From contig JAPOTF010000161.1 of the NCBI GenBank assembly GCA_026709325.1, positions 1 through 64,000 of the forward strand: a stretch of 64,000 nt of DNA, in the 5' to 3' direction. The position numbers and the translations under genes were made by a program. This stretch comes from Roseovarius sp. (lineage in GTDB: Bacteria; Pseudomonadota; Alphaproteobacteria; Rhodobacterales; Rhodobacteraceae). A model generated the notes under the pieces. The model was given only the letters and a program-made list of their open reading frames with translations, was not told the DNA's origin and ran no database searches. Within the stretch, counting starts at the first letter, position 1; every line of letters starts with the position of its first letter. This document shows positions 1-64,000 of this stretch, one piece after another.

Positions 1-99
1 GACGCCCGCCCGTTCCGTTGGAGCCGCGGCCCGGAGGATCTCGTGGAGTCCTGGAAGCGGGGTCACCGGAGGCTCCAGGAAATGGAATTAAATGTATAA
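1..99 (+). mobile_element. C-terminal tail of a transposase (IS630-like), cut by the window start
   Basis: Frame 1 is open from the first base to a TAA at 97-99 and encodes 32 residues beginning DARPFRWSRGPEDLVESWK. The RPFxW stretch followed by a basic helix resembles the end of IS630-type transposases. Homology to HerA in another frame starts at about base 85, so the insertion-sequence end probably lies near 80-97 and the last codons may come from target DNA. The terminal inverted repeat cannot be verified because the other end is outside the window. Family assignment is from memory of the motif only. Confidence 0.4.
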
Positions 100-458
100 T
101 ACAAAGCACTAATCAATGCACGAACTTCTTTTCCCACCGGCTTCAAAATCCTGATGATATTGATCATTTTCGACGGATTATTCCTAAGCAGGCACAGAGA
201 TTGCTAGATCAGGTGACCGTGTTGGCGGCTGGGGAAGCGATTTTGTTTGGGAGCGCTTTCCATGTTCCGGCACGTGCCCAAGTGCGATTGCCTTCAAAGG
301 AGCCATGGAGTTCAACAGCCGCTCCATTTGTAGATTGGAGCAAAGACACCATTTTCCCATTATCCGAGGTCGTGGAAAGCTGGGGGATCACAACACCAGA
401 CGATCAAGAGCAGCAAGCCGATCCCCAATCTGATATTGATGACGAGATTCCATTTTAG
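85..458 (+). pseudogene. C-terminal remnant of a HerA-type DUF87 ATPase
   Basis: From about base 85 to the TAG at 456-458 the frame encodes a segment typical of the C-terminus of HerA/FtsK-fold DNA translocases. It contains IIQSTNQCTNFFSHRLQNP, a run around RLLDQVTVLAAGEAI, GSAFHVPARAQVRLP and APFVDW, then an acidic tail ending DDEIPF. The Walker A and B region is absent: upstream sequence in this frame (bases 3-84) is unrelated and low-complexity. I read this as a gene broken by the insertion sequence whose transposase ends at base 99. HerA ATPases of this kind work with nucleases, SIR2 or DUF4297 partners in phage defence as well as with NurA. Which partner this one had cannot be seen. Confidence 0.6.
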
Positions 459-538
459 ATGCGGAGAAAGCAACTCGACAATTTGTGATAAACTTGAAAA
501 CTGAACACTCAAGTGCGCTGAATATCCAGATTTGAAAA

Positions 539-615
539 TGGCGGTCCCGGCGCGATTCGAACGCGCGACCTTTCGCTTCGGAGGCGAATACTCTATCCAG
601 CTGAGCTACGGGACC
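539..615 (-). tRNA. tRNA-Arg (anticodon CCG)
   Basis: The minus strand folds as a complete tRNA. The acceptor stem GGTCCCG pairs with CGGGACC (+ 609-615 and 543-549). The D-arm holds AGCTCAGCTGGATAGAG, the anticodon arm TTCGC-CTCCGAA-GCGAA gives anticodon CCG, and the T-arm contains GTTCGAATC. Discriminator G is followed by an encoded CCA (541-539). It reads CGG codons. The 3' end faces the HerA/transposase remnants, the usual side for an integrated island. Confidence 0.95.
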
Positions 616-1033
616 GTTTGATAATCGGTGTTACCTATGTGTTACCTAGCGATTTGCAGCAAGTCATTTCCGAGATTCCGACTTTTTACAAATCTTTGAA
701 ACTAAACTCCTTTTTACTTTCTCTCATCACCCGAATTCGTGCTTGACATCCTGCTTCGGGGGGCAGCGTTCTATCCAGCTGGTTCACGGGTGCTTGCCGA
801 CTTTGGAGGCAATGAAGCAGATGGCGAAACTTGCGACATAAATTCTAATCAGTTAAATTGCCATCCGTCAGATTGCGTCTTGAATGGTATTTACAGTCCT
901 CCATCTCCCTCCAGATATCAACACGCACATCTCTGCAACTGTCAATTTCGTATAGCGCGCAAAAGTCGATATCGCAATTCAAAACCCTGCCGCGCCCATC
1001 AAACATGCGCATGGATGAATTTCCGGCGTAAAA
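616..1033. other. Intergenic stretch between tRNA-Arg and sufS
   Basis: No credible protein gene. It holds a 10-bp direct repeat GTGTTACCTA at 628-637 and 639-648 just upstream of the tRNA-Arg, and a decayed tRNA (listed separately). The rest is the 3' flank of the minus-strand suf operon. No convincing intrinsic terminator with a T-run was found. Confidence 0.6.
727..793 (-). pseudogene. Decayed tRNA-Arg (CCG-like)
   Basis: The minus strand begins GCACCCGTGAACCAGCTGGA and matches the standard tRNA-Arg(CCG) plan nearly end to end. It shows the D-loop CAGCTGGATAGA, an anticodon arm CTGCC-CCCCGAA-G-CAG with anticodon CCG, and a 3' acceptor strand CGGGTG that pairs with the first six of seven 5' bases. 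It is broken: the D-stem no longer pairs, position 33 is C instead of T, one base is missing from the 3' anticodon stem and the T-arm is truncated with no intact TTCGA loop. It lies 111 bp upstream of the intact tRNA-Arg with the same orientation and anticodon. Confidence 0.5.
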
Positions 1034-2257
1034 TCACGAAAACAGATCGTGGGCAACCTCAATTGCCTCAACCAGGGAATCGACTTCCTGCACGGTGTTG
1101 TAGAGACCAAAAGATGCGCGGCAAGTCGCGGTAATCCCAAAATGATCCATAAGCGGTCCCGCGCAATGATGTCCAGCGCGAACCGCGACCCCTCTCATGT
1201 CAAGTATGGTGGAGATGTCATGCGCGTGTGCGGCGCCATCCATTGTAAAGGAAAATATTGCCGCTTTGCTTTCGGCGGTTCCCTGCTGTCGCAACCAACT
1301 CAGGCCAGAGAGCTTTTCAATGGCATAGTCCCTGAGAACGTTTTCATGAGCGGCGACATTCTCCATGCCAATTTCCATGAGATATTCCAGTGCCGCCCCA
1401 AAACCAATGGTTTGAACAATTCCGGGAGTTCCCGCCTCAAATTTCATGGGGGGATCGTTATATGCCACCCGCTCTTTGCTGACTTCCCGAATCATGGCCC
1501 CGCCTCCAATGAACGGCCGCATTTCCGCAAGTCTGTCCCTGCTTGCAAATATGGCGCCGGACCCCGACGGACCATAAAGCTTGTGACCGGTGATCGCATA
1601 AAAATCACATCCCATTTCATCAACGTTCTGTGGCATGTGAACGGCGCCCTGACTGCCATCGACAAGCACGGGCACTCCCTTCTGGCGCGCGGCACTGCAA
1701 ATCTCCTTGACATCGACAACCGTGCCAAGAACATTTGACAATTGGGTTATGGCGACAAGTCTCGTCTTTGGCCCAATTGCATCGATTACCTTCTGGGGAT
1801 CAAGCGCGCCAGACGCATCCGTGTCAACCCATACCAGATTGACGCCCTGTCTCTCTCTGAGAAAATGCCATGGAACAATGTTTGCGTGATGCTCCATGAC
1901 ACTCAGGACAATCTCGTCACCCTCATTCATGCCGGGCATGGCCCAGGCATGGGCAACCATGTTTATTCCATGCGTTGTTCCGGAATTCAATATAATCTGG
2001 TTGGAATCGGCGACTCCGAGAAACCGCGCTATGATGCCTCGAACCGCTTCATATCTGTCGGTCGCCAGATTTGAGAGGTAGTGCAAACCGCGATGCACAT
2101 TTGCATATTCCATCGAATAGGCGGTATTTACCGCGTCAAGTACGGCCTTGGGCTTCTGCGCACTCGCCCCATTGTCCAGATAGACCAGAGGTTTGCCATT
2201 GACCTTCCGGTCCAGGATTGGAAAATCCTTCCTGATTTTGTTCACATCAAACATCAT
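1034..2257 (-). CDS. sufS: SufS group II cysteine desulfurase
   Basis: A 407-residue PLP enzyme that takes sulfur from cysteine as a persulfide for the SufBCD scaffold. The PLP-binding lysine lies in AITGHKLYGPSG (K226) and the persulfide cysteine in RAGHHCAGPLM (C365), the standard SufS/CsdA arrangement. Early signatures LDNGASAQKP and NSGTTHGIN are present. Length is normal for the family. It is the last gene of the minus-strand suf operon; its start overlaps the stop of the upstream membrane-protein gene by 4 bp, so it is probably translationally coupled. A SufE or SufU partner is not visible in the window. Confidence 0.96.
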   Translation of the reverse strand: MMFDVNKIRKDFPILDRKVNGKPLVYLDNGASAQKPKAVLDAVNTAYSMEYANVHRGLHYLSNLATDRYEAVRGIIARFLGVADSNQIILNSGTTHGINMVAHAWAMPGMNEGDEIVLSVMEHHANIVPWHFLRERQGVNLVWVDTDASGALDPQKVIDAIGPKTRLVAITQLSNVLGTVVDVKEICSAARQKGVPVLVDGSQGAVHMPQNVDEMGCDFYAITGHKLYGPSGSGAIFASRDRLAEMRPFIGGGAMIREVSKERVAYNDPPMKFEAGTPGIVQTIGFGAALEYLMEIGMENVAAHENVLRDYAIEKLSGLSWLRQQGTAESKAAIFSFTMDGAAHAHDISTILDMRGVAVRAGHHCAGPLMDHFGITATCRASFGLYNTVQEVDSLVEAIEVAHDLFS

Positions 2258-2871
2258 GCAGGAATCCCGAACAGCAATAGGAAGATGGATAGAATTACCG
2301 ATATCATGACAACAACCCCAATGAATGAAAAAAACAGCAGCGCAAGCGACTTGAAGAGATTTTCAAAGCGATTCAGCTCATTCATGTATGTAAGCAATGT
2401 TCTCGCCATTACAACGATAACGATCAGAGTCAATACAGGTGATAGAACGGGCAATATCAACCCCATGGCCATCTGAATGGCGGTAAGCAAAAATGAAACG
2501 ATTTGCAGCCATGTGACAAATATGACAACCTCACCCGAATTCGCCTCGCCACCCATGAACATCCCAACCAGGCAGATGGCGCATATGGACATAATTGCTC
2601 TGCACCATTGCATGAACGCGAATATGAAGGGAGAGTTGTATATTGACGAATGCTGAAGGATTATTTTCACTTCTTCGCCAAATGGCGTGATTAATTGAAT
2701 CAAAGACCACAGAATAATGGATATCAATATCGTTGTGATCGTCAAAATCAGCCATAAGGCCTCATTTGATACACGGGTTCGCCAATAGAGCAGCAATCGA
2801 GCCGATTTTCCCGGTTCGGAAAGAGTAAGAAGAAACAGTTTCCACACTGAAGAAACATATGGGGGAGTCAT
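2254..2871 (-). CDS. YIP1-like multi-pass membrane protein
   Basis: About 205 residues with the start taken at MTPPYVSSVW, where the ATG forms an ATGA overlap with the upstream gene; a longer in-frame start at 2931 would intrude far into that gene. Four to five hydrophobic segments are evident (around LWLILTITTILISIILWSL, ICAICLVGMFMGG, ILPVLSPVLTLIVIVVMA and ALLFFSFIGVVVMISVILS). The N-terminal part resembles YIP1-domain proteins, which sit between sufD and sufS in several alphaproteobacteria. Its role in Fe-S biogenesis is unknown and position in the operon is the only functional hint. It overlaps the sufS start by 4 bp. Confidence 0.75.
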   Translation of the reverse strand: MTPPYVSSVWKLFLLTLSEPGKSARLLLYWRTRVSNEALWLILTITTILISIILWSLIQLITPFGEEVKIILQHSSIYNSPFIFAFMQWCRAIMSICAICLVGMFMGGEANSGEVVIFVTWLQIVSFLLTAIQMAMGLILPVLSPVLTLIVIVVMARTLLTYMNELNRFENLFKSLALLFFSFIGVVVMISVILSIFLLLFGIPA

Positions 2872-3353
2872 TTGCGGTCTCCGTGCGAAACCCTGAGATT
2901 CACAATCCAAAACCACAAAAAAACGCCGCACCAGACCAGTCCAACCATATCAAGCGCTCTTCCGGGACCGATGAAGCCAGCTGTCAAACCATACAGCAGC
3001 ATGAGCGGAGAGCTTGCGAGAAACGCCCAGAACAGTGCCAGACGCGCATCATGGGCGGTTACCCGGGCCTTGATTAAAATGCATGCGGCATGGGAAATGT
3101 ACGCGATAAGGTAAAGCAGCAATGGCGCAATCAGCATCCAGCCCATGAGTGCTCCGCCTAGCAGCGGATAAATGTCGGTGTTTTCAAAATGCGCATCGCG
3201 CGCCAATCTTGGCCATTGTCCGACAAATGTGACAGCGCAGCCGGCAAAGACCATAGCCAGAACCCTGCCTTCACTTGTTTTTCTGGCCAGCATGCCGTTA
3301 AAAACCCGTCTCGGGCAAACATAGTTGGCGGCAATGTCGCTGACCACGGCCAT
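2868..3353 (-). CDS. YIP1-like small integral membrane protein
   Basis: 161 residues. The N-terminus carries YVCPRRVFNGMLARKTSEGR, resembling the amphipathic lead-in of alphaproteobacterial YIP1-type proteins. Three or four membrane segments follow (VLAMVFAGCAVTFVGQ, GGALMGWMLIAPLLLYLIAY, ALFWAFLASSPLMLLYGL, GLVWCGVFLWFWIV). The start codon immediately abuts or overlaps the sufD stop and the gene's own stop overlaps the next membrane gene. The two membrane proteins therefore look like a coupled pair inserted between sufD and sufS. They may anchor or regulate the machinery at the membrane, but this is inference only. Confidence 0.72.
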   Translation of the reverse strand: MAVVSDIAANYVCPRRVFNGMLARKTSEGRVLAMVFAGCAVTFVGQWPRLARDAHFENTDIYPLLGGALMGWMLIAPLLLYLIAYISHAACILIKARVTAHDARLALFWAFLASSPLMLLYGLTAGFIGPGRALDMVGLVWCGVFLWFWIVNLRVSHGDRK

Positions 3354-4636
3354 CAGGCGCGCCGACGCTCCAGCCAGTCTGTCAGCAGAGCATTAATTTC
3401 ACCTTTTAATCGCTCGTCTTCCACCTCGTCGACCGCTTCAGCGAGAAACGCAAGCGTCAGCAAATCCGTCGCAATTTCCAGCGGCACTCCCCTTGCGCGC
3501 AAATAGAACAGCGAATCCTCGTCTATGGCGCCGGATGTCGAACCATGCGAGCACGCAACGTCATCGGCATAGATTTCCAGTTCCGGCTTGGCGTTGAATT
3601 CACAATCATCACTTAAGAGCAGTGATTGGCTAATCTGGTAGCCATCTGTTTTTTGCGCACCTTCCCTGACAAGTATCTTGCCTTGAAACACGCCTTTTGC
3701 CCCTCCGCGCAGCACTTTCTTGAAAACCTGGCGGCTTTCGCAATTCTCCGCGTCATGCGTAATGAAAACGGTGTCGTCATGATGAAAATCTCCGTCACCA
3801 ACACAGGCGCCCGCCACATGGGCAACACCGTTCGAACCAGTCAATTCAACCACGCATTCATTGCGCGTCAAAATTCCGTTAACGGTAAGCGAAAAGGATT
3901 TAAACGAACTGTTCTCTCCCAATCTGGCAAACGTGTGCGTTGCCGCGCGCCGCTCGTGGTCGCGCCCCTGAATACGTATATGATGGAATTCGGCATTGTC
4001 TCCGACATCCACCTCGATTGTCTTGTTGAAGCGGGCGGCAGCCGGCCCGGTTTCAAGAAAAGTTAACGACGATCCCTCCTCAAGTCGAATTACATGGTTG
4101 AGGATGGCATCTGAAGTGACTGACTTGTGGACATAAATCATATGCACGGGTTTGCTGGGTCTGCCGGTGACGCATATAACCGCGCCATCCGTTGCCATGG
4201 CAGTGTTTAATGCGGCAAGCGGTCTTTTAACCGGAGCATGGCTGCCGCCTTCCAGTACTCCATAGACATTTTTCGCCCAGTGACTGTCTTTTTCCGTTAC
4301 TTTTGAGAGTCTTTCAATTGTAATCCCTTCCCCATCAAGACTGTCACTGGCATCGGAATCATATATTCCATCGACAAAAACCATTCGAATTTTTTCGATT
4401 CCGTCAAACATTGACGAATCGGATTTGTGAAGCGCGGCTTTTGGCGGTTTTGTTTGAATAAGAGTGTCGGGGCGGGTGTATTTCCAATACTCGTCACGCC
4501 TGCCTGGCAGTCCCATTTGCTGAAGACGCTCAAGCGCGGAATTGCGCGCCCTGGTGGCCCATTCTCCCCCGCCCGGTGGTTCCAGCGCTTCCAAATTCAA
4601 TATTTTTGACTGGTTGCATGCTTGCGCCTGAGCCAT
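3353..4636 (-). CDS. sufD: SufD Fe-S cluster scaffold subunit
   Basis: 427 residues of the SufB/SufD beta-helix family. SufD forms the SufBC2D complex and is needed for iron entry and cluster assembly. Seen: an N-terminal segment PGRRDEYWKYTRPDTL typical of SufD, a central right-handed beta-helix region, and the C-terminal signature ACSHGSTSGAIDEDSLFYLRARG including the conserved His and the E-E/D-LFYLRSRG motif. Its ATG overlaps the TAA of sufC by 1 bp, indicating coupling. Length is normal. Confidence 0.95.
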   Translation of the reverse strand: MAQAQACNQSKILNLEALEPPGGGEWATRARNSALERLQQMGLPGRRDEYWKYTRPDTLIQTKPPKAALHKSDSSMFDGIEKIRMVFVDGIYDSDASDSLDGEGITIERLSKVTEKDSHWAKNVYGVLEGGSHAPVKRPLAALNTAMATDGAVICVTGRPSKPVHMIYVHKSVTSDAILNHVIRLEEGSSLTFLETGPAAARFNKTIEVDVGDNAEFHHIRIQGRDHERRAATHTFARLGENSSFKSFSLTVNGILTRNECVVELTGSNGVAHVAGACVGDGDFHHDDTVFITHDAENCESRQVFKKVLRGGAKGVFQGKILVREGAQKTDGYQISQSLLLSDDCEFNAKPELEIYADDVACSHGSTSGAIDEDSLFYLRARGVPLEIATDLLTLAFLAEAVDEVEDERLKGEINALLTDWLERRRA

Positions 4637-5391
4637 TATCCAACCTCCGCAAGTATGTCTGCATAGCCGTTTTTCTCCACATCCAGCGCAAGTTCCGGAC
4701 CTCCGGATTTTACAATTCGCCCCTCAGCCATAATATGAACCACATCGGGACGGATATGATCAAGCAGCCGCTGGTAATGGGTGATTACGAGAAATGCCCG
4801 GTCGCTCTTTCGGAGTGCGTTGACACCGTCGGCAACAAGTTTCATCGCATCAATGTCCAGCCCGGAATCAGTTTCATCAAGTATGCACATTCTGGGTTCA
4901 AGGACTGCCATTTGCAGTATTTCGTTGCGTTTTTTCTCTCCACCGGAAAATCCGACGTTAACCGGACGCTTTAACAGATCTTGTTCTATTTCAAGGGTTT
5001 TTGCCTTTTCCCTGATCAACCTGAGAAATTCCGCGGCGCTCACTTCAGGCTTTTCCTGGGCCTTGCGTTGCGCATTAAGAGCCGTTCGCATGAAAGTCAT
5101 GTTGCCAACACCGGGTATTTCGACAGGATACTGAAATGCAAGAAACAACCCCGCGGCCGCGCGTTCTTCTGGCTCCATTTCCATAATGTCCAGACCGTCC
5201 AAACTCGCTGACCCTTTTGTTGCACTATATCCGTCCCGCCCGGAAAGAACGTAGCTGAGCGTCGATTTTCCAGAACCGTTTGGTCCCATGATTGCATGTA
5301 CTTCTCCAGAATCAATCGTTAGATCAACACCTTTCAGTATGGTTTTTGAATCTTCTTCAAGATCAACATGCAAATTATTGATTTTTAGCAT
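4636..5391 (-). CDS. sufC: SufC ABC-type ATPase
   Basis: 251 residues from MLKINNLHVDL. This start has GAAAGGAA about 10 bases upstream; an ATG eight codons earlier (5415) has no ribosome site. SufC is the ATPase of the SufBCD scaffold. Walker A is GPNGSGKST, the ABC signature region reads FSGGEKKRNEILQ, and Walker B with the switch region is CILDETDSGLDIDA, all in SufC-specific form. It overlaps the upstream small membrane gene by 17 bp and the sufD start by 1 bp. Confidence 0.97.
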   Translation of the reverse strand: MLKINNLHVDLEEDSKTILKGVDLTIDSGEVHAIMGPNGSGKSTLSYVLSGRDGYSATKGSASLDGLDIMEMEPEERAAAGLFLAFQYPVEIPGVGNMTFMRTALNAQRKAQEKPEVSAAEFLRLIREKAKTLEIEQDLLKRPVNVGFSGGEKKRNEILQMAVLEPRMCILDETDSGLDIDAMKLVADGVNALRKSDRAFLVITHYQRLLDHIRPDVVHIMAEGRIVKSGGPELALDVEKNGYADILAEVG

Positions 5392-5713
5392 TATAATGTA
5401 TTCCTTTCTTAACATTCATTGCTTTTATGGCTTTTCTGACCGCGGCTTCGCGCTCCATTCTGCGAATTGCCATGCCATTGGCCCTCTTCACGAGTTTCCT
5501 GTTTTCCATACGGCTCCAGATCACACCCCCGACATAAAGACCTGCCAGCACTCCAATTGCGAAAGCGGCCCCACCCGATACCCAGTTAGAGGAAATCAGA
5601 CCTGTTAAAACCGCGATCAAAGATCCTCCGAGCCCCGCGATCCGCCCGGTATCCAAATGCCCCGGATAGTCAAGTTTTGTGAGCAAATACTCTTCGGTTG
5701 CATTTCCGGTCAT
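5375..5713 (-). CDS. Small membrane protein in the suf operon, function unknown
   Basis: 112 residues from MTGNATEEYLL, preceded by GAGAGGAAATCGCA, a good ribosome site. A hydrophobic hairpin runs through IAGLGGSLIAVLTGLIS and GGAAFAIGVLAGLYVGGVIW, followed by a strongly basic tail (MENRKLVKRANG, RRMEREAAVRKAIKAM). That layout suggests two membrane helices with a cytoplasmic charged C-terminus. It lies between sufB and sufC and overlaps sufC, so it is co-expressed. I do not recognise a named family. Confidence 0.7.
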   Translation of the reverse strand: MTGNATEEYLLTKLDYPGHLDTGRIAGLGGSLIAVLTGLISSNWVSGGAAFAIGVLAGLYVGGVIWSRMENRKLVKRANGMAIRRMEREAAVRKAIKAMNVKKGIHYNAKNQ

Positions 5714-6018
5714 TGCGATTTCCTCTCGTCCGCAAATCCATTGCCAACTGTGAAGGCCGGTTGCAAGCAATATGGAATGAGTCCACGGTCAATTGCCGAA
5801 TGAATTTCTGAAACCGCCTGAAACATGCGCGCTTCTTTCAGCAACGATGCAAACCCGCCTGTTTTCGTTCCAGTCCCCCTGCCGCGGCCTTTGCCATTAG
5901 TTACTGCGGCATGAAATATCAATCTGCCTCCATTACGATTTTGCGATAGTGTCTTTTTGGCCATTCTGGAAATGACGGTTCGCGAACCGACGCAAGTCAA
6001 AACTGCAGCTATGTACAT
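5710..6018 (-). CDS. Doubtful small ORF between sufB and sufC
   Basis: A 102-residue frame whose TGA overlaps the ATG of the next gene (ATGA), which favours it being real, but it has no ribosome site and shows no family resemblance. Composition is mixed: a basic glycine-rich middle (GKGRGRGTGTKTGG) with no clear membrane segment or fold. If it is not a gene, the 400 bases between the sufB stop and the next start are untranslated spacer or the residue of a lost gene. Confidence 0.25.
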   Translation of the reverse strand: MYIAAVLTCVGSRTVISRMAKKTLSQNRNGGRLIFHAAVTNGKGRGRGTGTKTGGFASLLKEARMFQAVSEIHSAIDRGLIPYCLQPAFTVGNGFADERKSQ

Positions 6019-6115
6019 GATGTGACGTTCTCCATATGTGAAGCCGTTTCCAAATGAATTTTAAATCAGGGGAGAATTGCTTCGCTCGATACCGGAATAT
6101 TCCATCAACCCGGCA

Positions 6116-7627
6116 TTACCCAACCGATCCCTCCAGCGAAATCGCCACCAGTTGCTGCGCCTCCATGGCAAACTCCATCGGCAGCGCCTGCAGCACTTCC
6201 CGGCAAAATCCGTTTACAACAAGTGCCACGGCCTCTTCCTCATCCATGCCTCTCTGGCGACAGTAAAAGAGTTTCTCGTCGTCCACCTTGGATGTCGTGG
6301 CTTCATGCTCCACGCGCGATGAATTGTTCCTGACTTCAATATAGGGCACGGTGTGAGCACCGCATTTATCCCCTATCAGAAGTGAATCGCACTGGGTGTA
6401 ATTGCGTGATTCCCTTGCTTTGGGATGCATTGAAACCAAGCCTCTGTAAGTGTTTTGCGCCCTTCCGGCACTGATACCCTTGCTGACAATGCGGGATCTT
6501 GTGTTGTGGCCCAAATGCACCATTTTAGTACCCGTGTCGGCCTGCTGAAGATTGTTGGTGATCGCGATGGAGTAAAACTCTCCGTGACTTTCGTTTCCCC
6601 GCAAAATGCAGCTTGGATATTTCCACGTCACTGCAGATCCGGTTTCAACCTGTGTCCACATGACCCTTGACCGGTCGCCGCGGCAATCGGCGCGCTTGGT
6701 AACAAAGTTGTAAATTCCCCCTTTGCCGTTTTCATCCCCCGGATACCAGTTCTGGACTGTGGAATATTTTACCTCCGCGTCTTCAAGAGCAACGATCTCA
6801 ACAACTGCGGCATGCAGTTGAGAACTGTCGCGCTGCGGCGCGGTGCATCCTTCGAGGTAGCTTACGTAGCTGTTTTTGTCGGCGACAATAAGCGTGCGTT
6901 CAAACTGGCCGGTATTTTCCGCATTTATTCGGAAATAGGTCGAGAGTTCCATAGGACAGCGCACTCCCGGCGGCACATACACAAAGGATCCGTCGGAAAA
7001 GACGGCGGAGTTAAGCGTCGCGTAGAAATTGTCGCTGACAGGCACAACCGTGCCAAGATATTTTTTGACCAGCTCGGGATATTTATTGATGGCTTCTGAA
7101 ATCGGGCAAAATATCACGCCTGCCTTCATGAGTTCCTCTTTAAATGTCGTGCCAACACTTACACTGTCAAACACGGCATCCACCGCCACCTTGCGCCCCT
7201 CTTCACCGGCTCCCTCAACTCCGGCAAGAACCATTTGCTCCCTTAGTGGAATGCCGAGTTTTTCATAGGTTTCCAGTAGCTTGGGGTCGACGTCATCAAG
7301 CGATTTCGGTTTTTCCTCCATGCTTTTTGGTCTTGCATAGTAATACTGGTCGGAAAAATCTATCTCAGGATAATCAACCATGGCCCATTTTGGCTCTTCA
7401 AGTTTCAGCCAGCGGTCATATGCCGCAAGTCGCCATTCGGTCATCCATTCCGGCTCGCCATTTTTATCGGATATCAATCTGACAATATCGGCGGTCAGGC
7501 CTTTCGGGGAAAATTCCATTTCAATTTCAGTGTTCCAGCCGTGTTTGTAGGTACCGGCCTCGCGAACCGCTTCAACAGTATCCTGGTCCACTCCATCCTT
7601 AACCACATTGTCATCGAAGATTGTCAT
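6116..7627 (-). CDS. sufB: SufB Fe-S cluster scaffold subunit
   Basis: 503 residues, normal for alphaproteobacterial SufB. The N-terminus has [19 protein letters not shown] and the [24 protein letters not shown] block. The core holds [40 protein letters not shown] and [20 protein letters not shown]. The C-terminus has [21 protein letters not shown]. It assembles [4Fe-4S] clusters with SufC and SufD. It lies 29 bp after the cysteine desulfurase gene in the same operon and is followed by about 400 bp before the next well-supported gene. Confidence 0.97.
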
Positions 7628-7656
7628 GTCAACTTTCCCATAAACTGAGTTGCTCG

Positions 7657-8673
7657 CTATGCCCTGCGGGCCTTTATTTTTTTATACTCTTTCATCCAGG
7701 CATAGGCAAATCCGCAAACTTCCTTCTCCGTTGTTCCCGGACCGAGTGAAACCCGCACGGCGCATGATGCGTCTGACTCGCTGTAGCCAATCGACTTGAG
7801 GACTCGGCTCGTCTTGACCTTTCCGCTTGAACATGCCGAGCCGGCAGAGATGGCATAGCCTGCAAGGTCCATTGCCATTACTTGCGTTTCACCTCTCCAG
7901 CCGGGAGTAATGAAGCATGATGTGTTGGGCAGTCGCGGCCCGGTCCTGCCTATGAAAATAGTGTCTTTTGCAAAATTCTCAATGGAAAGCTCCAAAATGT
8001 TTCTAATTTTTTCAACTTCGCTCCAAAGCCCATTTTTCATGTCTTCCATTGCAGCTGCAATTGCGGCGCCAAATCCCGCTATCCCAATGACATTTTCAGT
8101 TCCCGATCTGCGACCCATTTCCTGTCCACCACCTGTTGAAAGCGGAGTGACATCAAGTCCCTCGCGGACTATAAGCGCCCCCACCCCCTTGGGTCCGCCA
8201 AGTTTATGGGCGGAGCAAATTGCCATATCCGCGCCGCTTGCCTCAAATGAAAACGGCATTCTTCCAAGAGCCTGGGTAATATCAAGCAGCAGCAGTTCAT
8301 CTGTTCTTGCCGGATGTGAAATCACTCCCGTTTCAGAATTCGCCAGACCAATCGCCACAACTTCAACCGAACCTGTCTCGCCGCAATGATAATTCCATAT
8401 GGCATCGTGAGCGATATTTTCCACCGACACCCGCCGACCTGCAAGCACTCGTGCCGATTCGGTGGCGCCGGAGGTAAAAACCACTTCCGCGGGTTTGCAT
8501 CCCACACCGGCCGCAACCTGCCTTCGCGCTTTCTCAACAAGAGCCTTAACGGCTCTTCCCTCCTTGTGAACACTTGATGGGTTTCCAAGGAAATCCATTG
8601 CCCGCATCATTGATTCAGACGCCTCGGGGCGCAAAGGGGCACTCGCATTGTAATCAAGATATACGCGCGTCAA
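7657..8673 (-). CDS. iscS: IscS/NifS-type cysteine desulfurase, first gene of the suf operon
   Basis: Class V aminotransferase fold starting [15 protein letters not shown]. The PLP lysine sits in [11 protein letters not shown] (K157 from the chosen start) and the mobile-loop cysteine in [11 protein letters not shown] (C281), so it is the IscS/NifS group. At about 338 residues it is shorter than E. coli IscS; alphaproteobacterial suf-linked copies are similarly compact. No in-frame ATG precedes the conserved start. I use the TTG at 8673; an earlier TTG at 8727 is possible. The operon thus has two desulfurases, one at each end. Confidence 0.88.
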
Positions 8674-9157
8674 TCCACAGCACCAGAGACAAGAAACATC
8701 AACATCGATCCTCCAAAACGCCGGCAACCAGATGCACTTAAAACGATTGCTTCATGGCGTTGTTCGCGTTGCGGCCGTATACATTCAAACGCGGCACGTT
8801 GCAACGGACGTGAAAAAGCGGCAAGTCGATTTGGCATCCTTGTTGACGGGCCTGAAATGATGCAACCAAGCGGAAACCAAGATTTGCGAGCCATCTCTTC
8901 TTTCGAAACAAAATTTCCAAATTCGGATATGTGTTAAATGGCATTTTCGTTTTATATCAATGAGAATAATTTCAAAATTCAAGTTCACTGATGGATTGCC
9001 GGAAACGCGTTACTTCAAAAAACATTGACTTTGACCGCATTAAGAGCTATTTTGAAATTTTAAAAACGCATGAAGACAACCGCTTTGCAACTTATCTATT
9101 TACAATGCGGCCAGTTGCAAACCGCTTAAACATTTGGAACGAGGAATAGACTTAATC
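8674..9157. promoter_or_regulatory. Divergent intergenic region between iscS and the alpha/beta hydrolase gene
   Basis: About 480 bp, AT-rich toward 8930-9120. It must contain the promoter of the suf operon (leftward) and that of the hydrolase (rightward). Several related bacteria carry an Rrf2-family iscR gene here; none of the frames on either strand resembles one. No clear operator could be picked out by eye. Confidence 0.5.
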
Positions 9158-9814
9158 ATGCCCGAAATCATTTTTTCAGGTCCGGATGGCCGGCTTGAGG
9201 GACGCTATCATCCCCAATCAGAAGCGGACTCGCCTCTGGCGGTAATTTTGCATCCGCACCCGGAGTTTGGCGGCACGATGAACAACAAGGTTGTCTACAA
9301 CCTTCATTATGCATTTCACAGCATCGGCTTTACCGTATTACGATTTAATTTTAGAGGTGTCGGCCGCAGCCAGGGAGAATTTGATCATGGCAACGGCGAA
9401 TTGTCGGATGCCGCGGCGGCCCTTGACTATTTGCAGGCTCAAAACAGCAATTCAAAGCATTGCTGGGTGGCCGGCTTTTCGTTCGGCGCATGGATTGGCA
9501 TGCAATTGCTAATGCGCCGCCCGGAGATGACTGGATTCGTGTCCGTGTGTCCGCCGGCAAACATGCATGACTTTTCGTTTTTGGCGCCATGCCCATCATC
9601 TGGACTTATTGTTAGCGGCACGAGAGACCGGATTGCGCTACAGCAAGACACTCTGGAACTTGTCTGCACTCTGCAAAATCAGCGGGGAATAACCATTGAA
9701 CATCATGAAATTGAAGAAGCGGATCATTTTTTCAAGAACGAGAATCACATGCAAAACCTGATTGGCACGGTAAAGGGTTATGTAAAGCGCCGTCTAACCG
9801 AAAATTCCCGATAA
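9158..9814 (+). CDS. Alpha/beta hydrolase (YcjY/dienelactone hydrolase-like family)
   Basis: 218 residues from MPEIIFSGPDG, with GAGGAA upstream; a TTG eight codons earlier is less likely. It shows the short alpha/beta-hydrolase plan of the 'alpha/beta hydrolase next to suf' family. There is an HPHPEFGGTMNNKVV entry loop, FNFRGVGRSQG after strand 4, the nucleophile elbow AGFSFGAW (Ser), the acid in SGTRDRI and the catalytic His in EADHFF. The substrate is unknown. Linkage to the suf operon is conserved in Rhodobacterales as far as I recall, but a role in Fe-S assembly is unproven. Confidence 0.85.
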   Translation: MPEIIFSGPDGRLEGRYHPQSEADSPLAVILHPHPEFGGTMNNKVVYNLHYAFHSIGFTVLRFNFRGVGRSQGEFDHGNGELSDAAAALDYLQAQNSNSKHCWVAGFSFGAWIGMQLLMRRPEMTGFVSVCPPANMHDFSFLAPCPSSGLIVSGTRDRIALQQDTLELVCTLQNQRGITIEHHEIEEADHFFKNENHMQNLIGTVKGYVKRRLTENSR

Positions 9815-9988
9815 ACCCCTGCATGCAAGCCAACCAGTTAAAGCGCTTTCGCATGCGGCAATAACAAGCATGCGTTTGGTAAAAGCCGGATAAATCCTTC
9901 CATTCAGAGAATTGAAATGGCAATTTCCCGGAACCGCTCAAAAAGCGACCATTGAAGAGAAATCAGCATGTTCTCAATTTTAGGGCTT

Positions 9989-12900
9989 TCACAAGGTGGC
10001 GGCAGTGCCTTTTTTTCCGCTCTTGACCACATTTGCCAAAGAACGGGCTATCATGAAGGATCCGCCAACTCTATCTCTTTCATTCTTCCAGTTTCCATGC
10101 ACAACGAGTTTGCTGCCGCGAAATACGGCTCCACCCTTTTGGCTTGAGACATATTCAAGAAGCCCGTCAAGATTTTCAAACTTATCCCTGTAAAACTGGA
10201 TTGTCGCCCCTTTGATTCCACCATCAATCCTTGCAATTCCCGCTATTCTGCACATTGCCTTGATCCTGACAATCCTTAGCAGGGTGTTTACCTCCGGTGG
10301 AAGTTTTCCAAATCTGTCAATAAGTTCGGCGGCGAAGCTTTCAAGTTCCAGTTTCTCCGACAGGCCGCTCAATCTTCTGTACAAGCCCAAACGCACATCG
10401 AGGTCAGGTACATAATATTCCGGAATAAGCACCGCAACGCCCAGGTTTATCTGGGGTGTCCATTTATCTTCGGCATCGAAATCACCCTCAGTCTCTCCAG
10501 ATTTAATCTTGTTGACGGCCTCTTCCAGCATGTTTTGATATAATTCGTAACCGACTTCACGAATTTGACCTGATTGCTGTTCGCCAAGCAGATTTCCCGA
10601 CCCGCGAATATCCATGTCATGCATCGCGAGATTGAATCCCGCTCCGAGAGCGTCGAGACTGCCCAAAATCCGAAGTCTTTTTTCAGCCGTTTCCGTTAGT
10701 TTCTTTCGCGGTCGCGTGGTAAGATAGGCATATGCGCGCAATTTGGATCGACCCACGCGGCCTCTGATCTGATAAAGCTGCGCAAGACTGAACATGTCCG
10801 ACCTGTATACAACAAGCGTATTGGCAGACGGTATGTCCAGTCCGGATTCGACAATTGCCGTGGCGAGCAGCACGCCATACTCGGCATTGCAGAACGCATT
10901 CATTCTATCCTCGAGTTCACTTGCGCGCATTTGCCCGTGGGCAACGACATGGCCCACTTCGGGAACATGCCTGATCAGGAAATCCTCAACGTGTCGGATA
11001 TCGGAAATTCTTGGCACCACAAAGAAGCTCTGGCCTCCCCTGTAATGCTCTCTAAGCAAGGCGTCTCGTATGGTGGCCGTGTCAAACTCGCTGATATATG
11101 TTCTTATCGACAGGCGATCGATCGGAGGCGTGCCGATAATGCTGAGATCGCGAACTCCGTTTAGACTCAGCTGCAACGTGCGTGGAATTGGAGTGGCGGT
11201 TAATGTCAGAACATGAACTTCACTGCGCAGTTTTTTCAAGCGCTCTTTTTGAGCGACACCAAAATGCTGCTCTTCGTCAACAATCAGCAAACCAAGATTT
11301 TTGAAGCGAATACCTCTCGACAGTAGAGAATGTGTTCCAATCGCCATGTCGACTGTACCTTCGGCAAGCCTTTTGCGCGTTTCGGAGGCATCTTTCCGAG
11401 ACACCATTCGAGACAATTGCCGAACCTCAATTGGAAATCCGCGGAATCTTTCCGAAAAATTATGGTAATGCTGACGTGACAGCAAGGTTGTTGGCGCAAC
11501 AACCGCAACCTGCATGCCCTGCATTGCCGTTGCAAACGCGGCCCTCATCGCAACCTCCGTTTTTCCAAAGCCAACATCGCCGCATACAAGCCGATCCATG
11601 GGCTTTCCAGACCCAAGGTCGGAGAGAACATCTTCGACGGCATTTTGCTGATCATCGGTTTCAACATAGGGAAAACGCGCGGTGAATTCCTCCCATGAAT
11701 GGCTGTCGACATTTACGACCGGCCCTTTTCTAAGCTCTCGTTCCGCGGCAACGCGCAACAGACTGTCCGCCATTTCAAGAATTCGCTTCTTGAGTCTGGC
11801 CTTCCTGGCTTGCCATGCAGCAGTCCCAAGTCTGTCAAGGATTCCGGTCTCTTCGCCGTAGCGTGTCAAAAGCTCGATGTTTTCCACCGGGAGGTACAGC
11901 TTTGCGCCCTCGGCGTATTCCAGCTTTAGACATTCATGAGCAGCGCCGGCGGCTTTTACAACCTCCAATCCGCAAAAGCGGCCAATCCCATGGTCAACAT
12001 GAACCACCAACTCTCCCTTGTTGAGACTTCGCGCCTCCGCAAGAAAGTTTTCAGCCTTTTTCTGCCTGCGGGATGCGCGAGTCAGCCGTTCGCCGAAAAC
12101 ATCCTGCTCGGACATTACAGTCATATCAGGCAGTTCAAAACCTTGTTCCAGCGCCCAGACCGTCAGATAAACCCGCGGCTTTCCGACCTCCGAAAATTTT
12201 GAAACTGTCTCAATGTTCCGGATGCCCTCATCGCGAAGCAATACCGACAATCGTTCCAGTGATCCCCTGGAATAAGCCGAAACAACAACTGGCCCCTTTT
12301 TAAGTTTGAGTTCAATGTATTCTTTTAAAAGGTTGAATAAATGAATGTTTTCCATTTTTCTTTCAGGACCGAAGTTGCGTCCCGGGCGACCTCCCGCATC
12401 TATCGCGCACGGTCCGCTCGCCTGTGGCCCGGGATGGAACTTAAGCAGCCGCCTGCCTGAAAGCGCTTCACTCCATGCAGAATCATCAAGATACAGTTTT
12501 TTTGGAGGTAACGGCTTGTATGCCGATTCTCCAAGTGTTTCCGACAGCATTGCGCGAGTGCGGTTTTCATGGCGCTCGCATATTTCCTTCCATCTTTTTC
12601 GTCGAACTTCGTCTCCTTGATCATCCATGCATACCGGCAGACCGGGAAGAAAATCGAACAGAGTCTCAAGCCTTTCATGAAAAAAAGGCAGCCAATGCTC
12701 CATTCCGGACATTTTCCTTCCGTCGCTCACCGCCTCGTAAACCGGATCTTTTTGGCCGCCCGCCCCGAATTCCCTTCGGTAGCTGTCCCTAAACCGTTCA
12801 ATTGCATCTTGATGGAGCATCACCTCACTGGCCGGGGCAAGTTCAAAGCGATTGATTCTTTCAACGGTTCGCTGTGAAATTGGATCAAATCTTCTAATGT

Positions 12901-13456
12901 CATCAAGGAGATTCCCGAATAAATCAAGTCGAATTGGATCATTTGCACCTGGAGGAAATATGTCGATTATGCCTCCGCGAACCGCATAGTCACCGGGTTC
13001 CGCCACATTTGGAACCTTGGAAAATCCCATAAGCATCAAAAATGCCCGAAGTTCCGATTCATCTATCCGACTGCCTTTTTCCGCCGCAAATGACGCGCCT
13101 TTCAGGAACTTCCTTGCCGGTACGCGCTGTGAAGCCGCATTGACGGTTGTAAGCAGGGCAAATTTGCGTGGCGTCCCTCCATTAACAATGGCCGCCAGCG
13201 TTCCCATGCGGGAGGAGGATATCTCCGCATTTGGAGAAACCCGGTCATAAGGCAGGCAGTCCCATCCGGGAAATTTGAAAACTGGAGTTTCCGGTTGAAA
13301 AAAACCCAGCGCGTCTTCAATGGCGGCCATTCGTCTGTCGTCGCGGGCAACATGAATTACCGAGCTGTCATTTCCATGCATCTCGGACAATATCATACGG
13401 GCATCATACCCTTCGGGCACCCCGCCAACTGTTATTTCGCCTGACGTACCGTTCAT
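9989..13456 (-). CDS. mfd: Mfd transcription-repair coupling factor
   Basis: About 1155 residues. It releases RNA polymerase stalled at lesions and recruits UvrA. Domains in order: a UvrB-like N-terminal module (ITVGGVPEGYDARMIL, FPGWDCLPYDRVSPN), the RNAP-interaction domain (VHVDHGIGRFCGLE), then a RecG-like SF2 translocase with Walker A VCGDVGFGKTEVAMRAAF, DEEQHFG box and TATPIPRTLQ. The helicase C-terminal part has IVESGLDIPSANTLVV and GRVGRS, followed by the TRCF domain. I prefer the start at MNGTSGEITV because family members begin close to ITVGG. An upstream ATG at 13498 adds 14 residues across an eight-base homopolymer. Confidence 0.96.
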   Translation of the reverse strand: MNGTSGEITVGGVPEGYDARMILSEMHGNDSSVIHVARDDRRMAAIEDALGFFQPETPVFKFPGWDCLPYDRVSPNAEISSSRMGTLAAIVNGGTPRKFALLTTVNAASQRVPARKFLKGASFAAEKGSRIDESELRAFLMLMGFSKVPNVAEPGDYAVRGGIIDIFPPGANDPIRLDLFGNLLDDIRRFDPISQRTVERINRFELAPASEVMLHQDAIERFRDSYRREFGAGGQKDPVYEAVSDGRKMSGMEHWLPFFHERLETLFDFLPGLPVCMDDQGDEVRRKRWKEICERHENRTRAMLSETLGESAYKPLPPKKLYLDDSAWSEALSGRRLLKFHPGPQASGPCAIDAGGRPGRNFGPERKMENIHLFNLLKEYIELKLKKGPVVVSAYSRGSLERLSVLLRDEGIRNIETVSKFSEVGKPRVYLTVWALEQGFELPDMTVMSEQDVFGERLTRASRRQKKAENFLAEARSLNKGELVVHVDHGIGRFCGLEVVKAAGAAHECLKLEYAEGAKLYLPVENIELLTRYGEETGILDRLGTAAWQARKARLKKRILEMADSLLRVAAERELRKGPVVNVDSHSWEEFTARFPYVETDDQQNAVEDVLSDLGSGKPMDRLVCGDVGFGKTEVAMRAAFATAMQGMQVAVVAPTTLLSRQHYHNFSERFRGFPIEVRQLSRMVSRKDASETRKRLAEGTVDMAIGTHSLLSRGIRFKNLGLLIVDEEQHFGVAQKERLKKLRSEVHVLTLTATPIPRTLQLSLNGVRDLSIIGTPPIDRLSIRTYISEFDTATIRDALLREHYRGGQSFFVVPRISDIRHVEDFLIRHVPEVGHVVAHGQMRASELEDRMNAFCNAEYGVLLATAIVESGLDIPSANTLVVYRSDMFSLAQLYQIRGRVGRSKLRAYAYLTTRPRKKLTETAEKRLRILGSLDALGAGFNLAMHDMDIRGSGNLLGEQQSGQIREVGYELYQNMLEEAVNKIKSGETEGDFDAEDKWTPQINLGVAVLIPEYYVPDLDVRLGLYRRLSGLSEKLELESFAAELIDRFGKLPPEVNTLLRIVRIKAMCRIAGIARIDGGIKGATIQFYRDKFENLDGLLEYVSSQKGGAVFRGSKLVVHGNWKNERDRVGGSFMIARSLANVVKSGKKGTAATL

Positions 13457-14022
13457 CCAAAAAAATGCCGTTCGCAAAAAAAAGAATATGTCATCCATGG
13501 ATCATTTCGACAATTGCGGTTTGCTTGCAATCTTGAAACGTCCGAGTCGGCGCCGCTTTATCACGGTGCGCCACGATTCGCGACCTGCCGAATTCATGCA
13601 ATGTGAATTTTTTGGACAATGGCATGGCATTTTTCCCATTTGGATTTAAATGGAGTCTCTCAACATGGCGGATTTTGCCCGAAAGCGCGCGCGGCGATGC
13701 GTCTCGAACGGAACAATCGCGGGAAATTCATTGTTCGCGGGCATTCCATATCCCGGCATTTCCGCAGGCTTGATTCGCTTTTTTCGACCTTTTTTGCGGC
13801 ATGGACTCAATGCGCCCTAAAAACGCAGTTGAGAAAACGGTGCTCGACATTGTCAGCTTCAGACATGGCACAGGCCAAATCGGAGCAAATTCCAGCGGAA
13901 TTCGATGTCGTGACGCACACCAAAAAATCGCGCTCGCGTCGCAAATCAAGATTGAACCCGCTCTTGAGAAAACATCAAGGACATGTCAATGTGCGTATTT
14001 ATCCGTCTGGAGACGCAATGCA
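13457..14022. other. Divergent intergenic region between mfd and hemB
   Basis: About 565 bp with no gene I can support. Open frames on both strands here have no family resemblance and no ribosome sites. sdhE (cptB), often found beside mfd in this class, is not present. Confidence 0.5.
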
Positions 14023-15018
14023 ATGAATCAGGTTTCATCCTACTTTCCCGCCTTGAGACTTCGCAGGTTGCGGCAATCAAGTGCGCTACGCTCTCTGGTA
14101 TCTGAATCAAGTCTTCAACCTTCAGATTTGATCTGGCCCATCTTTCTGCGCGAAGGAGAAAATATCAAACAGCCGATTGACTCCATGCCAGGCGTATTTC
14201 GGTATTCCGTGGACCAGGCGCTGGAAGTCGCCAAAGAGGCTCTGGATCTGGGTATTCCAGCCATTTGCCTGTTTCCCCATACCGAGTCAGATAAACGCTC
14301 GGCCGATTGCTCAGAGGCATGGAATCCGAAGAATCTATCAAACGTGGCCACACGCACCATTAAAAAGGCGCTTCCCGAACTCGCCATAATGACTGACGTT
14401 GCCCTTGACACTTATTCGGATACCGGACACGACGGTTTTCTGGTTAACGGTGAAGTGCTTAATGACTCGACAGTTGAGGCACTGGTCAAGCAGGCATTAA
14501 GCCAGGCTGAGGCCGGCGCGGACATAATTGGCCCGTCGGATATGATGGACGGGCGCATTGGAGCCATACGCGAGGCGCTTGAGCGGGCGGAATACGACAA
14601 TGTCATGCTTTTAAGCTATGCCGCCAAATACGCCTCGACATTTTACGGACCGTTTCGAGAAGCCGTTGGTACATATGGCGCGTTAAATGGCGACAAGAAG
14701 AGCTATCAGATAGATCCGGCCAATTCAAATGAGGCTTTGCGGTGTGTTGCCCGCGACCTTGCCGAAGGCGCCGACATGGTCATGATAAAACCAGGCATGC
14801 CGTACCTCGATATTTGCCGCAAAGTGAAAGATGGCTTTGGGGTTCCCACTTTCGCATATCAGGTTTCCGGCGAATACGCGATGATCATGGCGGCCTCACG
14901 CAATGGCTGGCTGGATTTGGAAAAGGCGATGTTTGAAAGCCTGATGGCGTTCAAACGCGCCGGATGCGATGGCATATTGACGTATTTTGCCCTGGCCGTC
15001 GCAAAGAAGATGAACTGA
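14023..15018 (+). CDS. hemB: Delta-aminolevulinic acid dehydratase (porphobilinogen synthase)
   Basis: 331 residues from MNQVSSYFPALRL; the frame is open 74 codons further upstream but that stretch has no homology. It condenses two 5-aminolevulinate molecules to porphobilinogen for haem and vitamin B12. Schiff-base lysines are in SYAAKYASTFYGP (K202) and MVMIKPGMPYLDI (K256). The metal-binding loop reads TDVALDTYSDTGHDGFL: the cysteines of zinc-dependent enzymes are replaced by Ala/Asp, so this is the magnesium-type enzyme seen in many alphaproteobacteria. Confidence 0.96.
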   Translation: MNQVSSYFPALRLRRLRQSSALRSLVSESSLQPSDLIWPIFLREGENIKQPIDSMPGVFRYSVDQALEVAKEALDLGIPAICLFPHTESDKRSADCSEAWNPKNLSNVATRTIKKALPELAIMTDVALDTYSDTGHDGFLVNGEVLNDSTVEALVKQALSQAEAGADIIGPSDMMDGRIGAIREALERAEYDNVMLLSYAAKYASTFYGPFREAVGTYGALNGDKKSYQIDPANSNEALRCVARDLAEGADMVMIKPGMPYLDICRKVKDGFGVPTFAYQVSGEYAMIMAASRNGWLDLEKAMFESLMAFKRAGCDGILTYFALAVAKKMN

Positions 15019-15123
15019 AATTGCCGAGCGAATAAGGGGTGACAAGCGGAAATTTATAAATTAAGATGTATGAAAACCGGCAGAGTAGAGACCGGATAAA
15101 ATACATTAAGAACAGGCGCCATA

Positions 15124-15684
15124 ATGAGCAATATCACGAGACGGGGTGTTACCCTTGGTCTGCTATCTGCAACGCAGTTTCTGGCATCGTGCGGAAATGG
15201 CGTGGGAACATCTGCGGCAGCAACCATTGATGCCAAAGTCGATGCGACTTTGGAATATCTTTACACAAACCATCCGGATTCGGTCGAACTGACGGAAAAA
15301 TCGGCGGGCCAGTTAATAATGCCGCTCATAACATCGGGTGGAATTATTATTGGAGGCGGCTACGGACGTGGAGCGCTTCGGGTTGACGAAGCGTCGGTTG
15401 ACTATTATTCGGCCGCGATGGGCAGCTTCGGTCTGCAGATTGGCCTGCAGCGATTTGCGCATGTCCTGTTTTTCATGACAGAAGCCGCATTGGATGATTT
15501 CCGGCACGCATCGGGCTGGGTCGCAGGAGCGGAACTTGGATACGCGTTTTCCGATCAGGGCGGCAACTGGGGGGCCGACACAACCACAACAACGAGTTCC
15601 GTCATTGCATTGGTTTTCGGGCAAACGGGCGCTTTGATAGGAGCTTCAGTTGAAGGACTTAAATACACTCGCATAATTCCTTAG
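15124..15684 (+). CDS. SYLF/YSC84-domain lipoprotein
   Basis: 186 residues. The N-terminus MSNITRRGVTLGLLSATQFLASCGNG has twin arginines, a hydrophobic core and a lipobox LASC, so it is probably a Tat- or Sec-exported lipoprotein. The rest matches the SYLF (DUF500, YSC84-related) lipid-binding domain: the N-terminal helix with a SAGQLIMPLITSGGIIIGGGYG block, and a C-terminal beta part with GQTGALIGASVEGLKY. Its function in bacteria is unclear. It stands alone with about 100 bp upstream. Confidence 0.85.
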   Translation: MSNITRRGVTLGLLSATQFLASCGNGVGTSAAATIDAKVDATLEYLYTNHPDSVELTEKSAGQLIMPLITSGGIIIGGGYGRGALRVDEASVDYYSAAMGSFGLQIGLQRFAHVLFFMTEAALDDFRHASGWVAGAELGYAFSDQGGNWGADTTTTTSSVIALVFGQTGALIGASVEGLKYTRIIP

Positions 15685-15886
15685 GCAAACGCGCAATTAC
15701 CGGTTTTCATCGCGCGGATCAAAGTTTTCCAGTTGTGAAAATCCTGAATTTCCGGAAATGCGGTTTTTGCCTTTTTCGCTGAATTACGCCCGGGAATCAT
15801 GAGGTTTGCATCGTTGCGAAATCACCCGTCCAACGCAGTTCCCGAGCCTGGGTGGCGTCCACTTTCGAATGACGGGGATAGTTCAT

Positions 15887-16156
15887 TCAATGGATGGCAA
15901 ATTCTCCGACAACCTGATTCCATTCTCCGGGGCCGATTAATTTCCTGTGGGTGAATTTAACGGAATGCAGCCTTCCCTCGATCTCCTCCTGCCAGAATTC
16001 AATGAATTTGAACAATCTTGGATGGTCGGGCGCGATATCGTAGTCCTGCCAGACAAAAGTGTTAAGTACATGTGAGTAATCGGGCATGTGATAGAAAAAC
16101 TCCGCCAGAGTCAAACCATAGCCTTTAAGCATCATTTCGGTTTCAGACATTCTCAT
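15887..16156 (-). CDS. Usg family protein
   Basis: 89 residues from MRMSETEMMLKGYGL, chosen because AAGGAG lies 7 bases upstream; a longer frame to 16186 lacks a ribosome site. The Usg signature is clear: GYGLTLAEFFYHMPDYSHVL, FVWQDYDIAPDHPRLFKFIE and a closing segment LHSVKFTHRKLIGPGEW. Usg is an alphaproteobacterial protein first noted beside the tryptophan operon. Its function is unknown. Here it is a lone gene, not next to trp genes. Confidence 0.92.
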   Translation of the reverse strand: MRMSETEMMLKGYGLTLAEFFYHMPDYSHVLNTFVWQDYDIAPDHPRLFKFIEFWQEEIEGRLHSVKFTHRKLIGPGEWNQVVGEFAIH

Positions 16157-16412
16157 TATTCTGCTCCTTGTGCCGTATAATGTCATTATCGCCGCTTAAA
16201 TTTCGTTTTCAACAAAAATTATTTCACTGAGAAGGCGCAAAATTGCAGGTTGCGGGTGGAGGCGCACTTAATTTCGCCCGCACTTGGGAATGGGGATTTC
16301 AAGCGTGTTGGAAACGGTCGGAAAGCATTGCAAACATAAGTGAAAATGTAATATGGTTTTCAAATCATATCGGGCATCAAATCCCAATTATATCAACTGA
16401 GCAGGTAATATT

Positions 16413-19133
16413 GTGAGTGACAGCATATATCCTCCCAAAAACCACGAAGAACGAGAGAATTCCGCTTATGGCGGACCGATCGTTTCCATTTCCGACGAGA
16501 TGAAAACATCATATCTCGATTATGCAATGAGTGTAATTGTCAGCCGCGCCATCCCCGATTTGCGGGATGGTCTAAAGCCGGTCCACAGGCGGATTCTTTA
16601 TGCCATGCACGAGTCGGGCAATGTACACGACAAGCCCTATCGCAAATCCGCGCGACCCGTCGGCGATGTGATGGGCAAGTATCATCCTCATGGCGACAGC
16701 GCCATATACGACGCGCTGGTGCGCATGGCACAAGATTTCTCGATGTCTCTGCCTTTACTGGACGGTCAGGGAAATTTCGGATCTCTTGATGGAGACAACC
16801 CGGCGGCCATGCGCTACACGGAAGTGCGCATGGATGACCCCGCTTCGGCTCTTTTGACGGATATAGAAAAGGACACCGTGGATTTTCAGGACAATTATGA
16901 CGGCAAGGACAAGGAACCAACCGTGCTCCCCGCCCGATTTCCAAATATGCTTGTTAATGGCGCCGGTGGCATTGCGGTTGGCATGGCAACCAACATTCCG
17001 CCCCATAATCTGGGCGAAGTGATAGACGCCACGCTTGCGCTAATCGACGATCCTGAATTGAGCGTAGAGCGTCTGGTTAATTACATACCGGGGCCGGATT
17101 TTCCAACCGGGGGAATTATTCTTGGCCATGCAGGGGCGCAAAAGGCATATCTATACGGTCGCGGCAGCGTTTTAATTCGCGCAAAAACGCATGTGGAGGA
17201 ATACAGGAAAGATCGCAAATCGATTGTAATTGATGAAATCCCCTATCAGGTGAACAAAGTCACCCTGATTGAAAAAATAGCGGATACCATCCGCGACAAG
17301 AGAATAAAGGACATAGCCCATGTTCAGGACGAATCCAATCGGCATGGCATACGTATAGTCATAGATCTCAAACGGGATGCAAATCCTGAACTGGTTTTAA
17401 ACCAGCTTTTTCGCTTCACGCCAATGCAGACCTCTTTTGGATGCAACATGCTTGCGCTCAACTCCGGCAGGCCCGAGCAATTAACTCTAAGAGATTTTCT
17501 GCACAACTTCATAGACTTCCGCGAGGATGTTATAGCACGTAGAACGGCTTTCGAATTGCGCAAAGCTCGAGAACGGAGCCATATTCTATGTGGTTTGGCT
17601 GTGGCGGTTGCAAATGTGGATGAGATTGTCGCCACCATACGCAGTTCAAAAGACGCATCTGAAGCGCGCGAAAGACTAATGGCGCGACGCTGGCCGGCCG
17701 GTGACATATTAAATTACATCAAATTAATCGACGATCCAAGTCACAGCGCCAACAGCGATGGAACATACAACCTCAGCGAGAGACAGGCACGCGCCATTCT
17801 GGATTTGAGACTGCAAAGGCTTACGCAACTTGGGGTTAATGAAGTCAGCCATGAATTGCAGACGCTTTCCGGCAAAATAAGGGAATATCTTGACATTCTT
17901 GCCAGTCGCGAGCGCATCATGGAGATCATATCGGATGAATTGCGCGATGTGAAAACCCGGTTTTCCATCCCCCGCCGAACGGAAATTGCCGACTGGGATG
18001 GGGAACTGATGGATGAAGATCTCATAGAACGGGAGGAGATGGTGGTAACCGTCACACAGGGAGGCTACATAAAGCGTACCGCGCTAGCGGAATTCAGGTC
18101 GCAAAAACGCGGTGGAAAGGGCATGTCCGGGATGCGCACCAAAGACGAGGATGTGGTTACCGCCCTCTTCGTGGCAAACACTCACACCCCGCTTCTTGTG
18201 TTCACCACAAATGGAATGGCCTACAAGCTGAAAACCTGGCGATTGCCTCTTGGAAGCCGCACGTCAAGAGGCAAGGCAATTATCAACATACTTCCAATAC
18301 AGCCTGGCGTTTCACTGGCTGCAATAATGCCAGTCGATGTCCCCGAGAAGGAATGGGAGGATCATCAGATTTTCTTCGCGACATCATCGGGACATGTCCG
18401 CAAAAACGCTCTTTCAGATTTTACCAACGTTATGAGCAATGGCAAAATTGCCATGAAACTCCCCGAAAATTCGGAAATCGTCAATGTGCGCACCTGCTCG
18501 GTGAACGAAGATGTAATGCTGATGACAAATTCCGGCCAGTGCATAAGATTTTCCACTACCGATGTGCGATTGTTTAAAGGTCGAAATTCCATGGGCGTTA
18601 AGGGGATTCGCCTGGAGAAAGACGCCAAGGTTGTCTCCATGTCGGTAATCCGACATTTTGAGGCGACACCTGAAGAGCGAAAAGCCTATTTGAGAAAAAG
18701 ACGCGCCATGGCCGGCATCCTGGAGGAAGATGACAGTCTCCAGACTGCCAATCCCGATGAAGGCGCCAATGTCATTGAAGAAATTTCAGATGAAAGGTTC
18801 GAGGAAATGAGAAGAACGGAGAATCTCATACTAAGCATATCCGGAACAGGATCCGGGAAAATCAGCTCCTCGCATGACTATTCGGTAACGAAACGCGGGG
18901 GAAAAGGCGTTAAGGCAATGCGAGGCGGAGATGTGGTCGCCTCCTTTCCGGTTGAACATGGAAATCAGGTAATGCTTGCCACTTCAAGCGGTCAGTCCAT
19001 CCGTGTTCCGGTTGACGGCATATCATTTAGGTCGCGTACAGCCGGTGGTGTAAATGTGTTTAAAACCAGCGAAGATGAAGAGGTGGTCAGCGTGGCACTG
19101 ATTGCAGACACTGGAAACGATGAAGACGAATAG
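16413..19133 (+). CDS. gyrA: DNA gyrase subunit A
   Basis: 906 residues from a GTG start ([13 protein letters not shown]). It is the DNA-cleaving subunit of gyrase. The winged-helix/tower region includes [20 protein letters not shown], the quinolone region [17 protein letters not shown] with the usual Ser, and the catalytic tyrosine in [12 protein letters not shown]. The C-terminal beta-pinwheel starts with the GyrA-box [11 protein letters not shown], which separates gyrase from topoisomerase IV. A repeated box-like motif [12 protein letters not shown] occurs late in the pinwheel. The acidic tail ends GNDEDE. Confidence 0.97.
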
Positions 19134-19183
19134 AGATGCCGCATGATTTGAGTGTCACATGACATGCCGGCACGCAATGCCAC

Positions 19184-19921
19184 TCATTTTGCCGTTGCCC
19201 TCAACAGTCTCTTTCTGGCCGGGGGAATTGCATTGATTTCCAAGCCGGTGAACACATGCAGCGTGTTCATCTGGCTGTCTACCACCGCATGGTCGCTGAC
19301 CCATCCCCCCATTAACAGATATGTTTTCAGCAACGGGGGCATTTTAGCCATGGCCTTCCCGATATCCGGTTTGCGAAGGCGAAGCTTATGGGCAAATTTG
19401 AACACCAGGGGAGACTTGACCCGCGGCAACCAGCGTCGCGGCGCCAAATGCCTGTCTTTCAAAACCGCAAAGGAATCCAGATAGTCCCTCTCGTCCGTTC
19501 CCTTGAATGAAGAGCATCCAAACAGCAGATCTATGTCATTTTCGTCTACAGTCTTGGTCATTGCCGCCCATGCCGCCCGCAAAATATCTGGGTCGTTTAG
19601 TTCCGGGTGTATGCAAAACCTTCCCACCTCCGCCATCTTTCCCGTGTATGACTTCAAGGCGGACAGTTCATAATATTGCGCGGAATAGCTGAGACCGATA
19701 TCTTCGCTGTTCTCAAGATACATCATCCTGAAACAGCAAACCAAATGACCTGTGGCAACCTCTTCAACGAGAAAATGGGTGCAAATTCTGTCAAATTCAT
19801 CGCAATCGATGCGATTTTTGATTTCAGTTGGCGCAAACGCCATATACCGCAATTCCTGGGCGGCTTTTATGTCATTGGCATTCCGCGCAATTCTAACTCT
19901 ATAGCGACCCTTTCTGAACAT
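19184..19921 (-). CDS. olsB: Ornithine N-acyltransferase (OlsB-like, GNAT fold)
   Basis: About 245 residues from MFRKGRYRVRIARN, preceded by AGGAAAGGG; an ATG ten codons upstream is possible. It matches the GNAT-type N-acyltransferases that make lyso-ornithine lipid from ornithine and 3-hydroxyacyl-ACP. Matching segments are AQELRYMAFAP, the DEFD cluster with a following H, VGRFCIHPELNDPDILRAAW, LFGCSSFKGTD, and the C-terminal LLKTYLLMGGWVSDHAVVD. Ornithine lipids replace phospholipids under phosphate limitation. The partner OlsA acyltransferase is not adjacent. Confidence 0.85.
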   Translation of the reverse strand: MFRKGRYRVRIARNANDIKAAQELRYMAFAPTEIKNRIDCDEFDRICTHFLVEEVATGHLVCCFRMMYLENSEDIGLSYSAQYYELSALKSYTGKMAEVGRFCIHPELNDPDILRAAWAAMTKTVDENDIDLLFGCSSFKGTDERDYLDSFAVLKDRHLAPRRWLPRVKSPLVFKFAHKLRLRKPDIGKAMAKMPPLLKTYLLMGGWVSDHAVVDSQMNTLHVFTGLEINAIPPARKRLLRATAK

Positions 19922-19986
19922 TAGCCCAAAACCCTTTCCTGGTTGCGGCATTGCAATATTCGATTTGCGGACTTCTACGAACTCGC

Positions 19987-20439
19987 CTAGTTGTTGAATA
20001 TTTCGCTTGGATCAATATTTCCAAAATTGCCAAAGAGCTGTCTCAGGATGCTTGTGTTTACAATTGAGGAATCCGTAACCCGGCGAGACAACCTGACAAC
20101 ATTGCCGTCCTCGAGACCAAATCGCTCGATATTTTCTATTGTTTCATTCGAATTAAAACTTATGACGACAATTTCCCTGTCAACCACTTTCGGCTTGCGA
20201 GGTCCATATGTCGCAATGCGGCTCCTAATGTAATAATAGTCGTCACCGCCGAGCCCCGACACGCCCGGGGCGCCAATGACTTCATCAACCGAACCGCGAG
20301 TGTCGGCGCCCACTTCAAGTATGCTCAGATCCTCCTCGCTTGGAACATACCCATGATTTTGGTAGCTTTCACTGCATGCGCAAACAATTAAGGCCATAAG
20401 CGTCGCAATTGCCGCGTTGCGCATTTTAATTTTGACCAT
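19987..20439 (-). CDS. bamE: BamE (SmpA/OmlA) outer-membrane assembly lipoprotein
   Basis: 150 residues from MVKIKMRNAAIATL; GGGGG lies 8 bases upstream of this ATG. Signal peptide with a lipobox ending near IVCAC. The mature part has HGYVPSEEDLSILEVGADTR and DEVIGAPGVSGLGGDDYYYI, the SmpA/OmlA core, followed by FNSNETIENIERFGLEDG. It is an accessory part of the BAM complex that inserts beta-barrel proteins. Divergent from the DUF177 gene, an arrangement common in alphaproteobacteria. Confidence 0.92.
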   Translation of the reverse strand: MVKIKMRNAAIATLMALIVCACSESYQNHGYVPSEEDLSILEVGADTRGSVDEVIGAPGVSGLGGDDYYYIRSRIATYGPRKPKVVDREIVVISFNSNETIENIERFGLEDGNVVRLSRRVTDSSIVNTSILRQLFGNFGNIDPSEIFNN

Positions 20440-20525
20440 ATCCAAAACCCCCGGGTCTTGTCTTGCCATAACGTCGCATATATCAAGACCGTTGCAGTGT
20501 TCAAGAAAAGGATGCCCGCCAGACC

Positions 20526-21086
20526 ATGGCCCGTAAAGCTCCGGAAAAATTCCTTATACGCGTTTCCGATTTGCCTCCGGGCAAATCAATGGATTTTGAT
20601 ATACAGATTGATGATGGGATTTGCAATTCCATATCAAAAATTCTGAATGCCGAAAAAATGCGAAAAGCCAGATTCAGGGGACGGCTTGCACCTGTCGGCA
20701 AAACGGATTGGAAACTGTCCGCAAAGCTTGGCGCAACCGCTGTTCAAATCTGCGTTGTGACGCTTGAGCCCGTTACGACAAGGATTGACGTTGATGTCAC
20801 GCGTCGCTTTTGCAAAGACTTCCAAAGAGCGCATGCAGATGAAATCCAAGCTGACGGCGATGATTCGGAAGAGCCGCTTGGGGCGGAAATCAATCTTTAT
20901 GATGTCATTCTTGAAGAACTTTCCCTGTCACTGCCATCATATCCGCGCGGCAGGGGCGCGTTTCTCGACGCAATTACAGTTTCGCCTCCCGAAGCGGATT
21001 CCGAAATTTTCAGAGCAGAAAACCCGTTCGCGTCGCTTGGGGAAATATATTCAAACTCTTCAAGGATTGGGCAACGCCAAAAATAG
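20526..21086 (+). CDS. YceD/DUF177 family protein
   Basis: 186 residues. The DUF177 pattern is visible: an N-terminal strand region FLIRVSDLPPGKSMDFDI, a central RFRGRLAPVG segment, then QICVVTLEPVTTRIDVDVTRRF and the acidic EINLYDVILEELSLSLPSYPR. YceD proteins affect 23S rRNA accumulation and are commonly encoded just upstream of rpmF (L32) and plsX, exactly as here. They are thought to link ribosome and phospholipid synthesis. The cysteine pair of some members is reduced to one (QICVVTLEP). Confidence 0.92.
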   Translation: MARKAPEKFLIRVSDLPPGKSMDFDIQIDDGICNSISKILNAEKMRKARFRGRLAPVGKTDWKLSAKLGATAVQICVVTLEPVTTRIDVDVTRRFCKDFQRAHADEIQADGDDSEEPLGAEINLYDVILEELSLSLPSYPRGRGAFLDAITVSPPEADSEIFRAENPFASLGEIYSNSSRIGQRQK

Positions 21087-21237
21087 TCAAATTGCATCTT
21101 GCAAACTGATAAAATTTTTGTAAATGCTTGCATTGCCCGGTTATTTGGGGGTTGCATGCAGAGATCTGAAAAGACTATTGGATGCGGGCTAAGTTGAACA
21201 GTGTGCCGAAACGGCATTTTAAAATTGAGGTTCTGTT

Positions 21238-21441
21238 ATGGCAGTCCAACAAAACAAGGTTTCGAAGTCCAGACGTGACAAACGCCGTTCGCATGACTCG
21301 CTCAAGGCAGTGAATATGGCAATATGCGCCAACTGCGGAGAGAAAAAGCGTCCCCATCACATCTGCATGGCCTGCGGCTATTACGGCGGTCGCGAGGTGC
21401 TGATATATGATGACGAAACTGACCTGGATGAAGAATACTGA
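21238..21441 (+). CDS. rpmF: 50S ribosomal protein L32
   Basis: 67 residues starting [20 protein letters not shown], with GAGG 8 bases upstream. L32 is a small zinc-ribbon protein near the peptidyl-transferase centre. The four metal ligands form two CxxC pairs, CANCGEKK and CMACGYY, so this is the zinc-binding form. The gap of 150 bp from yceD may hold its own promoter; plsX follows after 33 bp. Confidence 0.98.
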
Positions 21442-21474
21442 TTCATTCGATTCCAGCCAGGGGCAATTCTTCAT

Positions 21475-22572
21475 ATGGAAGAGATGACGGATCGGGGCAA
21501 TGGCCGCATGTTAATATCGGTGGACGTCATGGGCGGTGATCACGGGCCCATGACCATCCTTGATGGCATCGCCCTCGCGGCCAAAAAATATCCCGATGTT
21601 GAATTTATCCTGCATGGTCCAGAGCGGGAATTGAAGCAGATCGTCGGCAAAAGAAAAAACTTGCAGTCCCGCTGTGAAATACGCGATGCCACAAACATGG
21701 TGTCCATGGGCGATAAGCCGTCCATTGCCGCCCGGCATGCGGAGGGAACATCAATGTGGTCCGCGCTTGAAGCCGTCCGTACAGGTGAAGCAAGCGCATG
21801 CTTTTCATGCGGAAACACCGGGGCTTTGGCAATGTTGTCGGTTCTGCGATTGAAAAGGCTGCCAGGCATAAATCGGCCGGCGATTGCGATTCTCTGGCCA
21901 TCAAAAAATCCTCAAGGTCACACCATTATGCTTGATGGCGGCGCGGATATAAGCGCCGACGCCCAAGATCTTCTTCAATACGCGTTAATGGGAACGACGT
22001 ATGCACGCTTCGGGTATGGTCTCTCGCGACCGAGAGTGGGATTGCTGAATGTCGGCACGGAAAAACACAAGGGCACTCAGGAACTTGGAAAGGCTTATGG
22101 TCTAATTGACAATAGTGCCGGCAATGCCGAGTTCGACTTTATGGGATTCATTGAAGGGATGAATATTCCAGGCGATTTATGCGATGTCGTGATTACCGAT
22201 GGATTTACCGGCAATGTAGCCATAAAGGCTTCCGAGGGGACCGCCGAGCTGATTTTGGGATTTCTTCGAGATGCATTCAATTTCACTCCGTTATCTCGAA
22301 TTGCCGCCTTGCTGGCATATACTTCACTAAGAAGAATGAAAAAGAGAATTGATCCGCGCCGATCAAATGGAGGAGTGTTTCTTGGTGTGAATGGCACGGT
22401 GATAAAATCACATGGCTCCGCTGATGCCGTTGGTGTTTCCGCGGCGATCAAACTTGCCTGCAAGCTTGCCCGTTCGAATTTTAACAGCAAGCTTGCCACA
22501 ACTGTCTCGTCTTTTGCCTTGCAGAAACCGAACGCCTCAAATTCCATCTCCACTAAAGAGAACTGCCGATGA
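21475..22572 (+). CDS. plsX: PlsX phosphate acyltransferase
   Basis: 365 residues. It converts acyl-ACP to acyl-phosphate for glycerophospholipid synthesis. Signatures: ISVDVMGGDHGP near the N-terminus, ASACFSCGNTGALAMLSVLRLK, MLDGGADISADAQDLLQYA, LLNVGTEKHKGTQ and VITDGFTGNVAIKASEGTAE. Length is normal. The stop overlaps the ATG of fabH (ATGA), so the two are coupled. Confidence 0.97.
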   Translation: MEEMTDRGNGRMLISVDVMGGDHGPMTILDGIALAAKKYPDVEFILHGPERELKQIVGKRKNLQSRCEIRDATNMVSMGDKPSIAARHAEGTSMWSALEAVRTGEASACFSCGNTGALAMLSVLRLKRLPGINRPAIAILWPSKNPQGHTIMLDGGADISADAQDLLQYALMGTTYARFGYGLSRPRVGLLNVGTEKHKGTQELGKAYGLIDNSAGNAEFDFMGFIEGMNIPGDLCDVVITDGFTGNVAIKASEGTAELILGFLRDAFNFTPLSRIAALLAYTSLRRMKKRIDPRRSNGGVFLGVNGTVIKSHGSADAVGVSAAIKLACKLARSNFNSKLATTVSSFALQKPNASNSISTKENCR

Positions 22573-23543
22573 CAAGGAGAGCGGTTATCGAAGGTGCCGG
22601 CCACTATCTACCGGACCGGGTGGTGCCCAATTCATATTTTGAATCTTTTCTGAACACCTCAGATGAGTGGATTCGCGCTCGGTCGGGAATTGAAAGACGT
22701 CATTTCGCGTCATCCAGCCAAACGACATCAGATCTCGCATTTTACGCGGCAAAGGAGGCAATTCAAAATGCCCGGTTAAATGTTGACGACATAGATGGCA
22801 TAGTGGTGGCCACCTCCACACCGGATCTTACCTTTCCATCCGTGGCCACAATGGTTCAAGCCAAACTGGAAATGAAGACAGGATTTGGATTTGATGTGCA
22901 AGCGGTATGCGCCGGTTTCATTTTTGCCGTTGCAAACGCCAATGCCCTCATAGTTTCCGGTCAGGCGGAAAGATTGCTGGTTGTTGGCTCGGAAACCTTC
23001 AGTCGGATCATGGACTGGAATGATCGTAGCACTTGCGTCCTTTTTGGTGATGGCGCGGGAGCAATTATACTTGCGGCGGATGAAGGTGCGGGCACCAGCG
23101 ACGACAGAGGGATTCTGTCCACGGATATCAACTCGGATGGCAGTTTAAAGGATCTACTGTATGTTGATGGAGGGGTTTCAACATCTGGAACATCCGGCAA
23201 ACTTCGAATGCAGGGCAACCTTATATTCAGACAGGCCGTGGAGAAGTTAACGGCAACCACGAAACAGTGCCTCAAAAAGGCCGGTCTTAAAGAACGTGAA
23301 ATTGACTGGATGGTTCCCCATCAGGCAAATTTGCGCATTATAAATGCCGTTGCAAACAAGATGGGTATATCAATGGACAAAATTGTTTTGACAATTCAAG
23401 ACCATGGCAATACTTCGGCGGCATCGATACCATTAGCCTTGTCAAAAGGCATAAGAGAGGGCAAATTGAAGTGCGGCGACCTGATAGTTTCCGAGGCAAT
23501 TGGCGGCGGATTGGCCTGGGGGTCGGCGGTAATGCGAGTATGA
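22569..23543 (+). CDS. fabH: FabH 3-oxoacyl-ACP synthase III
   Basis: 324 residues. It starts each fatty acid by condensing acetyl-CoA with malonyl-ACP. The catalytic cysteine is in VQAVCAGFIFAV, the histidine in WMVPHQANLRII and the asparagine in DHGNTSAASIPLAL, the complete Cys-His-Asn triad. N-terminal ALYLPDR-like GAGHYLPDRVVPNSY and TSDEWIRARSGIERR are standard. It lies directly after plsX in the usual order. Confidence 0.97.
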   Translation: MTRRAVIEGAGHYLPDRVVPNSYFESFLNTSDEWIRARSGIERRHFASSSQTTSDLAFYAAKEAIQNARLNVDDIDGIVVATSTPDLTFPSVATMVQAKLEMKTGFGFDVQAVCAGFIFAVANANALIVSGQAERLLVVGSETFSRIMDWNDRSTCVLFGDGAGAIILAADEGAGTSDDRGILSTDINSDGSLKDLLYVDGGVSTSGTSGKLRMQGNLIFRQAVEKLTATTKQCLKKAGLKEREIDWMVPHQANLRIINAVANKMGISMDKIVLTIQDHGNTSAASIPLALSKGIREGKLKCGDLIVSEAIGGGLAWGSAVMRV

Positions 23544-23616
23544 GGGAGTGAAATACCATACCGGAATATTGACATTCCAAAAATGCAACTCAATTTTATG
23601 CGGCACAGGGGGCAAG

Positions 23617-23931
23617 ATGAACAAAAAGACACTAACCAGAATGGACTTGAGCGAGGCCTTGCACGAAGAAATAGGCCTTTCAAAAAACGATTCCTCCAAG
23701 CTCGTGGATAGCATTATGTCACACATATCAAATGCTTTGGTTGCGGGAGATTCCGTCAAGATATCAAATTTTGGATCCTTCCTGGTACGCGAAAAGCGTG
23801 AACGCATGGGACGCAACCCCAAAACCGGCGAGGAAGCCGTTATTGACGAGCGCCGGGTTATATCCTTCCGCGCATCTCATCATTTAAAGAAAAAGGTGCT
23901 CAGCGGAAACATGGGAAAAACAGAGAGTTAA
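23617..23931 (+). CDS. ihfA: Integration host factor subunit alpha
   Basis: 104 residues from [15 protein letters not shown], with GGGGG upstream; the frame is open 23 codons earlier without homology. HU/IHF DNA-bending fold: [42 protein letters not shown] containing the beta-arm proline, and [14 protein letters not shown]. With IHF-beta it bends DNA at promoters, origins and attachment sites. The position between fabH and a MerR gene is conserved in alphaproteobacteria. Confidence 0.96.
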
Positions 23932-23950
23932 CTGGAGGCGCTCCAAAAAC

Positions 23951-24583
23951 ATGGCCAAGTCAGACGAAGCCTTTCGCACCATTGGAGAGGTTGCAGATTG
24001 GTTGAACACCCATTCACATGTACTTAGATTTTGGGAAAGCAAATTCAAGGAAATTAAACCCATTAAAGGAACTGGAGGGCGCAGGTATTATCGTCCTTGC
24101 GACATGCTGCTTATAGGCGGAATTAAAAAACTTCTGCACGAAGACGGAATGACAATCAAGAGCGTGCAGGCCTATCTGCTTGAAAATGGCAACGATATAG
24201 TATCGTCACATTCCAAATCTTTGAATTTTAACGAAAATCGTCAACTTGATGAAACAACTCCAAAGCGGGAAAGAAAAGCGGGTTCAATGGAATCCGGCGC
24301 CTTTTCATCTGCAGCTGCGAAGGCTGAATTTTCAAATGCCGCGGAGCAACCAGATACATCTGGCGAATCAACTGGCGACAATGGAACAGCCATGTCGGAA
24401 GTTGATGAAAAAGCCGAAACCGGCAGGGGAAATGCATTTTCAAGTGCGGCAAATGATCCGGATGATGATGTTAAAGCCAATTCAGGACTCCTGACTTTTC
24501 TTGCGAGCTTTCCCAGATGTCTCGCACCCGACCAGAAAGACAAATTGCGCTTAATTTTAGCCAGACTGGAAAAGACCGCGTGA
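23951..24583 (+). CDS. MerR-family transcriptional regulator of the plsX-fabH-ihfA cluster
   Basis: 210 residues, GGAGG 11 bases upstream. The N-terminal winged helix reads [22 protein letters not shown], then [35 protein letters not shown]. The middle (about 95-175) is low-complexity and acidic/Ser-rich with no metal-binding cysteine pattern. A short C-terminal helix, [17 protein letters not shown], follows. This protein regularly follows ihfA and precedes tRNA-Pro in the class. Its target genes are not known to me. Confidence 0.9.
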
Positions 24584-24661
24584 ATCATTGTTGGGAACAA
24601 ACCAAAAAGTGCCTAAAATATCTTGTAATAAGCTGGAATTTCGTTATTTAAGAAACATTGT

Positions 24662-24738
24662 CGGGCTATGGCGCAGCCTGGTAGCGCGTCCGTCTGGGGG
24701 ACGGAAGGTCGCAGGTTCAAGTCCTGCTAGCCCGACCA
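24662..24738 (+). tRNA. tRNA-Pro (anticodon GGG)
   Basis: Complete cloverleaf. The acceptor CGGGCTA pairs with TAGCCCG. The D-arm contains GGCGCAGCCTGGTAGCGC, the anticodon arm TCCGT-CTGGGGG-ACGGA gives anticodon GGG, and the T-arm is GCAGGTTCAAGTCCTGC. Discriminator A is followed by an encoded CCA. Its position after the merR gene is the usual one in alphaproteobacteria. Confidence 0.96.
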
Positions 24739-24808
24739 TATTAAAGCTTCCTGCTTCAAAAGCGCGCATCCGTTTCACTATAAAGCCCGCTCTCGGCCTG
24801 GTATCGGA

Positions 24809-25879
24809 ATGACGGGAGTCCTTGCCAGTCAGCAAATAGAGGAAATGCTTGCGGTAAAGCAGATTTTCGCTCCGAGCCAAGTTGACCTGTTTCAAATTCA
24901 ACCCGCATCGCTTGACCTTCGGCTTGGAAACATTGCCTACAGGGTTCGCGCATCGTTTCTTTCAGGTGAAAACAATCGCGTGAATGATAGATTGATGGAT
25001 TTTGAAATGCACCGGATTGATCTGACTTGTGGCGCGGTGCTTGAAAGGGGATGTGTTTATGTTGTTCCGCTAATGGAGAGTCTCAATCTGCCAGATGAAA
25101 TACGCGCGGTGACAAATGCGAAATCTTCAACGGGCCGTCTAGACTTGCTGACACGCACAATTACCGATTTCGGAACGGAATTCGATCGCATTCCAAATGG
25201 CTACCAAGGTCAATTATATGCCGAAATCTGCCCCCGCTCATTCTCGGTTCTGGTCCGTCCGGGAATGCGACTGAATCAGATTCGATTCAGAAAGGGCAAA
25301 GCAATGCTTGATGACGTTGAACTTCAAGATCTTCACGATAAAACTCCACTTGTTGATCTTCCCGCCGTCATTAAAAATGGACTTGGCTTTTCCGTCGATC
25401 TTTCCAACAAAAAGGGCACACTTGTAGGATATTGCGCAAAACCGCACGCGGGCATTATAGATTTGGACAAAATCGGCACGTATAAGTCATCGGATTACTG
25501 GGTTGAAATTCATTCCGACAACGGAAGAATAATCCTCGACCCGGGAGCATTTTATATACTTGTAAGCCGCGAGGCCGTTTCAATTCCTTCCTCCCATGCA
25601 GCTGAAATGGCGCCTTTTCTGGCCATGGTGGGAGAATTCAGAGTGCACTATGCGGGTTTCTTTGACCCCGGATTTGGGCATGCCTCCGCTGGCGGCCAAG
25701 GGTCGCGCGCAGTGCTTGAGGTTCGATGCCACGAATCCCCTTTTGCGCTGGAACACGGGCAAACTGTCGGACGTCTGATATATGAAAAAATGGATCAAAA
25801 ACCCGACCGGCTTTACGGTGCCGGCATTGCCTCAAACTATCAGCGGCAGGGACTGAAACTGTCCAAGCATTTCATGTAG
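24809..25879 (+). CDS. dcd: dCTP deaminase, two-domain (about 356-residue) form
   Basis: 356 residues, nearly twice the length of E. coli Dcd. This is the duplicated dUTPase-fold form found in alphaproteobacteria. The first half has QIQPASLDLRLGNIAYRVRA and AKSSTGRLDLLTRTITDFGTEFD with the catalytic region, then GQLYAEICPRSFSVLVRPGMRLNQIRF. The second half repeats the beta fold (DPGAFYILVSREAVSIP, VGEFRVHYAGFFDPGFGH, LEVRCHESPFALEHGQTVGRLIYE). It deaminates dCTP to dUTP for thymidylate synthesis. Confidence 0.93.
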   Translation: MTGVLASQQIEEMLAVKQIFAPSQVDLFQIQPASLDLRLGNIAYRVRASFLSGENNRVNDRLMDFEMHRIDLTCGAVLERGCVYVVPLMESLNLPDEIRAVTNAKSSTGRLDLLTRTITDFGTEFDRIPNGYQGQLYAEICPRSFSVLVRPGMRLNQIRFRKGKAMLDDVELQDLHDKTPLVDLPAVIKNGLGFSVDLSNKKGTLVGYCAKPHAGIIDLDKIGTYKSSDYWVEIHSDNGRIILDPGAFYILVSREAVSIPSSHAAEMAPFLAMVGEFRVHYAGFFDPGFGHASAGGQGSRAVLEVRCHESPFALEHGQTVGRLIYEKMDQKPDRLYGAGIASNYQRQGLKLSKHFM

Positions 25880-26315
25880 GCGACCTGCTCTCCCGCATCC
25901 GGTCCGGTTTCAAATCCAGTGTCGCGCGCCAATTGTAAAACGGGATGTCCAACTCCAGGCGCGAATAGCCATTGTCAGTCAATCAACCACTCTCCAAAGT
26001 GAAAATGCAAAGAGAGACACCTATCAAGGCAATCGCCTCCGTTCGTGGTCGGCTCGGTGGTGCCCTTGTTCAATTCAATCGCCAAGCATCCATCTTTTGG
26101 GCGCACTCGAACACGGCGGGTCGGCAGCGAGCGATTGCACCACATCATCGGGGACCGCTTCTCTGCAAGGGTTTATCAGATTCCACTCTTGACTTCGGGT
26201 TCCCATTACGGAAGCGATTGCCCCGGACACCTATGGAGGCGAACGGCATTTGAACCGTTCCAAATCACTGGGACATTCCGGCAACACATGTCATGAAAAA
26301 TAATTCAAATGATTT
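25880..26315. other. Intergenic region between dcd and scpB, probably degraded sequence
   Basis: About 435 bp downstream of two convergent genes. Two overlapping plus-strand frames (25972-26253 and 26045-26296) are open but match nothing I recognise and have no ribosome sites. They could be relics of a lost gene. No RNA gene or terminator could be identified. Confidence 0.4.
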
Positions 26316-26960
26316 TCAATCCTCAAAAAAGCTTGGTTGGTCGCTATCGGATTCTTCATCATTTTCCCGCAGGCGATCATTGGGAGGCAATTGATTTGCC
26401 AGCAAACCCGCAGCGCGCAAATCGCTCAACCCGGGCAGGTCCATAACGCTCTCCAATCCGAAATGGTCAAGAAACTTTTCGGTAACCATGAATGTCACGG
26501 GACGCCCCGGGGTTGTTTTTCTACGTCCGAATTTCACCCATTCAAGTTCCAAAAGCTGATCAATGGTCCCCCGACTTGCGGACACGCCTCGAATGCTCTC
26601 GATTTCCGCGCGCGTGGCAGGTTGATGATAGGCTATAATCGCAAGCGTCTCTATGGCCGCCCTGCTCAACTTTCGCCTTTCAACCATCTCTTGCCGCATT
26701 AAAAAACCCAGATCTGGCGCAGTTCGAAACGCCCATGAACCGCCTGTTTTTACAAGTTTTACCCCTCTATTCTCATAGAGCGCACGCAAATGCTCGAGCG
26801 CTTTTGACGCATTGCATCCCTGCGGCATTCTTTCTTCCATGTCGCGAATGGTCAAAGACTCGGCCGATGCAAAAAGCATTGCCTCGCACATGCGAGACTG
26901 CGCCTCTAAAGATGGCGTCTCAAACAGGCTTTCCGTTTTTTCTTCGATATCTTCATTCAA
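26316..26960 (-). CDS. scpB: ScpB segregation and condensation protein
   Basis: 214 residues with paired winged-helix domains: MCEAMLFASAESLTIRDMEERM near the N-terminus and AAIETLAIIAYHQPATRAEIESIRG plus GRRKTTPGRPVTFMVTEKFLDHFGL in the second domain. With ScpA and Smc it forms the bacterial condensin. An 8-bp overlap with scpA upstream indicates coupling. The tail is acidic. Confidence 0.96.
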   Translation of the reverse strand: MNEDIEEKTESLFETPSLEAQSRMCEAMLFASAESLTIRDMEERMPQGCNASKALEHLRALYENRGVKLVKTGGSWAFRTAPDLGFLMRQEMVERRKLSRAAIETLAIIAYHQPATRAEIESIRGVSASRGTIDQLLELEWVKFGRRKTTPGRPVTFMVTEKFLDHFGLESVMDLPGLSDLRAAGLLANQLPPNDRLRENDEESDSDQPSFFED

Positions 26961-27753
26961 GGGATTGATCCTTTAATCGCAACTCAATTGCGGCAAACGC
27001 CTCCTTCTGCCGAATTTCAACATTGCCCTCCTTTACCAGTTCCAGAGCCGCCGCAAATGTTGAAGCGGTGGCGGAACGTCGGCGTTTCCCGTCTGAACTA
27101 GACGTGTCTGGGAGATAGCTGGATATGTCTGTCCAGGAACCGGCAAATCCAATTAGTCTTCGCATGCGCTCCAATGCCTGCTCAAGAGTGAACACCGAAT
27201 CCCTGCTCATGACATAGGGACGAAACTCATCCCTGGTTCTAATTCGCGCATATCCCTGCATCAGATCAAGCAATGAAGCGCCATATGTCACCTTTCTGAT
27301 TCTAGATACATCCTCTGGAATTCCCCGGCAAAAAAAATCCTGACCCAGTTGTCCACGCGCCATTAATTTGGCAGCCGCATCGCGCATTGCCTGCAGCCTT
27401 TTCAGTTGGAATGCCAGGTGAGCCGCCAATTCCTCACCGTCCGGTTCACCATGAGCAGGGTCTGGAGGAAGCAAAAGGCGGGACTTCAAATACGCCAGCC
27501 ATGCCGCCATGACAAGATAATCCGCGGCCAATTCAATTCGCAACGCACTGGCCTGCTCAATAAATGAAAGATATTGCATGGCCAGCTGCAATATTGAAAT
27601 TTTTCGCAAATCCACTTTTTGGGATCTTGCCATCACAAGCAGCAGGTCAAGCGGCCCCTCATATCCGTCAATGTTAACCAGCAGAGTGTCCGGCGACATC
27701 CGATCCGAGACATTTGCAATGTCAATTCCGCTATCAAATTCGTCTTCCGACAT
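26953..27753 (-). CDS. scpA: ScpA segregation and condensation protein (kleisin)
   Basis: 266 residues. The N-terminal Smc-neck-binding part carries the kleisin signature DGYEGPLDLLLVMARSQKVD followed by ISILQLAMQYLSFIE and AADYLVMAAWLAYLKSRLLLP. The linker binds ScpB and the C-terminal winged helix ends EAFAAIELRLKDQ. It bridges the Smc dimer. Six bp separate it from nagZ. Confidence 0.96.
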   Translation of the reverse strand: MSEDEFDSGIDIANVSDRMSPDTLLVNIDGYEGPLDLLLVMARSQKVDLRKISILQLAMQYLSFIEQASALRIELAADYLVMAAWLAYLKSRLLLPPDPAHGEPDGEELAAHLAFQLKRLQAMRDAAAKLMARGQLGQDFFCRGIPEDVSRIRKVTYGASLLDLMQGYARIRTRDEFRPYVMSRDSVFTLEQALERMRRLIGFAGSWTDISSYLPDTSSSDGKRRRSATASTFAAALELVKEGNVEIRQKEAFAAIELRLKDQSLE

Positions 27754-27759
27754 TCGATA

Positions 27760-28749
27760 TCAACTTAGCAAGGTTTGCAACTTCGCCTCCATTTCTTCAA
27801 TGTCAGCATCGTCTGGCGAGCCTCGCATGTTCAATGCGCTTTCGGCTCGCTTTTGCGCCATCTCGCTCATCTCACCAGAAGCATTCGCAACCATGGTTCG
27901 TTCAGCCAGTGAGCCGTTGCAGTGCAGAATAACGTCGCATCCGGCTTTAAGCGACTCTTTTGCCGTTTCAGTTGCAGAGCCGCTTAGCGCCTTCATCGAA
28001 ATATCATCTGTCATAAGCAATCCATCAAACCCGATTTTATTTCGTATCACGTCGACAACCGATTTGCTCACAGTTGCGGGCTCCGCGCCCAAACGAGAAT
28101 AGACGATATGCGCGGTCATGGCCAATGGCATGTCATTAAGATACTGAAAGGGAATAAAATCCGTCTTTTCAAGCTGCTCAATTGCAACGTCCACCCTAGG
28201 TAGTTCGAAATGACTGTCGGCTTGAGAGCGTCCATGACCAGGTATATGCTTGATAACTGGCAGCACTCCGCCGCCCAGCAATCCCGAAGCCGCCGCCCTT
28301 CCGAGTTTTGCCACTGAATCAGGGGTATATCCATAGCAACGGTTTTTGAGAAAAGCATGCGTCGAGGGCCAGGCCACATCTACAAGAGGTGCGCAATTGC
28401 TGTAAATTCCCAGATCGTGAAGCTCGCTTGCAATAATCCTGTAGCGCATATACATCGCCTCTTCCGCATCGCGGCCCGCCTTTGCCACAAACTCCAAAGG
28501 CGGAGGCCATTCTCGCCAATAGGGTTCCCCAAGACGCTGCACCCTTCCACCTTCCTGATCGATTGCGATCAGTGCGTCGTGCCCGGCGGCTTCCCGCATT
28601 TCATGGCACAACGCGCGAACCTGTGATGGATATTGGATGTTTCTGGCGAAGAGAATGAAACCAAATGGTCTCACATCTTTAAAAAGCGATTTCTCGTCAC
28701 GAGTCAGAGATGTGCACTCCGCATCCAATATGCATGCGCCAAAACGACT
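27760..28749 (-). CDS. nagZ: NagZ beta-N-acetylhexosaminidase
   Basis: About 329 residues from MSRFGACILDAE; this ATG overlaps the stop of the upstream SPOR gene. Glycoside hydrolase family 3 TIM barrel: FGFILFARNIQ, DALIAIDQEGGRVQRL, PVIKHIPGHGRSQADSHFELP including the catalytic-loop His, and nucleophile Asp in GLLMTDDISMKAL. It removes GlcNAc from anhydro-muropeptides in peptidoglycan recycling, which suits the AmpD-like amidase elsewhere in the window. Confidence 0.95.
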   Translation of the reverse strand, partial: SRFGACILDAECTSLTRDEKSLFKDVRPFGFILFARNIQYPSQVRALCHEMREAAGHDALIAIDQEGGRVQRLGEPYWREWPPPLEFVAKAGRDAEEAMYMRYRIIASELHDLGIYSNCAPLVDVAWPSTHAFLKNRCYGYTPDSVAKLGRAAASGLLGGGVLPVIKHIPGHGRSQADSHFELPRVDVAIEQLEKTDFIPFQYLNDMPLAMTAHIVYSRLGAEPATVSKSVVDVIRNKIGFDGLLMTDDISMKALSGSATETAKESLKAGCDVILHCNGSLAERTMVANASGEMSEMAQKRAESALNMRGSPDDADIEEMEAKLQTLLS

Positions 28750-29675
28750 CATCGACTTAACACTGGTATGCAATCGGCGTTTGCGGTCACAAGGGCTGCG
28801 CAAAAACGTCGCGTATGCTCAATGTTTTCAAAACCGAGTGTTCGCAGACGATAAAAGACGCGCCCTCCGCTTTGCCTTTTTTGAATCACCAGATCCCTTC
28901 CCTTGATATAATCGCCAAATTCATTCTGCAGCCAATTCCAATGCGAAAGTGCAAGATCCCTTGTTCCAAATGCACCGAGCTGCGCCATTTGCGTATCTTT
29001 GGGTACATCTTCAGCGGCGACTTCCCTGATTTTGGCATTTGAGACATTCCCCGCCGAATCTTCAGATTCCCCGCCTGAACCTGCATTTATTTCCGGGCGC
29101 GCTTTGGGTCGCGGTACCACAATGACCTGGCCCGTAATCTCCTTGAGCGCCTGATCAATTGCCCTGGCGGACCCGCTTGCATTCATTTGAGCAAGAACGG
29201 CATCTCTTTTGCGTCCAAAAGCGGCCTCTTCGGGCAAAATTGAATCATTGACCAAATCCGTCCGGCGACTTAAATCATCTTTTGCGACATATTTCCCCAA
29301 ATCCGCCTGGGGCGGCGCCAGTTTTACTTTCGCGGGTGGATTTGCCGCAAGTCCGGTCTCCACCACCTGATTTATGGAGAGACCCTGGTTCCTGGCCTGA
29401 TATCCTCCCGGGTCTTCGGGTTGAACCACCATGGGCGCGTCCTTGGCACGAACAACGGGAATGCCTTTGACATCGCGAACAAGCAGCAAATTATAGCCCC
29501 AGACCACACCGACACCAATCAAGGCGAGTGATACTGTCAAACCAATGACATTGGCCATTCTCATTAGGGAAGCCGTGGATTCCTGCGCGGAATCCGATTG
29601 ATTGATGTAGGTTTGCGCCATCTCAAGCCTCACATGGTCCGCCGATGCATGGCCGTCGGATATTATGTTTCTCAT
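28749..29675 (-). CDS. SPOR-domain membrane protein
   Basis: About 308 residues from the ATG at 29675; a TTG eight codons earlier is the alternative. A short cytoplasmic part precedes one membrane helix (VIGLTVSLALIGVGVVWGY), then a long proline/charged periplasmic linker. A C-terminal SPOR domain follows, reading AQLGAFGTRDLALSHWNWL ... VFYRLRTLGFENIEHTRRFC. SPOR domains bind denuded septal glycan, so a cell-division role is likely. Fixed between argS and nagZ in this class. Confidence 0.9.
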   Translation of the reverse strand: MRNIISDGHASADHVRLEMAQTYINQSDSAQESTASLMRMANVIGLTVSLALIGVGVVWGYNLLLVRDVKGIPVVRAKDAPMVVQPEDPGGYQARNQGLSINQVVETGLAANPPAKVKLAPPQADLGKYVAKDDLSRRTDLVNDSILPEEAAFGRKRDAVLAQMNASGSARAIDQALKEITGQVIVVPRPKARPEINAGSGGESEDSAGNVSNAKIREVAAEDVPKDTQMAQLGAFGTRDLALSHWNWLQNEFGDYIKGRDLVIQKRQSGGRVFYRLRTLGFENIEHTRRFCAALVTANADCIPVLSR

Positions 29676-29706
29676 CCTTGCTCGAAAAATCGCGAACAAT
29701 CAATGG

Positions 29707-31455
29707 TTATCGCATTTCATCGGCGGGATTTACCCCAAGAATACCCAAACCTGAAGAAATTACAATCGCGCAAGCGCGCGCAAGCGCTATTTTCGCCAAA
29801 GTGGAGTCATGATCGGACTTGTCAATGAACCGCATTCCCGCGTCATCATTGCCAAGATTCCAGAGTGAATGCAGACCGGCGGAAAGTTCATTTAGATACA
29901 GCGCTATGCGGTGAGGCTCGAACGTTTTGCTTGCGAGTTCAACAATCCTTGGCCATTCGGCGAGCTTTTTTGCGAGTGAGCGCTGCATTTCATGGGACAG
30001 CTTTGAAACATCCGCCTCCAGCAAGGAATTGTCTGAAACGTCAATTCCGGATTTTTTTGCATTTCGAAGCACCGATTTAATTCGGGCATGGGCATATTGC
30101 ACATAAAAAACGGGGTTTTCCCTGCTTTGCTCCAACACCTTGTCAAAATCAAAGTCAAGCACGGCGTCATTCCTGCGTGTCAGCATCACAAAGCGGGTTA
30201 CGTCCGGGCCAACCTCATCAACCACCTCGCGCAATGTGACAAATGTTCCCGATCTCTTGGACATCTTTACCGGCCTGCCCTCCTTAAACAGGCGAACAAG
30301 TTCTATGAGTTTTATGTCCAGCATTACCTTGCCGTCGGACAATCCGCTTACAGCCGCCTTCATGCGCTTGACATATCCAGCATGATCTGCACCGAAAATA
30401 TCAATCAGCATGTCAAAGCCGCGTTTGGCCTTGTCATAGTGATAGGCAATGTCGGGGGCAAAATAGGTCCAGCTTCCATCGGACTTTTTTACCGGACGGT
30501 CCACATCGTCGCCATGCAGAGTTGATTTAAACAGTGTCTGCTTGCGCGCCTCCCAATCTTCAGGCAGTTTGCCTTTTGGCGGATCAAGCACGCCCTCATA
30601 AACGAGACCCTTTTTATCCATTTCAGCAATTGCCTCTTCGATTCTCCCGGTTCCATAGAGCGACTTCTCGGAAAAATACACATCCATCGATATGCCAAGT
30701 TCCTCTAGATCCCTCCTAATGGAGTCCATAATTGAATCGGTGGCAAAATCTCGAAGCGGCGACAGCCACATTTCCTCTGGCTGATCAAGGAATGCGTCGC
30801 CGTAACGGTCCCTGAGCTTTTCGGCAACGGGAACCAGATAATCGCCTGGATAACCGTTTTCGTCAAAAATTGCGTTGCGGCCAAATGTTTCCAGATATCT
30901 CTGATAAAGGGAGCGAGCAAGCGTGTCGACCTGTGCGCCACCGTCATTGATATAATATTCACGCGTTACGTCAAAACCCGAATATTCAAGCAAATTGGCC
31001 AGCGAATCGCCAAAAACCGCACCGCGCGTATGTCCAACATGCAAAGGTCCCGTCGGATTCGCCGAGACAAATTCCACGTTTACCCTCCGGTCCGCGCCCA
31101 TGGCTGACCGGCCATAGGCGTTTCCCATGTTCAATGCGCAAACCAGTACTTCGTGCAGCATTTTCTCGGACAACCGCATGTTGATAAATCCCGGACCGGC
31201 AACATTCAATTGCTTTATGCGGGGATCAACCGATAGACGCTTGGCGAGAACCGTGGCAATTTCACGAGGCGGTCTTCCGGATCGCTTTGACAAAACCAGT
31301 GCCGCATTGGTGGCCATGTCGCCATGAGCGGCATCTCTAGGCGGTTCAAGTGACACGTTTTGAAAATTCAGGCCCTTGGGCAACTCGCCTTCGGATGCCA
31401 TCGCCGCCAATTCATCAATCACCTTTTTGCGGATTTCCGCGAATATGTTCATCAT
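29707..31455 (-). CDS. argS: Arginyl-tRNA synthetase
   Basis: 582 residues from MMNIFAEIRKKV; AAGGA lies 5 bases before this ATG and homology begins here. Class I synthetase: the Arg-specific N-terminal domain, the HIGH-type motif in FVSANPTGPLHVGHTRGAVFGD, DHAGYVKRMKAAV, and a KMSKS-type loop VKMSKRSGTFVTL. The C-terminal DALR anticodon-binding domain includes HRIALYLNELSAGLHSLWN and ends VLGVNPADEMR. It charges the two Arg tRNAs' isoacceptor family. Confidence 0.97.
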   Translation of the reverse strand: MMNIFAEIRKKVIDELAAMASEGELPKGLNFQNVSLEPPRDAAHGDMATNAALVLSKRSGRPPREIATVLAKRLSVDPRIKQLNVAGPGFINMRLSEKMLHEVLVCALNMGNAYGRSAMGADRRVNVEFVSANPTGPLHVGHTRGAVFGDSLANLLEYSGFDVTREYYINDGGAQVDTLARSLYQRYLETFGRNAIFDENGYPGDYLVPVAEKLRDRYGDAFLDQPEEMWLSPLRDFATDSIMDSIRRDLEELGISMDVYFSEKSLYGTGRIEEAIAEMDKKGLVYEGVLDPPKGKLPEDWEARKQTLFKSTLHGDDVDRPVKKSDGSWTYFAPDIAYHYDKAKRGFDMLIDIFGADHAGYVKRMKAAVSGLSDGKVMLDIKLIELVRLFKEGRPVKMSKRSGTFVTLREVVDEVGPDVTRFVMLTRRNDAVLDFDFDKVLEQSRENPVFYVQYAHARIKSVLRNAKKSGIDVSDNSLLEADVSKLSHEMQRSLAKKLAEWPRIVELASKTFEPHRIALYLNELSAGLHSLWNLGNDDAGMRFIDKSDHDSTLAKIALARACAIVISSGLGILGVNPADEMR

Positions 31456-31606
31456 TGATGTCCTTGTCTCATGTTGGGAACGGGATTTACCATAACCGAC
31501 ATCCAGATCAAACCTGTTCAGCATGCACCGTGCACCGCTGCCGCATTACAGCTGCCCGGCACTCGCTCCCATTATCAAATTTCGAATGCCATCAGGTATC
31601 TGGCCA

Positions 31607-32779
31607 TTAAAATCCAGTGCCGCCAAGCATGGTGCAGGAATCGCCCACAAGCCTTCGATGGCTTTGCAGCGCAAACCTGTCGGTCATTCCCGCAATGTAA
31701 TCGCTTACAAGCCGGGCCAGGTCGGTTTCGCCGCATGAGGAATTTACCTCTACCTGCCATTTGCCCGGAAGCAATCGAGGATCATTCATATATATTGGGA
31801 ACAAATCTTTTATTATTTCAGTGGCCTGCTCGCGAACTTCAAGAACACTTGGAGATCGATACATCCTCTTGAGCAGAAAATTGCGAATCACATCAATATC
31901 CTTTCGCATCCCGTCTGAAAACCGAACAGCCGAGTTTCCCATGCCTCTGACGTCAGATATGTTTTCGGGATTTTCACGTGCCAGTACTTTTCTCGAGTTT
32001 TCAATAACATCTCCCACCATCATGCCAAAGACTCTTCTTAGCGCCTCATGTCTTCGCCGATAATCTCTCAAACCGGGATACCGAATGTCCACTTCGGCAT
32101 AGCATGGCCCAACAACAGGAATATCCAGAAGTTCGTCTTCATTGAACAACCTCGCGCGCAAGCCGTCATGCAGATCATGATTGCAGTATGCTATGTCATC
32201 GGCAAGCGCCGCGGACTGCGCTTCCGCACTTGCGAAGGTGTGCAATTCCAGATTGTTTTCGGCATTGTACATGTTCAAGGCCCAAGGCAGTTCACCAACA
32301 ACCGGACCATTGTGCTTGGCGATTCCCTCAAGAGTTTCCCATGTAAGGTTAAGTCCGTTGAATTCGGCGTAATGCCTTTCCAGAGACGTAACTATTCTAA
32401 CGGCCTGAGCATTGTGGTCAAATCCACCGTGGGGCTTCATCATTTCGTCAAGCGCCTCCTCGCCCGTGTGCCCGAAAGGCGTGTGTCCAAGATCATGGGC
32501 GAGAGCAACCGCTTCAGTTAATTCAACATTCAGGCCCAAAGCCCCTGAAATCGTGCGCGCGACCTGAGCCACCTCAAGGGAATGAGTAAGCCTCGTTCGG
32601 TAATAATCGCCTTCGTGCTCGACAAAAACCTGCGTTTTATGCTTCATTCGACGAAAAGCGCTGGAGTGGATTATGCGGTCCCTGTCCCGCTGAAAGCAGG
32701 ATCTGTAGTCGCTTTCGTTTTCCCTATATTGCCGTCCCCGCGTACCAGATGGGTCGGCGGCATATGTTTCACACATCAA
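31607..32779 (-). CDS. dgt: dGTP triphosphohydrolase-like HD protein
   Basis: 390 residues of the HD-domain dNTPase family. Metal ligands: HSLEVAQVARTI (His), VALAHDLGHTPFGHTGEEAL (His-Asp) and a later Asp in LADDIAYCNHDLHDGL. The N-terminal DRDRIIHSSAFRRMKHKTQVF is diagnostic. It splits dNTPs to nucleosides and triphosphate, shaping dNTP pools. It lies upstream of argS, and the promoter region is shared with the divergent erpA-like gene about 80 bp away. Confidence 0.94.
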   Translation of the reverse strand: MMCETYAADPSGTRGRQYRENESDYRSCFQRDRDRIIHSSAFRRMKHKTQVFVEHEGDYYRTRLTHSLEVAQVARTISGALGLNVELTEAVALAHDLGHTPFGHTGEEALDEMMKPHGGFDHNAQAVRIVTSLERHYAEFNGLNLTWETLEGIAKHNGPVVGELPWALNMYNAENNLELHTFASAEAQSAALADDIAYCNHDLHDGLRARLFNEDELLDIPVVGPCYAEVDIRYPGLRDYRRRHEALRRVFGMMVGDVIENSRKVLARENPENISDVRGMGNSAVRFSDGMRKDIDVIRNFLLKRMYRSPSVLEVREQATEIIKDLFPIYMNDPRLLPGKWQVEVNSSCGETDLARLVSDYIAGMTDRFALQSHRRLVGDSCTMLGGTGF

Positions 32780-32859
32780 TTGTCAACCTTGCCGATTACA
32801 TAAAAATTTCCTATATTCGAAAGCGACAACAATTGTAACCACAAGATTGGGTACACATC

Positions 32860-33183
32860 ATGCAGCTTCCTCCAACAGTGACATCAAGAGCCTTCAAACG
32901 TCTTGCTGAAATAGGCGCCAGCAGTTCCGGGAAGGCTTTGCGCATCTCGGTTGAAGGGGGCGGCTGCTCCGGATTTCAATATTCAATCGAACTCGACGTT
33001 CCAGAGAGTGATGATCTTGTTCTGGAAGGAGATGGGGAAAAAGTAGTGGTGGACAACATATCTCTGCCCTTTCTTTCGGGGGCAACCATTGATTTCACAA
33101 AAGAGCTGATCGGAGCCCGTTTTACAATTGACAATCCGAATGCCACAAGTTCATGCGGATGCGGAACTTCATTCTCAATCTGA
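32860..33183 (+). CDS. erpA: A-type Fe-S carrier (ErpA/IscA family)
   Basis: 107 residues. HesB fold with three conserved cysteines, one in GGGCSGFQY and two in SSCGCGTSFSI at the C-terminus. It takes clusters from the Suf scaffold to target enzymes. The ErpA versus IscA/SufA choice is not certain from sequence alone; I use ErpA because the gene sits apart from the suf operon and next to dgt and xthA, as in other alphaproteobacteria. Confidence 0.9.
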   Translation: MQLPPTVTSRAFKRLAEIGASSSGKALRISVEGGGCSGFQYSIELDVPESDDLVLEGDGEKVVVDNISLPFLSGATIDFTKELIGARFTIDNPNATSSCGCGTSFSI

Positions 33184-33274
33184 TTTCCATTGTGCCATGA
33201 CCGCGCATTTGAGATATTGAACGGAGCGGCTTTGCCATACACATGCCACCTCTTTCAAATAACGGATGTCATTT

Positions 33275-34057
33275 ATGAAAATAGCAAGTTTCAACATTAA
33301 CGGCATAAAGGCGAGACTTCAGGCACTACTGGACTGGCTAGACGAAGCGAAGCCCGATATTGCGCTGCTGCAGGAAATAAAATCGGTTGATGCCGGATTT
33401 CCGCGCGAACATTTTTACGACCTCGGCTACCAGGTGGAAACTCATGGTCAAAAGAGTTTCAACGGCGTGGCAATATTGTCAAAACCGCCGCTTGAGGATA
33501 TCACTCGAGGTCTTCCAGGCGACCCATCCGATGAGCAGTCACGCTGGATTGAAGCAACTGTAGCCGGCGAAAAACGCGCTTTGCGCGTTTGCTGCCTCTA
33601 TCTGCCAAACGGCAACCCGGCACCAGGGCCAAAATACAGCTACAAGCTTGACTGGATGGATCGGCTTCATGCGCGGGCGAAAAATCTGCTATCGCTTGAG
33701 GAGCCACTTCTGATGGCCGGCGACTACAACATTATTCCACAAGATGAAGATGCGACGAGTCCGGAAAAATGGTCTGCCGATGCCCTGGCACTGCCCGAAA
33801 GCAGAACCAGATACAGACGCCTGGTAAATCTGGGACTGACCGACGCTTTTAGGGCAAATGTTGCCGAAAGCGGGCATTATACATTTTGGGACTACCAGGC
33901 GGGAGCCTGGATGCGCGATGACGGCATCAGAATAGATCATTTTCTTCTTAGCCCGCAAGCTGCGGATGCTCTCGCAGGTTGTGAAATAGACAGGCATGTT
34001 CGGGCCAGAGAGAGGCCATCAGATCATGTTCCAATATGGGTGGAGCTCGATATTTAA
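33275..34057 (+). CDS. xthA: Exodeoxyribonuclease III (AP endonuclease)
   Basis: 260 residues from MKIASFNINGIKARL; an ATG three codons earlier is possible. EEP-superfamily motifs: NINGIKARL, LLQEIKS (metal-binding Glu), CLYLPNG, GDYNIIPQDED (catalytic Asp-Asn) and DHFLLSPQ...RPSDHVPIW (Asp-His). It cleaves at abasic sites in base-excision repair. It is the last gene before the foreign-looking transporter cassette. Confidence 0.95.
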   Translation: MKIASFNINGIKARLQALLDWLDEAKPDIALLQEIKSVDAGFPREHFYDLGYQVETHGQKSFNGVAILSKPPLEDITRGLPGDPSDEQSRWIEATVAGEKRALRVCCLYLPNGNPAPGPKYSYKLDWMDRLHARAKNLLSLEEPLLMAGDYNIIPQDEDATSPEKWSADALALPESRTRYRRLVNLGLTDAFRANVAESGHYTFWDYQAGAWMRDDGIRIDHFLLSPQAADALAGCEIDRHVRARERPSDHVPIWVELDI

Positions 34058-34106
34058 GCGCATCGGTCAAATGTCATTTTGCAGAGCCAAAGGTTTGGCT
34101 TTGGGT

Positions 34107-35045
34107 TCAGCGTTTTCCGCCGCCATCCATGATTCGGATCATTCCGCCGGGCGCGAATCTCAAAACCAGCACCATGCCGATTGCGACGACCACGAACCGG
34201 GCTTCCTCCATGCCCCGAATGCCCGCCATGGCCTCGGTCGCGAAGGTCAGGGCGATGGCGGCAAGGATGGGGCCGAAGATGGAGGCGCTCCCGCCGATCA
34301 GAACCATGGAGAGCGCAAGGCTGAGAGTGCCAAAGCCCAGCACCTCAGGCGCCGCCACCCGCAGATAGATCGCAAAGAACCCCCCTGCCACACCGGGAAA
34401 AACCGCGCTGAGCACAAGCGCCATGACGCGCTGACGCGCAATCGAGACGCCGCGGGCGCGGGCGTAGTCCTCGTTGTCGCGCAGAGCCAGAAGAGAGCGG
34501 CCGAAGCTGGATTTCGTCAGAAACAGCAGATGGATGGTCGAGAGGACCAGCAGGCCGAGGCTCACATGGTAATAGCCGAGCTTGCGGTCCCGGATGAAGC
34601 GGTACTCCCCGATCTCAAGACCCGGAATGCCGACCATGCCGCCCGCCCCGCCCGTGATGTGGCTCTGGCTCAGGATCAGTTGCAGCATCAGTTGCGCGAA
34701 GGCGAAAGTGACCAGCACAACATAGATGCCGCGCAGTCGGGCCACGGGCGCGGCAATCAGGAGAGCGGCGAGCGCGGCCGTCACCCCGCCCAGGGGCATG
34801 GCCAGCCATGGGGTGATGGCGAGGGTCTTGGCGGCGATGGCGGCGGTATAGACACCCGTGGCGAAAAAACCGAGATGCCCAAAGTTGAACAGACCCGCAT
34901 AGCCAAGGGACAAATCCCAGTTCGACGCAATGATCGCGTAAACAAAAGCAACAATGAAAAGATGCCTTGTGTAACTGTCCTCAACCACAAGCGGCACAAG
35001 TGCCAGAAGCACGGCGGCGAGCATAGGGAGAATATAGGGGCGCAT
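34107..35045 (-). CDS. livM: Liv-type ABC permease (LivM family)
   Basis: 312 residues, about ten membrane segments, of the branched-chain amino acid (HAAT) permease family. The family signature ALRDNEDYARARGVSIARQR and GLFNFGHLGFFATGVYTAAI are visible. It is the last gene of a six-gene leftward operon, 1 bp from livH. Bases about 34110-34860 are much richer in GC (a sampled 60-base line is 70% GC) than the rest of the operon (about 50%), hinting at mosaic origin. The substrate is unknown and need not be an amino acid. Confidence 0.92.
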   Translation of the reverse strand: MRPYILPMLAAVLLALVPLVVEDSYTRHLFIVAFVYAIIASNWDLSLGYAGLFNFGHLGFFATGVYTAAIAAKTLAITPWLAMPLGGVTAALAALLIAAPVARLRGIYVVLVTFAFAQLMLQLILSQSHITGGAGGMVGIPGLEIGEYRFIRDRKLGYYHVSLGLLVLSTIHLLFLTKSSFGRSLLALRDNEDYARARGVSIARQRVMALVLSAVFPGVAGGFFAIYLRVAAPEVLGFGTLSLALSMVLIGGSASIFGPILAAIALTFATEAMAGIRGMEEARFVVVAIGMVLVLRFAPGGMIRIMDGGGKR

Positions 35046-35046
35046 C

Positions 35047-35913
35047 TCAAGCTCTCCCGAAAAGGCCGTTGGGCCGGAAAATCAGCACCAGGATTAGCCC
35101 GATGAACAACGCAAATGGGGTCCAGTAGAGGCCCACGACAAGGATGAGAAAGGCTTCGGCAAAGCCAATCACGAATGCCGCGCCAACGGTAGCCCCAAGT
35201 GAGCCGAGCCCACCAAAGATTACCACAGTCATTGCTTTGATAATTGGCTCAACCCCGAGGTTTGGTGTCACAAATCGTATGCCACCCAAAAGCACGCCGG
35301 TCAGACCCGCCAGGGCTGCTCCAAGACCAAAGGCAATCGCAAAGGTTAGCGGCACATTGATCCCAAGTAGCGCGGCGGCATCCTGATTTTGCCCGACGGC
35401 CCGCAAGGACCGTCCCACCATCGTTCTTGTGGCAAAAACCCAGAGCGCAATCAGAATGACAGGAGCCAACACAACGATAAGTGCCTCATGGGCCGAAATT
35501 ACGGCCCCGAAAATCGATACGTCTCCTTCAATGAGACGTGGCAATTGTTTAAGACGTGGCCCCCAGATCATCTGCGCGGATTTTTCCAGGATGATCATGA
35601 CTGCCAGCGTCGTCATCACGGTGATTAGGATCATGTTGGCTCGGCCATGGAAGGGGCGGATAACCATATATTCTATGATCACCCCCAACAATGCCGTCGC
35701 GCCGATACCGGCGACCAAACCGGCATAGATTCCAAGACCGATGGCCTCGGACACGGTCCAGGCCATAAAAGCGCCGATCATCATCAACGCTCCATGGGTA
35801 AAGTTGAAAACACCAAGCGTTGTCCAGATCATTGACAGGCCACTGGCCATCAAGGCATAGAGCGCGCCCAGTACGATGCCGGACAAAAGGGTGGAAATCA
35901 CCGTCTCGATCAT
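35047..35913 (-). CDS. livH: Liv-type ABC permease (LivH family)
   Basis: 288 residues with about eight membrane segments: GIVLGALYALMASGLSMIW and FNFTHGALMMIGAF at the start, the coupling-helix region RAVGQNQDAAALLGINVP, and GGLGSLGATVGAAFVIGFAE near the end. It forms the heterodimeric membrane channel with the LivM protein. Its ATG overlaps the livF stop (4 bp). Confidence 0.93.
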   Translation of the reverse strand: MIETVISTLLSGIVLGALYALMASGLSMIWTTLGVFNFTHGALMMIGAFMAWTVSEAIGLGIYAGLVAGIGATALLGVIIEYMVIRPFHGRANMILITVMTTLAVMIILEKSAQMIWGPRLKQLPRLIEGDVSIFGAVISAHEALIVVLAPVILIALWVFATRTMVGRSLRAVGQNQDAAALLGINVPLTFAIAFGLGAALAGLTGVLLGGIRFVTPNLGVEPIIKAMTVVIFGGLGSLGATVGAAFVIGFAEAFLILVVGLYWTPFALFIGLILVLIFRPNGLFGRA

Positions 35914-36629
35914 TCTGCGTGCTCTCCGAAATACATATGCATGATTTCCCGCTGATCGGGCGTGTTTTCCTCGCCAATCTCACGGGTGACTTCCCCGTGC
36001 TCGATTAAATAAAGGCGATCTGACAGCGAAAGCAAAAGCTCGACATCCTGCTCCACCACGATCAGCGGCACGTTCATGGAAATCTCTTTCAAGGCCTGAG
36101 CAAGCTCTTCTTTCAACCGTGGTGACAAACCCAGTGTGGGCTCGTCCAGCATCAGGAGCCTGGGGGCGCACATCAGGGCCGCCCCAATGGAGAGCATTTG
36201 TCGCTCGCCACCGGAGAGCGTCTTCGCCAACTGCGTTTTGCGTTCGGCCAAACGCGGGAAGAGCGTGTAGACATAGTGGAGATTTGCTTCGGCCTTTCTC
36301 CGCGCGGATTTAGAGAACGCCGCCATCTCAAGCGTTTCAGCAACTCCCATATCACCGAAGAGCGTATTGCCTTGCTGGGACTGAACCAGACCGCGCTCTA
36401 CAATTTGCGGGGTGCGCGTTCTGGAAATGTCTTGCCCATTAAACCAGCAGGTTCCTTCACTAGCGCGCATCAGGCCAGATAGAACCCGCATTAGCGTTGT
36501 TTTTCCATGGCCGTTCGGGCCGAAAAGCCCAACATTTTCACCTTTATCCACATGCAGTGAGATGCCGCGCAAGACCGTGACGGAACCGTAGCCCGCCGTC
36601 ACATTCTGGACGTCAAGAAAGCGGGTCAT
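35910..36629 (-). CDS. livF: Liv-type ABC ATPase (LivF family)
   Basis: 239 residues. Walker A GPNGHGKTTLMR, signature LSGGERQMLSIGAALM, Walker B LLMLDEPTLGLSP and H-loop VVEQDVELLL. The short length and SDRLYLIEHGEV ending fit LivF. Overlaps livG by 4 bp upstream and livH by 4 bp downstream, so the transporter genes are tightly coupled. Confidence 0.93.
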   Translation of the reverse strand: MTRFLDVQNVTAGYGSVTVLRGISLHVDKGENVGLFGPNGHGKTTLMRVLSGLMRASEGTCWFNGQDISRTRTPQIVERGLVQSQQGNTLFGDMGVAETLEMAAFSKSARRKAEANLHYVYTLFPRLAERKTQLAKTLSGGERQMLSIGAALMCAPRLLMLDEPTLGLSPRLKEELAQALKEISMNVPLIVVEQDVELLLSLSDRLYLIEHGEVTREIGEENTPDQREIMHMYFGEHAE

Positions 36630-37351
36630 TCGGCGCGTGCCCCAATATAGGCCTCAATTACCTCGGGCCGATTGAAGACGGCATGAGGGTCGCCTTCGGC
36701 CAGCAGGCTGCCTTGGTTCAGAACGATCAGGCGCTGAGAGACAGACATGAGCAGGCTCAGCACATGTTCGATCAGCAGAACCGTGACACCACCCGCATTG
36801 ATCTTGCGCAATAGGGCGTCAAGTTTGGAAATTTCCGGTCGCGTCAGGCCCGAGGCAGGCTCATCAAGCATCAAAACTTTGGGCCGCATGATCATAGCCG
36901 AAGCAATCATTAGCTGTTTACGTTCGTAGACCGAAAGCTCGGTTGTTGGCAGTCCTAGCCTTTCCGAGCCAAACTCCAGATCATCGAGTAAACTCTCCAC
37001 CTCTGCTCCAGCAACTGAATGTTCCGATCCGTAATGCGCGGCAAGCACCACAGTTTCAACCACATTGAGATCGGGAAATTCCACATCCTTCTGAAAGGTG
37101 CGCACAAGCCCCAGCCTGGCAATCTTGTGCGCGGCGAGGTGATCAATGCGCTTTCCCTGAAACAGGATTTGCCCGGATGTCGGCCCAAAGGGGATGCGCG
37201 TCATGATGTTAAAGAGCGTGCTCTTGCCCGACCCGTTAGGGCCCGCGATGCCCAAAAGCTCACCCTGCGTTACATCAAAGCTAACGTCATCAACCGCATA
37301 CAGACCGCCGAATGCCTTCACGGCATTCTTTATTTCAAGAATTTTTGTCAT
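36626..37351 (-). CDS. livG: Liv-type ABC ATPase (LivG family)
   Basis: 241 residues. Walker A GPNGSGKSTLFNIM, the LivG-type extension between Walker A and the signature (GPTSGQILFQGKRID, ARLGLVRTFQ), a variant ABC signature region TELSVYERKQLMIA and Walker B VLMLDEPASGL. The LSGGQ motif is replaced by LSVYE, which is unusual but seen in some HAAT transporters. It follows the binding-protein gene by 52 bp. Confidence 0.9.
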   Translation of the reverse strand: MTKILEIKNAVKAFGGLYAVDDVSFDVTQGELLGIAGPNGSGKSTLFNIMTRIPFGPTSGQILFQGKRIDHLAAHKIARLGLVRTFQKDVEFPDLNVVETVVLAAHYGSEHSVAGAEVESLLDDLEFGSERLGLPTTELSVYERKQLMIASAMIMRPKVLMLDEPASGLTRPEISKLDALLRKINAGGVTVLLIEHVLSLLMSVSQRLIVLNQGSLLAEGDPHAVFNRPEVIEAYIGARAE

Positions 37352-37403
37352 GAGGCCTGTTGGGAAAAGGGCCGCGCACTGGCGCGCGGCCCAGTTGCGC
37401 AGT

Positions 37404-38627
37404 TTACTTCATCCAAGCCGGTTCGACGAAATCGCCGGTGGCATAGACCGGCGGGTAGAATAGAACCCGTTCGCCATCATTGATCTGGTAGAATTGAAGC
37501 GGGACACCTTCGTTGGACTGGTTGGCGAGATGTGTCGCCTGATCAAAAGACACCATGCCCATGGCGGTTTCGGTCCGGCTTTCGCCAATCGCCTTGCCGA
37601 TGGACATCCGGTCCGCCGGGTCGCCCACTTTCTCTAGAGCCGCCGCATAGATTAGAACCTGCTCGTAAAGCGAAGCTCCATAGCTGCCTGGCTGGTTGCC
37701 GAACTCGGCTTTGTACTTGTTTAGCACTTCAGCCGCGCGCGGGTTAGTCGGCGTGTTCAAAACACCGCCCAGCAAGTTGTAAACGATGCCTGAGGATTGC
37801 TCTTTGGTCAGTTCAATGAATTCCGGTACCGAGGGCGCATATTGGATGAAAACAAGACTGTCGGTAGGGTCCTCGTTGAATTGCGACACAAAGAGGGCGG
37901 CGTTGGAAGATTGATAGTCGGTGTTGATCACAACTGCGGGTGGATTCTGACGCACCTTGGCCAGGAAACCTCGCCAGTCGTTGATTTCACCAAAAGGCAG
38001 CAGGTCGTTGACCGTCACTTCCCATCCGGCTTCACCGAAGGCTTCAACCATCCCTTCGGCAATGCCCTTGGAATAGGGATTGTCCGAGGCTATAATCGCA
38101 ACCTTGTTATTCGGCAGGTCCAGCTTTCCATCCTGGGACAAGCCTTGGATTACCGGCACAATCTCGGTGTTGTAGCCCGCGTACGAGGGCGTCATTGACC
38201 AAACGGTGGGAAAATCATCCGGGTTAGGCGCGATAATCCCTTCGGTCTGCGCGGAGTTGGCGGCGACGAGATAGATCATCTCCTGCTCGGCCATCAGCTC
38301 AATCTCGAAATTTGAGCCTGAGGCATAGCCCGTTATGATCGCGCCCATGTGCCGGTCACCTAAAAGACGCTCAGCGGCGGTGGTGACCTTGTCGGCGGCC
38401 CCGTCAACGACATCGCCAACGACCAGCTCGAACGTGTAGCCAGCAACGCCGCCCGCGGCATTGAGTTCATCGACAGCCATTTGCGCGCCGTTCACCATTT
38501 CCTGACCATCCGCGGCTTGCGGGCCAGATACGGGTGCGAGCACGCCGATCTTGACGACATTGGCCCAGCAGGATCCCGCCATCAGCGCAACGGCGGATGC
38601 CACCGCGATTGATTTTAGAAGTTTCAT
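37404..38627 (-). CDS. Periplasmic substrate-binding protein, Liv/HAAT type
   Basis: 407 residues with a Sec signal peptide (MKLLKSIAVASAVALMAGSCWA). Type I periplasmic-binding fold: VVKIGVLAPVSGPQAADGQEM, DELNAAGGVAGY, AIIASDNPYSKGIAEGM, NTDYQSSNAALFVSQFN and PGSYGASLYEQVLIYAAALEKVG. It captures the cargo for the LivGFHM transporter. Specificity cannot be read from sequence; the family covers amino acids, amides, urea and aromatic acids. RBS GGGAGAGAC precedes the start. Confidence 0.92.
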   Translation of the reverse strand: MKLLKSIAVASAVALMAGSCWANVVKIGVLAPVSGPQAADGQEMVNGAQMAVDELNAAGGVAGYTFELVVGDVVDGAADKVTTAAERLLGDRHMGAIITGYASGSNFEIELMAEQEMIYLVAANSAQTEGIIAPNPDDFPTVWSMTPSYAGYNTEIVPVIQGLSQDGKLDLPNNKVAIIASDNPYSKGIAEGMVEAFGEAGWEVTVNDLLPFGEINDWRGFLAKVRQNPPAVVINTDYQSSNAALFVSQFNEDPTDSLVFIQYAPSVPEFIELTKEQSSGIVYNLLGGVLNTPTNPRAAEVLNKYKAEFGNQPGSYGASLYEQVLIYAAALEKVGDPADRMSIGKAIGESRTETAMGMVSFDQATHLANQSNEGVPLQFYQINDGERVLFYPPVYATGDFVEPAWMK

Positions 38628-38645
38628 GTCTCTCCCTTTCCTTTT

Positions 38646-39965
38646 TCAGCTTTTTATGCCGCACATATCAAGCACAGTGGCGGCGATTGTCTTGGTTGTG
38701 TTGATCAGACTTTCCACTTCGACATATTCGTTATCACCGTGAAAGCCCGCTCCCGTTGGGCCATAGATCAACGGGATCACACCCTTACCTGCGTAGTGCG
38801 CCGCATCCGTGACGGCCTCAAACCCCTTGAGCACTGGGGCCTGAGATTGGAAGGCCGTCGCGTGTTTCATGACGCTTTGGCAAAGCGGATGATCTGCGGG
38901 CGTGTTCATTGGCGGGAAATGAAGCCCCCAGAGAGACCATTCGATTTTTGGCGGATGTTCCCGCATCCATGGTTCCATTTGCGCGAAATTGTGTACAAAA
39001 GCCTCGAACTCGGCTTTCACATCCTCAAAGTTCTCCTGCGGCATGAATTTGTAGTCCAGCACGATGGTGCAAACATCTGAAATCATCGCTGCATTGCTCA
39101 TGATTGCGGGATTACCGTCCTCGCCCATGCCAGCTCCACCCTGGATCGTTCCCGGATTGATGGTGGCAAGGCCCGCTGGCATCATCGGATGGTTGTTACC
39201 GCGACAACGACTGGTTTCAAAATCCCTAAGCGCGGTCAGAAAGCGGTTTGCGAGCTCAATGGCGTTCACACCAGGCTCCATTGGGAGCGGTGTGTCATCA
39301 TGCAGGGGCCACAACATGCTATAGCGCAAACCGGCATGACCCTGGCGGCCAAAAAACGTGACCCTGGTCCAGTCTAATCCGCCTTCGGCTGGAATCACGT
39401 TATGCCAAGTGGGTTCGGCAATGATGGCATGCTTCGCCAGATAGCCCCGGTTCACCACATCAATGGCACCGAAACCGCCCGCTTCTTCGTCCACGACAGT
39501 ATGGACCGACAGCCGTCCTTCAAGCTCAATACCGGCTCTCCGAATGGCCCGCGCGGCAGAGATACACGCAGCCACACCGCCTTTCATATCAACCGCACCC
39601 CGACCCCAGACATTGTTCCCTTCAAGTTGCCCACCAAATGGTTCGCGATCCCAGGCGTCGGCATTGCCCACTGGCACAACATCGACATGCCCGCATAGGA
39701 TCATGCTCTTGTCGTCCGAGCCGGGCAAGTTGGCCACCACGTTGGGACGATCTTCAAAGGTTTCGAACCGTTCAGTGCCAAAGCCTAACGGGCGCAGTTC
39801 TTCTTCGATCCGGTCCTGCACCTCTGCTTCACGATTCAGCCCCTGTTCGGCCTGAAACTTCGGGTTGACCGAAGGAATGCGCACAAGATCCTGGGTGAGC
39901 GCCACCACATGATCCTTTTCGGCTTCGATTGCGTCCAAAACGGCTTTGAGTGCTGCGTCCATCAT
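38646..39965 (-). CDS. M20 family amidohydrolase/deacylase (ArgE/DapE-like)
   Basis: 439 residues, first gene of the transporter operon. Metal sites: CGHVDVVPVG (His/Asp), GRGAVDMKGG (bridging Asp), VVDEEAGGFG (catalytic Glu and ligand Glu), AEPTW and the C-terminal GAGFHGDNEYVEVE (His). The dimerisation lid includes FFGRQGHAG. It belongs to the ArgE/DapE-type zinc deacylases, which split amide bonds of N-acyl amino acids. Co-transcription with an importer suggests it processes the imported compound. The exact substrate is unknown. Confidence 0.88.
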   Translation of the reverse strand: MMDAALKAVLDAIEAEKDHVVALTQDLVRIPSVNPKFQAEQGLNREAEVQDRIEEELRPLGFGTERFETFEDRPNVVANLPGSDDKSMILCGHVDVVPVGNADAWDREPFGGQLEGNNVWGRGAVDMKGGVAACISAARAIRRAGIELEGRLSVHTVVDEEAGGFGAIDVVNRGYLAKHAIIAEPTWHNVIPAEGGLDWTRVTFFGRQGHAGLRYSMLWPLHDDTPLPMEPGVNAIELANRFLTALRDFETSRCRGNNHPMMPAGLATINPGTIQGGAGMGEDGNPAIMSNAAMISDVCTIVLDYKFMPQENFEDVKAEFEAFVHNFAQMEPWMREHPPKIEWSLWGLHFPPMNTPADHPLCQSVMKHATAFQSQAPVLKGFEAVTDAAHYAGKGVIPLIYGPTGAGFHGDNEYVEVESLINTTKTIAATVLDMCGIKS

Positions 39966-40074
39966 CTTCCCTCCAATTCTGAAATAAGTACTGCCTCAGG
40001 GTCGTCTGATTTCAACAAACGTGTCGTGTCCAAAACCGGCATGCTTAGACGGTAGAGAAAATTACTTGCCAGAG

Positions 40075-40227
40075 TCAATCTGTTTTAGGGCCCGTTAACA
40101 ACTGTTTCGCGGCTATCACCCCTGCAACGAGATGAATTGCGGCCGCATGGCCGACGCCGGTCTTGTCGCATCGTTTCGCAATCGCGCGAAACTCCTTGAT
40201 TTTCGTAAAGAAGTTCCTAAATCCTGA
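40075..40227 (-). mobile_element. IS5-family transposase C-terminal remnant
   Basis: A minus-strand frame encodes GFRNFFTKIKEFRAIAKRC followed by DKTGVGHAAAIHLVAGVIA, the recognisable end of IS5-type DDE transposases (normally R/E-N-F-F-x-K-(I/L)-K-x-(F/Y)-R-A-(I/V)-A-T-R-Y-D-K). Everything upstream, including the catalytic residues, is missing; the frame runs into the 3' end of the metal-hydrolase gene. It marks an old insertion just beyond the transporter cassette. Confidence 0.6.
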
Positions 40228-40909
40228 TTGCCTCCATGACAACCGGTTCCACCACATTCACATCCGGCAGCGCTTTAACGAGCTCATCCGCCGACTGCGC
40301 CAGAAAAGGGAAAGTCCTGTAGTGGCATGGTATCAATGTCTTAAAGTCAAAAAAAGTGGTTGCCGCATATGCGGCGCGTTTCATGTCCATTGTAAAATGT
40401 CCGCCAGCGCACAAAATTCCAATGTCCGGATGATGCAGAGCGTTGAAAACGCCCATATCGGCCATGACATCGGTATCACCGCTCATGTAGATCACATGCC
40501 CTTCTCCTGAGATCATAAAACCGCATTCGCTGCCGGGAACCTGTGGACCGTCTGCTCCGCCAAAGCTTGTTGAATGCACGGCATGAACCATGGTTACCTT
40601 CACGCCACCCAAATCAATGGTGCCGCCCTTGTTGAATCCAATGGCCTGAATTCCTTCCTTTTCCTCCCAGTGGGACATGAGATCATATTGCCCCGCAACG
40701 GGCACACCAAGCTTTTTGGCCAAAGGCAGCACATCTACTGAATGGTCAAAATGCGCATGCGTAAGTAGAATGTGCGTGGCGCCTTCAATCGCCTCATCAT
40801 GCCGATTCTCGTCAAGCATTGGATTGCCGGACAGCCACGGATCAACAAGCAGCACCTTTTCGCCAATTTCAATGCGAAAACTGCCATGTCCATGCCATAT
40901 TATGTTCAT
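40217..40909 (-). CDS. Metal-dependent hydrolase, UPF0173 (metallo-beta-lactamase fold)
   Basis: 230 residues from MNIIWHGHGSFRIEI; an ATG four codons upstream is possible. Metal motif LLTHAHFDHSVDVLPLAK (HxHxDH), GHGSFRIE start, SGDTDVMADM and C-terminal IPCHYRTFPFLAQS are the UPF0173 marks. Substrates of the family are unknown. It stands alone. Its 3' end meets the transposase remnant, so the last few residues may be affected. Confidence 0.92.
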   Translation of the reverse strand: MNIIWHGHGSFRIEIGEKVLLVDPWLSGNPMLDENRHDEAIEGATHILLTHAHFDHSVDVLPLAKKLGVPVAGQYDLMSHWEEKEGIQAIGFNKGGTIDLGGVKVTMVHAVHSTSFGGADGPQVPGSECGFMISGEGHVIYMSGDTDVMADMGVFNALHHPDIGILCAGGHFTMDMKRAAYAATTFFDFKTLIPCHYRTFPFLAQSADELVKALPDVNVVEPVVMEAIRI

Positions 40910-41344
40910 CTTGCTCTCCATCTAACATTAAAGGAACATTTCCCGTTTCTGAACAAACCTTCAGATATGTTTAAGATCAATCCCCGCGTTTTGCACAGAT
41001 ATGAAAAGGCCCCGAAAACATCTTCCAGTAATTCCCGCTAACGGATTTTTTGCCGTTTTGCGTGGTTTGGGAACTTCCGGTTCGCGGGGTGCCAGTCACA
41101 AAATCCGCGCCTATGCCAAACAGGATCGGCGGATCTCGCTGCACCACAACGATTCCCGAGGTTCTTCATGACCATTATTTAAACGGGAAATCATGTCAAA
41201 TAAATCCTGTTGGATGCTCCCATAGTAATTCCCGCCAGCTTTTGTTTTTCGCAAACCATGCCTTCCTCCATGAAAAAGCCGATATTCAATGATTTTCTTG
41301 CCGCACAGGTATAATAATTCCTGCAAAACCAGACAAAAAGTCTA

Positions 41345-41358
41345 CGAAAAATTTTTCG
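41345..41358. repeat. 14-bp perfect palindrome
   Basis: CGAAAAATTTTTCG reads identically on both strands. It sits 2 bp before the 10-bp tandem repeat array and about 415 bp upstream of the MerR start, so it could be an operator or a cruciform/terminator-like element. Confidence 0.6.
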
Positions 41359-41360
41359 GA

Positions 41361-41398
41361 AACCATCATAAACCATCATAAACCATCATAAACCATCG
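41361..41398. repeat. Tandem repeat, 10-bp unit, 3.8 copies
   Basis: AACCATCATA is repeated three times without change (41361-41390), followed by a partial copy AACCATCG. With one turn of helix per unit, this phasing would place repeated sites on one DNA face. It has no spacers and is not a CRISPR. Confidence 0.85.
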
Positions 41399-41444
41399 AA
41401 CGGTTTAATGAAAAAATTAGCGGGAATTGCTGATGCTCCCAGAC

Positions 41445-41471
41445 TCCATTGCTTCTCCTCCATTGCTTCTC
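41445..41471. repeat. 13-bp direct repeat
   Basis: TCCATTGCTTCTC occurs at 41445-41457 and again at 41459-41471, separated by a single C. Possibly replication slippage. Confidence 0.8.
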
Positions 41472-41772
41472 GCAGGACACCCTGAGAGCTTGACTCAAAA
41501 TGCCGTATATCGGGCTTCAAGATTCACCATAAGCGGGCAAGACACATTATGTAGTGTGCAGGCAAGGCTTTTAGGTCAAGCTCTGGGATCATCATTGGAG
41601 CCGTGTAGCAAGCGACCCGCCCCCGCAACGATTATCCGAATTCCAGCATGGAATTGTTCCGCTGCACAGAGTGAGCGTTTGTATCCGCGAATATGAAGCT
41701 AATCGGCGCTCAATATGATTTTTTTAAATATGACATATTGACATGTCGCAATTATGCCGCTATATTTGCAAC

Positions 41773-42462
41773 ATGTCTGATAATGAACTCACACTTGAAG
41801 AACTGAGCGAACGAACCGGAGTGGGATCACGCACCTTGCGCTCATGGGTGAGCGAGGGACTGCTTGCTCCGCCCTTCAGGCCAGGGCGCGGAGCCCGATA
41901 TCCGGCCACAAATGCGGACCGCGCACTGGCGGTGCGGGTGCTAATGAGTCTTCACGGGCTTTCGCTGTCGGAAATCCGACACCGCTTCATGATGGTCGCA
42001 GAGGAGCAGATTCGGGATTGGGCCCTGGAAGCGGGACAAACAGTCGCGCCACACGGGACTGCGCGAGACTACCTCAATCGCATAGCCGCCTGCCACATGG
42101 AAGCGGATCCCGCGCACAACTCGGCGAAGATATCAAACCGGAAATCGCTTCGGCATGCGCCGGAAGTTTCAAGTCGTGAACGGACTTCCGGAAATCTGTC
42201 GAGCCAGTCTAGCCAACCGTCCAACGACGAACGGAGATTGGCAAAACTCGCCGGTATCGAGAAGCTCATCCTCCAATTGGAGAAAACATTGGACAATCCG
42301 GCGCCTAGACGCTCAAGGGGCGATATCTGGACTAGAATCTCGGTTACGCCCGATCTTGAAATTTCCATTCGCGGCAATCTTGATTCACGTGAACGGATTC
42401 TCTTCGAACAACTTGGGGATCATTTCCGCGCCATTCTTTCCGGGAGAACAAGCAATGACTGA
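41773..42462 (+). CDS. MerR-like regulator paired with a VWA protein
   Basis: 229 residues from MSDNELTLEELSERTG; an ATG ten codons earlier is in frame but lies before the conserved helix-turn-helix. The N-terminal winged helix reads LEELSERTGVGSRTLRSWVS then RGARYPATNADRALAVRVLM. A charged middle and a C-terminal domain follow (RGDIWTRISVTPDLEISIRG, LFEQLGDHFRAILSG). The C-terminal part looks like a small beta/alpha sensor rather than a metal-binding MerR tail; no cysteine pair is seen. It overlaps the VWA gene by 8 bp and is surely co-translated with it. Confidence 0.8.
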   Translation: MSDNELTLEELSERTGVGSRTLRSWVSEGLLAPPFRPGRGARYPATNADRALAVRVLMSLHGLSLSEIRHRFMMVAEEQIRDWALEAGQTVAPHGTARDYLNRIAACHMEADPAHNSAKISNRKSLRHAPEVSSRERTSGNLSSQSSQPSNDERRLAKLAGIEKLILQLEKTLDNPAPRRSRGDIWTRISVTPDLEISIRGNLDSRERILFEQLGDHFRAILSGRTSND

Positions 42463-43777
42463 AATTCACTTCACCGTAACCGCCGCCTTTGATCGCAGCT
42501 TCTTTTGGAAGCGAGGGAGTTCCGTCCGCTATCTCGTTGCCCGTCTGAATGCCAGAAGCGAGGACAATCCATGCAAAGACGGTCGCGCCCCGCTTAATGT
42601 CGCTCTTGCAATTGATGCCAGCGGCTCGATGGGCGGGGGAAAACTTGCGGCGGCCAAGAGCGCCGCTCTGGGCTTCGCGGAACGCCTGACCGAACGGGAC
42701 CGACTTACGGTGGTTTCTTTCGCTTCGGATGTTCGGGTTCATCTCGACGCAGTGCCGGTTACCGCTGAAAATGCAATGCGGATTCGCGCGGAGATTTCAC
42801 GCCTCCAGACGCGAGACACAACCTTCCTGTCGGGTGGCTGGTTTGCAGGTGTCGACTGCACGGCACGGGTGGCCGAAGAGGATCCAGGGATGTCCCCGCG
42901 CGTAATTATCCTTAGTGATGGACACGCCAACAATGGAATCACCGATGCCGCCGAGCTTGGCGAGCACGCCGAGGAACTTCGGATGCGCGGGGTGCTGACA
43001 TCGGCGCTTGGAATCGGCGACGGATACGACGAGCAGTTGTTGCGGAGCATCGCCGAACATGGAGGCGGGCGTCTTCACGACGCGGAAATGGTCGATGAGA
43101 TTTCCCTGGTACTTCTTGGAGAACTTGACGATATTTTCGAAACCGTTGTTGAAGACGCGCAGATAAAGCTAACAGCGCCAAAAGGCGTCAAGGTCGAAGT
43201 GCTTGGCAAGGGATATGCCAGGGTTGCCAACGGTGGCGCCCTCGTGTTCATTGGACCGGTTCAGAATCGCGTCGAGCAGTTTGCTGTATTCAAGGTTACC
43301 TGTCCCAAGGCCCGGCGAGGCGATGAACTGAAGTTCGAGCTGGCAGTTGACGGGAGTGCCGCCTCCGACCGGCTCATATCGAAATCCGATGCAGCGACCA
43401 TCAGGCTAACCGCCGCCAATGGCACGGCTAACGGATCCCAGCCACGCGACGGGGAAATTGCGGAAATCGCCGCACGCATCTGGAGCGCAGATATCGTCGC
43501 CAATGCCGCACGCATGAATCGCGATCATGCATTTGAGAAAGCAGAAACATACGTCAAGCGTGAATTGCGCTACTTCCGTCGATATGTTGAAGGCTTGGAC
43601 CACGAACGCGAGATGATCCAGGAAATCGAATTGCTCTCGCGGCGGGTGGGGGATCTGTTGTCGTCGCGCATGCACAAGGAAATGACGTTTCAGTCATCAT
43701 TGGAGATTCAAGAGCGTATCGATCACAGAGGATCGGACAAAGTTTCCTGGAGCAGGCGAATGGAGCGTGGTGATTGA
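42455..43777 (+). CDS. Von Willebrand factor A (VWA) domain protein
   Basis: 440 residues from MTEIHFTVTAAFDRS, whose ATG overlaps the MerR stop and has GGGAG upstream; the frame is open 100 codons earlier but there overlaps the regulator out of frame. VWA domain at about 47-220 with a full MIDAS: DASGSMGG (54-58), Thr in RDTTFLSGG (122-123) and Asp in ILSDGHANN (155). A beta-rich domain follows (240-320) and a helical C-terminus rich in charge. No signal peptide, so it is likely cytoplasmic. VWA proteins with MIDAS bind partners through a metal ion. The partner could be the downstream helical protein. Confidence 0.85.
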   Translation: MTEIHFTVTAAFDRSFFWKRGSSVRYLVARLNARSEDNPCKDGRAPLNVALAIDASGSMGGGKLAAAKSAALGFAERLTERDRLTVVSFASDVRVHLDAVPVTAENAMRIRAEISRLQTRDTTFLSGGWFAGVDCTARVAEEDPGMSPRVIILSDGHANNGITDAAELGEHAEELRMRGVLTSALGIGDGYDEQLLRSIAEHGGGRLHDAEMVDEISLVLLGELDDIFETVVEDAQIKLTAPKGVKVEVLGKGYARVANGGALVFIGPVQNRVEQFAVFKVTCPKARRGDELKFELAVDGSAASDRLISKSDAATIRLTAANGTANGSQPRDGEIAEIAARIWSADIVANAARMNRDHAFEKAETYVKRELRYFRRYVEGLDHEREMIQEIELLSRRVGDLLSSRMHKEMTFQSSLEIQERIDHRGSDKVSWSRRMERGD

Positions 43778-44054
43778 TGACCTGAGATTCGCATGGGCGG
43801 ATTGCTCCACGTAACTGGAAGCCGGATACGCTCTCGCAGGTTTCACAGGAACAATAAGCGATGCCGGTTGGCCATGGAAGAACTCTGTGGCCACCACGGA
43901 GCCGATGCCTTGCCAAACACGGTTGTAAAACTCGAAATCAGACGTTTTTTGTCACGTTTATGTGATCAAAATCCTCCTGAGGGCAAGAATCAGGTCGCCA
44001 GTGAATTCGGACAACGCAATGCAAACCAGCAAAACCTGTACAAAGGGAAAAATC

Positions 44055-44486
44055 ATGCCAAAACAACAGAAAGATGAAGTGAAGCCTCCAGTGCCTGCAC
44101 GGGTTGAAGCTCAAATTAGCGCCCAAAAAGCGGAAATTGCCCGCTTGCTGTTCTACGCCAGGTGCGAATTTGAAGCGAAAAGTGCGCAATATTCCAAAAA
44201 CAAACTCCTCGTGAAGTTATTGGCTGAAGAATACCGTTCGATGAATGAACTGATGAAAACGGCAAAACTTGAAGAGGACTCGGCTCCGGAATCGGCAAAC
44301 GACAAATACGGCACGATTAGGAAAACCCTAGGCAATATCATCAGATCCCTGCGGTCATTAGACGAGAAGATGAATAAGGAAACCGGCAAGACGATTTTGC
44401 AGGCACTGCGCAGGATTGAAGAGATGCTGACGGAGATCAACGCAAAACATGATGAATTCTTCAAGCCGAGAAAGCACCTGCACTGA
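44055..44486 (+). CDS. Helical, coiled-coil-like protein of unknown function
   Basis: 143 residues from MPKQQKDEVKPPVPAR, with AAAGGGAAA upstream; the frame is open 31 codons earlier without a better start. The sequence is almost entirely charged helix (AQISAQKAEIARLLFYARCE, LVKLLAEEYRSMNELMKTAK, TIRKTLGNIIRSLRSLDEKM, ILQALRRIEEMLTEINAKHD), with no signal peptide or membrane segment. I recognise no family. It lies 277 bp after the VWA gene on the same strand and may be part of the same functional unit. Confidence 0.6.
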   Translation: MPKQQKDEVKPPVPARVEAQISAQKAEIARLLFYARCEFEAKSAQYSKNKLLVKLLAEEYRSMNELMKTAKLEEDSAPESANDKYGTIRKTLGNIIRSLRSLDEKMNKETGKTILQALRRIEEMLTEINAKHDEFFKPRKHLH

Positions 44487-44744
44487 TGTCTGCCGCCACG
44501 GAGAAAAGCCTGTCAAACCGGCGCCTCCGCAGATCTGGAACATCTCCAAGTCTTGATTGCGGCCATTTGGAGCGCGTCTTCCGGGCGCAGGCGCCGACAT
44601 CGGCCTCCGCCCGGCATTTGCCTCTGTCCTCAATTACGGGCGGCATATGAAAAGTTGCGGTTTTCACATGGTTTCCGGTTTTCTCATGCTCTGAAATTAT
44701 TGATCTTTTTATTTTTTTTTACAGCGCAAAGCATGACATTCATG

Positions 44745-45382
44745 AAGTTGTGGCAATCTCATGTGTTCAACATCATCCACATCAAGGCCGGATAATGAGA
44801 CATGGCTCGCCAGGCCGCTGAAATTAGCGGGGCAACCATAAAAACCCTTGCGGGCCTGAATGATGCGCATTGACGTTTGCTCTCGCATGATCGCCATGTC
44901 TGCACGTCTGTTTATCGCTCGAAATTTCCGGCCGGACCCTGAACGCCAAAACATCGCGTTCCCCGTCATATTTGCTGCAAAATGAACTGGACGGTTTCTC
45001 ACCCGACATGCAAACACCGGAGCCATGGAGTTCGTCACAGCCTGAAATCCCCAGATTTGCATGTGTCCCAACAATACGGCTTTCCATCCAATTCCATCAT
45101 CCCAAGGGAATCGGGAACCCAATCCAGACCAGCGACTCGAACAGCGTCGGAATGACCGGACGGCAACATTTTCCCATCTGTTTCAGAACCGATTGTCGCA
45201 AGCGGATTTGCCTTGCAGCCATTATTGCAGGGAAATATCTGAACGTTGGCACCTGCGTCACGAAGACAACGCGACAGATATTCTATCACCTGAGTCTTGC
45301 TCCATCCGTATATGGTCGTGTGCCGCGAGCATCTCGGAATTGAAGCGGGCCTGGATATGTCTGCCATCAGCGAAGCGTGCAC
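44745..45382 (-). pseudogene. argE: Decayed acetylornithine deacetylase (argE-type M20) gene
   Basis: Two minus-strand frames together spell an M20 deacetylase without a continuous reading frame. The first (to about 45035) has SKTQVIEYLSRCLRDAGANV, GCKANPLATIGSETDGKMLPSGHSDAV, DWVPDS and CWDTCKSGDF, equivalent to ArgE's KANLFATIGP, SGHTDVVPV, DW and GRGTCDMKGF. After a frameshift the second has NRPVHFA and EQTSMRIIQARKGFYGCPANFSGLASHVSLSGLDVDDVEH, equivalent to EPTxMRVVxAHKG and GxxAHSS. Key residues are lost (D to S at the bridging-metal site) and the C-terminal third is missing. It lies directly downstream of the RNase P RNA gene. Confidence 0.65.
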
Positions 45383-45403
45383 GTGTCTTCAATCAAAAAT
45401 TCA

Positions 45404-45749
45404 CGCGCGGAGGAACTGTAAGCCGGATTCTGTCGTGGACGGTCATTCATCTGGGCCCGCGGTTGCCCGAAGGCTCATGCTGCCAACCCGTGCCGCCAGG
45501 TCAAGACACCCCATGTGCGGCCCCTATTTGGCATTGCTCCCGGTGGGGCTTGCCATGCCGGTCCGGTTGCCCGTCCCGCGGTGGGCTCTTACCCCACCTT
45601 TTCACCCTTGCCCTTCAACGGGGCGGTCCGTTTTCTGTGGCGCTTTCCCTCGGGTTGCCCCGGCCGGGTGTTACCCGGCACCGTTGTCTTGTGGAGTCCG
45701 GACTTTCCTCAAGGTCATGAAAACCCCGCAACCATCCGCTCCTCCGCGC
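45404..45749 (-). ncRNA. rnpB: RNase P RNA (M1 RNA)
   Basis: Minus strand, about 346 nt. The diagnostic P4-flanking sequence GAGGAAAGTCCGGACTCCAC is present near the 5' end (+ about 45690-45712) and its partner AGAATCCGGCTTACAG near the 3' end (+ about 45415-45430). The terminal helix P1 pairs CGCGGAGGA at the 5' end with TCCTCCGCG at the 3' end. It is the catalytic RNA that matures tRNA 5' ends, of bacterial type A. A T-run (ATTTTTGATT) directly after the 3' end may act as terminator. Ends are accurate to a few bases. Confidence 0.95.
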
Positions 45750-45777
45750 AATTCATTTTCTAGGATTTAATGTTTGA

Positions 45778-46458
45778 TCAGTCAACCGGGAACCGTGCGG
45801 CAAGATCGGCCAGCAATTCCATGTCCTCCAGTTCAGCGGGGCCGTGCGCCCAGGGACGAAATCGCAAGCGAAAAGCGGCAAGTATATCCGATTCGCCAAC
45901 ATCCGCCGTATAGCCGAAAGCGCGCGCCAAAGTCATAAAACCGCTTTTGGCATCCCTTCTGACCGGCCAAACCGACAGCCCCCGTCTGGAAAGTCTGAGC
46001 CAATCAAACCGCGGGCCGGGATCGAATTTGCGGGATGGCGCCATGTCGGAATGGGCAATTACCCGCTCGGGAGGCACTTTCCATCGACTCATCAGATACT
46101 CAAGCAGTGTTTCCAGTGACGACATTTGCGGTTCGGGAAATGGGTGAAAGCCCGTGTTTGCGAGTTCTATTCCAAAGGAGAGGGAATTGACGTCTTCGAC
46201 TTCCCCCCACTTTCCCGCTCCGGCATGCCATGCGCGCATTTTCTCATCGACAAGCTGCAGGATTCCACCGTCTTCGCATATCATGTAATGGGCGGACACC
46301 TCGGCCGCGGAATCGCAAAGTCTATTCAAGGCGGATTCGGCATCTTCCATGCCGGTGTAATGCAACACAATCAAATCGGGAATTGCGCCGCGTCTTCGGG
46401 GGCCAAAATTGGGTGACGGATGGAATATCGCATCGCGCGGAATTGCCGAAAATGTCAT
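45778..46458 (-). CDS. N-acetylmuramoyl-L-alanine amidase (AmiD/AmpD-like, amidase_2)
   Basis: 226 residues. Amidase_2 fold: LIVLHYTGMEDAESAL (zinc His), SAHYMICEDGGILQLVDE, AWHAGAG, SFGIELANTGFHPFPEPQ, VIAHSDMAPSRKFDPGPRFDW (second His and Asp). No signal peptide, so it is the cytoplasmic AmpD role, cutting anhydro-muropeptides in recycling, working with NagZ. A C-terminal extension of about 60 residues resembles a small peptidoglycan-binding helical domain (AFGYTADVGESDILAAFRLRFRP). Six bp from the lipoprotein gene upstream. Confidence 0.9.
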   Translation of the reverse strand: MTFSAIPRDAIFHPSPNFGPRRRGAIPDLIVLHYTGMEDAESALNRLCDSAAEVSAHYMICEDGGILQLVDEKMRAWHAGAGKWGEVEDVNSLSFGIELANTGFHPFPEPQMSSLETLLEYLMSRWKVPPERVIAHSDMAPSRKFDPGPRFDWLRLSRRGLSVWPVRRDAKSGFMTLARAFGYTADVGESDILAAFRLRFRPWAHGPAELEDMELLADLAARFPVD

Positions 46459-46463
46459 AAACT

Positions 46464-47138
46464 CTAGTTAACCGCTTTGCGAAACGGTGTTGGATCCCAG
46501 TCGCATGCATAACCGTCCCCATCCGGATCTAGGGCCAGGCTGTCGCGTTCAGGTCCACCCTTTGAAAGAAAATCAATCTGCGCCAGATCCGGAAAACTGT
46601 ATTTTGCGCAGTTTCGAAAGTTTCTTATGTCCAGATTCAACCCGCTGCGGGCAAAGACCTTGGTTCCAACGGGATGACTTGTGGCCAACGCGTACGCCAC
46701 GATATTTGGTTCGCTTTCACCGGATCTTTCAGGCAGTTTCTCCACATCCAAAACCTTGTAGCGCGCCCTGTTTTGGGCAATCAGGTCGGCGTCCTCCTTG
46801 ATGTTCCTGATTTCGTCCACCGCTTCAAAGCTGTTTTCAGCCGACATGCCGGACGGCCCGGTAACTGTCTGCGGATTCTCATCGCTTTGGACCAGTTCCG
46901 CCGATTCGGCTTCCGTCTCGTTTTCAGAGGTCTTCAGAGGATCCCGATCAAGTGCGACAGGAGAATCATTCAATGGAACGCCTGATGATTCCGATTCCCC
47001 AATTTCGATTTCATCGCCCGCTTTCACTTCGGGAGTTTCCTCAATCGATATTTCAGATTCAGGTGTTTCGAGTTCCGGAGCACCAGATTCACATCCAGCC
47101 AGAAGCGCTAGAGAAAGTAGCGGGGCGATAATGCGCAT
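46464..47138 (-). CDS. Lipoprotein with C-terminal excalibur-like region
   Basis: 224 residues. Lipoprotein signal MRIIAPLLSLALLAGCESG with lipobox LAGC. A long acidic, low-complexity linker (about 20-110, rich in Glu/Ser/Thr/Pro) is followed by a compact C-terminal domain: KVFARSGLNLDIRNFRNCAK, FPDLAQIDFLSKGGPERD and DPDGDGYACDWDPTPFRKA. The DxDGDGYACDW motif is the excalibur-type calcium-binding signature, and the two cysteines (CAKY...YACDW) could form a disulfide. Outer-membrane or periplasmic location is likely. Function unknown. Same strand and tightly spaced with the amidase. Confidence 0.75.
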   Translation of the reverse strand: MRIIAPLLSLALLAGCESGAPELETPESEISIEETPEVKAGDEIEIGESESSGVPLNDSPVALDRDPLKTSENETEAESAELVQSDENPQTVTGPSGMSAENSFEAVDEIRNIKEDADLIAQNRARYKVLDVEKLPERSGESEPNIVAYALATSHPVGTKVFARSGLNLDIRNFRNCAKYSFPDLAQIDFLSKGGPERDSLALDPDGDGYACDWDPTPFRKAVN

Positions 47139-47171
47139 GGTTCCTGATTCTCATGTTCAAAGTAATTCAAT

Positions 47172-48656
47172 TTACCACCATTTATGCGGCTTGGCCACAA
47201 ATCCCACCGCGTTTTCAAGTGCATGTGCCGTATTCAGAAGATCGCCCTCCTCCCAGGGCCGTCCAATTAGCTGCAGGCCGAGCGGCAAACCGTGCCGATT
47301 TAGTCCGGCAGGTATGGAAATCGCCGGAAGTCCCGCCAGATTTACCGTGACGGTAAAAATGTCATTGAGATACATCTCGACGGGATCATGCGCGTTTCGT
47401 CCCAGCTCAAAAGCCGCCGACGGAGTGGTCGGAGTTAGAATTGAGTCGACACCTTCCGAAAAAGCCGCATCAAAATCGCTTTTTATCAGCGTGCGGACTT
47501 TTCTGGCGCGGTTGTAATAGGCGTCATAATAACCTGCTGAAAGCACATACGTGCCAATCATGATTCTGCGTTTAACCTCGGCCCCGAAACCTTCCGCCCT
47601 GGTTTTCTCATACATTTCGGTTATGCCTTCGCCCTTGTCGAGCCGGGAGCGGCGCCCGTAGCGCACACCGTCATAGCGGGCAAGGTTCGAAGAGGCTTCC
47701 GCCGGAGCAATGACGTAATATGCGGGAAGCGCGTATCTTGCATGGGGAAGGGAAATATCCCGAATGTCTGCGCCGGCGTTCTTCAACATATCCATGCCGT
47801 CCCGCCAAAGCGATTCGATCTCGTCTGGCATCCCGTCCATTCGATATTCCCTGGGAACGCCAATCACCTTGCCGCGAATGTCCCCCGTCAGCATGTACTC
47901 GAAACATGGAACCGGCAAATCGGCAGACGTTGAATCCTTTGAGTCATGGCCACACATGGACTCAAGCATAATGGCGGCGTCACGAACGGATTTTGTCATT
48001 GGCCCCGCTTGATCGAGAGAGGAGGCAAAGGCGATGATTCCCCATCGCGAGCAACGGCCATAGGTGGGCTTGATGCCGGTTATGCCGGTGAACGCGGCTG
48101 GCTGTCGAATGGACCCGCCGGTATCGGTGCCCGTGGCGGCGATGCAAAGATCTGCCGCGACTGCCGCTGCGGAACCGCCCGATGATCCTCCTGGTGTAAG
48201 ATCAGGTCCGTCATCATTGGATTTCCATGGATTTACCACATTGCCATAGATCGAGGTTTCATTTGACGAACCCATCGCAAATTCATCCATGTTGAGTTTT
48301 CCGACCATCACGGCACCGGCTTCAAACAGTTTCGCGGTTACCGTTGACTCGTACTCGGGAATAAAATCGTCAAGTATTGCCGATCCGGCCTGAGATGCGA
48401 CATTTCTGGTGCAAAAAAGATCCTTGACGCCAATTGGCATCCCGCACATTGACGGCGCTCGCCCCGACCTAATTCTACTGTCGGCATCTCTGGCCTGCCT
48501 TATGGCGAGATCGCGAGTCTGATGGACAACCGCGTTTAAATGCGCCGCGGACTCAATGGCGGAAAGACATGAGACGGTTATTTCCTCCGAGGTGGTCTCG
48601 CCTTTTCGCAGCAGGTCTCGGGCAGCGGTTATCGTAAGCCGATTCAAATCCGACAT
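47172..48656 (-). CDS. gatA: Glu-tRNA(Gln)/Asp-tRNA(Asn) amidotransferase subunit A
   Basis: 494 residues of the amidase-signature family. Catalytic Lys in [10 protein letters not shown] and Ser-cisSer in [15 protein letters not shown] plus [20 protein letters not shown]. The GatA N-terminus ([20 protein letters not shown]) and C-terminal [24 protein letters not shown] are present. It releases ammonia from glutamine for transamidation of mischarged tRNA. Its ATG overlaps the gatC stop. gatB is not in the window. Confidence 0.96.
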
Positions 48657-48943
48657 TATTCGACCACCTTGGGCACTGCGAAAAACCCCTCGCGGGCATC
48701 TGGCGCGTTGGAGAGAATCTCGCCCTGCCTGCCTCCATCGGTCACTTTGTCATCCCTGCGCTTGAGGCGCATTGGAGTCACTGAAGTCATTGGCTCGGCA
48801 TTCTCCACATCCACCTCGCCGAGCTGCTCGATAAAATCCAAAATGGCATTGAAGTCCTCGGCAAGAGCTGGCAACTCGCTCCGCTCCACATGAATGCGGG
48901 CAAGCTTGGCCACTTTTGCGGCCTGTTTGGCGTTGATTGACAT
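48656..48943 (-). CDS. gatC: Glu-tRNA(Gln)/Asp-tRNA(Asn) amidotransferase subunit C
   Basis: 95 residues from [17 protein letters not shown]; an in-frame ATG 16 codons upstream lies before the conserved start. It wraps around GatA to stabilise it. Signatures: [33 protein letters not shown], and [20 protein letters not shown] with the terminal [16 protein letters not shown]. Directly coupled to gatA. Confidence 0.95.
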
Positions 48944-49078
48944 GACGGTCTCTTTGCTTGTGGTCCTGCTTTGCCTTGCGTTTAACCGCATGGGCCCGTC
49001 AGGTGCAAGCGTTTTGGGACAATCCGAATATCCCGCCGCAACACAATGCCGATTTCAATGATGTTGAAGACAGACGGC

Positions 49079-49807
49079 CTATCCGGCACGCCTAAAAGTT
49101 AGATAATAGAGAGTGCGGCCTTCGCGCAGCGCCTTTTGCTCATATCTTGTCGATATCCAGTCATTCCATGCGCGGCGCCAGTCGGCCGGGCCATCGGCAA
49201 GCCATTCAAATCCATGAGCCGGAACCTGCCGCAATGCCTGGCGAACATAATCTCCGACATCCGTTGAAATCCTGAGTATCGATCCCGGCCGCATTGCGCG
49301 GGCAAGCGGGACCAGATATTCCGGGGTCACAAAACGGCGGCGATGGTGTTTTTTCTTCGGCCACGGATCGGGATACAGCAAAAACGCGCGCTCAAATGAA
49401 TTGTCGGGAACCACATCAAACAGGTCCCGAACATCACCGGGATGTATTTTAATGTTACCGCCACCTTTCTCGCGAATTTTTCCAAGCAGCGTGGCGACTC
49501 CGTTGACATAGGGCTCGCAGCCTATAATTCCAACCCCGGGATTCAACGACGCCTGGTGCAGCATGTGCTCGCCGCCGCCAAAGCCTATCTCCAGCCAAAT
49601 CGGACAGTTGCCAAACAGATTCGACATGTTGATTTTTTCACGATTCGGATTCACGTCCCGCCCAACCGGACCAGGCGAAAATCCATCCAAATCCTCGGCC
49701 AGATAGAGTTTCTGGGATTTGCGAAGACCCCTGCCCCTTGTCCTGCCATGGAAATTGCGCTGTATGGGCGCCTTTATGGTTCCGCTCTGCCGAATGGAAT
49801 TCGTCAT
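49079..49807 (-). CDS. trmB: tRNA (guanine-N7-)-methyltransferase
   Basis: 242 residues. TrmB SAM-dependent fold: WLEIGFGGGEHMLHQASLNP (SAM motif), GCEPYVNGVATLLGKIRE, ERAFLLYPDPWPKKKHHRRRFVTPEYL (PDPWPKxxH signature) and TRYEQKALREGRTLYYL. It makes m7G46 in tRNAs. The N-terminal 25 residues before FHGRTRGRGLRKSQK may be non-conserved; a later start is possible. Confidence 0.94.
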   Translation of the reverse strand: MTNSIRQSGTIKAPIQRNFHGRTRGRGLRKSQKLYLAEDLDGFSPGPVGRDVNPNREKINMSNLFGNCPIWLEIGFGGGEHMLHQASLNPGVGIIGCEPYVNGVATLLGKIREKGGGNIKIHPGDVRDLFDVVPDNSFERAFLLYPDPWPKKKHHRRRFVTPEYLVPLARAMRPGSILRISTDVGDYVRQALRQVPAHGFEWLADGPADWRRAWNDWISTRYEQKALREGRTLYYLTFRRAG

Positions 49808-49867
49808 TCGCTCAACTTCATGCGGAACATTGACTCCCCTTGCGGCAAAAATTCACCTCTTCCGATT

Positions 49868-50764
49868 TTAAACATTCGCGGACTTGATCTCCTTTCCCGA
49901 CTCCCTGCGCCATATGTACAGTCCGGAACAGGCTATGACTATCGATCCAATATATGTCCATATGGAGGGCCACGATTGAAAAATGAATATGCCTGCCAAA
50001 ACCGCCCAAATCGCCTGGCTGTAGATCATTGGAGCGAGAATTGACGCATCCGCCCATCTATGCGCTATGGCCGTGGCGCTATGCCCAAAGAACCCAAACG
50101 CCCCAATCAGAAGCAATATGGTCCATTCCAGTGGAGCATCGGGCCAAATCCATATCGGGATGGCAAACGGCATTAGAGCGGCAACGGCAAGTCCGCTCGA
50201 CCATATCTGCTGAGTTGAATTGCTTTCCACACCCGCCAGCATTCGTGTCATAATGAAATAGAGCGACGCGATGAGCAGGGTTGTCAGCGAGTAAAACAGC
50301 GCCCAGTCGAACTCTGCCCCCCATGGCTGAATCACGATGAGAACACCAAAAAATCCCGCGCATACGGCCAGAACGCGTCTGATGCCAACCCGTTCGCCCA
50401 AAATGGGAATTGCAAGAAGGGTTATCACGATTGGCTGGGCAAAATTTATTGCCGTCGTTACCGTTATCGGCAGATGCTTCAATGCCGTAAAATTAAATAT
50501 TGTGCCGCCAAAAAGAAAAAACGAACGCAATATCTGCCTTGCAGGAGCATGTGAATGAAAAACGTCTTTACCCTCCAGCGGAAAATAAATTGCAAGCCCA
50601 AGCGCAAAGTGCACAAGATATCGAATAAACACGATTTGAATTACGGGCAGACCGGCCAGCGTCAGCCATTTCGCGGTGACGTCAATTCCCGAGAAAAACG
50701 CCACCGCCAGTGCCATCATCATGACTCCGGATGCCGTTCGCTCCTCTCGGGGAAGAACCTTCAT
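49868..50764 (-). CDS. DMT-superfamily permease (EamA family)
   Basis: 298 residues with ten hydrophobic segments in two EamA repeats (first repeat MMMALAVAFFSGIDVTAKWL to CAGFFGVLIVI; second FYSLTTLLIASLYFI to SIVIACSGLYIW). Proline/glycine pattern PITVTTAINFAQPIVITLLAIP and APMIYSQAIWAVLAGIF are typical. Probably an exporter of small metabolites. It ends next to the sugar-acid cluster: 7 bp from the SDR gene on the same strand, so it may be the last gene of that operon. Confidence 0.88.
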   Translation of the reverse strand: MKVLPREERTASGVMMMALAVAFFSGIDVTAKWLTLAGLPVIQIVFIRYLVHFALGLAIYFPLEGKDVFHSHAPARQILRSFFLFGGTIFNFTALKHLPITVTTAINFAQPIVITLLAIPILGERVGIRRVLAVCAGFFGVLIVIQPWGAEFDWALFYSLTTLLIASLYFIMTRMLAGVESNSTQQIWSSGLAVAALMPFAIPIWIWPDAPLEWTILLLIGAFGFFGHSATAIAHRWADASILAPMIYSQAIWAVLAGIFIFQSWPSIWTYIGSIVIACSGLYIWRRESGKEIKSANV

Positions 50765-50771
50765 TGCCTCG

Positions 50772-51494
50772 TCATACAGTCATCCCGCCGTCAATCGCTA
50801 TGCATTGTCCGGTAAGGTAGCGACTCTCGTCCGATCCGAGGTATACAACAAGATCGGCGATCTCCTCGGCCTTTCCAAGTCGCCCCATCGGCTGTCTGGC
50901 CACGAATTCGCCCATAGCCTTCCCGTAATCACCCGTGGCGCGCAGCCGGTCATGCAGACTCGGCGTGTCGACCGTGCCGGGCGCAATGCAGTTGCATCGT
51001 ATTCCCCCGGTTATGTAGTCTGCCGCAACCTGTTTGGTCATGGCAATTGTGGCGCCCTTTGATGTTCCGTAAATGAACCTGTTGGGAAGACCGCGAAGAT
51101 GCGAGCAAACCGAGGCTATATTGACGATGGAACCTCCGCCGAGCTCCAGCATCAAAGGCACGGCAGCCTGAATCGCGTGAAAATGGGCGCGCACATTTAG
51201 ATTCATGGCCATGTCGAATTCATCGTCATTCGCTTCGAGGATTGTTCCCGAATGCACAATTCCCGTGCAATTGACAAGGATGTCGGGATTGGCCTTTTCC
51301 ACCGCGGCGACCAGCGCCTGCTTGTCAAGCGCGTCCAGCGCACATGCCTCCGCAACCTCAAGACCGGCCAGCAGGTCTCCGTTTAAGTCCGTGGCAATCA
51401 CGTCTGCTCCCTCTCTTGCCATCGCAATCGCCGAAGCGCGGCCTATGCCCTGACCGGCGGCAGTTATAAACGCGCGTTTTCCCTCAAGTCTCAC
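50772..51494 (-). CDS. SDR oxidoreductase, 2-keto-3-deoxy-L-fuconate dehydrogenase-like
   Basis: 240 residues. Classical short-chain dehydrogenase: coenzyme motif TAAGQGIGRA, Asp in VIATDLNGD (NAD preference), NCTGIVHSG, catalytic Ser in ASVCSH and YGTSKGA (Tyr-x-x-x-Lys). The GIRCNCIAPGTVDTPSL and LASDE/LGSDESRYLTGQ blocks match the BDH2-like subgroup, which in bacteria includes 2-keto-3-deoxy-L-fuconate dehydrogenase of the L-fucose pathway (as in Xanthomonas). That role fits the UxaA-type dehydratase and FAH hydrolase nearby but is inferred. Confidence 0.82.
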   Translation of the reverse strand: MRLEGKRAFITAAGQGIGRASAIAMAREGADVIATDLNGDLLAGLEVAEACALDALDKQALVAAVEKANPDILVNCTGIVHSGTILEANDDEFDMAMNLNVRAHFHAIQAAVPLMLELGGGSIVNIASVCSHLRGLPNRFIYGTSKGATIAMTKQVAADYITGGIRCNCIAPGTVDTPSLHDRLRATGDYGKAMGEFVARQPMGRLGKAEEIADLVVYLGSDESRYLTGQCIAIDGGMTV

Positions 51495-51549
51495 TTTGCA
51501 TTCTCCTTATTGGGCTGTCATTTCGGATGTTCTCAAAGTCGCGCTCCGC

Positions 51550-52638
51550 TCAATGTTCCAATCCGCCGGCGGAGCCGCCTTTGGCGGATTCCCCGATATC
51601 CGCGATTGCGGACGGATCAATCGCCTTTCCGGTCCTGCCGGAATGGAGCGCCGCAAGTGTTGCGGCAAGTGCCGCGCGGCCATCGGAACCCGTTGACAGA
51701 ATGTCGTCGCGCGCCCCATCAACCGCCTGGGCAAATCTGCCGATCTGCTCTAAAATCGGATTTATGCGGGGCATTGCCGCCCCGGGAATTCCGCGCAGCG
51801 GCTTACGCCAGTCAACATCTTCCGAAGTCACGCCCTCCCATCGCTCCAAAGATGGAAAAGAGAGGGATGCGCGAGTTCCGATGAATCGCATTGAATCCTG
51901 CCCGCTATATGGAATCATTGGATTTTCCCCTGACGCCGCCTCGAAATTCCAGGGTGAAACGCCGGCATCGGAAACAAGGAACGTTCCCATGGAACCCGAG
52001 GCAAAACGAAAAATGACGGCCGCCGTATCCTCAATCGGAAGTCCTCGCGCGGCATTCATGGTCATTGCGGAAACCATGGCGACATCTCCCGCAAAGAGTC
52101 TCAAAAGGTCGATTTCATGACTCAGGTTTGTTAGTATCGGGCCAGATCCCCTTTCTCTTCGCCATGGCGGTTCAAAGTAGCCGGCATGCTTGCGCAATGC
52201 CCATATGCCCTGGATGGCCACGAGATCTCCAAGTCTGCAAATTTCATCACGTGCCGCAATGACAAAGGGATGACATCGGCGGTGATGTCCCGTGTAAAGC
52301 GGCACATCTGCCATGGACGCGGCGGAAACAATTCTGTCCGCTTCCGCCATTGTAAACGCCAGCGGTTTTTCCACCAGCAGCCCCCACCCTTTCGATATTG
52401 CCGCCAGAGCGGAATCGCAATGGTCCGGCGTCGGCGTGGCAATGATCGCGGCCCTTGTATCTTTCGGAACACGCTCGATGTCCGACACCACCGGGAGCCC
52501 CGCCGCGGAAAGTTCCGAGCCGCGCGACAAATCCGTTTCAACCACGGCCGTAAGTCTCGCCGCGGGAGATTTTGCCGCCTGTTCGGCATGTCTGCGGCCA
52601 ATGCTTCCCCCGCCGATGACGCATATCGGCAAATTCAC
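51550..52638 (-). CDS. Gfo/Idh/MocA family oxidoreductase
   Basis: 362 residues from a GTG that overlaps the dehydratase stop (GTGA); an earlier GTG at 52659 is possible. Rossmann fold ICVIGGGSIGRRHAEQAAK, RAAIIATPTPDH, and the EKP motif LLVEKPLAFTMAEAD with the catalytic Lys; MSHEIDLLRLF in the second domain. Family members oxidise sugars or inositols with NAD(P). It could oxidise the parent sugar or sugar acid of this cluster. No lipobox or signal peptide. Confidence 0.88.
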   Translation of the reverse strand: MNLPICVIGGGSIGRRHAEQAAKSPAARLTAVVETDLSRGSELSAAGLPVVSDIERVPKDTRAAIIATPTPDHCDSALAAISKGWGLLVEKPLAFTMAEADRIVSAASMADVPLYTGHHRRCHPFVIAARDEICRLGDLVAIQGIWALRKHAGYFEPPWRRERGSGPILTNLSHEIDLLRLFAGDVAMVSAMTMNAARGLPIEDTAAVIFRFASGSMGTFLVSDAGVSPWNFEAASGENPMIPYSGQDSMRFIGTRASLSFPSLERWEGVTSEDVDWRKPLRGIPGAAMPRINPILEQIGRFAQAVDGARDDILSTGSDGRAALAATLAALHSGRTGKAIDPSAIADIGESAKGGSAGGLEH

Positions 52639-54128
52639 ATCACGGCCCCGATCTGCCACGGGACAAATTCGTGGTCCCCAAGTCCCTGCGCTTCGGATTT
52701 GCTTTTTCCGCCCGACGCCACGGCAAGCAGTGAAGTGTAGATTTCGCGGCCGATTTCCTCAATCGAAGAATCGCCGGAAAGAATCGGACCCGCATCGATA
52801 TCCATATCGTCTTCAAGTCTATTGTACATCTCCGAATTTGTCGCAACCTTCACCGTGGGGGCGGGCTTTGAGCCAAATGCCGACCCCCTTCCGGTCGTGA
52901 ACACCACCAGATTGCAGCCGCCGGCAATTTGTCCGGTTACCGAGGCCGGATCATAGCCCGGACTGTCCATGAAGGCAAAACCCCTTGTCTTCACCCGCTC
53001 CGCATATTTGTAAACGCCCGCAAGGGGCGACGTCCCCCCTTTTGACGCCGCGCCAAGGGATTTCTCCAGAATGGTTGTCAGCCCGCCCCTTTTGTTTCCC
53101 GGACTGGGATTGTTGTCCATGCTGCCGTGATTTCTCGATGTGTAGTCCTCCCACCAGCGGATCAGGTCCACCAGTTTCTCTCCAACCTTTCTGTCAACGG
53201 CTCGTGCCGTCAGGAGATGTTCGGCGCCGTAGATTTCAGGAGTTTCCGCCAGCAGGCCTGTACCGCCTTGCCCTACAAGCAAATCGCATGCATGCCCGAC
53301 AGCGGGATTCGCGGTAATCCCGGACCATGCATCCGACCCTCCGCACTGCAGTGCGACCATCAGTTCGGAGGCGGGAGATGGTTCCCGCCGAACGTCGTTC
53401 GCCACGGGAAGCATCGCCGCCACCTTTCGAATTCCCAGTTCGACGGTTTTCCGGAGCCCTCCGACATCCTGAATGTTCATGGTCTGAAACATTGGCCCGG
53501 ATTTCATTCCATATGCTTCCAGCAGCCAGTCTATCTGATTCATCTCGCATCCAAGACCGGCCATGAGCACGCCTCCCACATTTGGATGCCTGGCATAGCC
53601 CCACATCACGCGCTGCAGCGCCTCAAAGCCATCCCCGGACCCCGCCATCCCGCAGCCGGTGCCATGCACAAAGGCGGCCACCCCGTCGATATTCGGGTAG
53701 TCGGCAAGTTTTTGCGGGGTGAAATGTTCCGCTATAAGTCTTGCGGCGGTGGCGGAACAGTTTACCGACGTGATTATCGCAATGTAGTTTCGGGTGCCCA
53801 CGCGCCCGTCGGGGCGGCGGTATCCCATAAAGGTGTCAATGTTTTCCGCGGGAGCCACGGGCGCGACGTTTGTGCAAAACTCGTATTCCGCATCCACGTT
53901 CCCGAACGCGAGATTGTGAGTGTGCACGTGAAATCCTTTCGGGATGTCCCGGGACGCATGGCCAATCAGCTGGGCGTATTTTCTGACCGCCTCCCCACTG
54001 GCAATGAAGCTTGTGGAAATCTTGTGCCCTTTCGGAATCCGCTCGCACACCCCATCATCGCCGATCTCAAGGGTTTGGATTGCCGTCGAAACATTGTCGA
54101 TTTCCGATAATCTAACGGTTTTCATCAT
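52635..54128 (-). CDS. UxaA family altronate/sugar-acid dehydratase
   Basis: 497 residues from MMKTVRLSEIDNVST, preceded by GAAGG; the frame is open 41 codons further without homology. An N-terminal SAF domain (DDGVCERIPKGHKISTSFI) is fused to the large UxaA/GarD domain: GYRRPDGRVGTRNYIAIITSVNCSATAA, GCGMAGSGDGFEALQRVMWGYARHPNVGG and LQCGGSDAWSGITANPAVGHA. It also has ETPEIYGAEHLL and GGCNLVVFTTGRGSAFGSKPAPTVK. Iron-dependent dehydratase of hexonates giving a 2-keto-3-deoxy acid. The true substrate is likely a relative of altronate or fuconate given its neighbours. Confidence 0.88.
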   Translation of the reverse strand: MMKTVRLSEIDNVSTAIQTLEIGDDGVCERIPKGHKISTSFIASGEAVRKYAQLIGHASRDIPKGFHVHTHNLAFGNVDAEYEFCTNVAPVAPAENIDTFMGYRRPDGRVGTRNYIAIITSVNCSATAARLIAEHFTPQKLADYPNIDGVAAFVHGTGCGMAGSGDGFEALQRVMWGYARHPNVGGVLMAGLGCEMNQIDWLLEAYGMKSGPMFQTMNIQDVGGLRKTVELGIRKVAAMLPVANDVRREPSPASELMVALQCGGSDAWSGITANPAVGHACDLLVGQGGTGLLAETPEIYGAEHLLTARAVDRKVGEKLVDLIRWWEDYTSRNHGSMDNNPSPGNKRGGLTTILEKSLGAASKGGTSPLAGVYKYAERVKTRGFAFMDSPGYDPASVTGQIAGGCNLVVFTTGRGSAFGSKPAPTVKVATNSEMYNRLEDDMDIDAGPILSGDSSIEEIGREIYTSLLAVASGGKSKSEAQGLGDHEFVPWQIGAVM

Positions 54129-54300
54129 TGAAGCCTTCAAGCTCAGGCCGGAGTGCCGGCCTTCCGACGATGGATGGACATGAAAGGCCTTCCCGACAAG
54201 CTGGCGTTCACCGCTTCCCGCAAGGAGCACCATTCCCGCCAGTCGCGGCATTTTCCCTTGAGCGCGGAGCGCGGAATGAATGCCGGTTTCAAATCCTTCA

Positions 54301-55926
54301 TCACAGGAACAATGTCACTATTGGCGGCCAAATCAGCAGCACCGACAAGGCAAGCAGCTGCAGCATTATAAACGGAAGGAACCCGCGGAAAATGTCCGTT
54401 AGCGATATATGCGGCGGCGCAACCGATTTCAGGTAGAACGCGGCCGGGCCAAAGGGTGGCGAAAGGAAACTGACCTGCATGTTCATGCAGAACACCACGC
54501 CAAACCAGATTGGCACAAATCTGGGATCAATGCTTCCAAGGAATCCGATTTCCTCCACGGGCAGTTGAACCACAATCGGCAGGAACACGGGCATAATCAG
54601 CAGCACAATGCCAACCCAGTCCATGAACATGCCCATAATCAGGAAAATAAGCATCATTACCAGGATAATGCCCATTGTGGGCAGTTCCGAGGAAACAATG
54701 AGATTGGCCACATAGGTGGGGCCTCCGGCGAGCGTATAGGCCGCGGCCAGCGATGCCGCGCCAATGGTAACCCAAATGATTGTGCCCGTGGATTTCAATG
54801 TCCGGATGAGGCTGTCCCATACAATCTCAAAGGACATTTCCCGCCTTATCAATCCGATGACAAACACGGCGACAACCCCCATGCCCGCCGCCTCGGTTAT
54901 TCCGGTAATGCCCATGTAGATTGAACCGAGAACAACACCGATCACGATAACGGGAGCAATTAGGCCCTTGCCCATTTCCCAGCCCCTGGAAACGTGATCC
55001 CTGCCTATCAGAACAACTGAAACTCCGGCAATCACCAAAGCCGCAACCAGCCACGGCAGATCGGAAACCATCCCTAGCGCAATGGGATCAACGCCTTCGA
55101 CAACCGCATTCTGGCCGGTAAACGTAAAAAACGCATTCCGCAATATAAGCGCCCCAAGCACCCACAGGGCGAAACGCGAAAGAAAGCCCAGAAACATCAT
55201 GGTTTTTTCCCGTCCCCTGGGCGCGGCGGGATCTTCCTCCGGCAAAGGCGCCAGCGAGGGATTCAACTGGGTTCGAATAACAATGTAGATGATTATGAAA
55301 CTTGCCAGCATGAATCCCGGAAGGAACGAGGCGGTAAACAGCGCCTTGATGGACGTTTCCGTTACCAGCCCGTAAAAAATCAGCACAATCGATGGAGGTA
55401 TCATTGTTCCAAGAGAACCCGAGGCGCATATGGTTCCGATGGCGAGATTCTGATTGTATCCCAGTCGCAGCATTTGAGGCAGAGCGATCAGGCCCAGAAG
55501 AACGACCTCGCCACCGATGATCCCGGACATTGCCGCCATGATCACCGCCATTATGGATGTGACAATGGCAATTCCGCCACGCGTGCGCGACAGCCACTGG
55601 TTGAGCGAGCTGTACATGTCCTTGGCGATGCCGGAACGCTCCAGCAGCGCGGCCATGAATATAAAGAGCGGAACCGATATCAGCACATAATTGGTCATCT
55701 GCCGGTATACCGCCTGGGCAAGAACCGACATCGGTCCACTGCCAAATCTGCCAAAAGACAGTTCGGGACCGAATTTCATTACAATCACGGCGACGGCAAG
55801 AAATGCGGATGCAAAACCGAGTGGCATGCCAATGGCGAGAAGCGCAAACATGCCCAGCAGCAAAAAGATGGAAAGCAGGGCGATGCTGTCCACCTTCATC
55901 CAGGATATGAGTTCAAGAAATTCCAT
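54301..55926 (-). CDS. dctM: TRAP transporter large permease (DctM), long form
   Basis: 541 residues, over 100 longer than the usual DctM. The N-terminal half (LLGMFALLAIGMPLGFASAFLAV, FIFMAALLERSGIAKDMY, MSGIIGGEVVLLGLIALPQM, CASGSLGTMIPPSIVLIFYG) and C-terminal half (FLIMGMFMDWVGIVLLIMPVFLP, VSFLSPPFGPAAFYLKSVAPP) are standard. The extra material is a central insertion at about 225-330 with two or three more membrane helices, as in the long DctM subfamily. It moves solute with sodium, fed by DctP. 2 bp from dctQ. Confidence 0.93.
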   Translation of the reverse strand: MEFLELISWMKVDSIALLSIFLLLGMFALLAIGMPLGFASAFLAVAVIVMKFGPELSFGRFGSGPMSVLAQAVYRQMTNYVLISVPLFIFMAALLERSGIAKDMYSSLNQWLSRTRGGIAIVTSIMAVIMAAMSGIIGGEVVLLGLIALPQMLRLGYNQNLAIGTICASGSLGTMIPPSIVLIFYGLVTETSIKALFTASFLPGFMLASFIIIYIVIRTQLNPSLAPLPEEDPAAPRGREKTMMFLGFLSRFALWVLGALILRNAFFTFTGQNAVVEGVDPIALGMVSDLPWLVAALVIAGVSVVLIGRDHVSRGWEMGKGLIAPVIVIGVVLGSIYMGITGITEAAGMGVVAVFVIGLIRREMSFEIVWDSLIRTLKSTGTIIWVTIGAASLAAAYTLAGGPTYVANLIVSSELPTMGIILVMMLIFLIMGMFMDWVGIVLLIMPVFLPIVVQLPVEEIGFLGSIDPRFVPIWFGVVFCMNMQVSFLSPPFGPAAFYLKSVAPPHISLTDIFRGFLPFIMLQLLALSVLLIWPPIVTLFL

Positions 55927-55927
55927 G

Positions 55928-56752
55928 TCAATCGTCCAGTGTCTTCCGCATCATTTCAATTTCGCTCTCATCGATGTCGTCAATTGGAGAATGATGTTCC
56001 GGAGCCTTGCTCCAGTCGGCAATCAGGTTGGATATTGCCTGAATCGCCACCAGAACTATGATAATCAGGATGGCCGGTTTGACTATGCCGGGAATGGGCG
56101 GATCCCAGGCCGTGCCGAATGTCTCCATGCGAACGAAGCGCCGCTCGGCATCCGCGTAGTTTCCCCATACAAGAGCAAAGGTGAAAATGGCAATAAGCAG
56201 CATCGAAACAACGTCGGCAACCTTCCGCATCCATCGGGGCATCATGTCATAAATGATAAATATTCGAATGTGGCTGCGCTGCTGCATCGCATACTGACCC
56301 GCGAACAGGAATACGAAAGACGCAATCCACAGCGAGAGTTCATTGGCCCACAGTGTCGGACGCGAGAATACATATCTGGAAACGACCTCGTAAAACATGA
56401 CCAGAACAATTGTCGCGGTCATGATCATTGCCATGCGAGAGGTTACAAGCGAAACAATGTCAAAAAAACCATTTGCCCTTGTTTCAATCATTCCCCTGAA
56501 ATCAGACAGATAGAGAGAAGAGAACAGGATTGCACCGGTAAGCGAGATCATCATCGCCCAGACTATGGGCCGCCCTTCGGGGCGGATCATCTCATGCAGT
56601 CCAAGCGCATCCTCCACAAAAACGCGATTGAGTACCAGCCATACATATATAATCGCGGTCAAGCCGCAAAAAAACAGCATTGCCAAACGAATTGGATTTC
56701 TCAGCCTGCCGCACCATACACTTTCCCCCTGCATGCCCAACCTCCCCAACAT
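55928..56752 (-). CDS. dctQ: TRAP transporter small permease (DctQ), long form
   Basis: 274 residues; typical DctQ is about 170. The four-helix DctQ core is the C-terminal part (MIMTATIVLVMFYEVVSRYVF, LWANELSLWIASFVFLFAGQYAM, VADVVSMLLIAIFTFALVWG, AILIIIVLVAIQAISNLI). An N-terminal extension adds two membrane segments (PIRLAMLFFCGLTAIIYVWL, RPIVWAMMISLTGAILFSSL). Such long DctQ proteins pair with long DctM forms. Confidence 0.88.
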   Translation of the reverse strand: MLGRLGMQGESVWCGRLRNPIRLAMLFFCGLTAIIYVWLVLNRVFVEDALGLHEMIRPEGRPIVWAMMISLTGAILFSSLYLSDFRGMIETRANGFFDIVSLVTSRMAMIMTATIVLVMFYEVVSRYVFSRPTLWANELSLWIASFVFLFAGQYAMQQRSHIRIFIIYDMMPRWMRKVADVVSMLLIAIFTFALVWGNYADAERRFVRMETFGTAWDPPIPGIVKPAILIIIVLVAIQAISNLIADWSKAPEHHSPIDDIDESEIEMMRKTLDD

Positions 56753-56845
56753 GCCAAATCATAAATTCAAAGCTTGCGGTTTTTCGAATTTTAAATGCGG
56801 GCTTCCCGTTGCCGGGAAACCCGCCTCCTTTTGGTTCGTCCGATA

Positions 56846-57859
56846 TTAGTTGATCAGACCTAGATCCTTCAGATAGGATTTGTGGCTCTCAAGAAGAGCG
56901 CCGGCTTCGGGAGAGCGCGTTCCCCAGTCTTCCCAGGCAACCTGGGCGGCACGGCGGAACTCGGCGCGGTCTTCAGGAGACCAGTCATAAAGCGTCACGC
57001 CTTCAGCCGTAAGTTTCGCGGCCGCCTCGGCATTGGCCTTTTCATTGTACAGGGCAATGTGGAACGCAAGTTTCTGCCATGCGGTGTCAATGATACGGCG
57101 CTGCTGCTCGGTCAGACCATCCCAAACGTCCTTGTTGCAGGCAAGGTGATCCGATGGCATTGAGTGGAAGCCAGGGAATGTGGCGTGATTCACAATGTCA
57201 TAGAGTCCGAGACCAACATTGTTGGCAAGACCCGAAGCGTCCGCACCGTCAATAATGCCGGTTTCAAGGGCGGTGAATATCTCGGTAAAGTCCATAACGA
57301 TTGGAGATGCGCCAAGCTCTTCAAAGATTTCGGTTTCCATTCCAGGAGGCGAACGGAACTTCCAGCCCTCGAGATCCTGAAATCCGGCGATTGGCCGCGA
57401 TGAACTCAGAGATTCCTGTCCGTAAATCGCCCAGCCTATCAGCTGCATGTTCTGAGCGTTGTAGAGTTCCTGGGCGGCGGCATATCCGTCACCATAGTAC
57501 AACCATGAATATTGCTGCCACGGCGTGTCGTAGCCACCCATGATGTCCCCCACAAACTGGAATGCGGGGTTTTTGCCCGTCTGATAGGCGCCACCGGTTG
57601 CGTCGCAATCGAGAATTCCATTGATTGCCGCGTCAAATGTTTCAACGGAAGCCACAACGGAAGACGCATAGAACATCTCTATTGTTATTTCGCCATTGGA
57701 CATGACGCTCACATCGTCCACCCAGTTTGCAAGCGCCTTGCCTGTCGGATGCTCAGACGCGTAGTGAGTCTGGATACGCAGCGTCACCGGTTCCGCAAAA
57801 GCGGTTGCGCCAAGCAGAACGGCGGCCCCTGCCATGGAAAGTACATTCTTCAGATTCAT
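56846..57859 (-). CDS. dctP: TRAP transporter substrate-binding protein (DctP)
   Basis: 337 residues from MNLKNVLSMAGAAVLLGATAFA, a Sec signal peptide; GGAGGAG lies 6 bases upstream, fixing this start over an ATG eight codons earlier. DctP fold: RIQTHYASEHPTGKAL, MFYASSVVASVETFDAAING, GWAIYGQESLSSSRPI, GWKFRSPPGMETEIFEELGASPIVMDFTEIFTALETGIIDGADASG and AFHIALYNEKANAEAAAKL. The Arg in KFRSP usually binds the carboxylate of the cargo, consistent with import of an acidic sugar. First gene of the leftward cluster dctP-Q-M-uxaA. Confidence 0.93.
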   Translation of the reverse strand: MNLKNVLSMAGAAVLLGATAFAEPVTLRIQTHYASEHPTGKALANWVDDVSVMSNGEITIEMFYASSVVASVETFDAAINGILDCDATGGAYQTGKNPAFQFVGDIMGGYDTPWQQYSWLYYGDGYAAAQELYNAQNMQLIGWAIYGQESLSSSRPIAGFQDLEGWKFRSPPGMETEIFEELGASPIVMDFTEIFTALETGIIDGADASGLANNVGLGLYDIVNHATFPGFHSMPSDHLACNKDVWDGLTEQQRRIIDTAWQKLAFHIALYNEKANAEAAAKLTAEGVTLYDWSPEDRAEFRRAAQVAWEDWGTRSPEAGALLESHKSYLKDLGLIN

Positions 57860-58184
57860 TTTTTTCTCCTCCTGATACGGCAAATCAATTCCGCATTTTT
57901 TAATGGGCTTAAAACCCAGCCACGGGAAGACATTTCGCTGTCCCCCAAAAAGGCTTTAATGAATGAGAGAATCAATTGCAATAACTTTGGTCGGCAAACC
58001 CGGGCAGCTCAAATTGCATCTTGCACAGATAATCCGGCAAATTCAGGTAATGATTCAAAAGCGCCTCTTGCCGACAATCACCAGCGGTAATAGTAGTCAA
58101 ACGATGTGACTGAGGCCGGCACGGTTGATAGCGCATGGGGGCGCTGTCGACTTTGGCGGCGGAAAACAACCAAGGAGGCAACAC
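57860..58184. promoter_or_regulatory. Divergent region between dctP and the FAH-family gene
   Basis: About 325 bp with no gene. It should carry promoters for the leftward TRAP operon and the rightward hydrolase, so a shared regulator is likely to bind here. No palindromic operator was evident by eye, and no regulator gene is encoded in the visible part of the cluster. Confidence 0.45.
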
Positions 58185-59024
58185 ATGAAACTGCTTAGAT
58201 ATGGACCGGCGGGAAACGAAAAACCGGGAATGCTTGACAACAGCGGCAGGGTCAGAGCAATTGACGGACCCGATTTTGCCGGTGAAGGCGTCTCGCTCGC
58301 CAGAATGGCCGCATTGCGGGACATGGATGTCGAATCCCTGCCCATTGTCGACAATCCCGGAAGAATCGGGGCCTGTCTCGCATCGGTTTCAAACTTTTAC
58401 TGCATCGGGCTGAACTACGCCAGGCACGCAGCCGAAACAGGTGCCGCGGCTCCCACGGAACCCATACTGTTTTCGAAGGCAGGTTCGGCCTTGTCCGGTC
58501 CATATGATCCCGTTGTCATTCCCCGCAATTCCACCAAATCGGACTGGGAAGTTGAACTTGGCGTGGTTATCGGAAGCGAGGCGCTTTATGTGGAGGAAAG
58601 CGCGGCTCTTGACCATGTTTCGGGCTATTGCGTTGTCAATGACGTTTCAGAGCGCGCCTTCCAGATTGAAATGGGCGGGCAATGGATCAAGGGGAAATCC
58701 GCGCCCACCTTTGGCCCAACCGGTCCATGGCTTGTAACCGCCGATGAAGTGCCCAATCCGCAAAATCTGGCGCTGAAGCTGTCCGTCAACGGCGAGCTGC
58801 TGCAGAATTCCAGCACCGACGACATGATATTTCCGGTTGCCGCCATCATCTCGTACATGAGCCGGTTCATGAAGCTCCTGCCTGGCGATATCATTGCCAC
58901 CGGAACACCCGCGGGCGTCGGAATGGGTCTTTCCCCGCAGCGCTTCCTCAAGGCGGGGGATGTCATTGAGCTGTCCGTGGAGGGCCTTGGAGAGCAAAGG
59001 CAGGATGTGGTTGACGCGCAATAG
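58185..59024 (+). CDS. FAH-family hydrolase, 2,4-diketo-3-deoxy-fuconate/rhamnonate hydrolase-like
   Basis: 279 residues from MKLLRYGPAGNEKPG; AAGGAGG precedes this ATG, fixing it over one 20 codons earlier. Fumarylacetoacetase fold: IGLNYARHAAETGAAAPTEPILF, DWEVELGVVIG (metal Glu residues), SGYCVVNDVSERAFQ, KGKSAPTFGPTGPWLVT and DIIATGTPAGVGMG. The MKLLRYGP...KPG opening marks the subgroup that cleaves 2,4-diketo-3-deoxy sugar acids to pyruvate and a hydroxy acid, though ureidoglycolate lyase annotations are also common. Divergent from the TRAP operon. Confidence 0.85.
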   Translation: MKLLRYGPAGNEKPGMLDNSGRVRAIDGPDFAGEGVSLARMAALRDMDVESLPIVDNPGRIGACLASVSNFYCIGLNYARHAAETGAAAPTEPILFSKAGSALSGPYDPVVIPRNSTKSDWEVELGVVIGSEALYVEESAALDHVSGYCVVNDVSERAFQIEMGGQWIKGKSAPTFGPTGPWLVTADEVPNPQNLALKLSVNGELLQNSSTDDMIFPVAAIISYMSRFMKLLPGDIIATGTPAGVGMGLSPQRFLKAGDVIELSVEGLGEQRQDVVDAQ

Positions 59025-59076
59025 GCTTGTCGCGAACATGAAATGCCGACAATTTCACTTCAAACCGTCAAGCGGC

Positions 59077-59829
59077 CTAATGGATTAGAGAGCCCCCGTT
59101 AACATCCAGTTCGGAACCTGTAACATAGGCTGAAAGCTCAGATGCCAGGAAGAGCGCGCATCCCGCAACATCAGCCGCGGTGCCCGCTCTTCCCATGGGA
59201 ATGTCATCAATGATCTGCTTCTTCATCTGATCTGCAAGCATGCCGGCGGTTATGTCGGTTGCGATAAACCCGGGGCAAATGGCGTTGACGCGTATTCCGT
59301 CAACAGCCAGTTCGCGCGCCATCGCCTTCGTCAGTCCGAGGATTCCGGCCTTGGCGGCCGAATAGTGCGGTCCGCCAAAAATCCCGCCTCCCCGCTGTGC
59401 GGATACTGAAGACATGTTTATCAGCGCCCCGCATTTCCGCGAGCGCATGTGGGGTATAATCGCCTGGCTCATGTTCATGGTGCCGCGAAGATTGACGTTC
59501 AGCACCGCGTCATAGCCGTCTTGATCAATTTCCATAATCTTCAGCGGCTGCGTAATGCCGGCGTTGTTCACAAGAATGTCCATTTTCCCGAAAGCTTCAA
59601 GCACCTTTTCCACTGCCCGATCACATTCCGACCTGTTTGCCACGTCGCACGCCACGCCCATGTGCCGCTCTCCGATATCGGCCGCGGCCCGCATTGATTT
59701 TTTCGGATCCAAATCAAGGATTGCAACCTTGCAGCCATGCTCGGAAAAAAGCCGTGCCGTTGCCTTGCCAAGCCCGCGCGGGCTTGCGGCACCCGTCACA
59801 ATCGCCGATTTCCCCTCAAGCAGCTTCAT
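59077..59829 (-). CDS. SDR family oxidoreductase (FabG-like)
   Basis: 250 residues from MKLLEGKSAIVTGAASPRGLG, whose ATG overlaps the preceding gene's stop. Coenzyme motif GAASPRGLGKA, ILDLDP (NAD-type acidic residue), NNAGITQPLK, catalytic Ser in MSSVSAQRGG and YSAAKAGILGL (Tyr-x-x-x-Lys), closing YVTGSELDVNGGSLIH. Probably oxidises a hydroxyl of a sugar-acid intermediate; the substrate cannot be named. Last gene of a leftward operon starting with the transketolase halves. Confidence 0.87.
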   Translation of the reverse strand: MKLLEGKSAIVTGAASPRGLGKATARLFSEHGCKVAILDLDPKKSMRAAADIGERHMGVACDVANRSECDRAVEKVLEAFGKMDILVNNAGITQPLKIMEIDQDGYDAVLNVNLRGTMNMSQAIIPHMRSRKCGALINMSSVSAQRGGGIFGGPHYSAAKAGILGLTKAMARELAVDGIRVNAICPGFIATDITAGMLADQMKKQIIDDIPMGRAGTAADVAGCALFLASELSAYVTGSELDVNGGSLIH

Positions 59830-60749
59830 GGCAAACACTCCGAATCTGATGATTTCACCGAATTTGCAGATGAGGAGACATCCGTCAATGACTCGTAGAC
59901 CCGCACCACCTGGCTGTCATCGGAGGCGCCCAGCCCCAGGTCGCGCGCTTTCGCAAGCATTTGCCGAGCCGTCCTCGCCATTGGCAGCGCAACCGCGCAG
60001 TCATTGCCGGTTTCCAGTACAAGTCCCATGTCCTTAATGAAAATATCCACGGTTGATGTGGCCTTTGGATCGTCCTGCAGCATGCGCGGACCACGATCCT
60101 GAAGCATCCAGCTCCGGCCCGCCGATGCGGAAACGATTTCAAGAAGCGTTTTCGGGTCGCAACCCGCCTTTTCACCAAAGCTCATCAACTCGGCCGCAGC
60201 GACCAGATGCACGCCCGCGGCCAGCTGATGCACCACCTTGTAGGTGGCGCCGAGTCCCGCAGATTCGCCAAGCACATATATTTTGCCCGATATGGCTTCC
60301 AGAATCGGCCAAGCCTTTTTGCGCGCCTCGCTGGGACCGGAGACCATCGCGGTCAGGCTGCCCGCCTTCGCGCCCGCCTGGCCTCCTGAAACGGGGGCGT
60401 CCAGCATCATGTGGCCACGCACTTCCAGCTCGTTCGCAATTTCCCTCGCATCCATTGGCGAGATTGTTGAGCACAGAACCACGGTCGAGCCTTTTTCAAG
60501 CGACTCGGCCACACCGGTTGAAAACAGCGCGGCCCGGGCCTGATCGCCGGTTTCAACCATGAGCATCAGCAGGTCGGCGCCACTTGCCGCCTCTTTTGCA
60601 GACGATGCAGCCGTCCCGCCAGCCTCGGCAAATTCATCAAGGGCCCGTTTCGAGATATCGAACCCGTGAAGAGCCATTCCCGCCTTCATGATGTTCCGGG
60701 CCATGTGGCCGCCCATGTTCCCAAGCCCGATAAACGTCTTTTTCGACAA
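59826..60749 (-). CDS. 3-hydroxyisobutyrate dehydrogenase-family enzyme (possible L-threonate dehydrogenase)
   Basis: 307 residues. Rossmann start TFIGLGNMGGHMARNIMKAG, substrate loop DAPVSGGQAGAKAGSLTAMVSG, catalytic Lys in GLGATYKVVHQLAAG and a C-terminal helical domain with DIFIKDMGLVLETGND. The beta-hydroxyacid dehydrogenase family includes tartronate semialdehyde reductase and L-threonate dehydrogenase (LtnD). In this setting a four-carbon sugar acid is a reasonable substrate. ATGA overlap with the SDR gene downstream. Confidence 0.85.
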   Translation of the reverse strand: MSKKTFIGLGNMGGHMARNIMKAGMALHGFDISKRALDEFAEAGGTAASSAKEAASGADLLMLMVETGDQARAALFSTGVAESLEKGSTVVLCSTISPMDAREIANELEVRGHMMLDAPVSGGQAGAKAGSLTAMVSGPSEARKKAWPILEAISGKIYVLGESAGLGATYKVVHQLAAGVHLVAAAELMSFGEKAGCDPKTLLEIVSASAGRSWMLQDRGPRMLQDDPKATSTVDIFIKDMGLVLETGNDCAVALPMARTARQMLAKARDLGLGASDDSQVVRVYESLTDVSSSANSVKSSDSECLP

Positions 60750-60750
60750 T

Positions 60751-61800
60751 TTACTTACCCATCCATTTTTTGACTTTTTCGGTCACGGCCCGTGCCGAAA
60801 GACCATATTGATCATGCAGCGTCGGCAAAGCTCCCGCATCCAGAAACTCGTCTGGCAGTGCGATCTGCCTAAATTGCGCGTTGACGCCGTTTCTCAGCAG
60901 GACCCCTGCCACGGCCTCGCCGAGTCCGCCAATAATTGAATGGTTCTCCGCCGCAACCACAAGTCGCCCGCACCTGGAAACTTCCTGAATGATTGATTCC
61001 TCGTCAAGAGGCTTTATGGTTGGCGCGTGCATCACCGCGCATGAAATGCCGTCTCTAGCCAGCGCGTCCGCGGCATCAAGCGCCCGCATGGTCATAAATC
61101 CCGCTGAAATAAACAGTACATCCGCGCCGTCCCGTATCATCTGCGCCTTTCCCGGCTTGAACCTGTATCCGTATTTGCCAAGGACATTGGGAACCTTTCC
61201 CCTCGGAAGGCGCATGTATACCGGTCCGGGAATGTCCGCCATCGCCCGCGTTGCCTGATCAATTTCAACGGCATCGCAGGGATCAATGACCGTCAGATTG
61301 GGCATGCCCCTCATAATCGCGACATCCTCCGTTGCCTGATGGCTCGGGCCGTAGCCGGTGGACAGGCCCGGCAGCGCGCAGCATATCTTTACCGGCAGAT
61401 TTTCCTCCGCGATAGCCATTGCGATAAAGTCATACGCCCTTCGGGAGGCAAATACCGCATAAGTCGTGGCATAGGGCGTAAAGCCTTCTCTTGCCAAACC
61501 CGCCGAGGCGGAAAACAGCAATGCCTCCGCCATGCCCATTTGATAAAACCTGCCCGGATGGGCCGACGCGAAAACATGCATGTCCGTGTATTTTGCCAGA
61601 TCGGCGGAAAGACCTAAAACATCCGGGCGGTTCTCTGCCAGTTCAGACAGTGCGGTGCCAAAAGGCGTGTCAATCGTCTCGCGCCCCTCCGAGTCAAGCG
61701 AGGCGATCATTGCGGACGTGGCGCCTTTTTCGCCTGATTCGGACAACGGGCCGGATCTAGGGGCATATTTGCCCATTCTCCTTGAATTTGGCGGAATCAT
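60751..61800 (-). CDS. Transketolase, C-terminal half (separate subunit)
   Basis: 349 residues from MIPPNSRRMGKYAP, which makes an ATGA overlap with the N-half gene; the frame also runs 14 codons further up. Pyrimidine-binding domain: DTPFGTALSELAENRPDVL, MGMAEALLFSASAGLAREGFTPYATTYAVFASRRAYDFI with the catalytic Glu in MAEA, PSHQATEDVAIMRGMPNLTV. The transketolase C domain (DVLFISAGFMTMRALDAADAL) follows. With the N-half it forms a two-subunit ThDP enzyme, a layout known for apulose-4-phosphate transketolase and other catabolic transketolases. Confidence 0.9.
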   Translation of the reverse strand: MIPPNSRRMGKYAPRSGPLSESGEKGATSAMIASLDSEGRETIDTPFGTALSELAENRPDVLGLSADLAKYTDMHVFASAHPGRFYQMGMAEALLFSASAGLAREGFTPYATTYAVFASRRAYDFIAMAIAEENLPVKICCALPGLSTGYGPSHQATEDVAIMRGMPNLTVIDPCDAVEIDQATRAMADIPGPVYMRLPRGKVPNVLGKYGYRFKPGKAQMIRDGADVLFISAGFMTMRALDAADALARDGISCAVMHAPTIKPLDEESIIQEVSRCGRLVVAAENHSIIGGLGEAVAGVLLRNGVNAQFRQIALPDEFLDAGALPTLHDQYGLSARAVTEKVKKWMGK

Positions 61801-62654
61801 GGCGGCATCTCTCCATCCAGATGGGCCAGCGCCTTTGTCCACTCGTCGGCTTCAACTCGAATAAAATGGCTTTTTTCTCTCTCCTCGAGAAACGGAACGC
61901 CCTTGCACATCATGGTGTTGCATATAATCACGCGGGGGCGCCTGTCAGACAGCAGCCGGGCCCTGTCAAAGGCCTTGACCAGCTCTTCAATGTCGTTCCC
62001 TTCAACTTCCTGCGCGTGCCAGCCGAAAGCGGCCCACTTTCCCTGTTCGGTCCCCGGTTCCGTTGCGAGAGCGTCCCGGCTTGGCCCGTCCGCCTGCTGG
62101 TTGTTGAAATCGACAACGGCAATTAGATTGTCGAGTTTCCATTGAACAGCGCTCATAACGGCCTCCCATGTCGATCCCTCGCCAAGCTCGCCATCGCTTA
62201 GCATGTTGTAAACAAAGGCCGGGTTTCCCTTGCGTTTCAGGCCAAGGGCGGCACCGACGGCAATTCCAAGTCCCTGGCCGAGAGACCCGCCCGTGATTTC
62301 CATTCCAGGCGTATAGGCGGCCATGCCGGACATCGGCAGCCGGCTTTCATCCATTCCATATGTTCCGATTTCGCTTTCGGGAATGATTCCGGCCTCAATC
62401 AGGGCGGCGTAGAGCGCAATCGCATAATGTCCGACTGACAGGTAGAATCTGTCCCGATCTTCCCATTCAGGGTCGCGCCGACGGTAGTTGAGAGCGTGAA
62501 AATATGTAACGGCGAGAACATCGGCGACTCCAAGCGCCTGGCCTATGTAGCCCTGACCCTGCACTTTACCCATGTTCAGGGCATGACGGCGAATCGACCA
62601 GGCGCGTCTTGCCAGACTGACGTTGCCGGTCGCTTTTTTTGACGACGCTGACAA
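61797..62654 (-). CDS. Transketolase, N-terminal half (separate subunit)
   Basis: About 285 residues. I choose the TTG at 62654 because GGAGG sits 7 bases before it; the ATG at 62669 overlaps that ribosome site. ThDP-binding half: MGKVQGQGYIGQALGVADVL, DRFYLSVGHYAIALYAAL, GSLGQGLGIAVGAALGLKRK, and the diphosphate motif MLSDGELGEGSTWEAVMSA...LDNLIAVVDFNNQQ (SDG in place of the usual GDG). First gene of the leftward operon tktN-tktC-HIBADH-SDR, coupled to the C-half by ATGA. Confidence 0.9.
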   Translation of the reverse strand: MSASSKKATGNVSLARRAWSIRRHALNMGKVQGQGYIGQALGVADVLAVTYFHALNYRRRDPEWEDRDRFYLSVGHYAIALYAALIEAGIIPESEIGTYGMDESRLPMSGMAAYTPGMEITGGSLGQGLGIAVGAALGLKRKGNPAFVYNMLSDGELGEGSTWEAVMSAVQWKLDNLIAVVDFNNQQADGPSRDALATEPGTEQGKWAAFGWHAQEVEGNDIEELVKAFDRARLLSDRRPRVIICNTMMCKGVPFLEEREKSHFIRVEADEWTKALAHLDGEMPP

Positions 62655-62858
62655 ATCGCCACCCTCCATTCATGTTTTCGGCACACCCGCGCATCGCGGG
62701 ACCGCATCGCCCTTCCATGCATCAATTGAGATCAAATCCAAATTGAATGCAATTCGCAAACTTGAGTTTTGAAACTTCAATTGCCTATTATCTGACGCAT
62801 AATCACATCATTATGGCCGGAAGACCAGTGGTCGGTCATATAAACCGGAGGGAAAGCA

Positions 62859-64000
62859 ATGAATTTGTCATCCATGCTGCTTGCGCGCGCCGAAGCCGGA
62901 AATCCGGTACGAGTGGGCCTAATAGGAGCCGGCAAGTTTGGCTCGATGATTCTGGCGCAGGCCAGAAACATGCCGGGGTTTCATGTCGCTGGCGTTGCGG
63001 ATCTCGACATTGGCAGAGCAAGGGCGTCGCTCGCCCGCGTGCACTGGGAGGAGGATAGATGCAGCGCCAAAAATCCCGGCGAGGCGCGCGCCAATGGCAC
63101 GACATGGCTGACGGATGACGCCATCTCGCTTGTCCGGGAGGAAAGCGTTGACGTGGTGATTGAGGCAACCGGCCACCCGACTGCCGGCATTCGCCATGCG
63201 ATGCAGGCCATGGATCACGGCAAGCATGTCATCATGGTCAATGTTGAAGCGGACGTGCTTTGCGGAGCCGTTATGGCCGAACGCGCCGAAAGCAGGGGCG
63301 TTGTCTATTCAATGGCATACGGAGACCAGCCGGCGGCCATATGCGAGTTGGTCGACTGGGTTCGCGCATCGGGTTTTGAACTGGTTGCCGCGGGAAAGGG
63401 AATGAACTTCGCTCCGGGGTACCGCTATTCCACACCGGATACCGTATGGGAACACTATGGCTTCAGCGAGGAAGAGGTCGCATCTGGCGACTTCAATCCC
63501 AAGATGTTCAATTCATTCACCGATGGCACAAAATCCGCCATTGAAATGTCCGCCGTCGCCAACGCGACGGGCCTCGACTGCCCTGAAGACGGCCTCCGCT
63601 TCCATCCCGCGGGCGCCCATGATCTGGCCAGAGTGTTTAAACCCAAATCCGATGGCGGTCGCCTGGAAAAGGCCGGACTCGTCGATATAGCGGCAAGCCG
63701 GGAGCCCGATGGGCGCATTGTCGCGAACCACATCCAATACGGCATGTTCGTAACGTTCCGCGCACCTGGAGAATATACGCGCGCCTGCTTTCGCCAATAT
63801 GGCCTCATGACCGATGACACCGGATGGTATGGCTCAATGTGGCGGCCTTTTCACCTTATCGGGCTGGAAACGTCGATCTCGGTTCTTTCCGCCGCCTTGC
63901 GCGGCGAGCCTACGGGGTCCACTCGAATGTACCGCGCCGATGCCGTTGCCGCGGCCAAAGGCAATCTTGAAACCGGCGACATCCTTGACGGGGAGGGCGG
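62859..64000 (+). CDS. NAD(P)-binding oxidoreductase with C-terminal SAF domain, cut by window end
   Basis: 381 residues visible from MNLSSMLLARAEAGNPVRV, with GGAGGGA upstream; open to the last base. Homoserine-dehydrogenase-like Rossmann start RVGLIGAGKFGSMILAQARNM, then DVVIEATGHPTAGIRHAMQAMDHGKHVIMVNVEADVLCG, a catalytic-type domain, and the beginning of a SAF domain (AAAKGNLETGDILDG). Proteins of this layout are often mislabelled FlgA because of the SAF domain; some act in branched or short sugar-acid pathways. It faces away from the transketolase operon across a 200-bp gap. Confidence 0.82.
   Translation, partial: MNLSSMLLARAEAGNPVRVGLIGAGKFGSMILAQARNMPGFHVAGVADLDIGRARASLARVHWEEDRCSAKNPGEARANGTTWLTDDAISLVREESVDVVIEATGHPTAGIRHAMQAMDHGKHVIMVNVEADVLCGAVMAERAESRGVVYSMAYGDQPAAICELVDWVRASGFELVAAGKGMNFAPGYRYSTPDTVWEHYGFSEEEVASGDFNPKMFNSFTDGTKSAIEMSAVANATGLDCPEDGLRFHPAGAHDLARVFKPKSDGGRLEKAGLVDIAASREPDGRIVANHIQYGMFVTFRAPGEYTRACFRQYGLMTDDTGWYGSMWRPFHLIGLETSISVLSAALRGEPTGSTRMYRADAVAAAKGNLETGDILDGEG

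Follow-up and report, generated by a model that had tools for sequence, protein, structure and literature searches.

A MerR-type regulator and an ArnB-like VWA protein form a recurrent, probably self-regulated gene pair in bacteria

The window analyzed here, a 64,000-nucleotide stretch of Roseovarius sp. DNA (contig JAPOTF010000161.1), contains a gene for a MerR-type regulator (merR) directly followed by a gene for a VWA protein (vwa; Table 1), and these two genes represent a real, widespread regulator-partner cassette. When 84,980 genomes were scanned with a three-sequence VWA alignment as the query, 27 loci with substantial VWA relatives and two marginal VWA matches were recovered, and a MerR relative was located directly upstream of the VWA gene in 24 of the 27. 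Annotated plasmids from two further phyla, the Deinococcota and the cyanobacteria, added the pair in Deinococcus, Meiothermus, Picosynechococcus, Synechocystis, and Cyanobacterium. Among the Rhodobacteraceae, the pair was rare, being detected in 5 of 394 genera, with MerR present in all five. Judged by the best matches of the pair, the host is probably an alphaproteobacterium of Rhodobacteraceae type. Most of 32 MerR-VWA pairs had a gene overlap of 4 or 8 nt; the Roseovarius genes share 8 nt, ATGACTGA, as had been noted from the sequence. The distances of the MerR and VWA proteins were correlated (r = 0.84; 0 of 2000 permutations), which would be expected of co-inherited neighbors. A sequence-only reading of this DNA had proposed a three-gene system and a neighborhood check of the VWA homologues; in that check MerR recurred with VWA across phyla and on plasmids, and the third gene never recurred. 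The same reading named the system as a candidate undescribed one, and no description of the pair was found in the open-access full texts that could be searched, subscription papers being outside that coverage.

Three loci (L047, L048, and L049, from Planctomycetota and one unclassified proteobacterial MAG) had no MerR, and an XRE-type HTH protein overlapped or abutted the VWA start in its place. The resemblance of the XRE tails to the MerR C-terminal domain was suggestive (6.8 bits, 1 of 300 shuffles; −0.2 bits, 16 of 300 shuffles). A viral origin of the pair was rejected because scans of viral contigs yielded distant VWA matches only. On one such contig, from a viral collection (L136, 875-2412), the gene immediately preceding a VWA gene encodes a MerR-like protein in which the C-terminal domain was recognized (14.5 bits, 0 of 300 shuffles). 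A Haematobacter plasmid (L022) and Paracoccus shanxieyensis (L033) have identical MerR proteins and neighboring helicase genes in common. Downstream of its VWA gene the Haematobacter plasmid carries recombinase and Tn3 genes, and the C-terminal tail of this VWA protein diverges from its relatives past residue 405. Plasmid pSYSA of Synechocystis PCC 6803 also carries a member (MerR, SGL_RS00905; VWA-macro, SGL_RS00910).

Table 1. Positions of the MerR-VWA pair, its control region, and neighboring genes in the window
Feature	Position	Strand	Comment
Candidate MerR operator	41730..41749	+	ATGACATATTGACATGTCGC; imperfect palindrome overlapping the −35; conserved upstream of merR, Rhodobacteraceae to Acetobacterales
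Promoter	41738..41766	+	TTGACA-17-TATATT; consensus scan, 11/12 matches; −10 ends 6 nt before merR ATG
merR-type regulator gene	41773..42462	+	229 aa; HTH residues 7-74, confident in model; MerR_1 3.3e-13
MerR C-terminal domain	42328..42438	+	Residues 186-222; beta-hairpin and helix; kept across phyla; candidate VWA-docking domain
vwa gene	42455..43777	+	440 aa; PF00092 1.5e-15; model pLDDT 92; 8s05 Z 31.2
VWA domain	42587..43141	+	Residues 45-229; intact MIDAS D54, S56, S58, T123, D155
Helical ORF	44055-44486	+	143 aa, charged; starts 277 nt past VWA stop; G+C 0.47, lower
RNase P RNA (rnpB)	45403-45747	−	298.5 bits; downstream neighbor
AmpD-type amidase gene	45778-46458	−	RNase P RNA directly follows

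A conserved promoter-operator element, GACATATTGACATGTCGC, was located upstream of merR from the Rhodobacteraceae to the Acetobacterales. In cyanobacteria and Deinococcota TTGACA was kept and the flanks differed, some of them being palindromic (for example, TTGACAATCCAGATTGTCA). A perfect TTGACA was present 34 to 36 nt before an in-frame merR start at 33 of 39 loci, compared to 5 of 662 control ORFs, which were taken from random regions and submitted to the same test; at 26 of the 33 loci the spacing holds from the annotated or longest-ORF start. This conserved geometry implies a merR-vwa mRNA that is predicted to be leaderless, and it points to an operon that probably regulates itself and does not reach its neighbors through copies of the operator. 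The 17-nt spacer and the palindrome over the −35 box would fit a repressor. A tandem run of AAACCATCAT units is also present upstream of the merR promoter, at 41360-41397.

With a weight matrix built from 18 operator sites, every match of at least 10.2 bits in 477 kb of loci was at a merR promoter, and shuffled sequence gave none above 11. No operator copies were found before neighboring defense genes in the 477 kb, and therefore any control of those genes would be by read-through. The operator in Table 1 is the sole near-perfect copy in the host genome, in which a scan returned one site with no more than one mismatch, a lone two-mismatch site inside an ABC-transporter gene, and three-mismatch sites in the number that, by an estimate based on pattern length and genome size, chance alone would give. 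On these counts, and with no second operator in the 477 kb of loci, a regulon extending beyond the pair was rejected.

The regulator has the winged HTH of the MerR superfamily (Pfam MerR_1, 50 bits versus a cut-off of 21.6). Its only cysteine is at position 107, and metal-sensor equivalog models scored far under their cut-offs, in agreement with its initial description as a MerR without metal-binding cysteines. Membership in PADLOC mad1 was rejected, as the match (31 bits) was confined to the HTH, and Pfam gave no WYL or Nudix match. In the predicted model a good HTH is joined by a disordered linker to a C terminus made up of a beta-hairpin and a helix; the model is weak outside the HTH (pLDDT 76; pTM 0.44), and the whole model gave weak MerR-type matches only in a fold search. 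In 23 sequences the C-terminal domain shows no variation at P193, D194, E196, D216, R219, and L222, and its profile matched MerR at nearly all loci, though weakly in some Deinococcus and Cyanobacterium plasmids.

The VWA protein is predicted to have N-terminal strands and a beta-sandwich around the VWA domain, followed by a C-terminal helical bundle, a layout resembling that of ArnB. The best solved match of the model was ArnB in the ArnA-ArnB complex (8s05; Z 31.2; rmsd 4.1; 374 residues), and further matches were an ArnB paralog (5a8j; Z 28.4), a Catenulispora VWA protein (4fx5; Z 28.1), and inter-alpha-inhibitor H1 (Z 25.9). All five MIDAS residues are present and are invariant in 26 sequences, which bears out the early description of the site as intact. 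The protein has no strongly hydrophobic stretch, and the cytoplasmic location originally assigned to it is therefore reasonable. Two overlapping genes, self-regulation, and plasmid carriage would suit a toxin-antitoxin pair, with MerR as an autoregulating antitoxin and VWA as the toxin, but this seems very improbable, as neither Pfam nor fold comparison revealed a catalytic toxin domain in the VWA protein.

No MoxR gene was found near the pair in the window, as had been observed from the sequence, and the sole strong AAA_3 match in the genome is on another contig. VWA proteins often act with MoxR (PMC7159879), and together with the MoxR gene on the other contig this would accommodate a MoxR-VWA chaperone pair whose MoxR gene has been displaced in this genome. 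The neighborhoods disfavor such a displacement, which the sequence-only reading had named as the finding that would count against its proposal: the constant partner is MerR, and among the surveyed loci a single one had MoxR next to MerR, in company with a VWA-like protein of another kind. We consider a displaced MoxR gene extremely improbable. The locus concerned, on an Allomeiothermus silvanus plasmid (L094, 6001-10383), encodes a MerR of the same family, then a HEAT-repeat protein, the other VWA-like protein, and MoxR, giving the impression of an exchanged VWA partner.

The charged helical protein encoded after the pair is the product of an orphan gene outside the MerR-VWA system. The ORF looks coding (codon score, 0.139 versus −0.39 and −0.29 in the other forward frames) and has no Pfam family above the cut-off, all weak matches being below it; to this extent its first description stands. 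It had also been counted as part of the set, and here the description fails. Searches of 394 Rhodobacteraceae genera, plasmids, phages, and viral contigs gave no convincing homologue, and a three-gene operon was rejected because the protein is absent from all 27 VWA loci. Nor were the mobile-DNA relics and pseudogene once suggested for the flanks recovered: the small flanking ORFs had no Pfam match, and the downstream neighbor is the RNase P RNA. The amidase-rnpB order is kept in many alphaproteobacteria and the far side of rnpB varies, an arrangement that raised the idea of an insertion hotspot; no attachment repeats or integrase were found.

Although no defense gene was identified in the immediate window, relatives of the pair often have Druantia-, DISARM-, Mza-, and Zac-type proteins, McrBC, and GmrSD as neighbors. 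PADLOC models detected a type IIG enzyme and a DruE3-like helicase (L022), a DpdF-like helicase (L023), DrmD (720 bits; L025), a Mko-like protein (L030), MzaC and MzaE (L031), and ZacB and ZacC (L039), and the pooled PADLOC scan also gave ZacA and AbiEi. Pfam models added McrBC (L030, L032, L038, and L042), GmrSD in Picosynechococcus, and PD-(D/E)XK nucleases on two Deinococcus plasmids. The same scan was applied to control neighborhoods, which extended up to four genes in each direction from randomly chosen points in Rhodobacteraceae genomes. At 1e-30, the 136 control proteins matched 2 families, and the 108 pair-neighbor proteins matched 63 (overlapping) families. Counted by locus, 7 of 15 had defense neighbors versus at most 2 of 17 controls (P = 0.035, one-sided), a small comparison in which the controls represent one family and the cases several. 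The seventh locus rests on the AbiEi match, which was assigned to L042 by inference from the DUF6088 protein of that locus, and for this reason and because of the single-family controls the enrichment of the pair near defense genes is suggestive rather than firm.

The earlier placement of the pair among accessory stress or conflict modules suits the family, going by these neighbors, but not the immediate window. L034, L035, L044, and L046 had no evident defense neighbor. The pair could be an ordinary stress regulator on mobile DNA that is close to defense genes by sharing islands with them, as its isolation in the window, the housekeeping or metabolic genes around L044 and the Deinococcus sp. 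D7000 loci, and an enrichment of no more than P = 0.035 in a one-sided test would allow. We consider this unlikely, since McrBC, nuclease-helicase pairs, and ADP-ribose hydrolases are tightly coupled downstream of the pair in unrelated lineages. An immune role for the MerR-VWA family appears likely.

Enzymes that act on ADP-ribose are a further class of neighbor. An inositol-monophosphatase/ADP-ribosylglycohydrolase fusion follows the VWA gene in L038, where the overlap is 4 nt, and in L039; the gene after vwa encodes a microbial PARG in Deinococcus ficus and a DSP-type phosphatase in Deinococcus deserti; and the VWA protein of Synechocystis PCC 6803 carries a fused macro domain. Iyer et al. 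(PMC9503650) described predicted operons for ADP-ribose deconjugation that combine vWA chaperones with regulators of the Nudix or WYL type, and the MerR-VWA pair overlaps that network. These chaperones, the three different ADP-ribose hydrolases that follow or are fused to VWA in relatives, and the limitation of the operator to the pair's own promoter would all be consistent with VWA being the working part of a stand-alone defense or repair module, in which it captures altered (for example, ADP-ribosylated) proteins like a chaperone and MerR sets its level without binding it. This is possible but rather doubtful: the C-terminal domain of MerR, and not just its HTH, has been retained with VWA across phyla, and most loci, including the window, have no ADP-ribose hydrolase.

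Our preferred reading, put forward tentatively and at somewhat under an even chance, is that merR and vwa constitute a self-contained sensor cassette under its own control, in which a MerR autorepressor works with an ArnB-like VWA partner that docks on it and binds a ligand at the MIDAS. MerR would bind the palindrome over the −35 of its own leaderless promoter and keep the operon low. The co-translated VWA protein would dock on MerR at the conserved C-terminal domain with its beta-hairpin and helix, and could use its own intact MIDAS to hold a protein or peptide ligand, most plausibly a host or phage protein altered in infection or stress, and in some lineages an ADP-ribosylated one. On meeting this ligand VWA would change its hold on MerR, and the operon would be induced, raising the levels of VWA and, presumably by read-through, of co-transcribed genes, which in relatives may encode nucleases, McrBC, or ADP-ribose hydrolases. 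In the window the pair would be induced alone or, perhaps, along with the orphan gene that follows. In the best-supported form of this proposal, MerR would be an autorepressor that its ArnB-like VWA partner reads out, and the output would come through VWA itself and its co-transcribed neighbors. Co-repression by HspR and DnaK was considered as an analogy, for which a literature search gave no match.

A more far-reaching possibility, which we regard as speculative and on balance doubtful, is that these loci represent an undescribed class of immune sensor-regulators in which a MerR (or XRE) repressor is read out by an ArnB/Sec23-like VWA protein whose MIDAS recognizes proteins altered by infection, ADP-ribosylated in some lineages. 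Its members would share a leaderless, self-regulated promoter from Alphaproteobacteria to Cyanobacteriota and Deinococcota and stand beside many different defense effectors. Much about how infection turns on defense islands is still open, and only single-protein regulators of them have been described to date; the sensing of altered proteins would be suggested by a widespread pair in which a likely repressor is joined to a metal-dependent subunit that binds proteins. The conserved operator is a ready reporter, and the pSYSA member makes the idea testable in Synechocystis PCC 6803.

Several known systems share features with the pair. The MoxR-vWA ternary conflict systems (PMC7159879) also place a vWA protein in conflict-related loci, but the MerR-VWA loci have neither an adjacent MoxR ATPase nor a third conserved component. 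The ADP-ribosylglycohydrolase-centered systems (PMC9503650) likewise combine a repressor with a vWA protein, and ADP-ribose hydrolases and phosphatases accompany the pair in some loci. However, their regulators are of the Nudix or WYL type whereas the regulator here is MerR-type, and most MerR-VWA loci have no hydrolase, the ADP-ribosylglycohydrolase of L038 and L039 having no counterpart in the window operon. BrxR/WYL regulators (PMC9122601) and RptR (PMC12255303) are repressors with palindromic or repeated operators found among diverse defense systems, as the MerR described here may be. Those are one-component regulators, whereas this MerR, which has no WYL domain, is always accompanied by a second protein with a MIDAS, and no operators turned up at the operons neighboring the pair.

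The closest structural parallel is the ArnA-ArnB complex, a gene-repression module that controls motility in the archaeon Sulfolobus (PMC6509490, PMC12852372; PDB 8s05, 5a8j). ArnB combines a VWA domain with a beta-sandwich and a helical domain at the C terminus, and the last two are where the ArnA zinc finger binds (PMC6509490, PMC12852372). In its predicted model the Roseovarius protein likewise unites VWA, beta-sandwich, and helical bundle in one chain with an intact MIDAS, and in both cases a VWA protein would act with a partner in repressing genes. In contrast to ArnA, a zinc-finger/FHA protein with no known direct DNA binding, the partner encoded here is a MerR-type DNA-binding protein, and control in the MerR-VWA pair looks autoregulatory.
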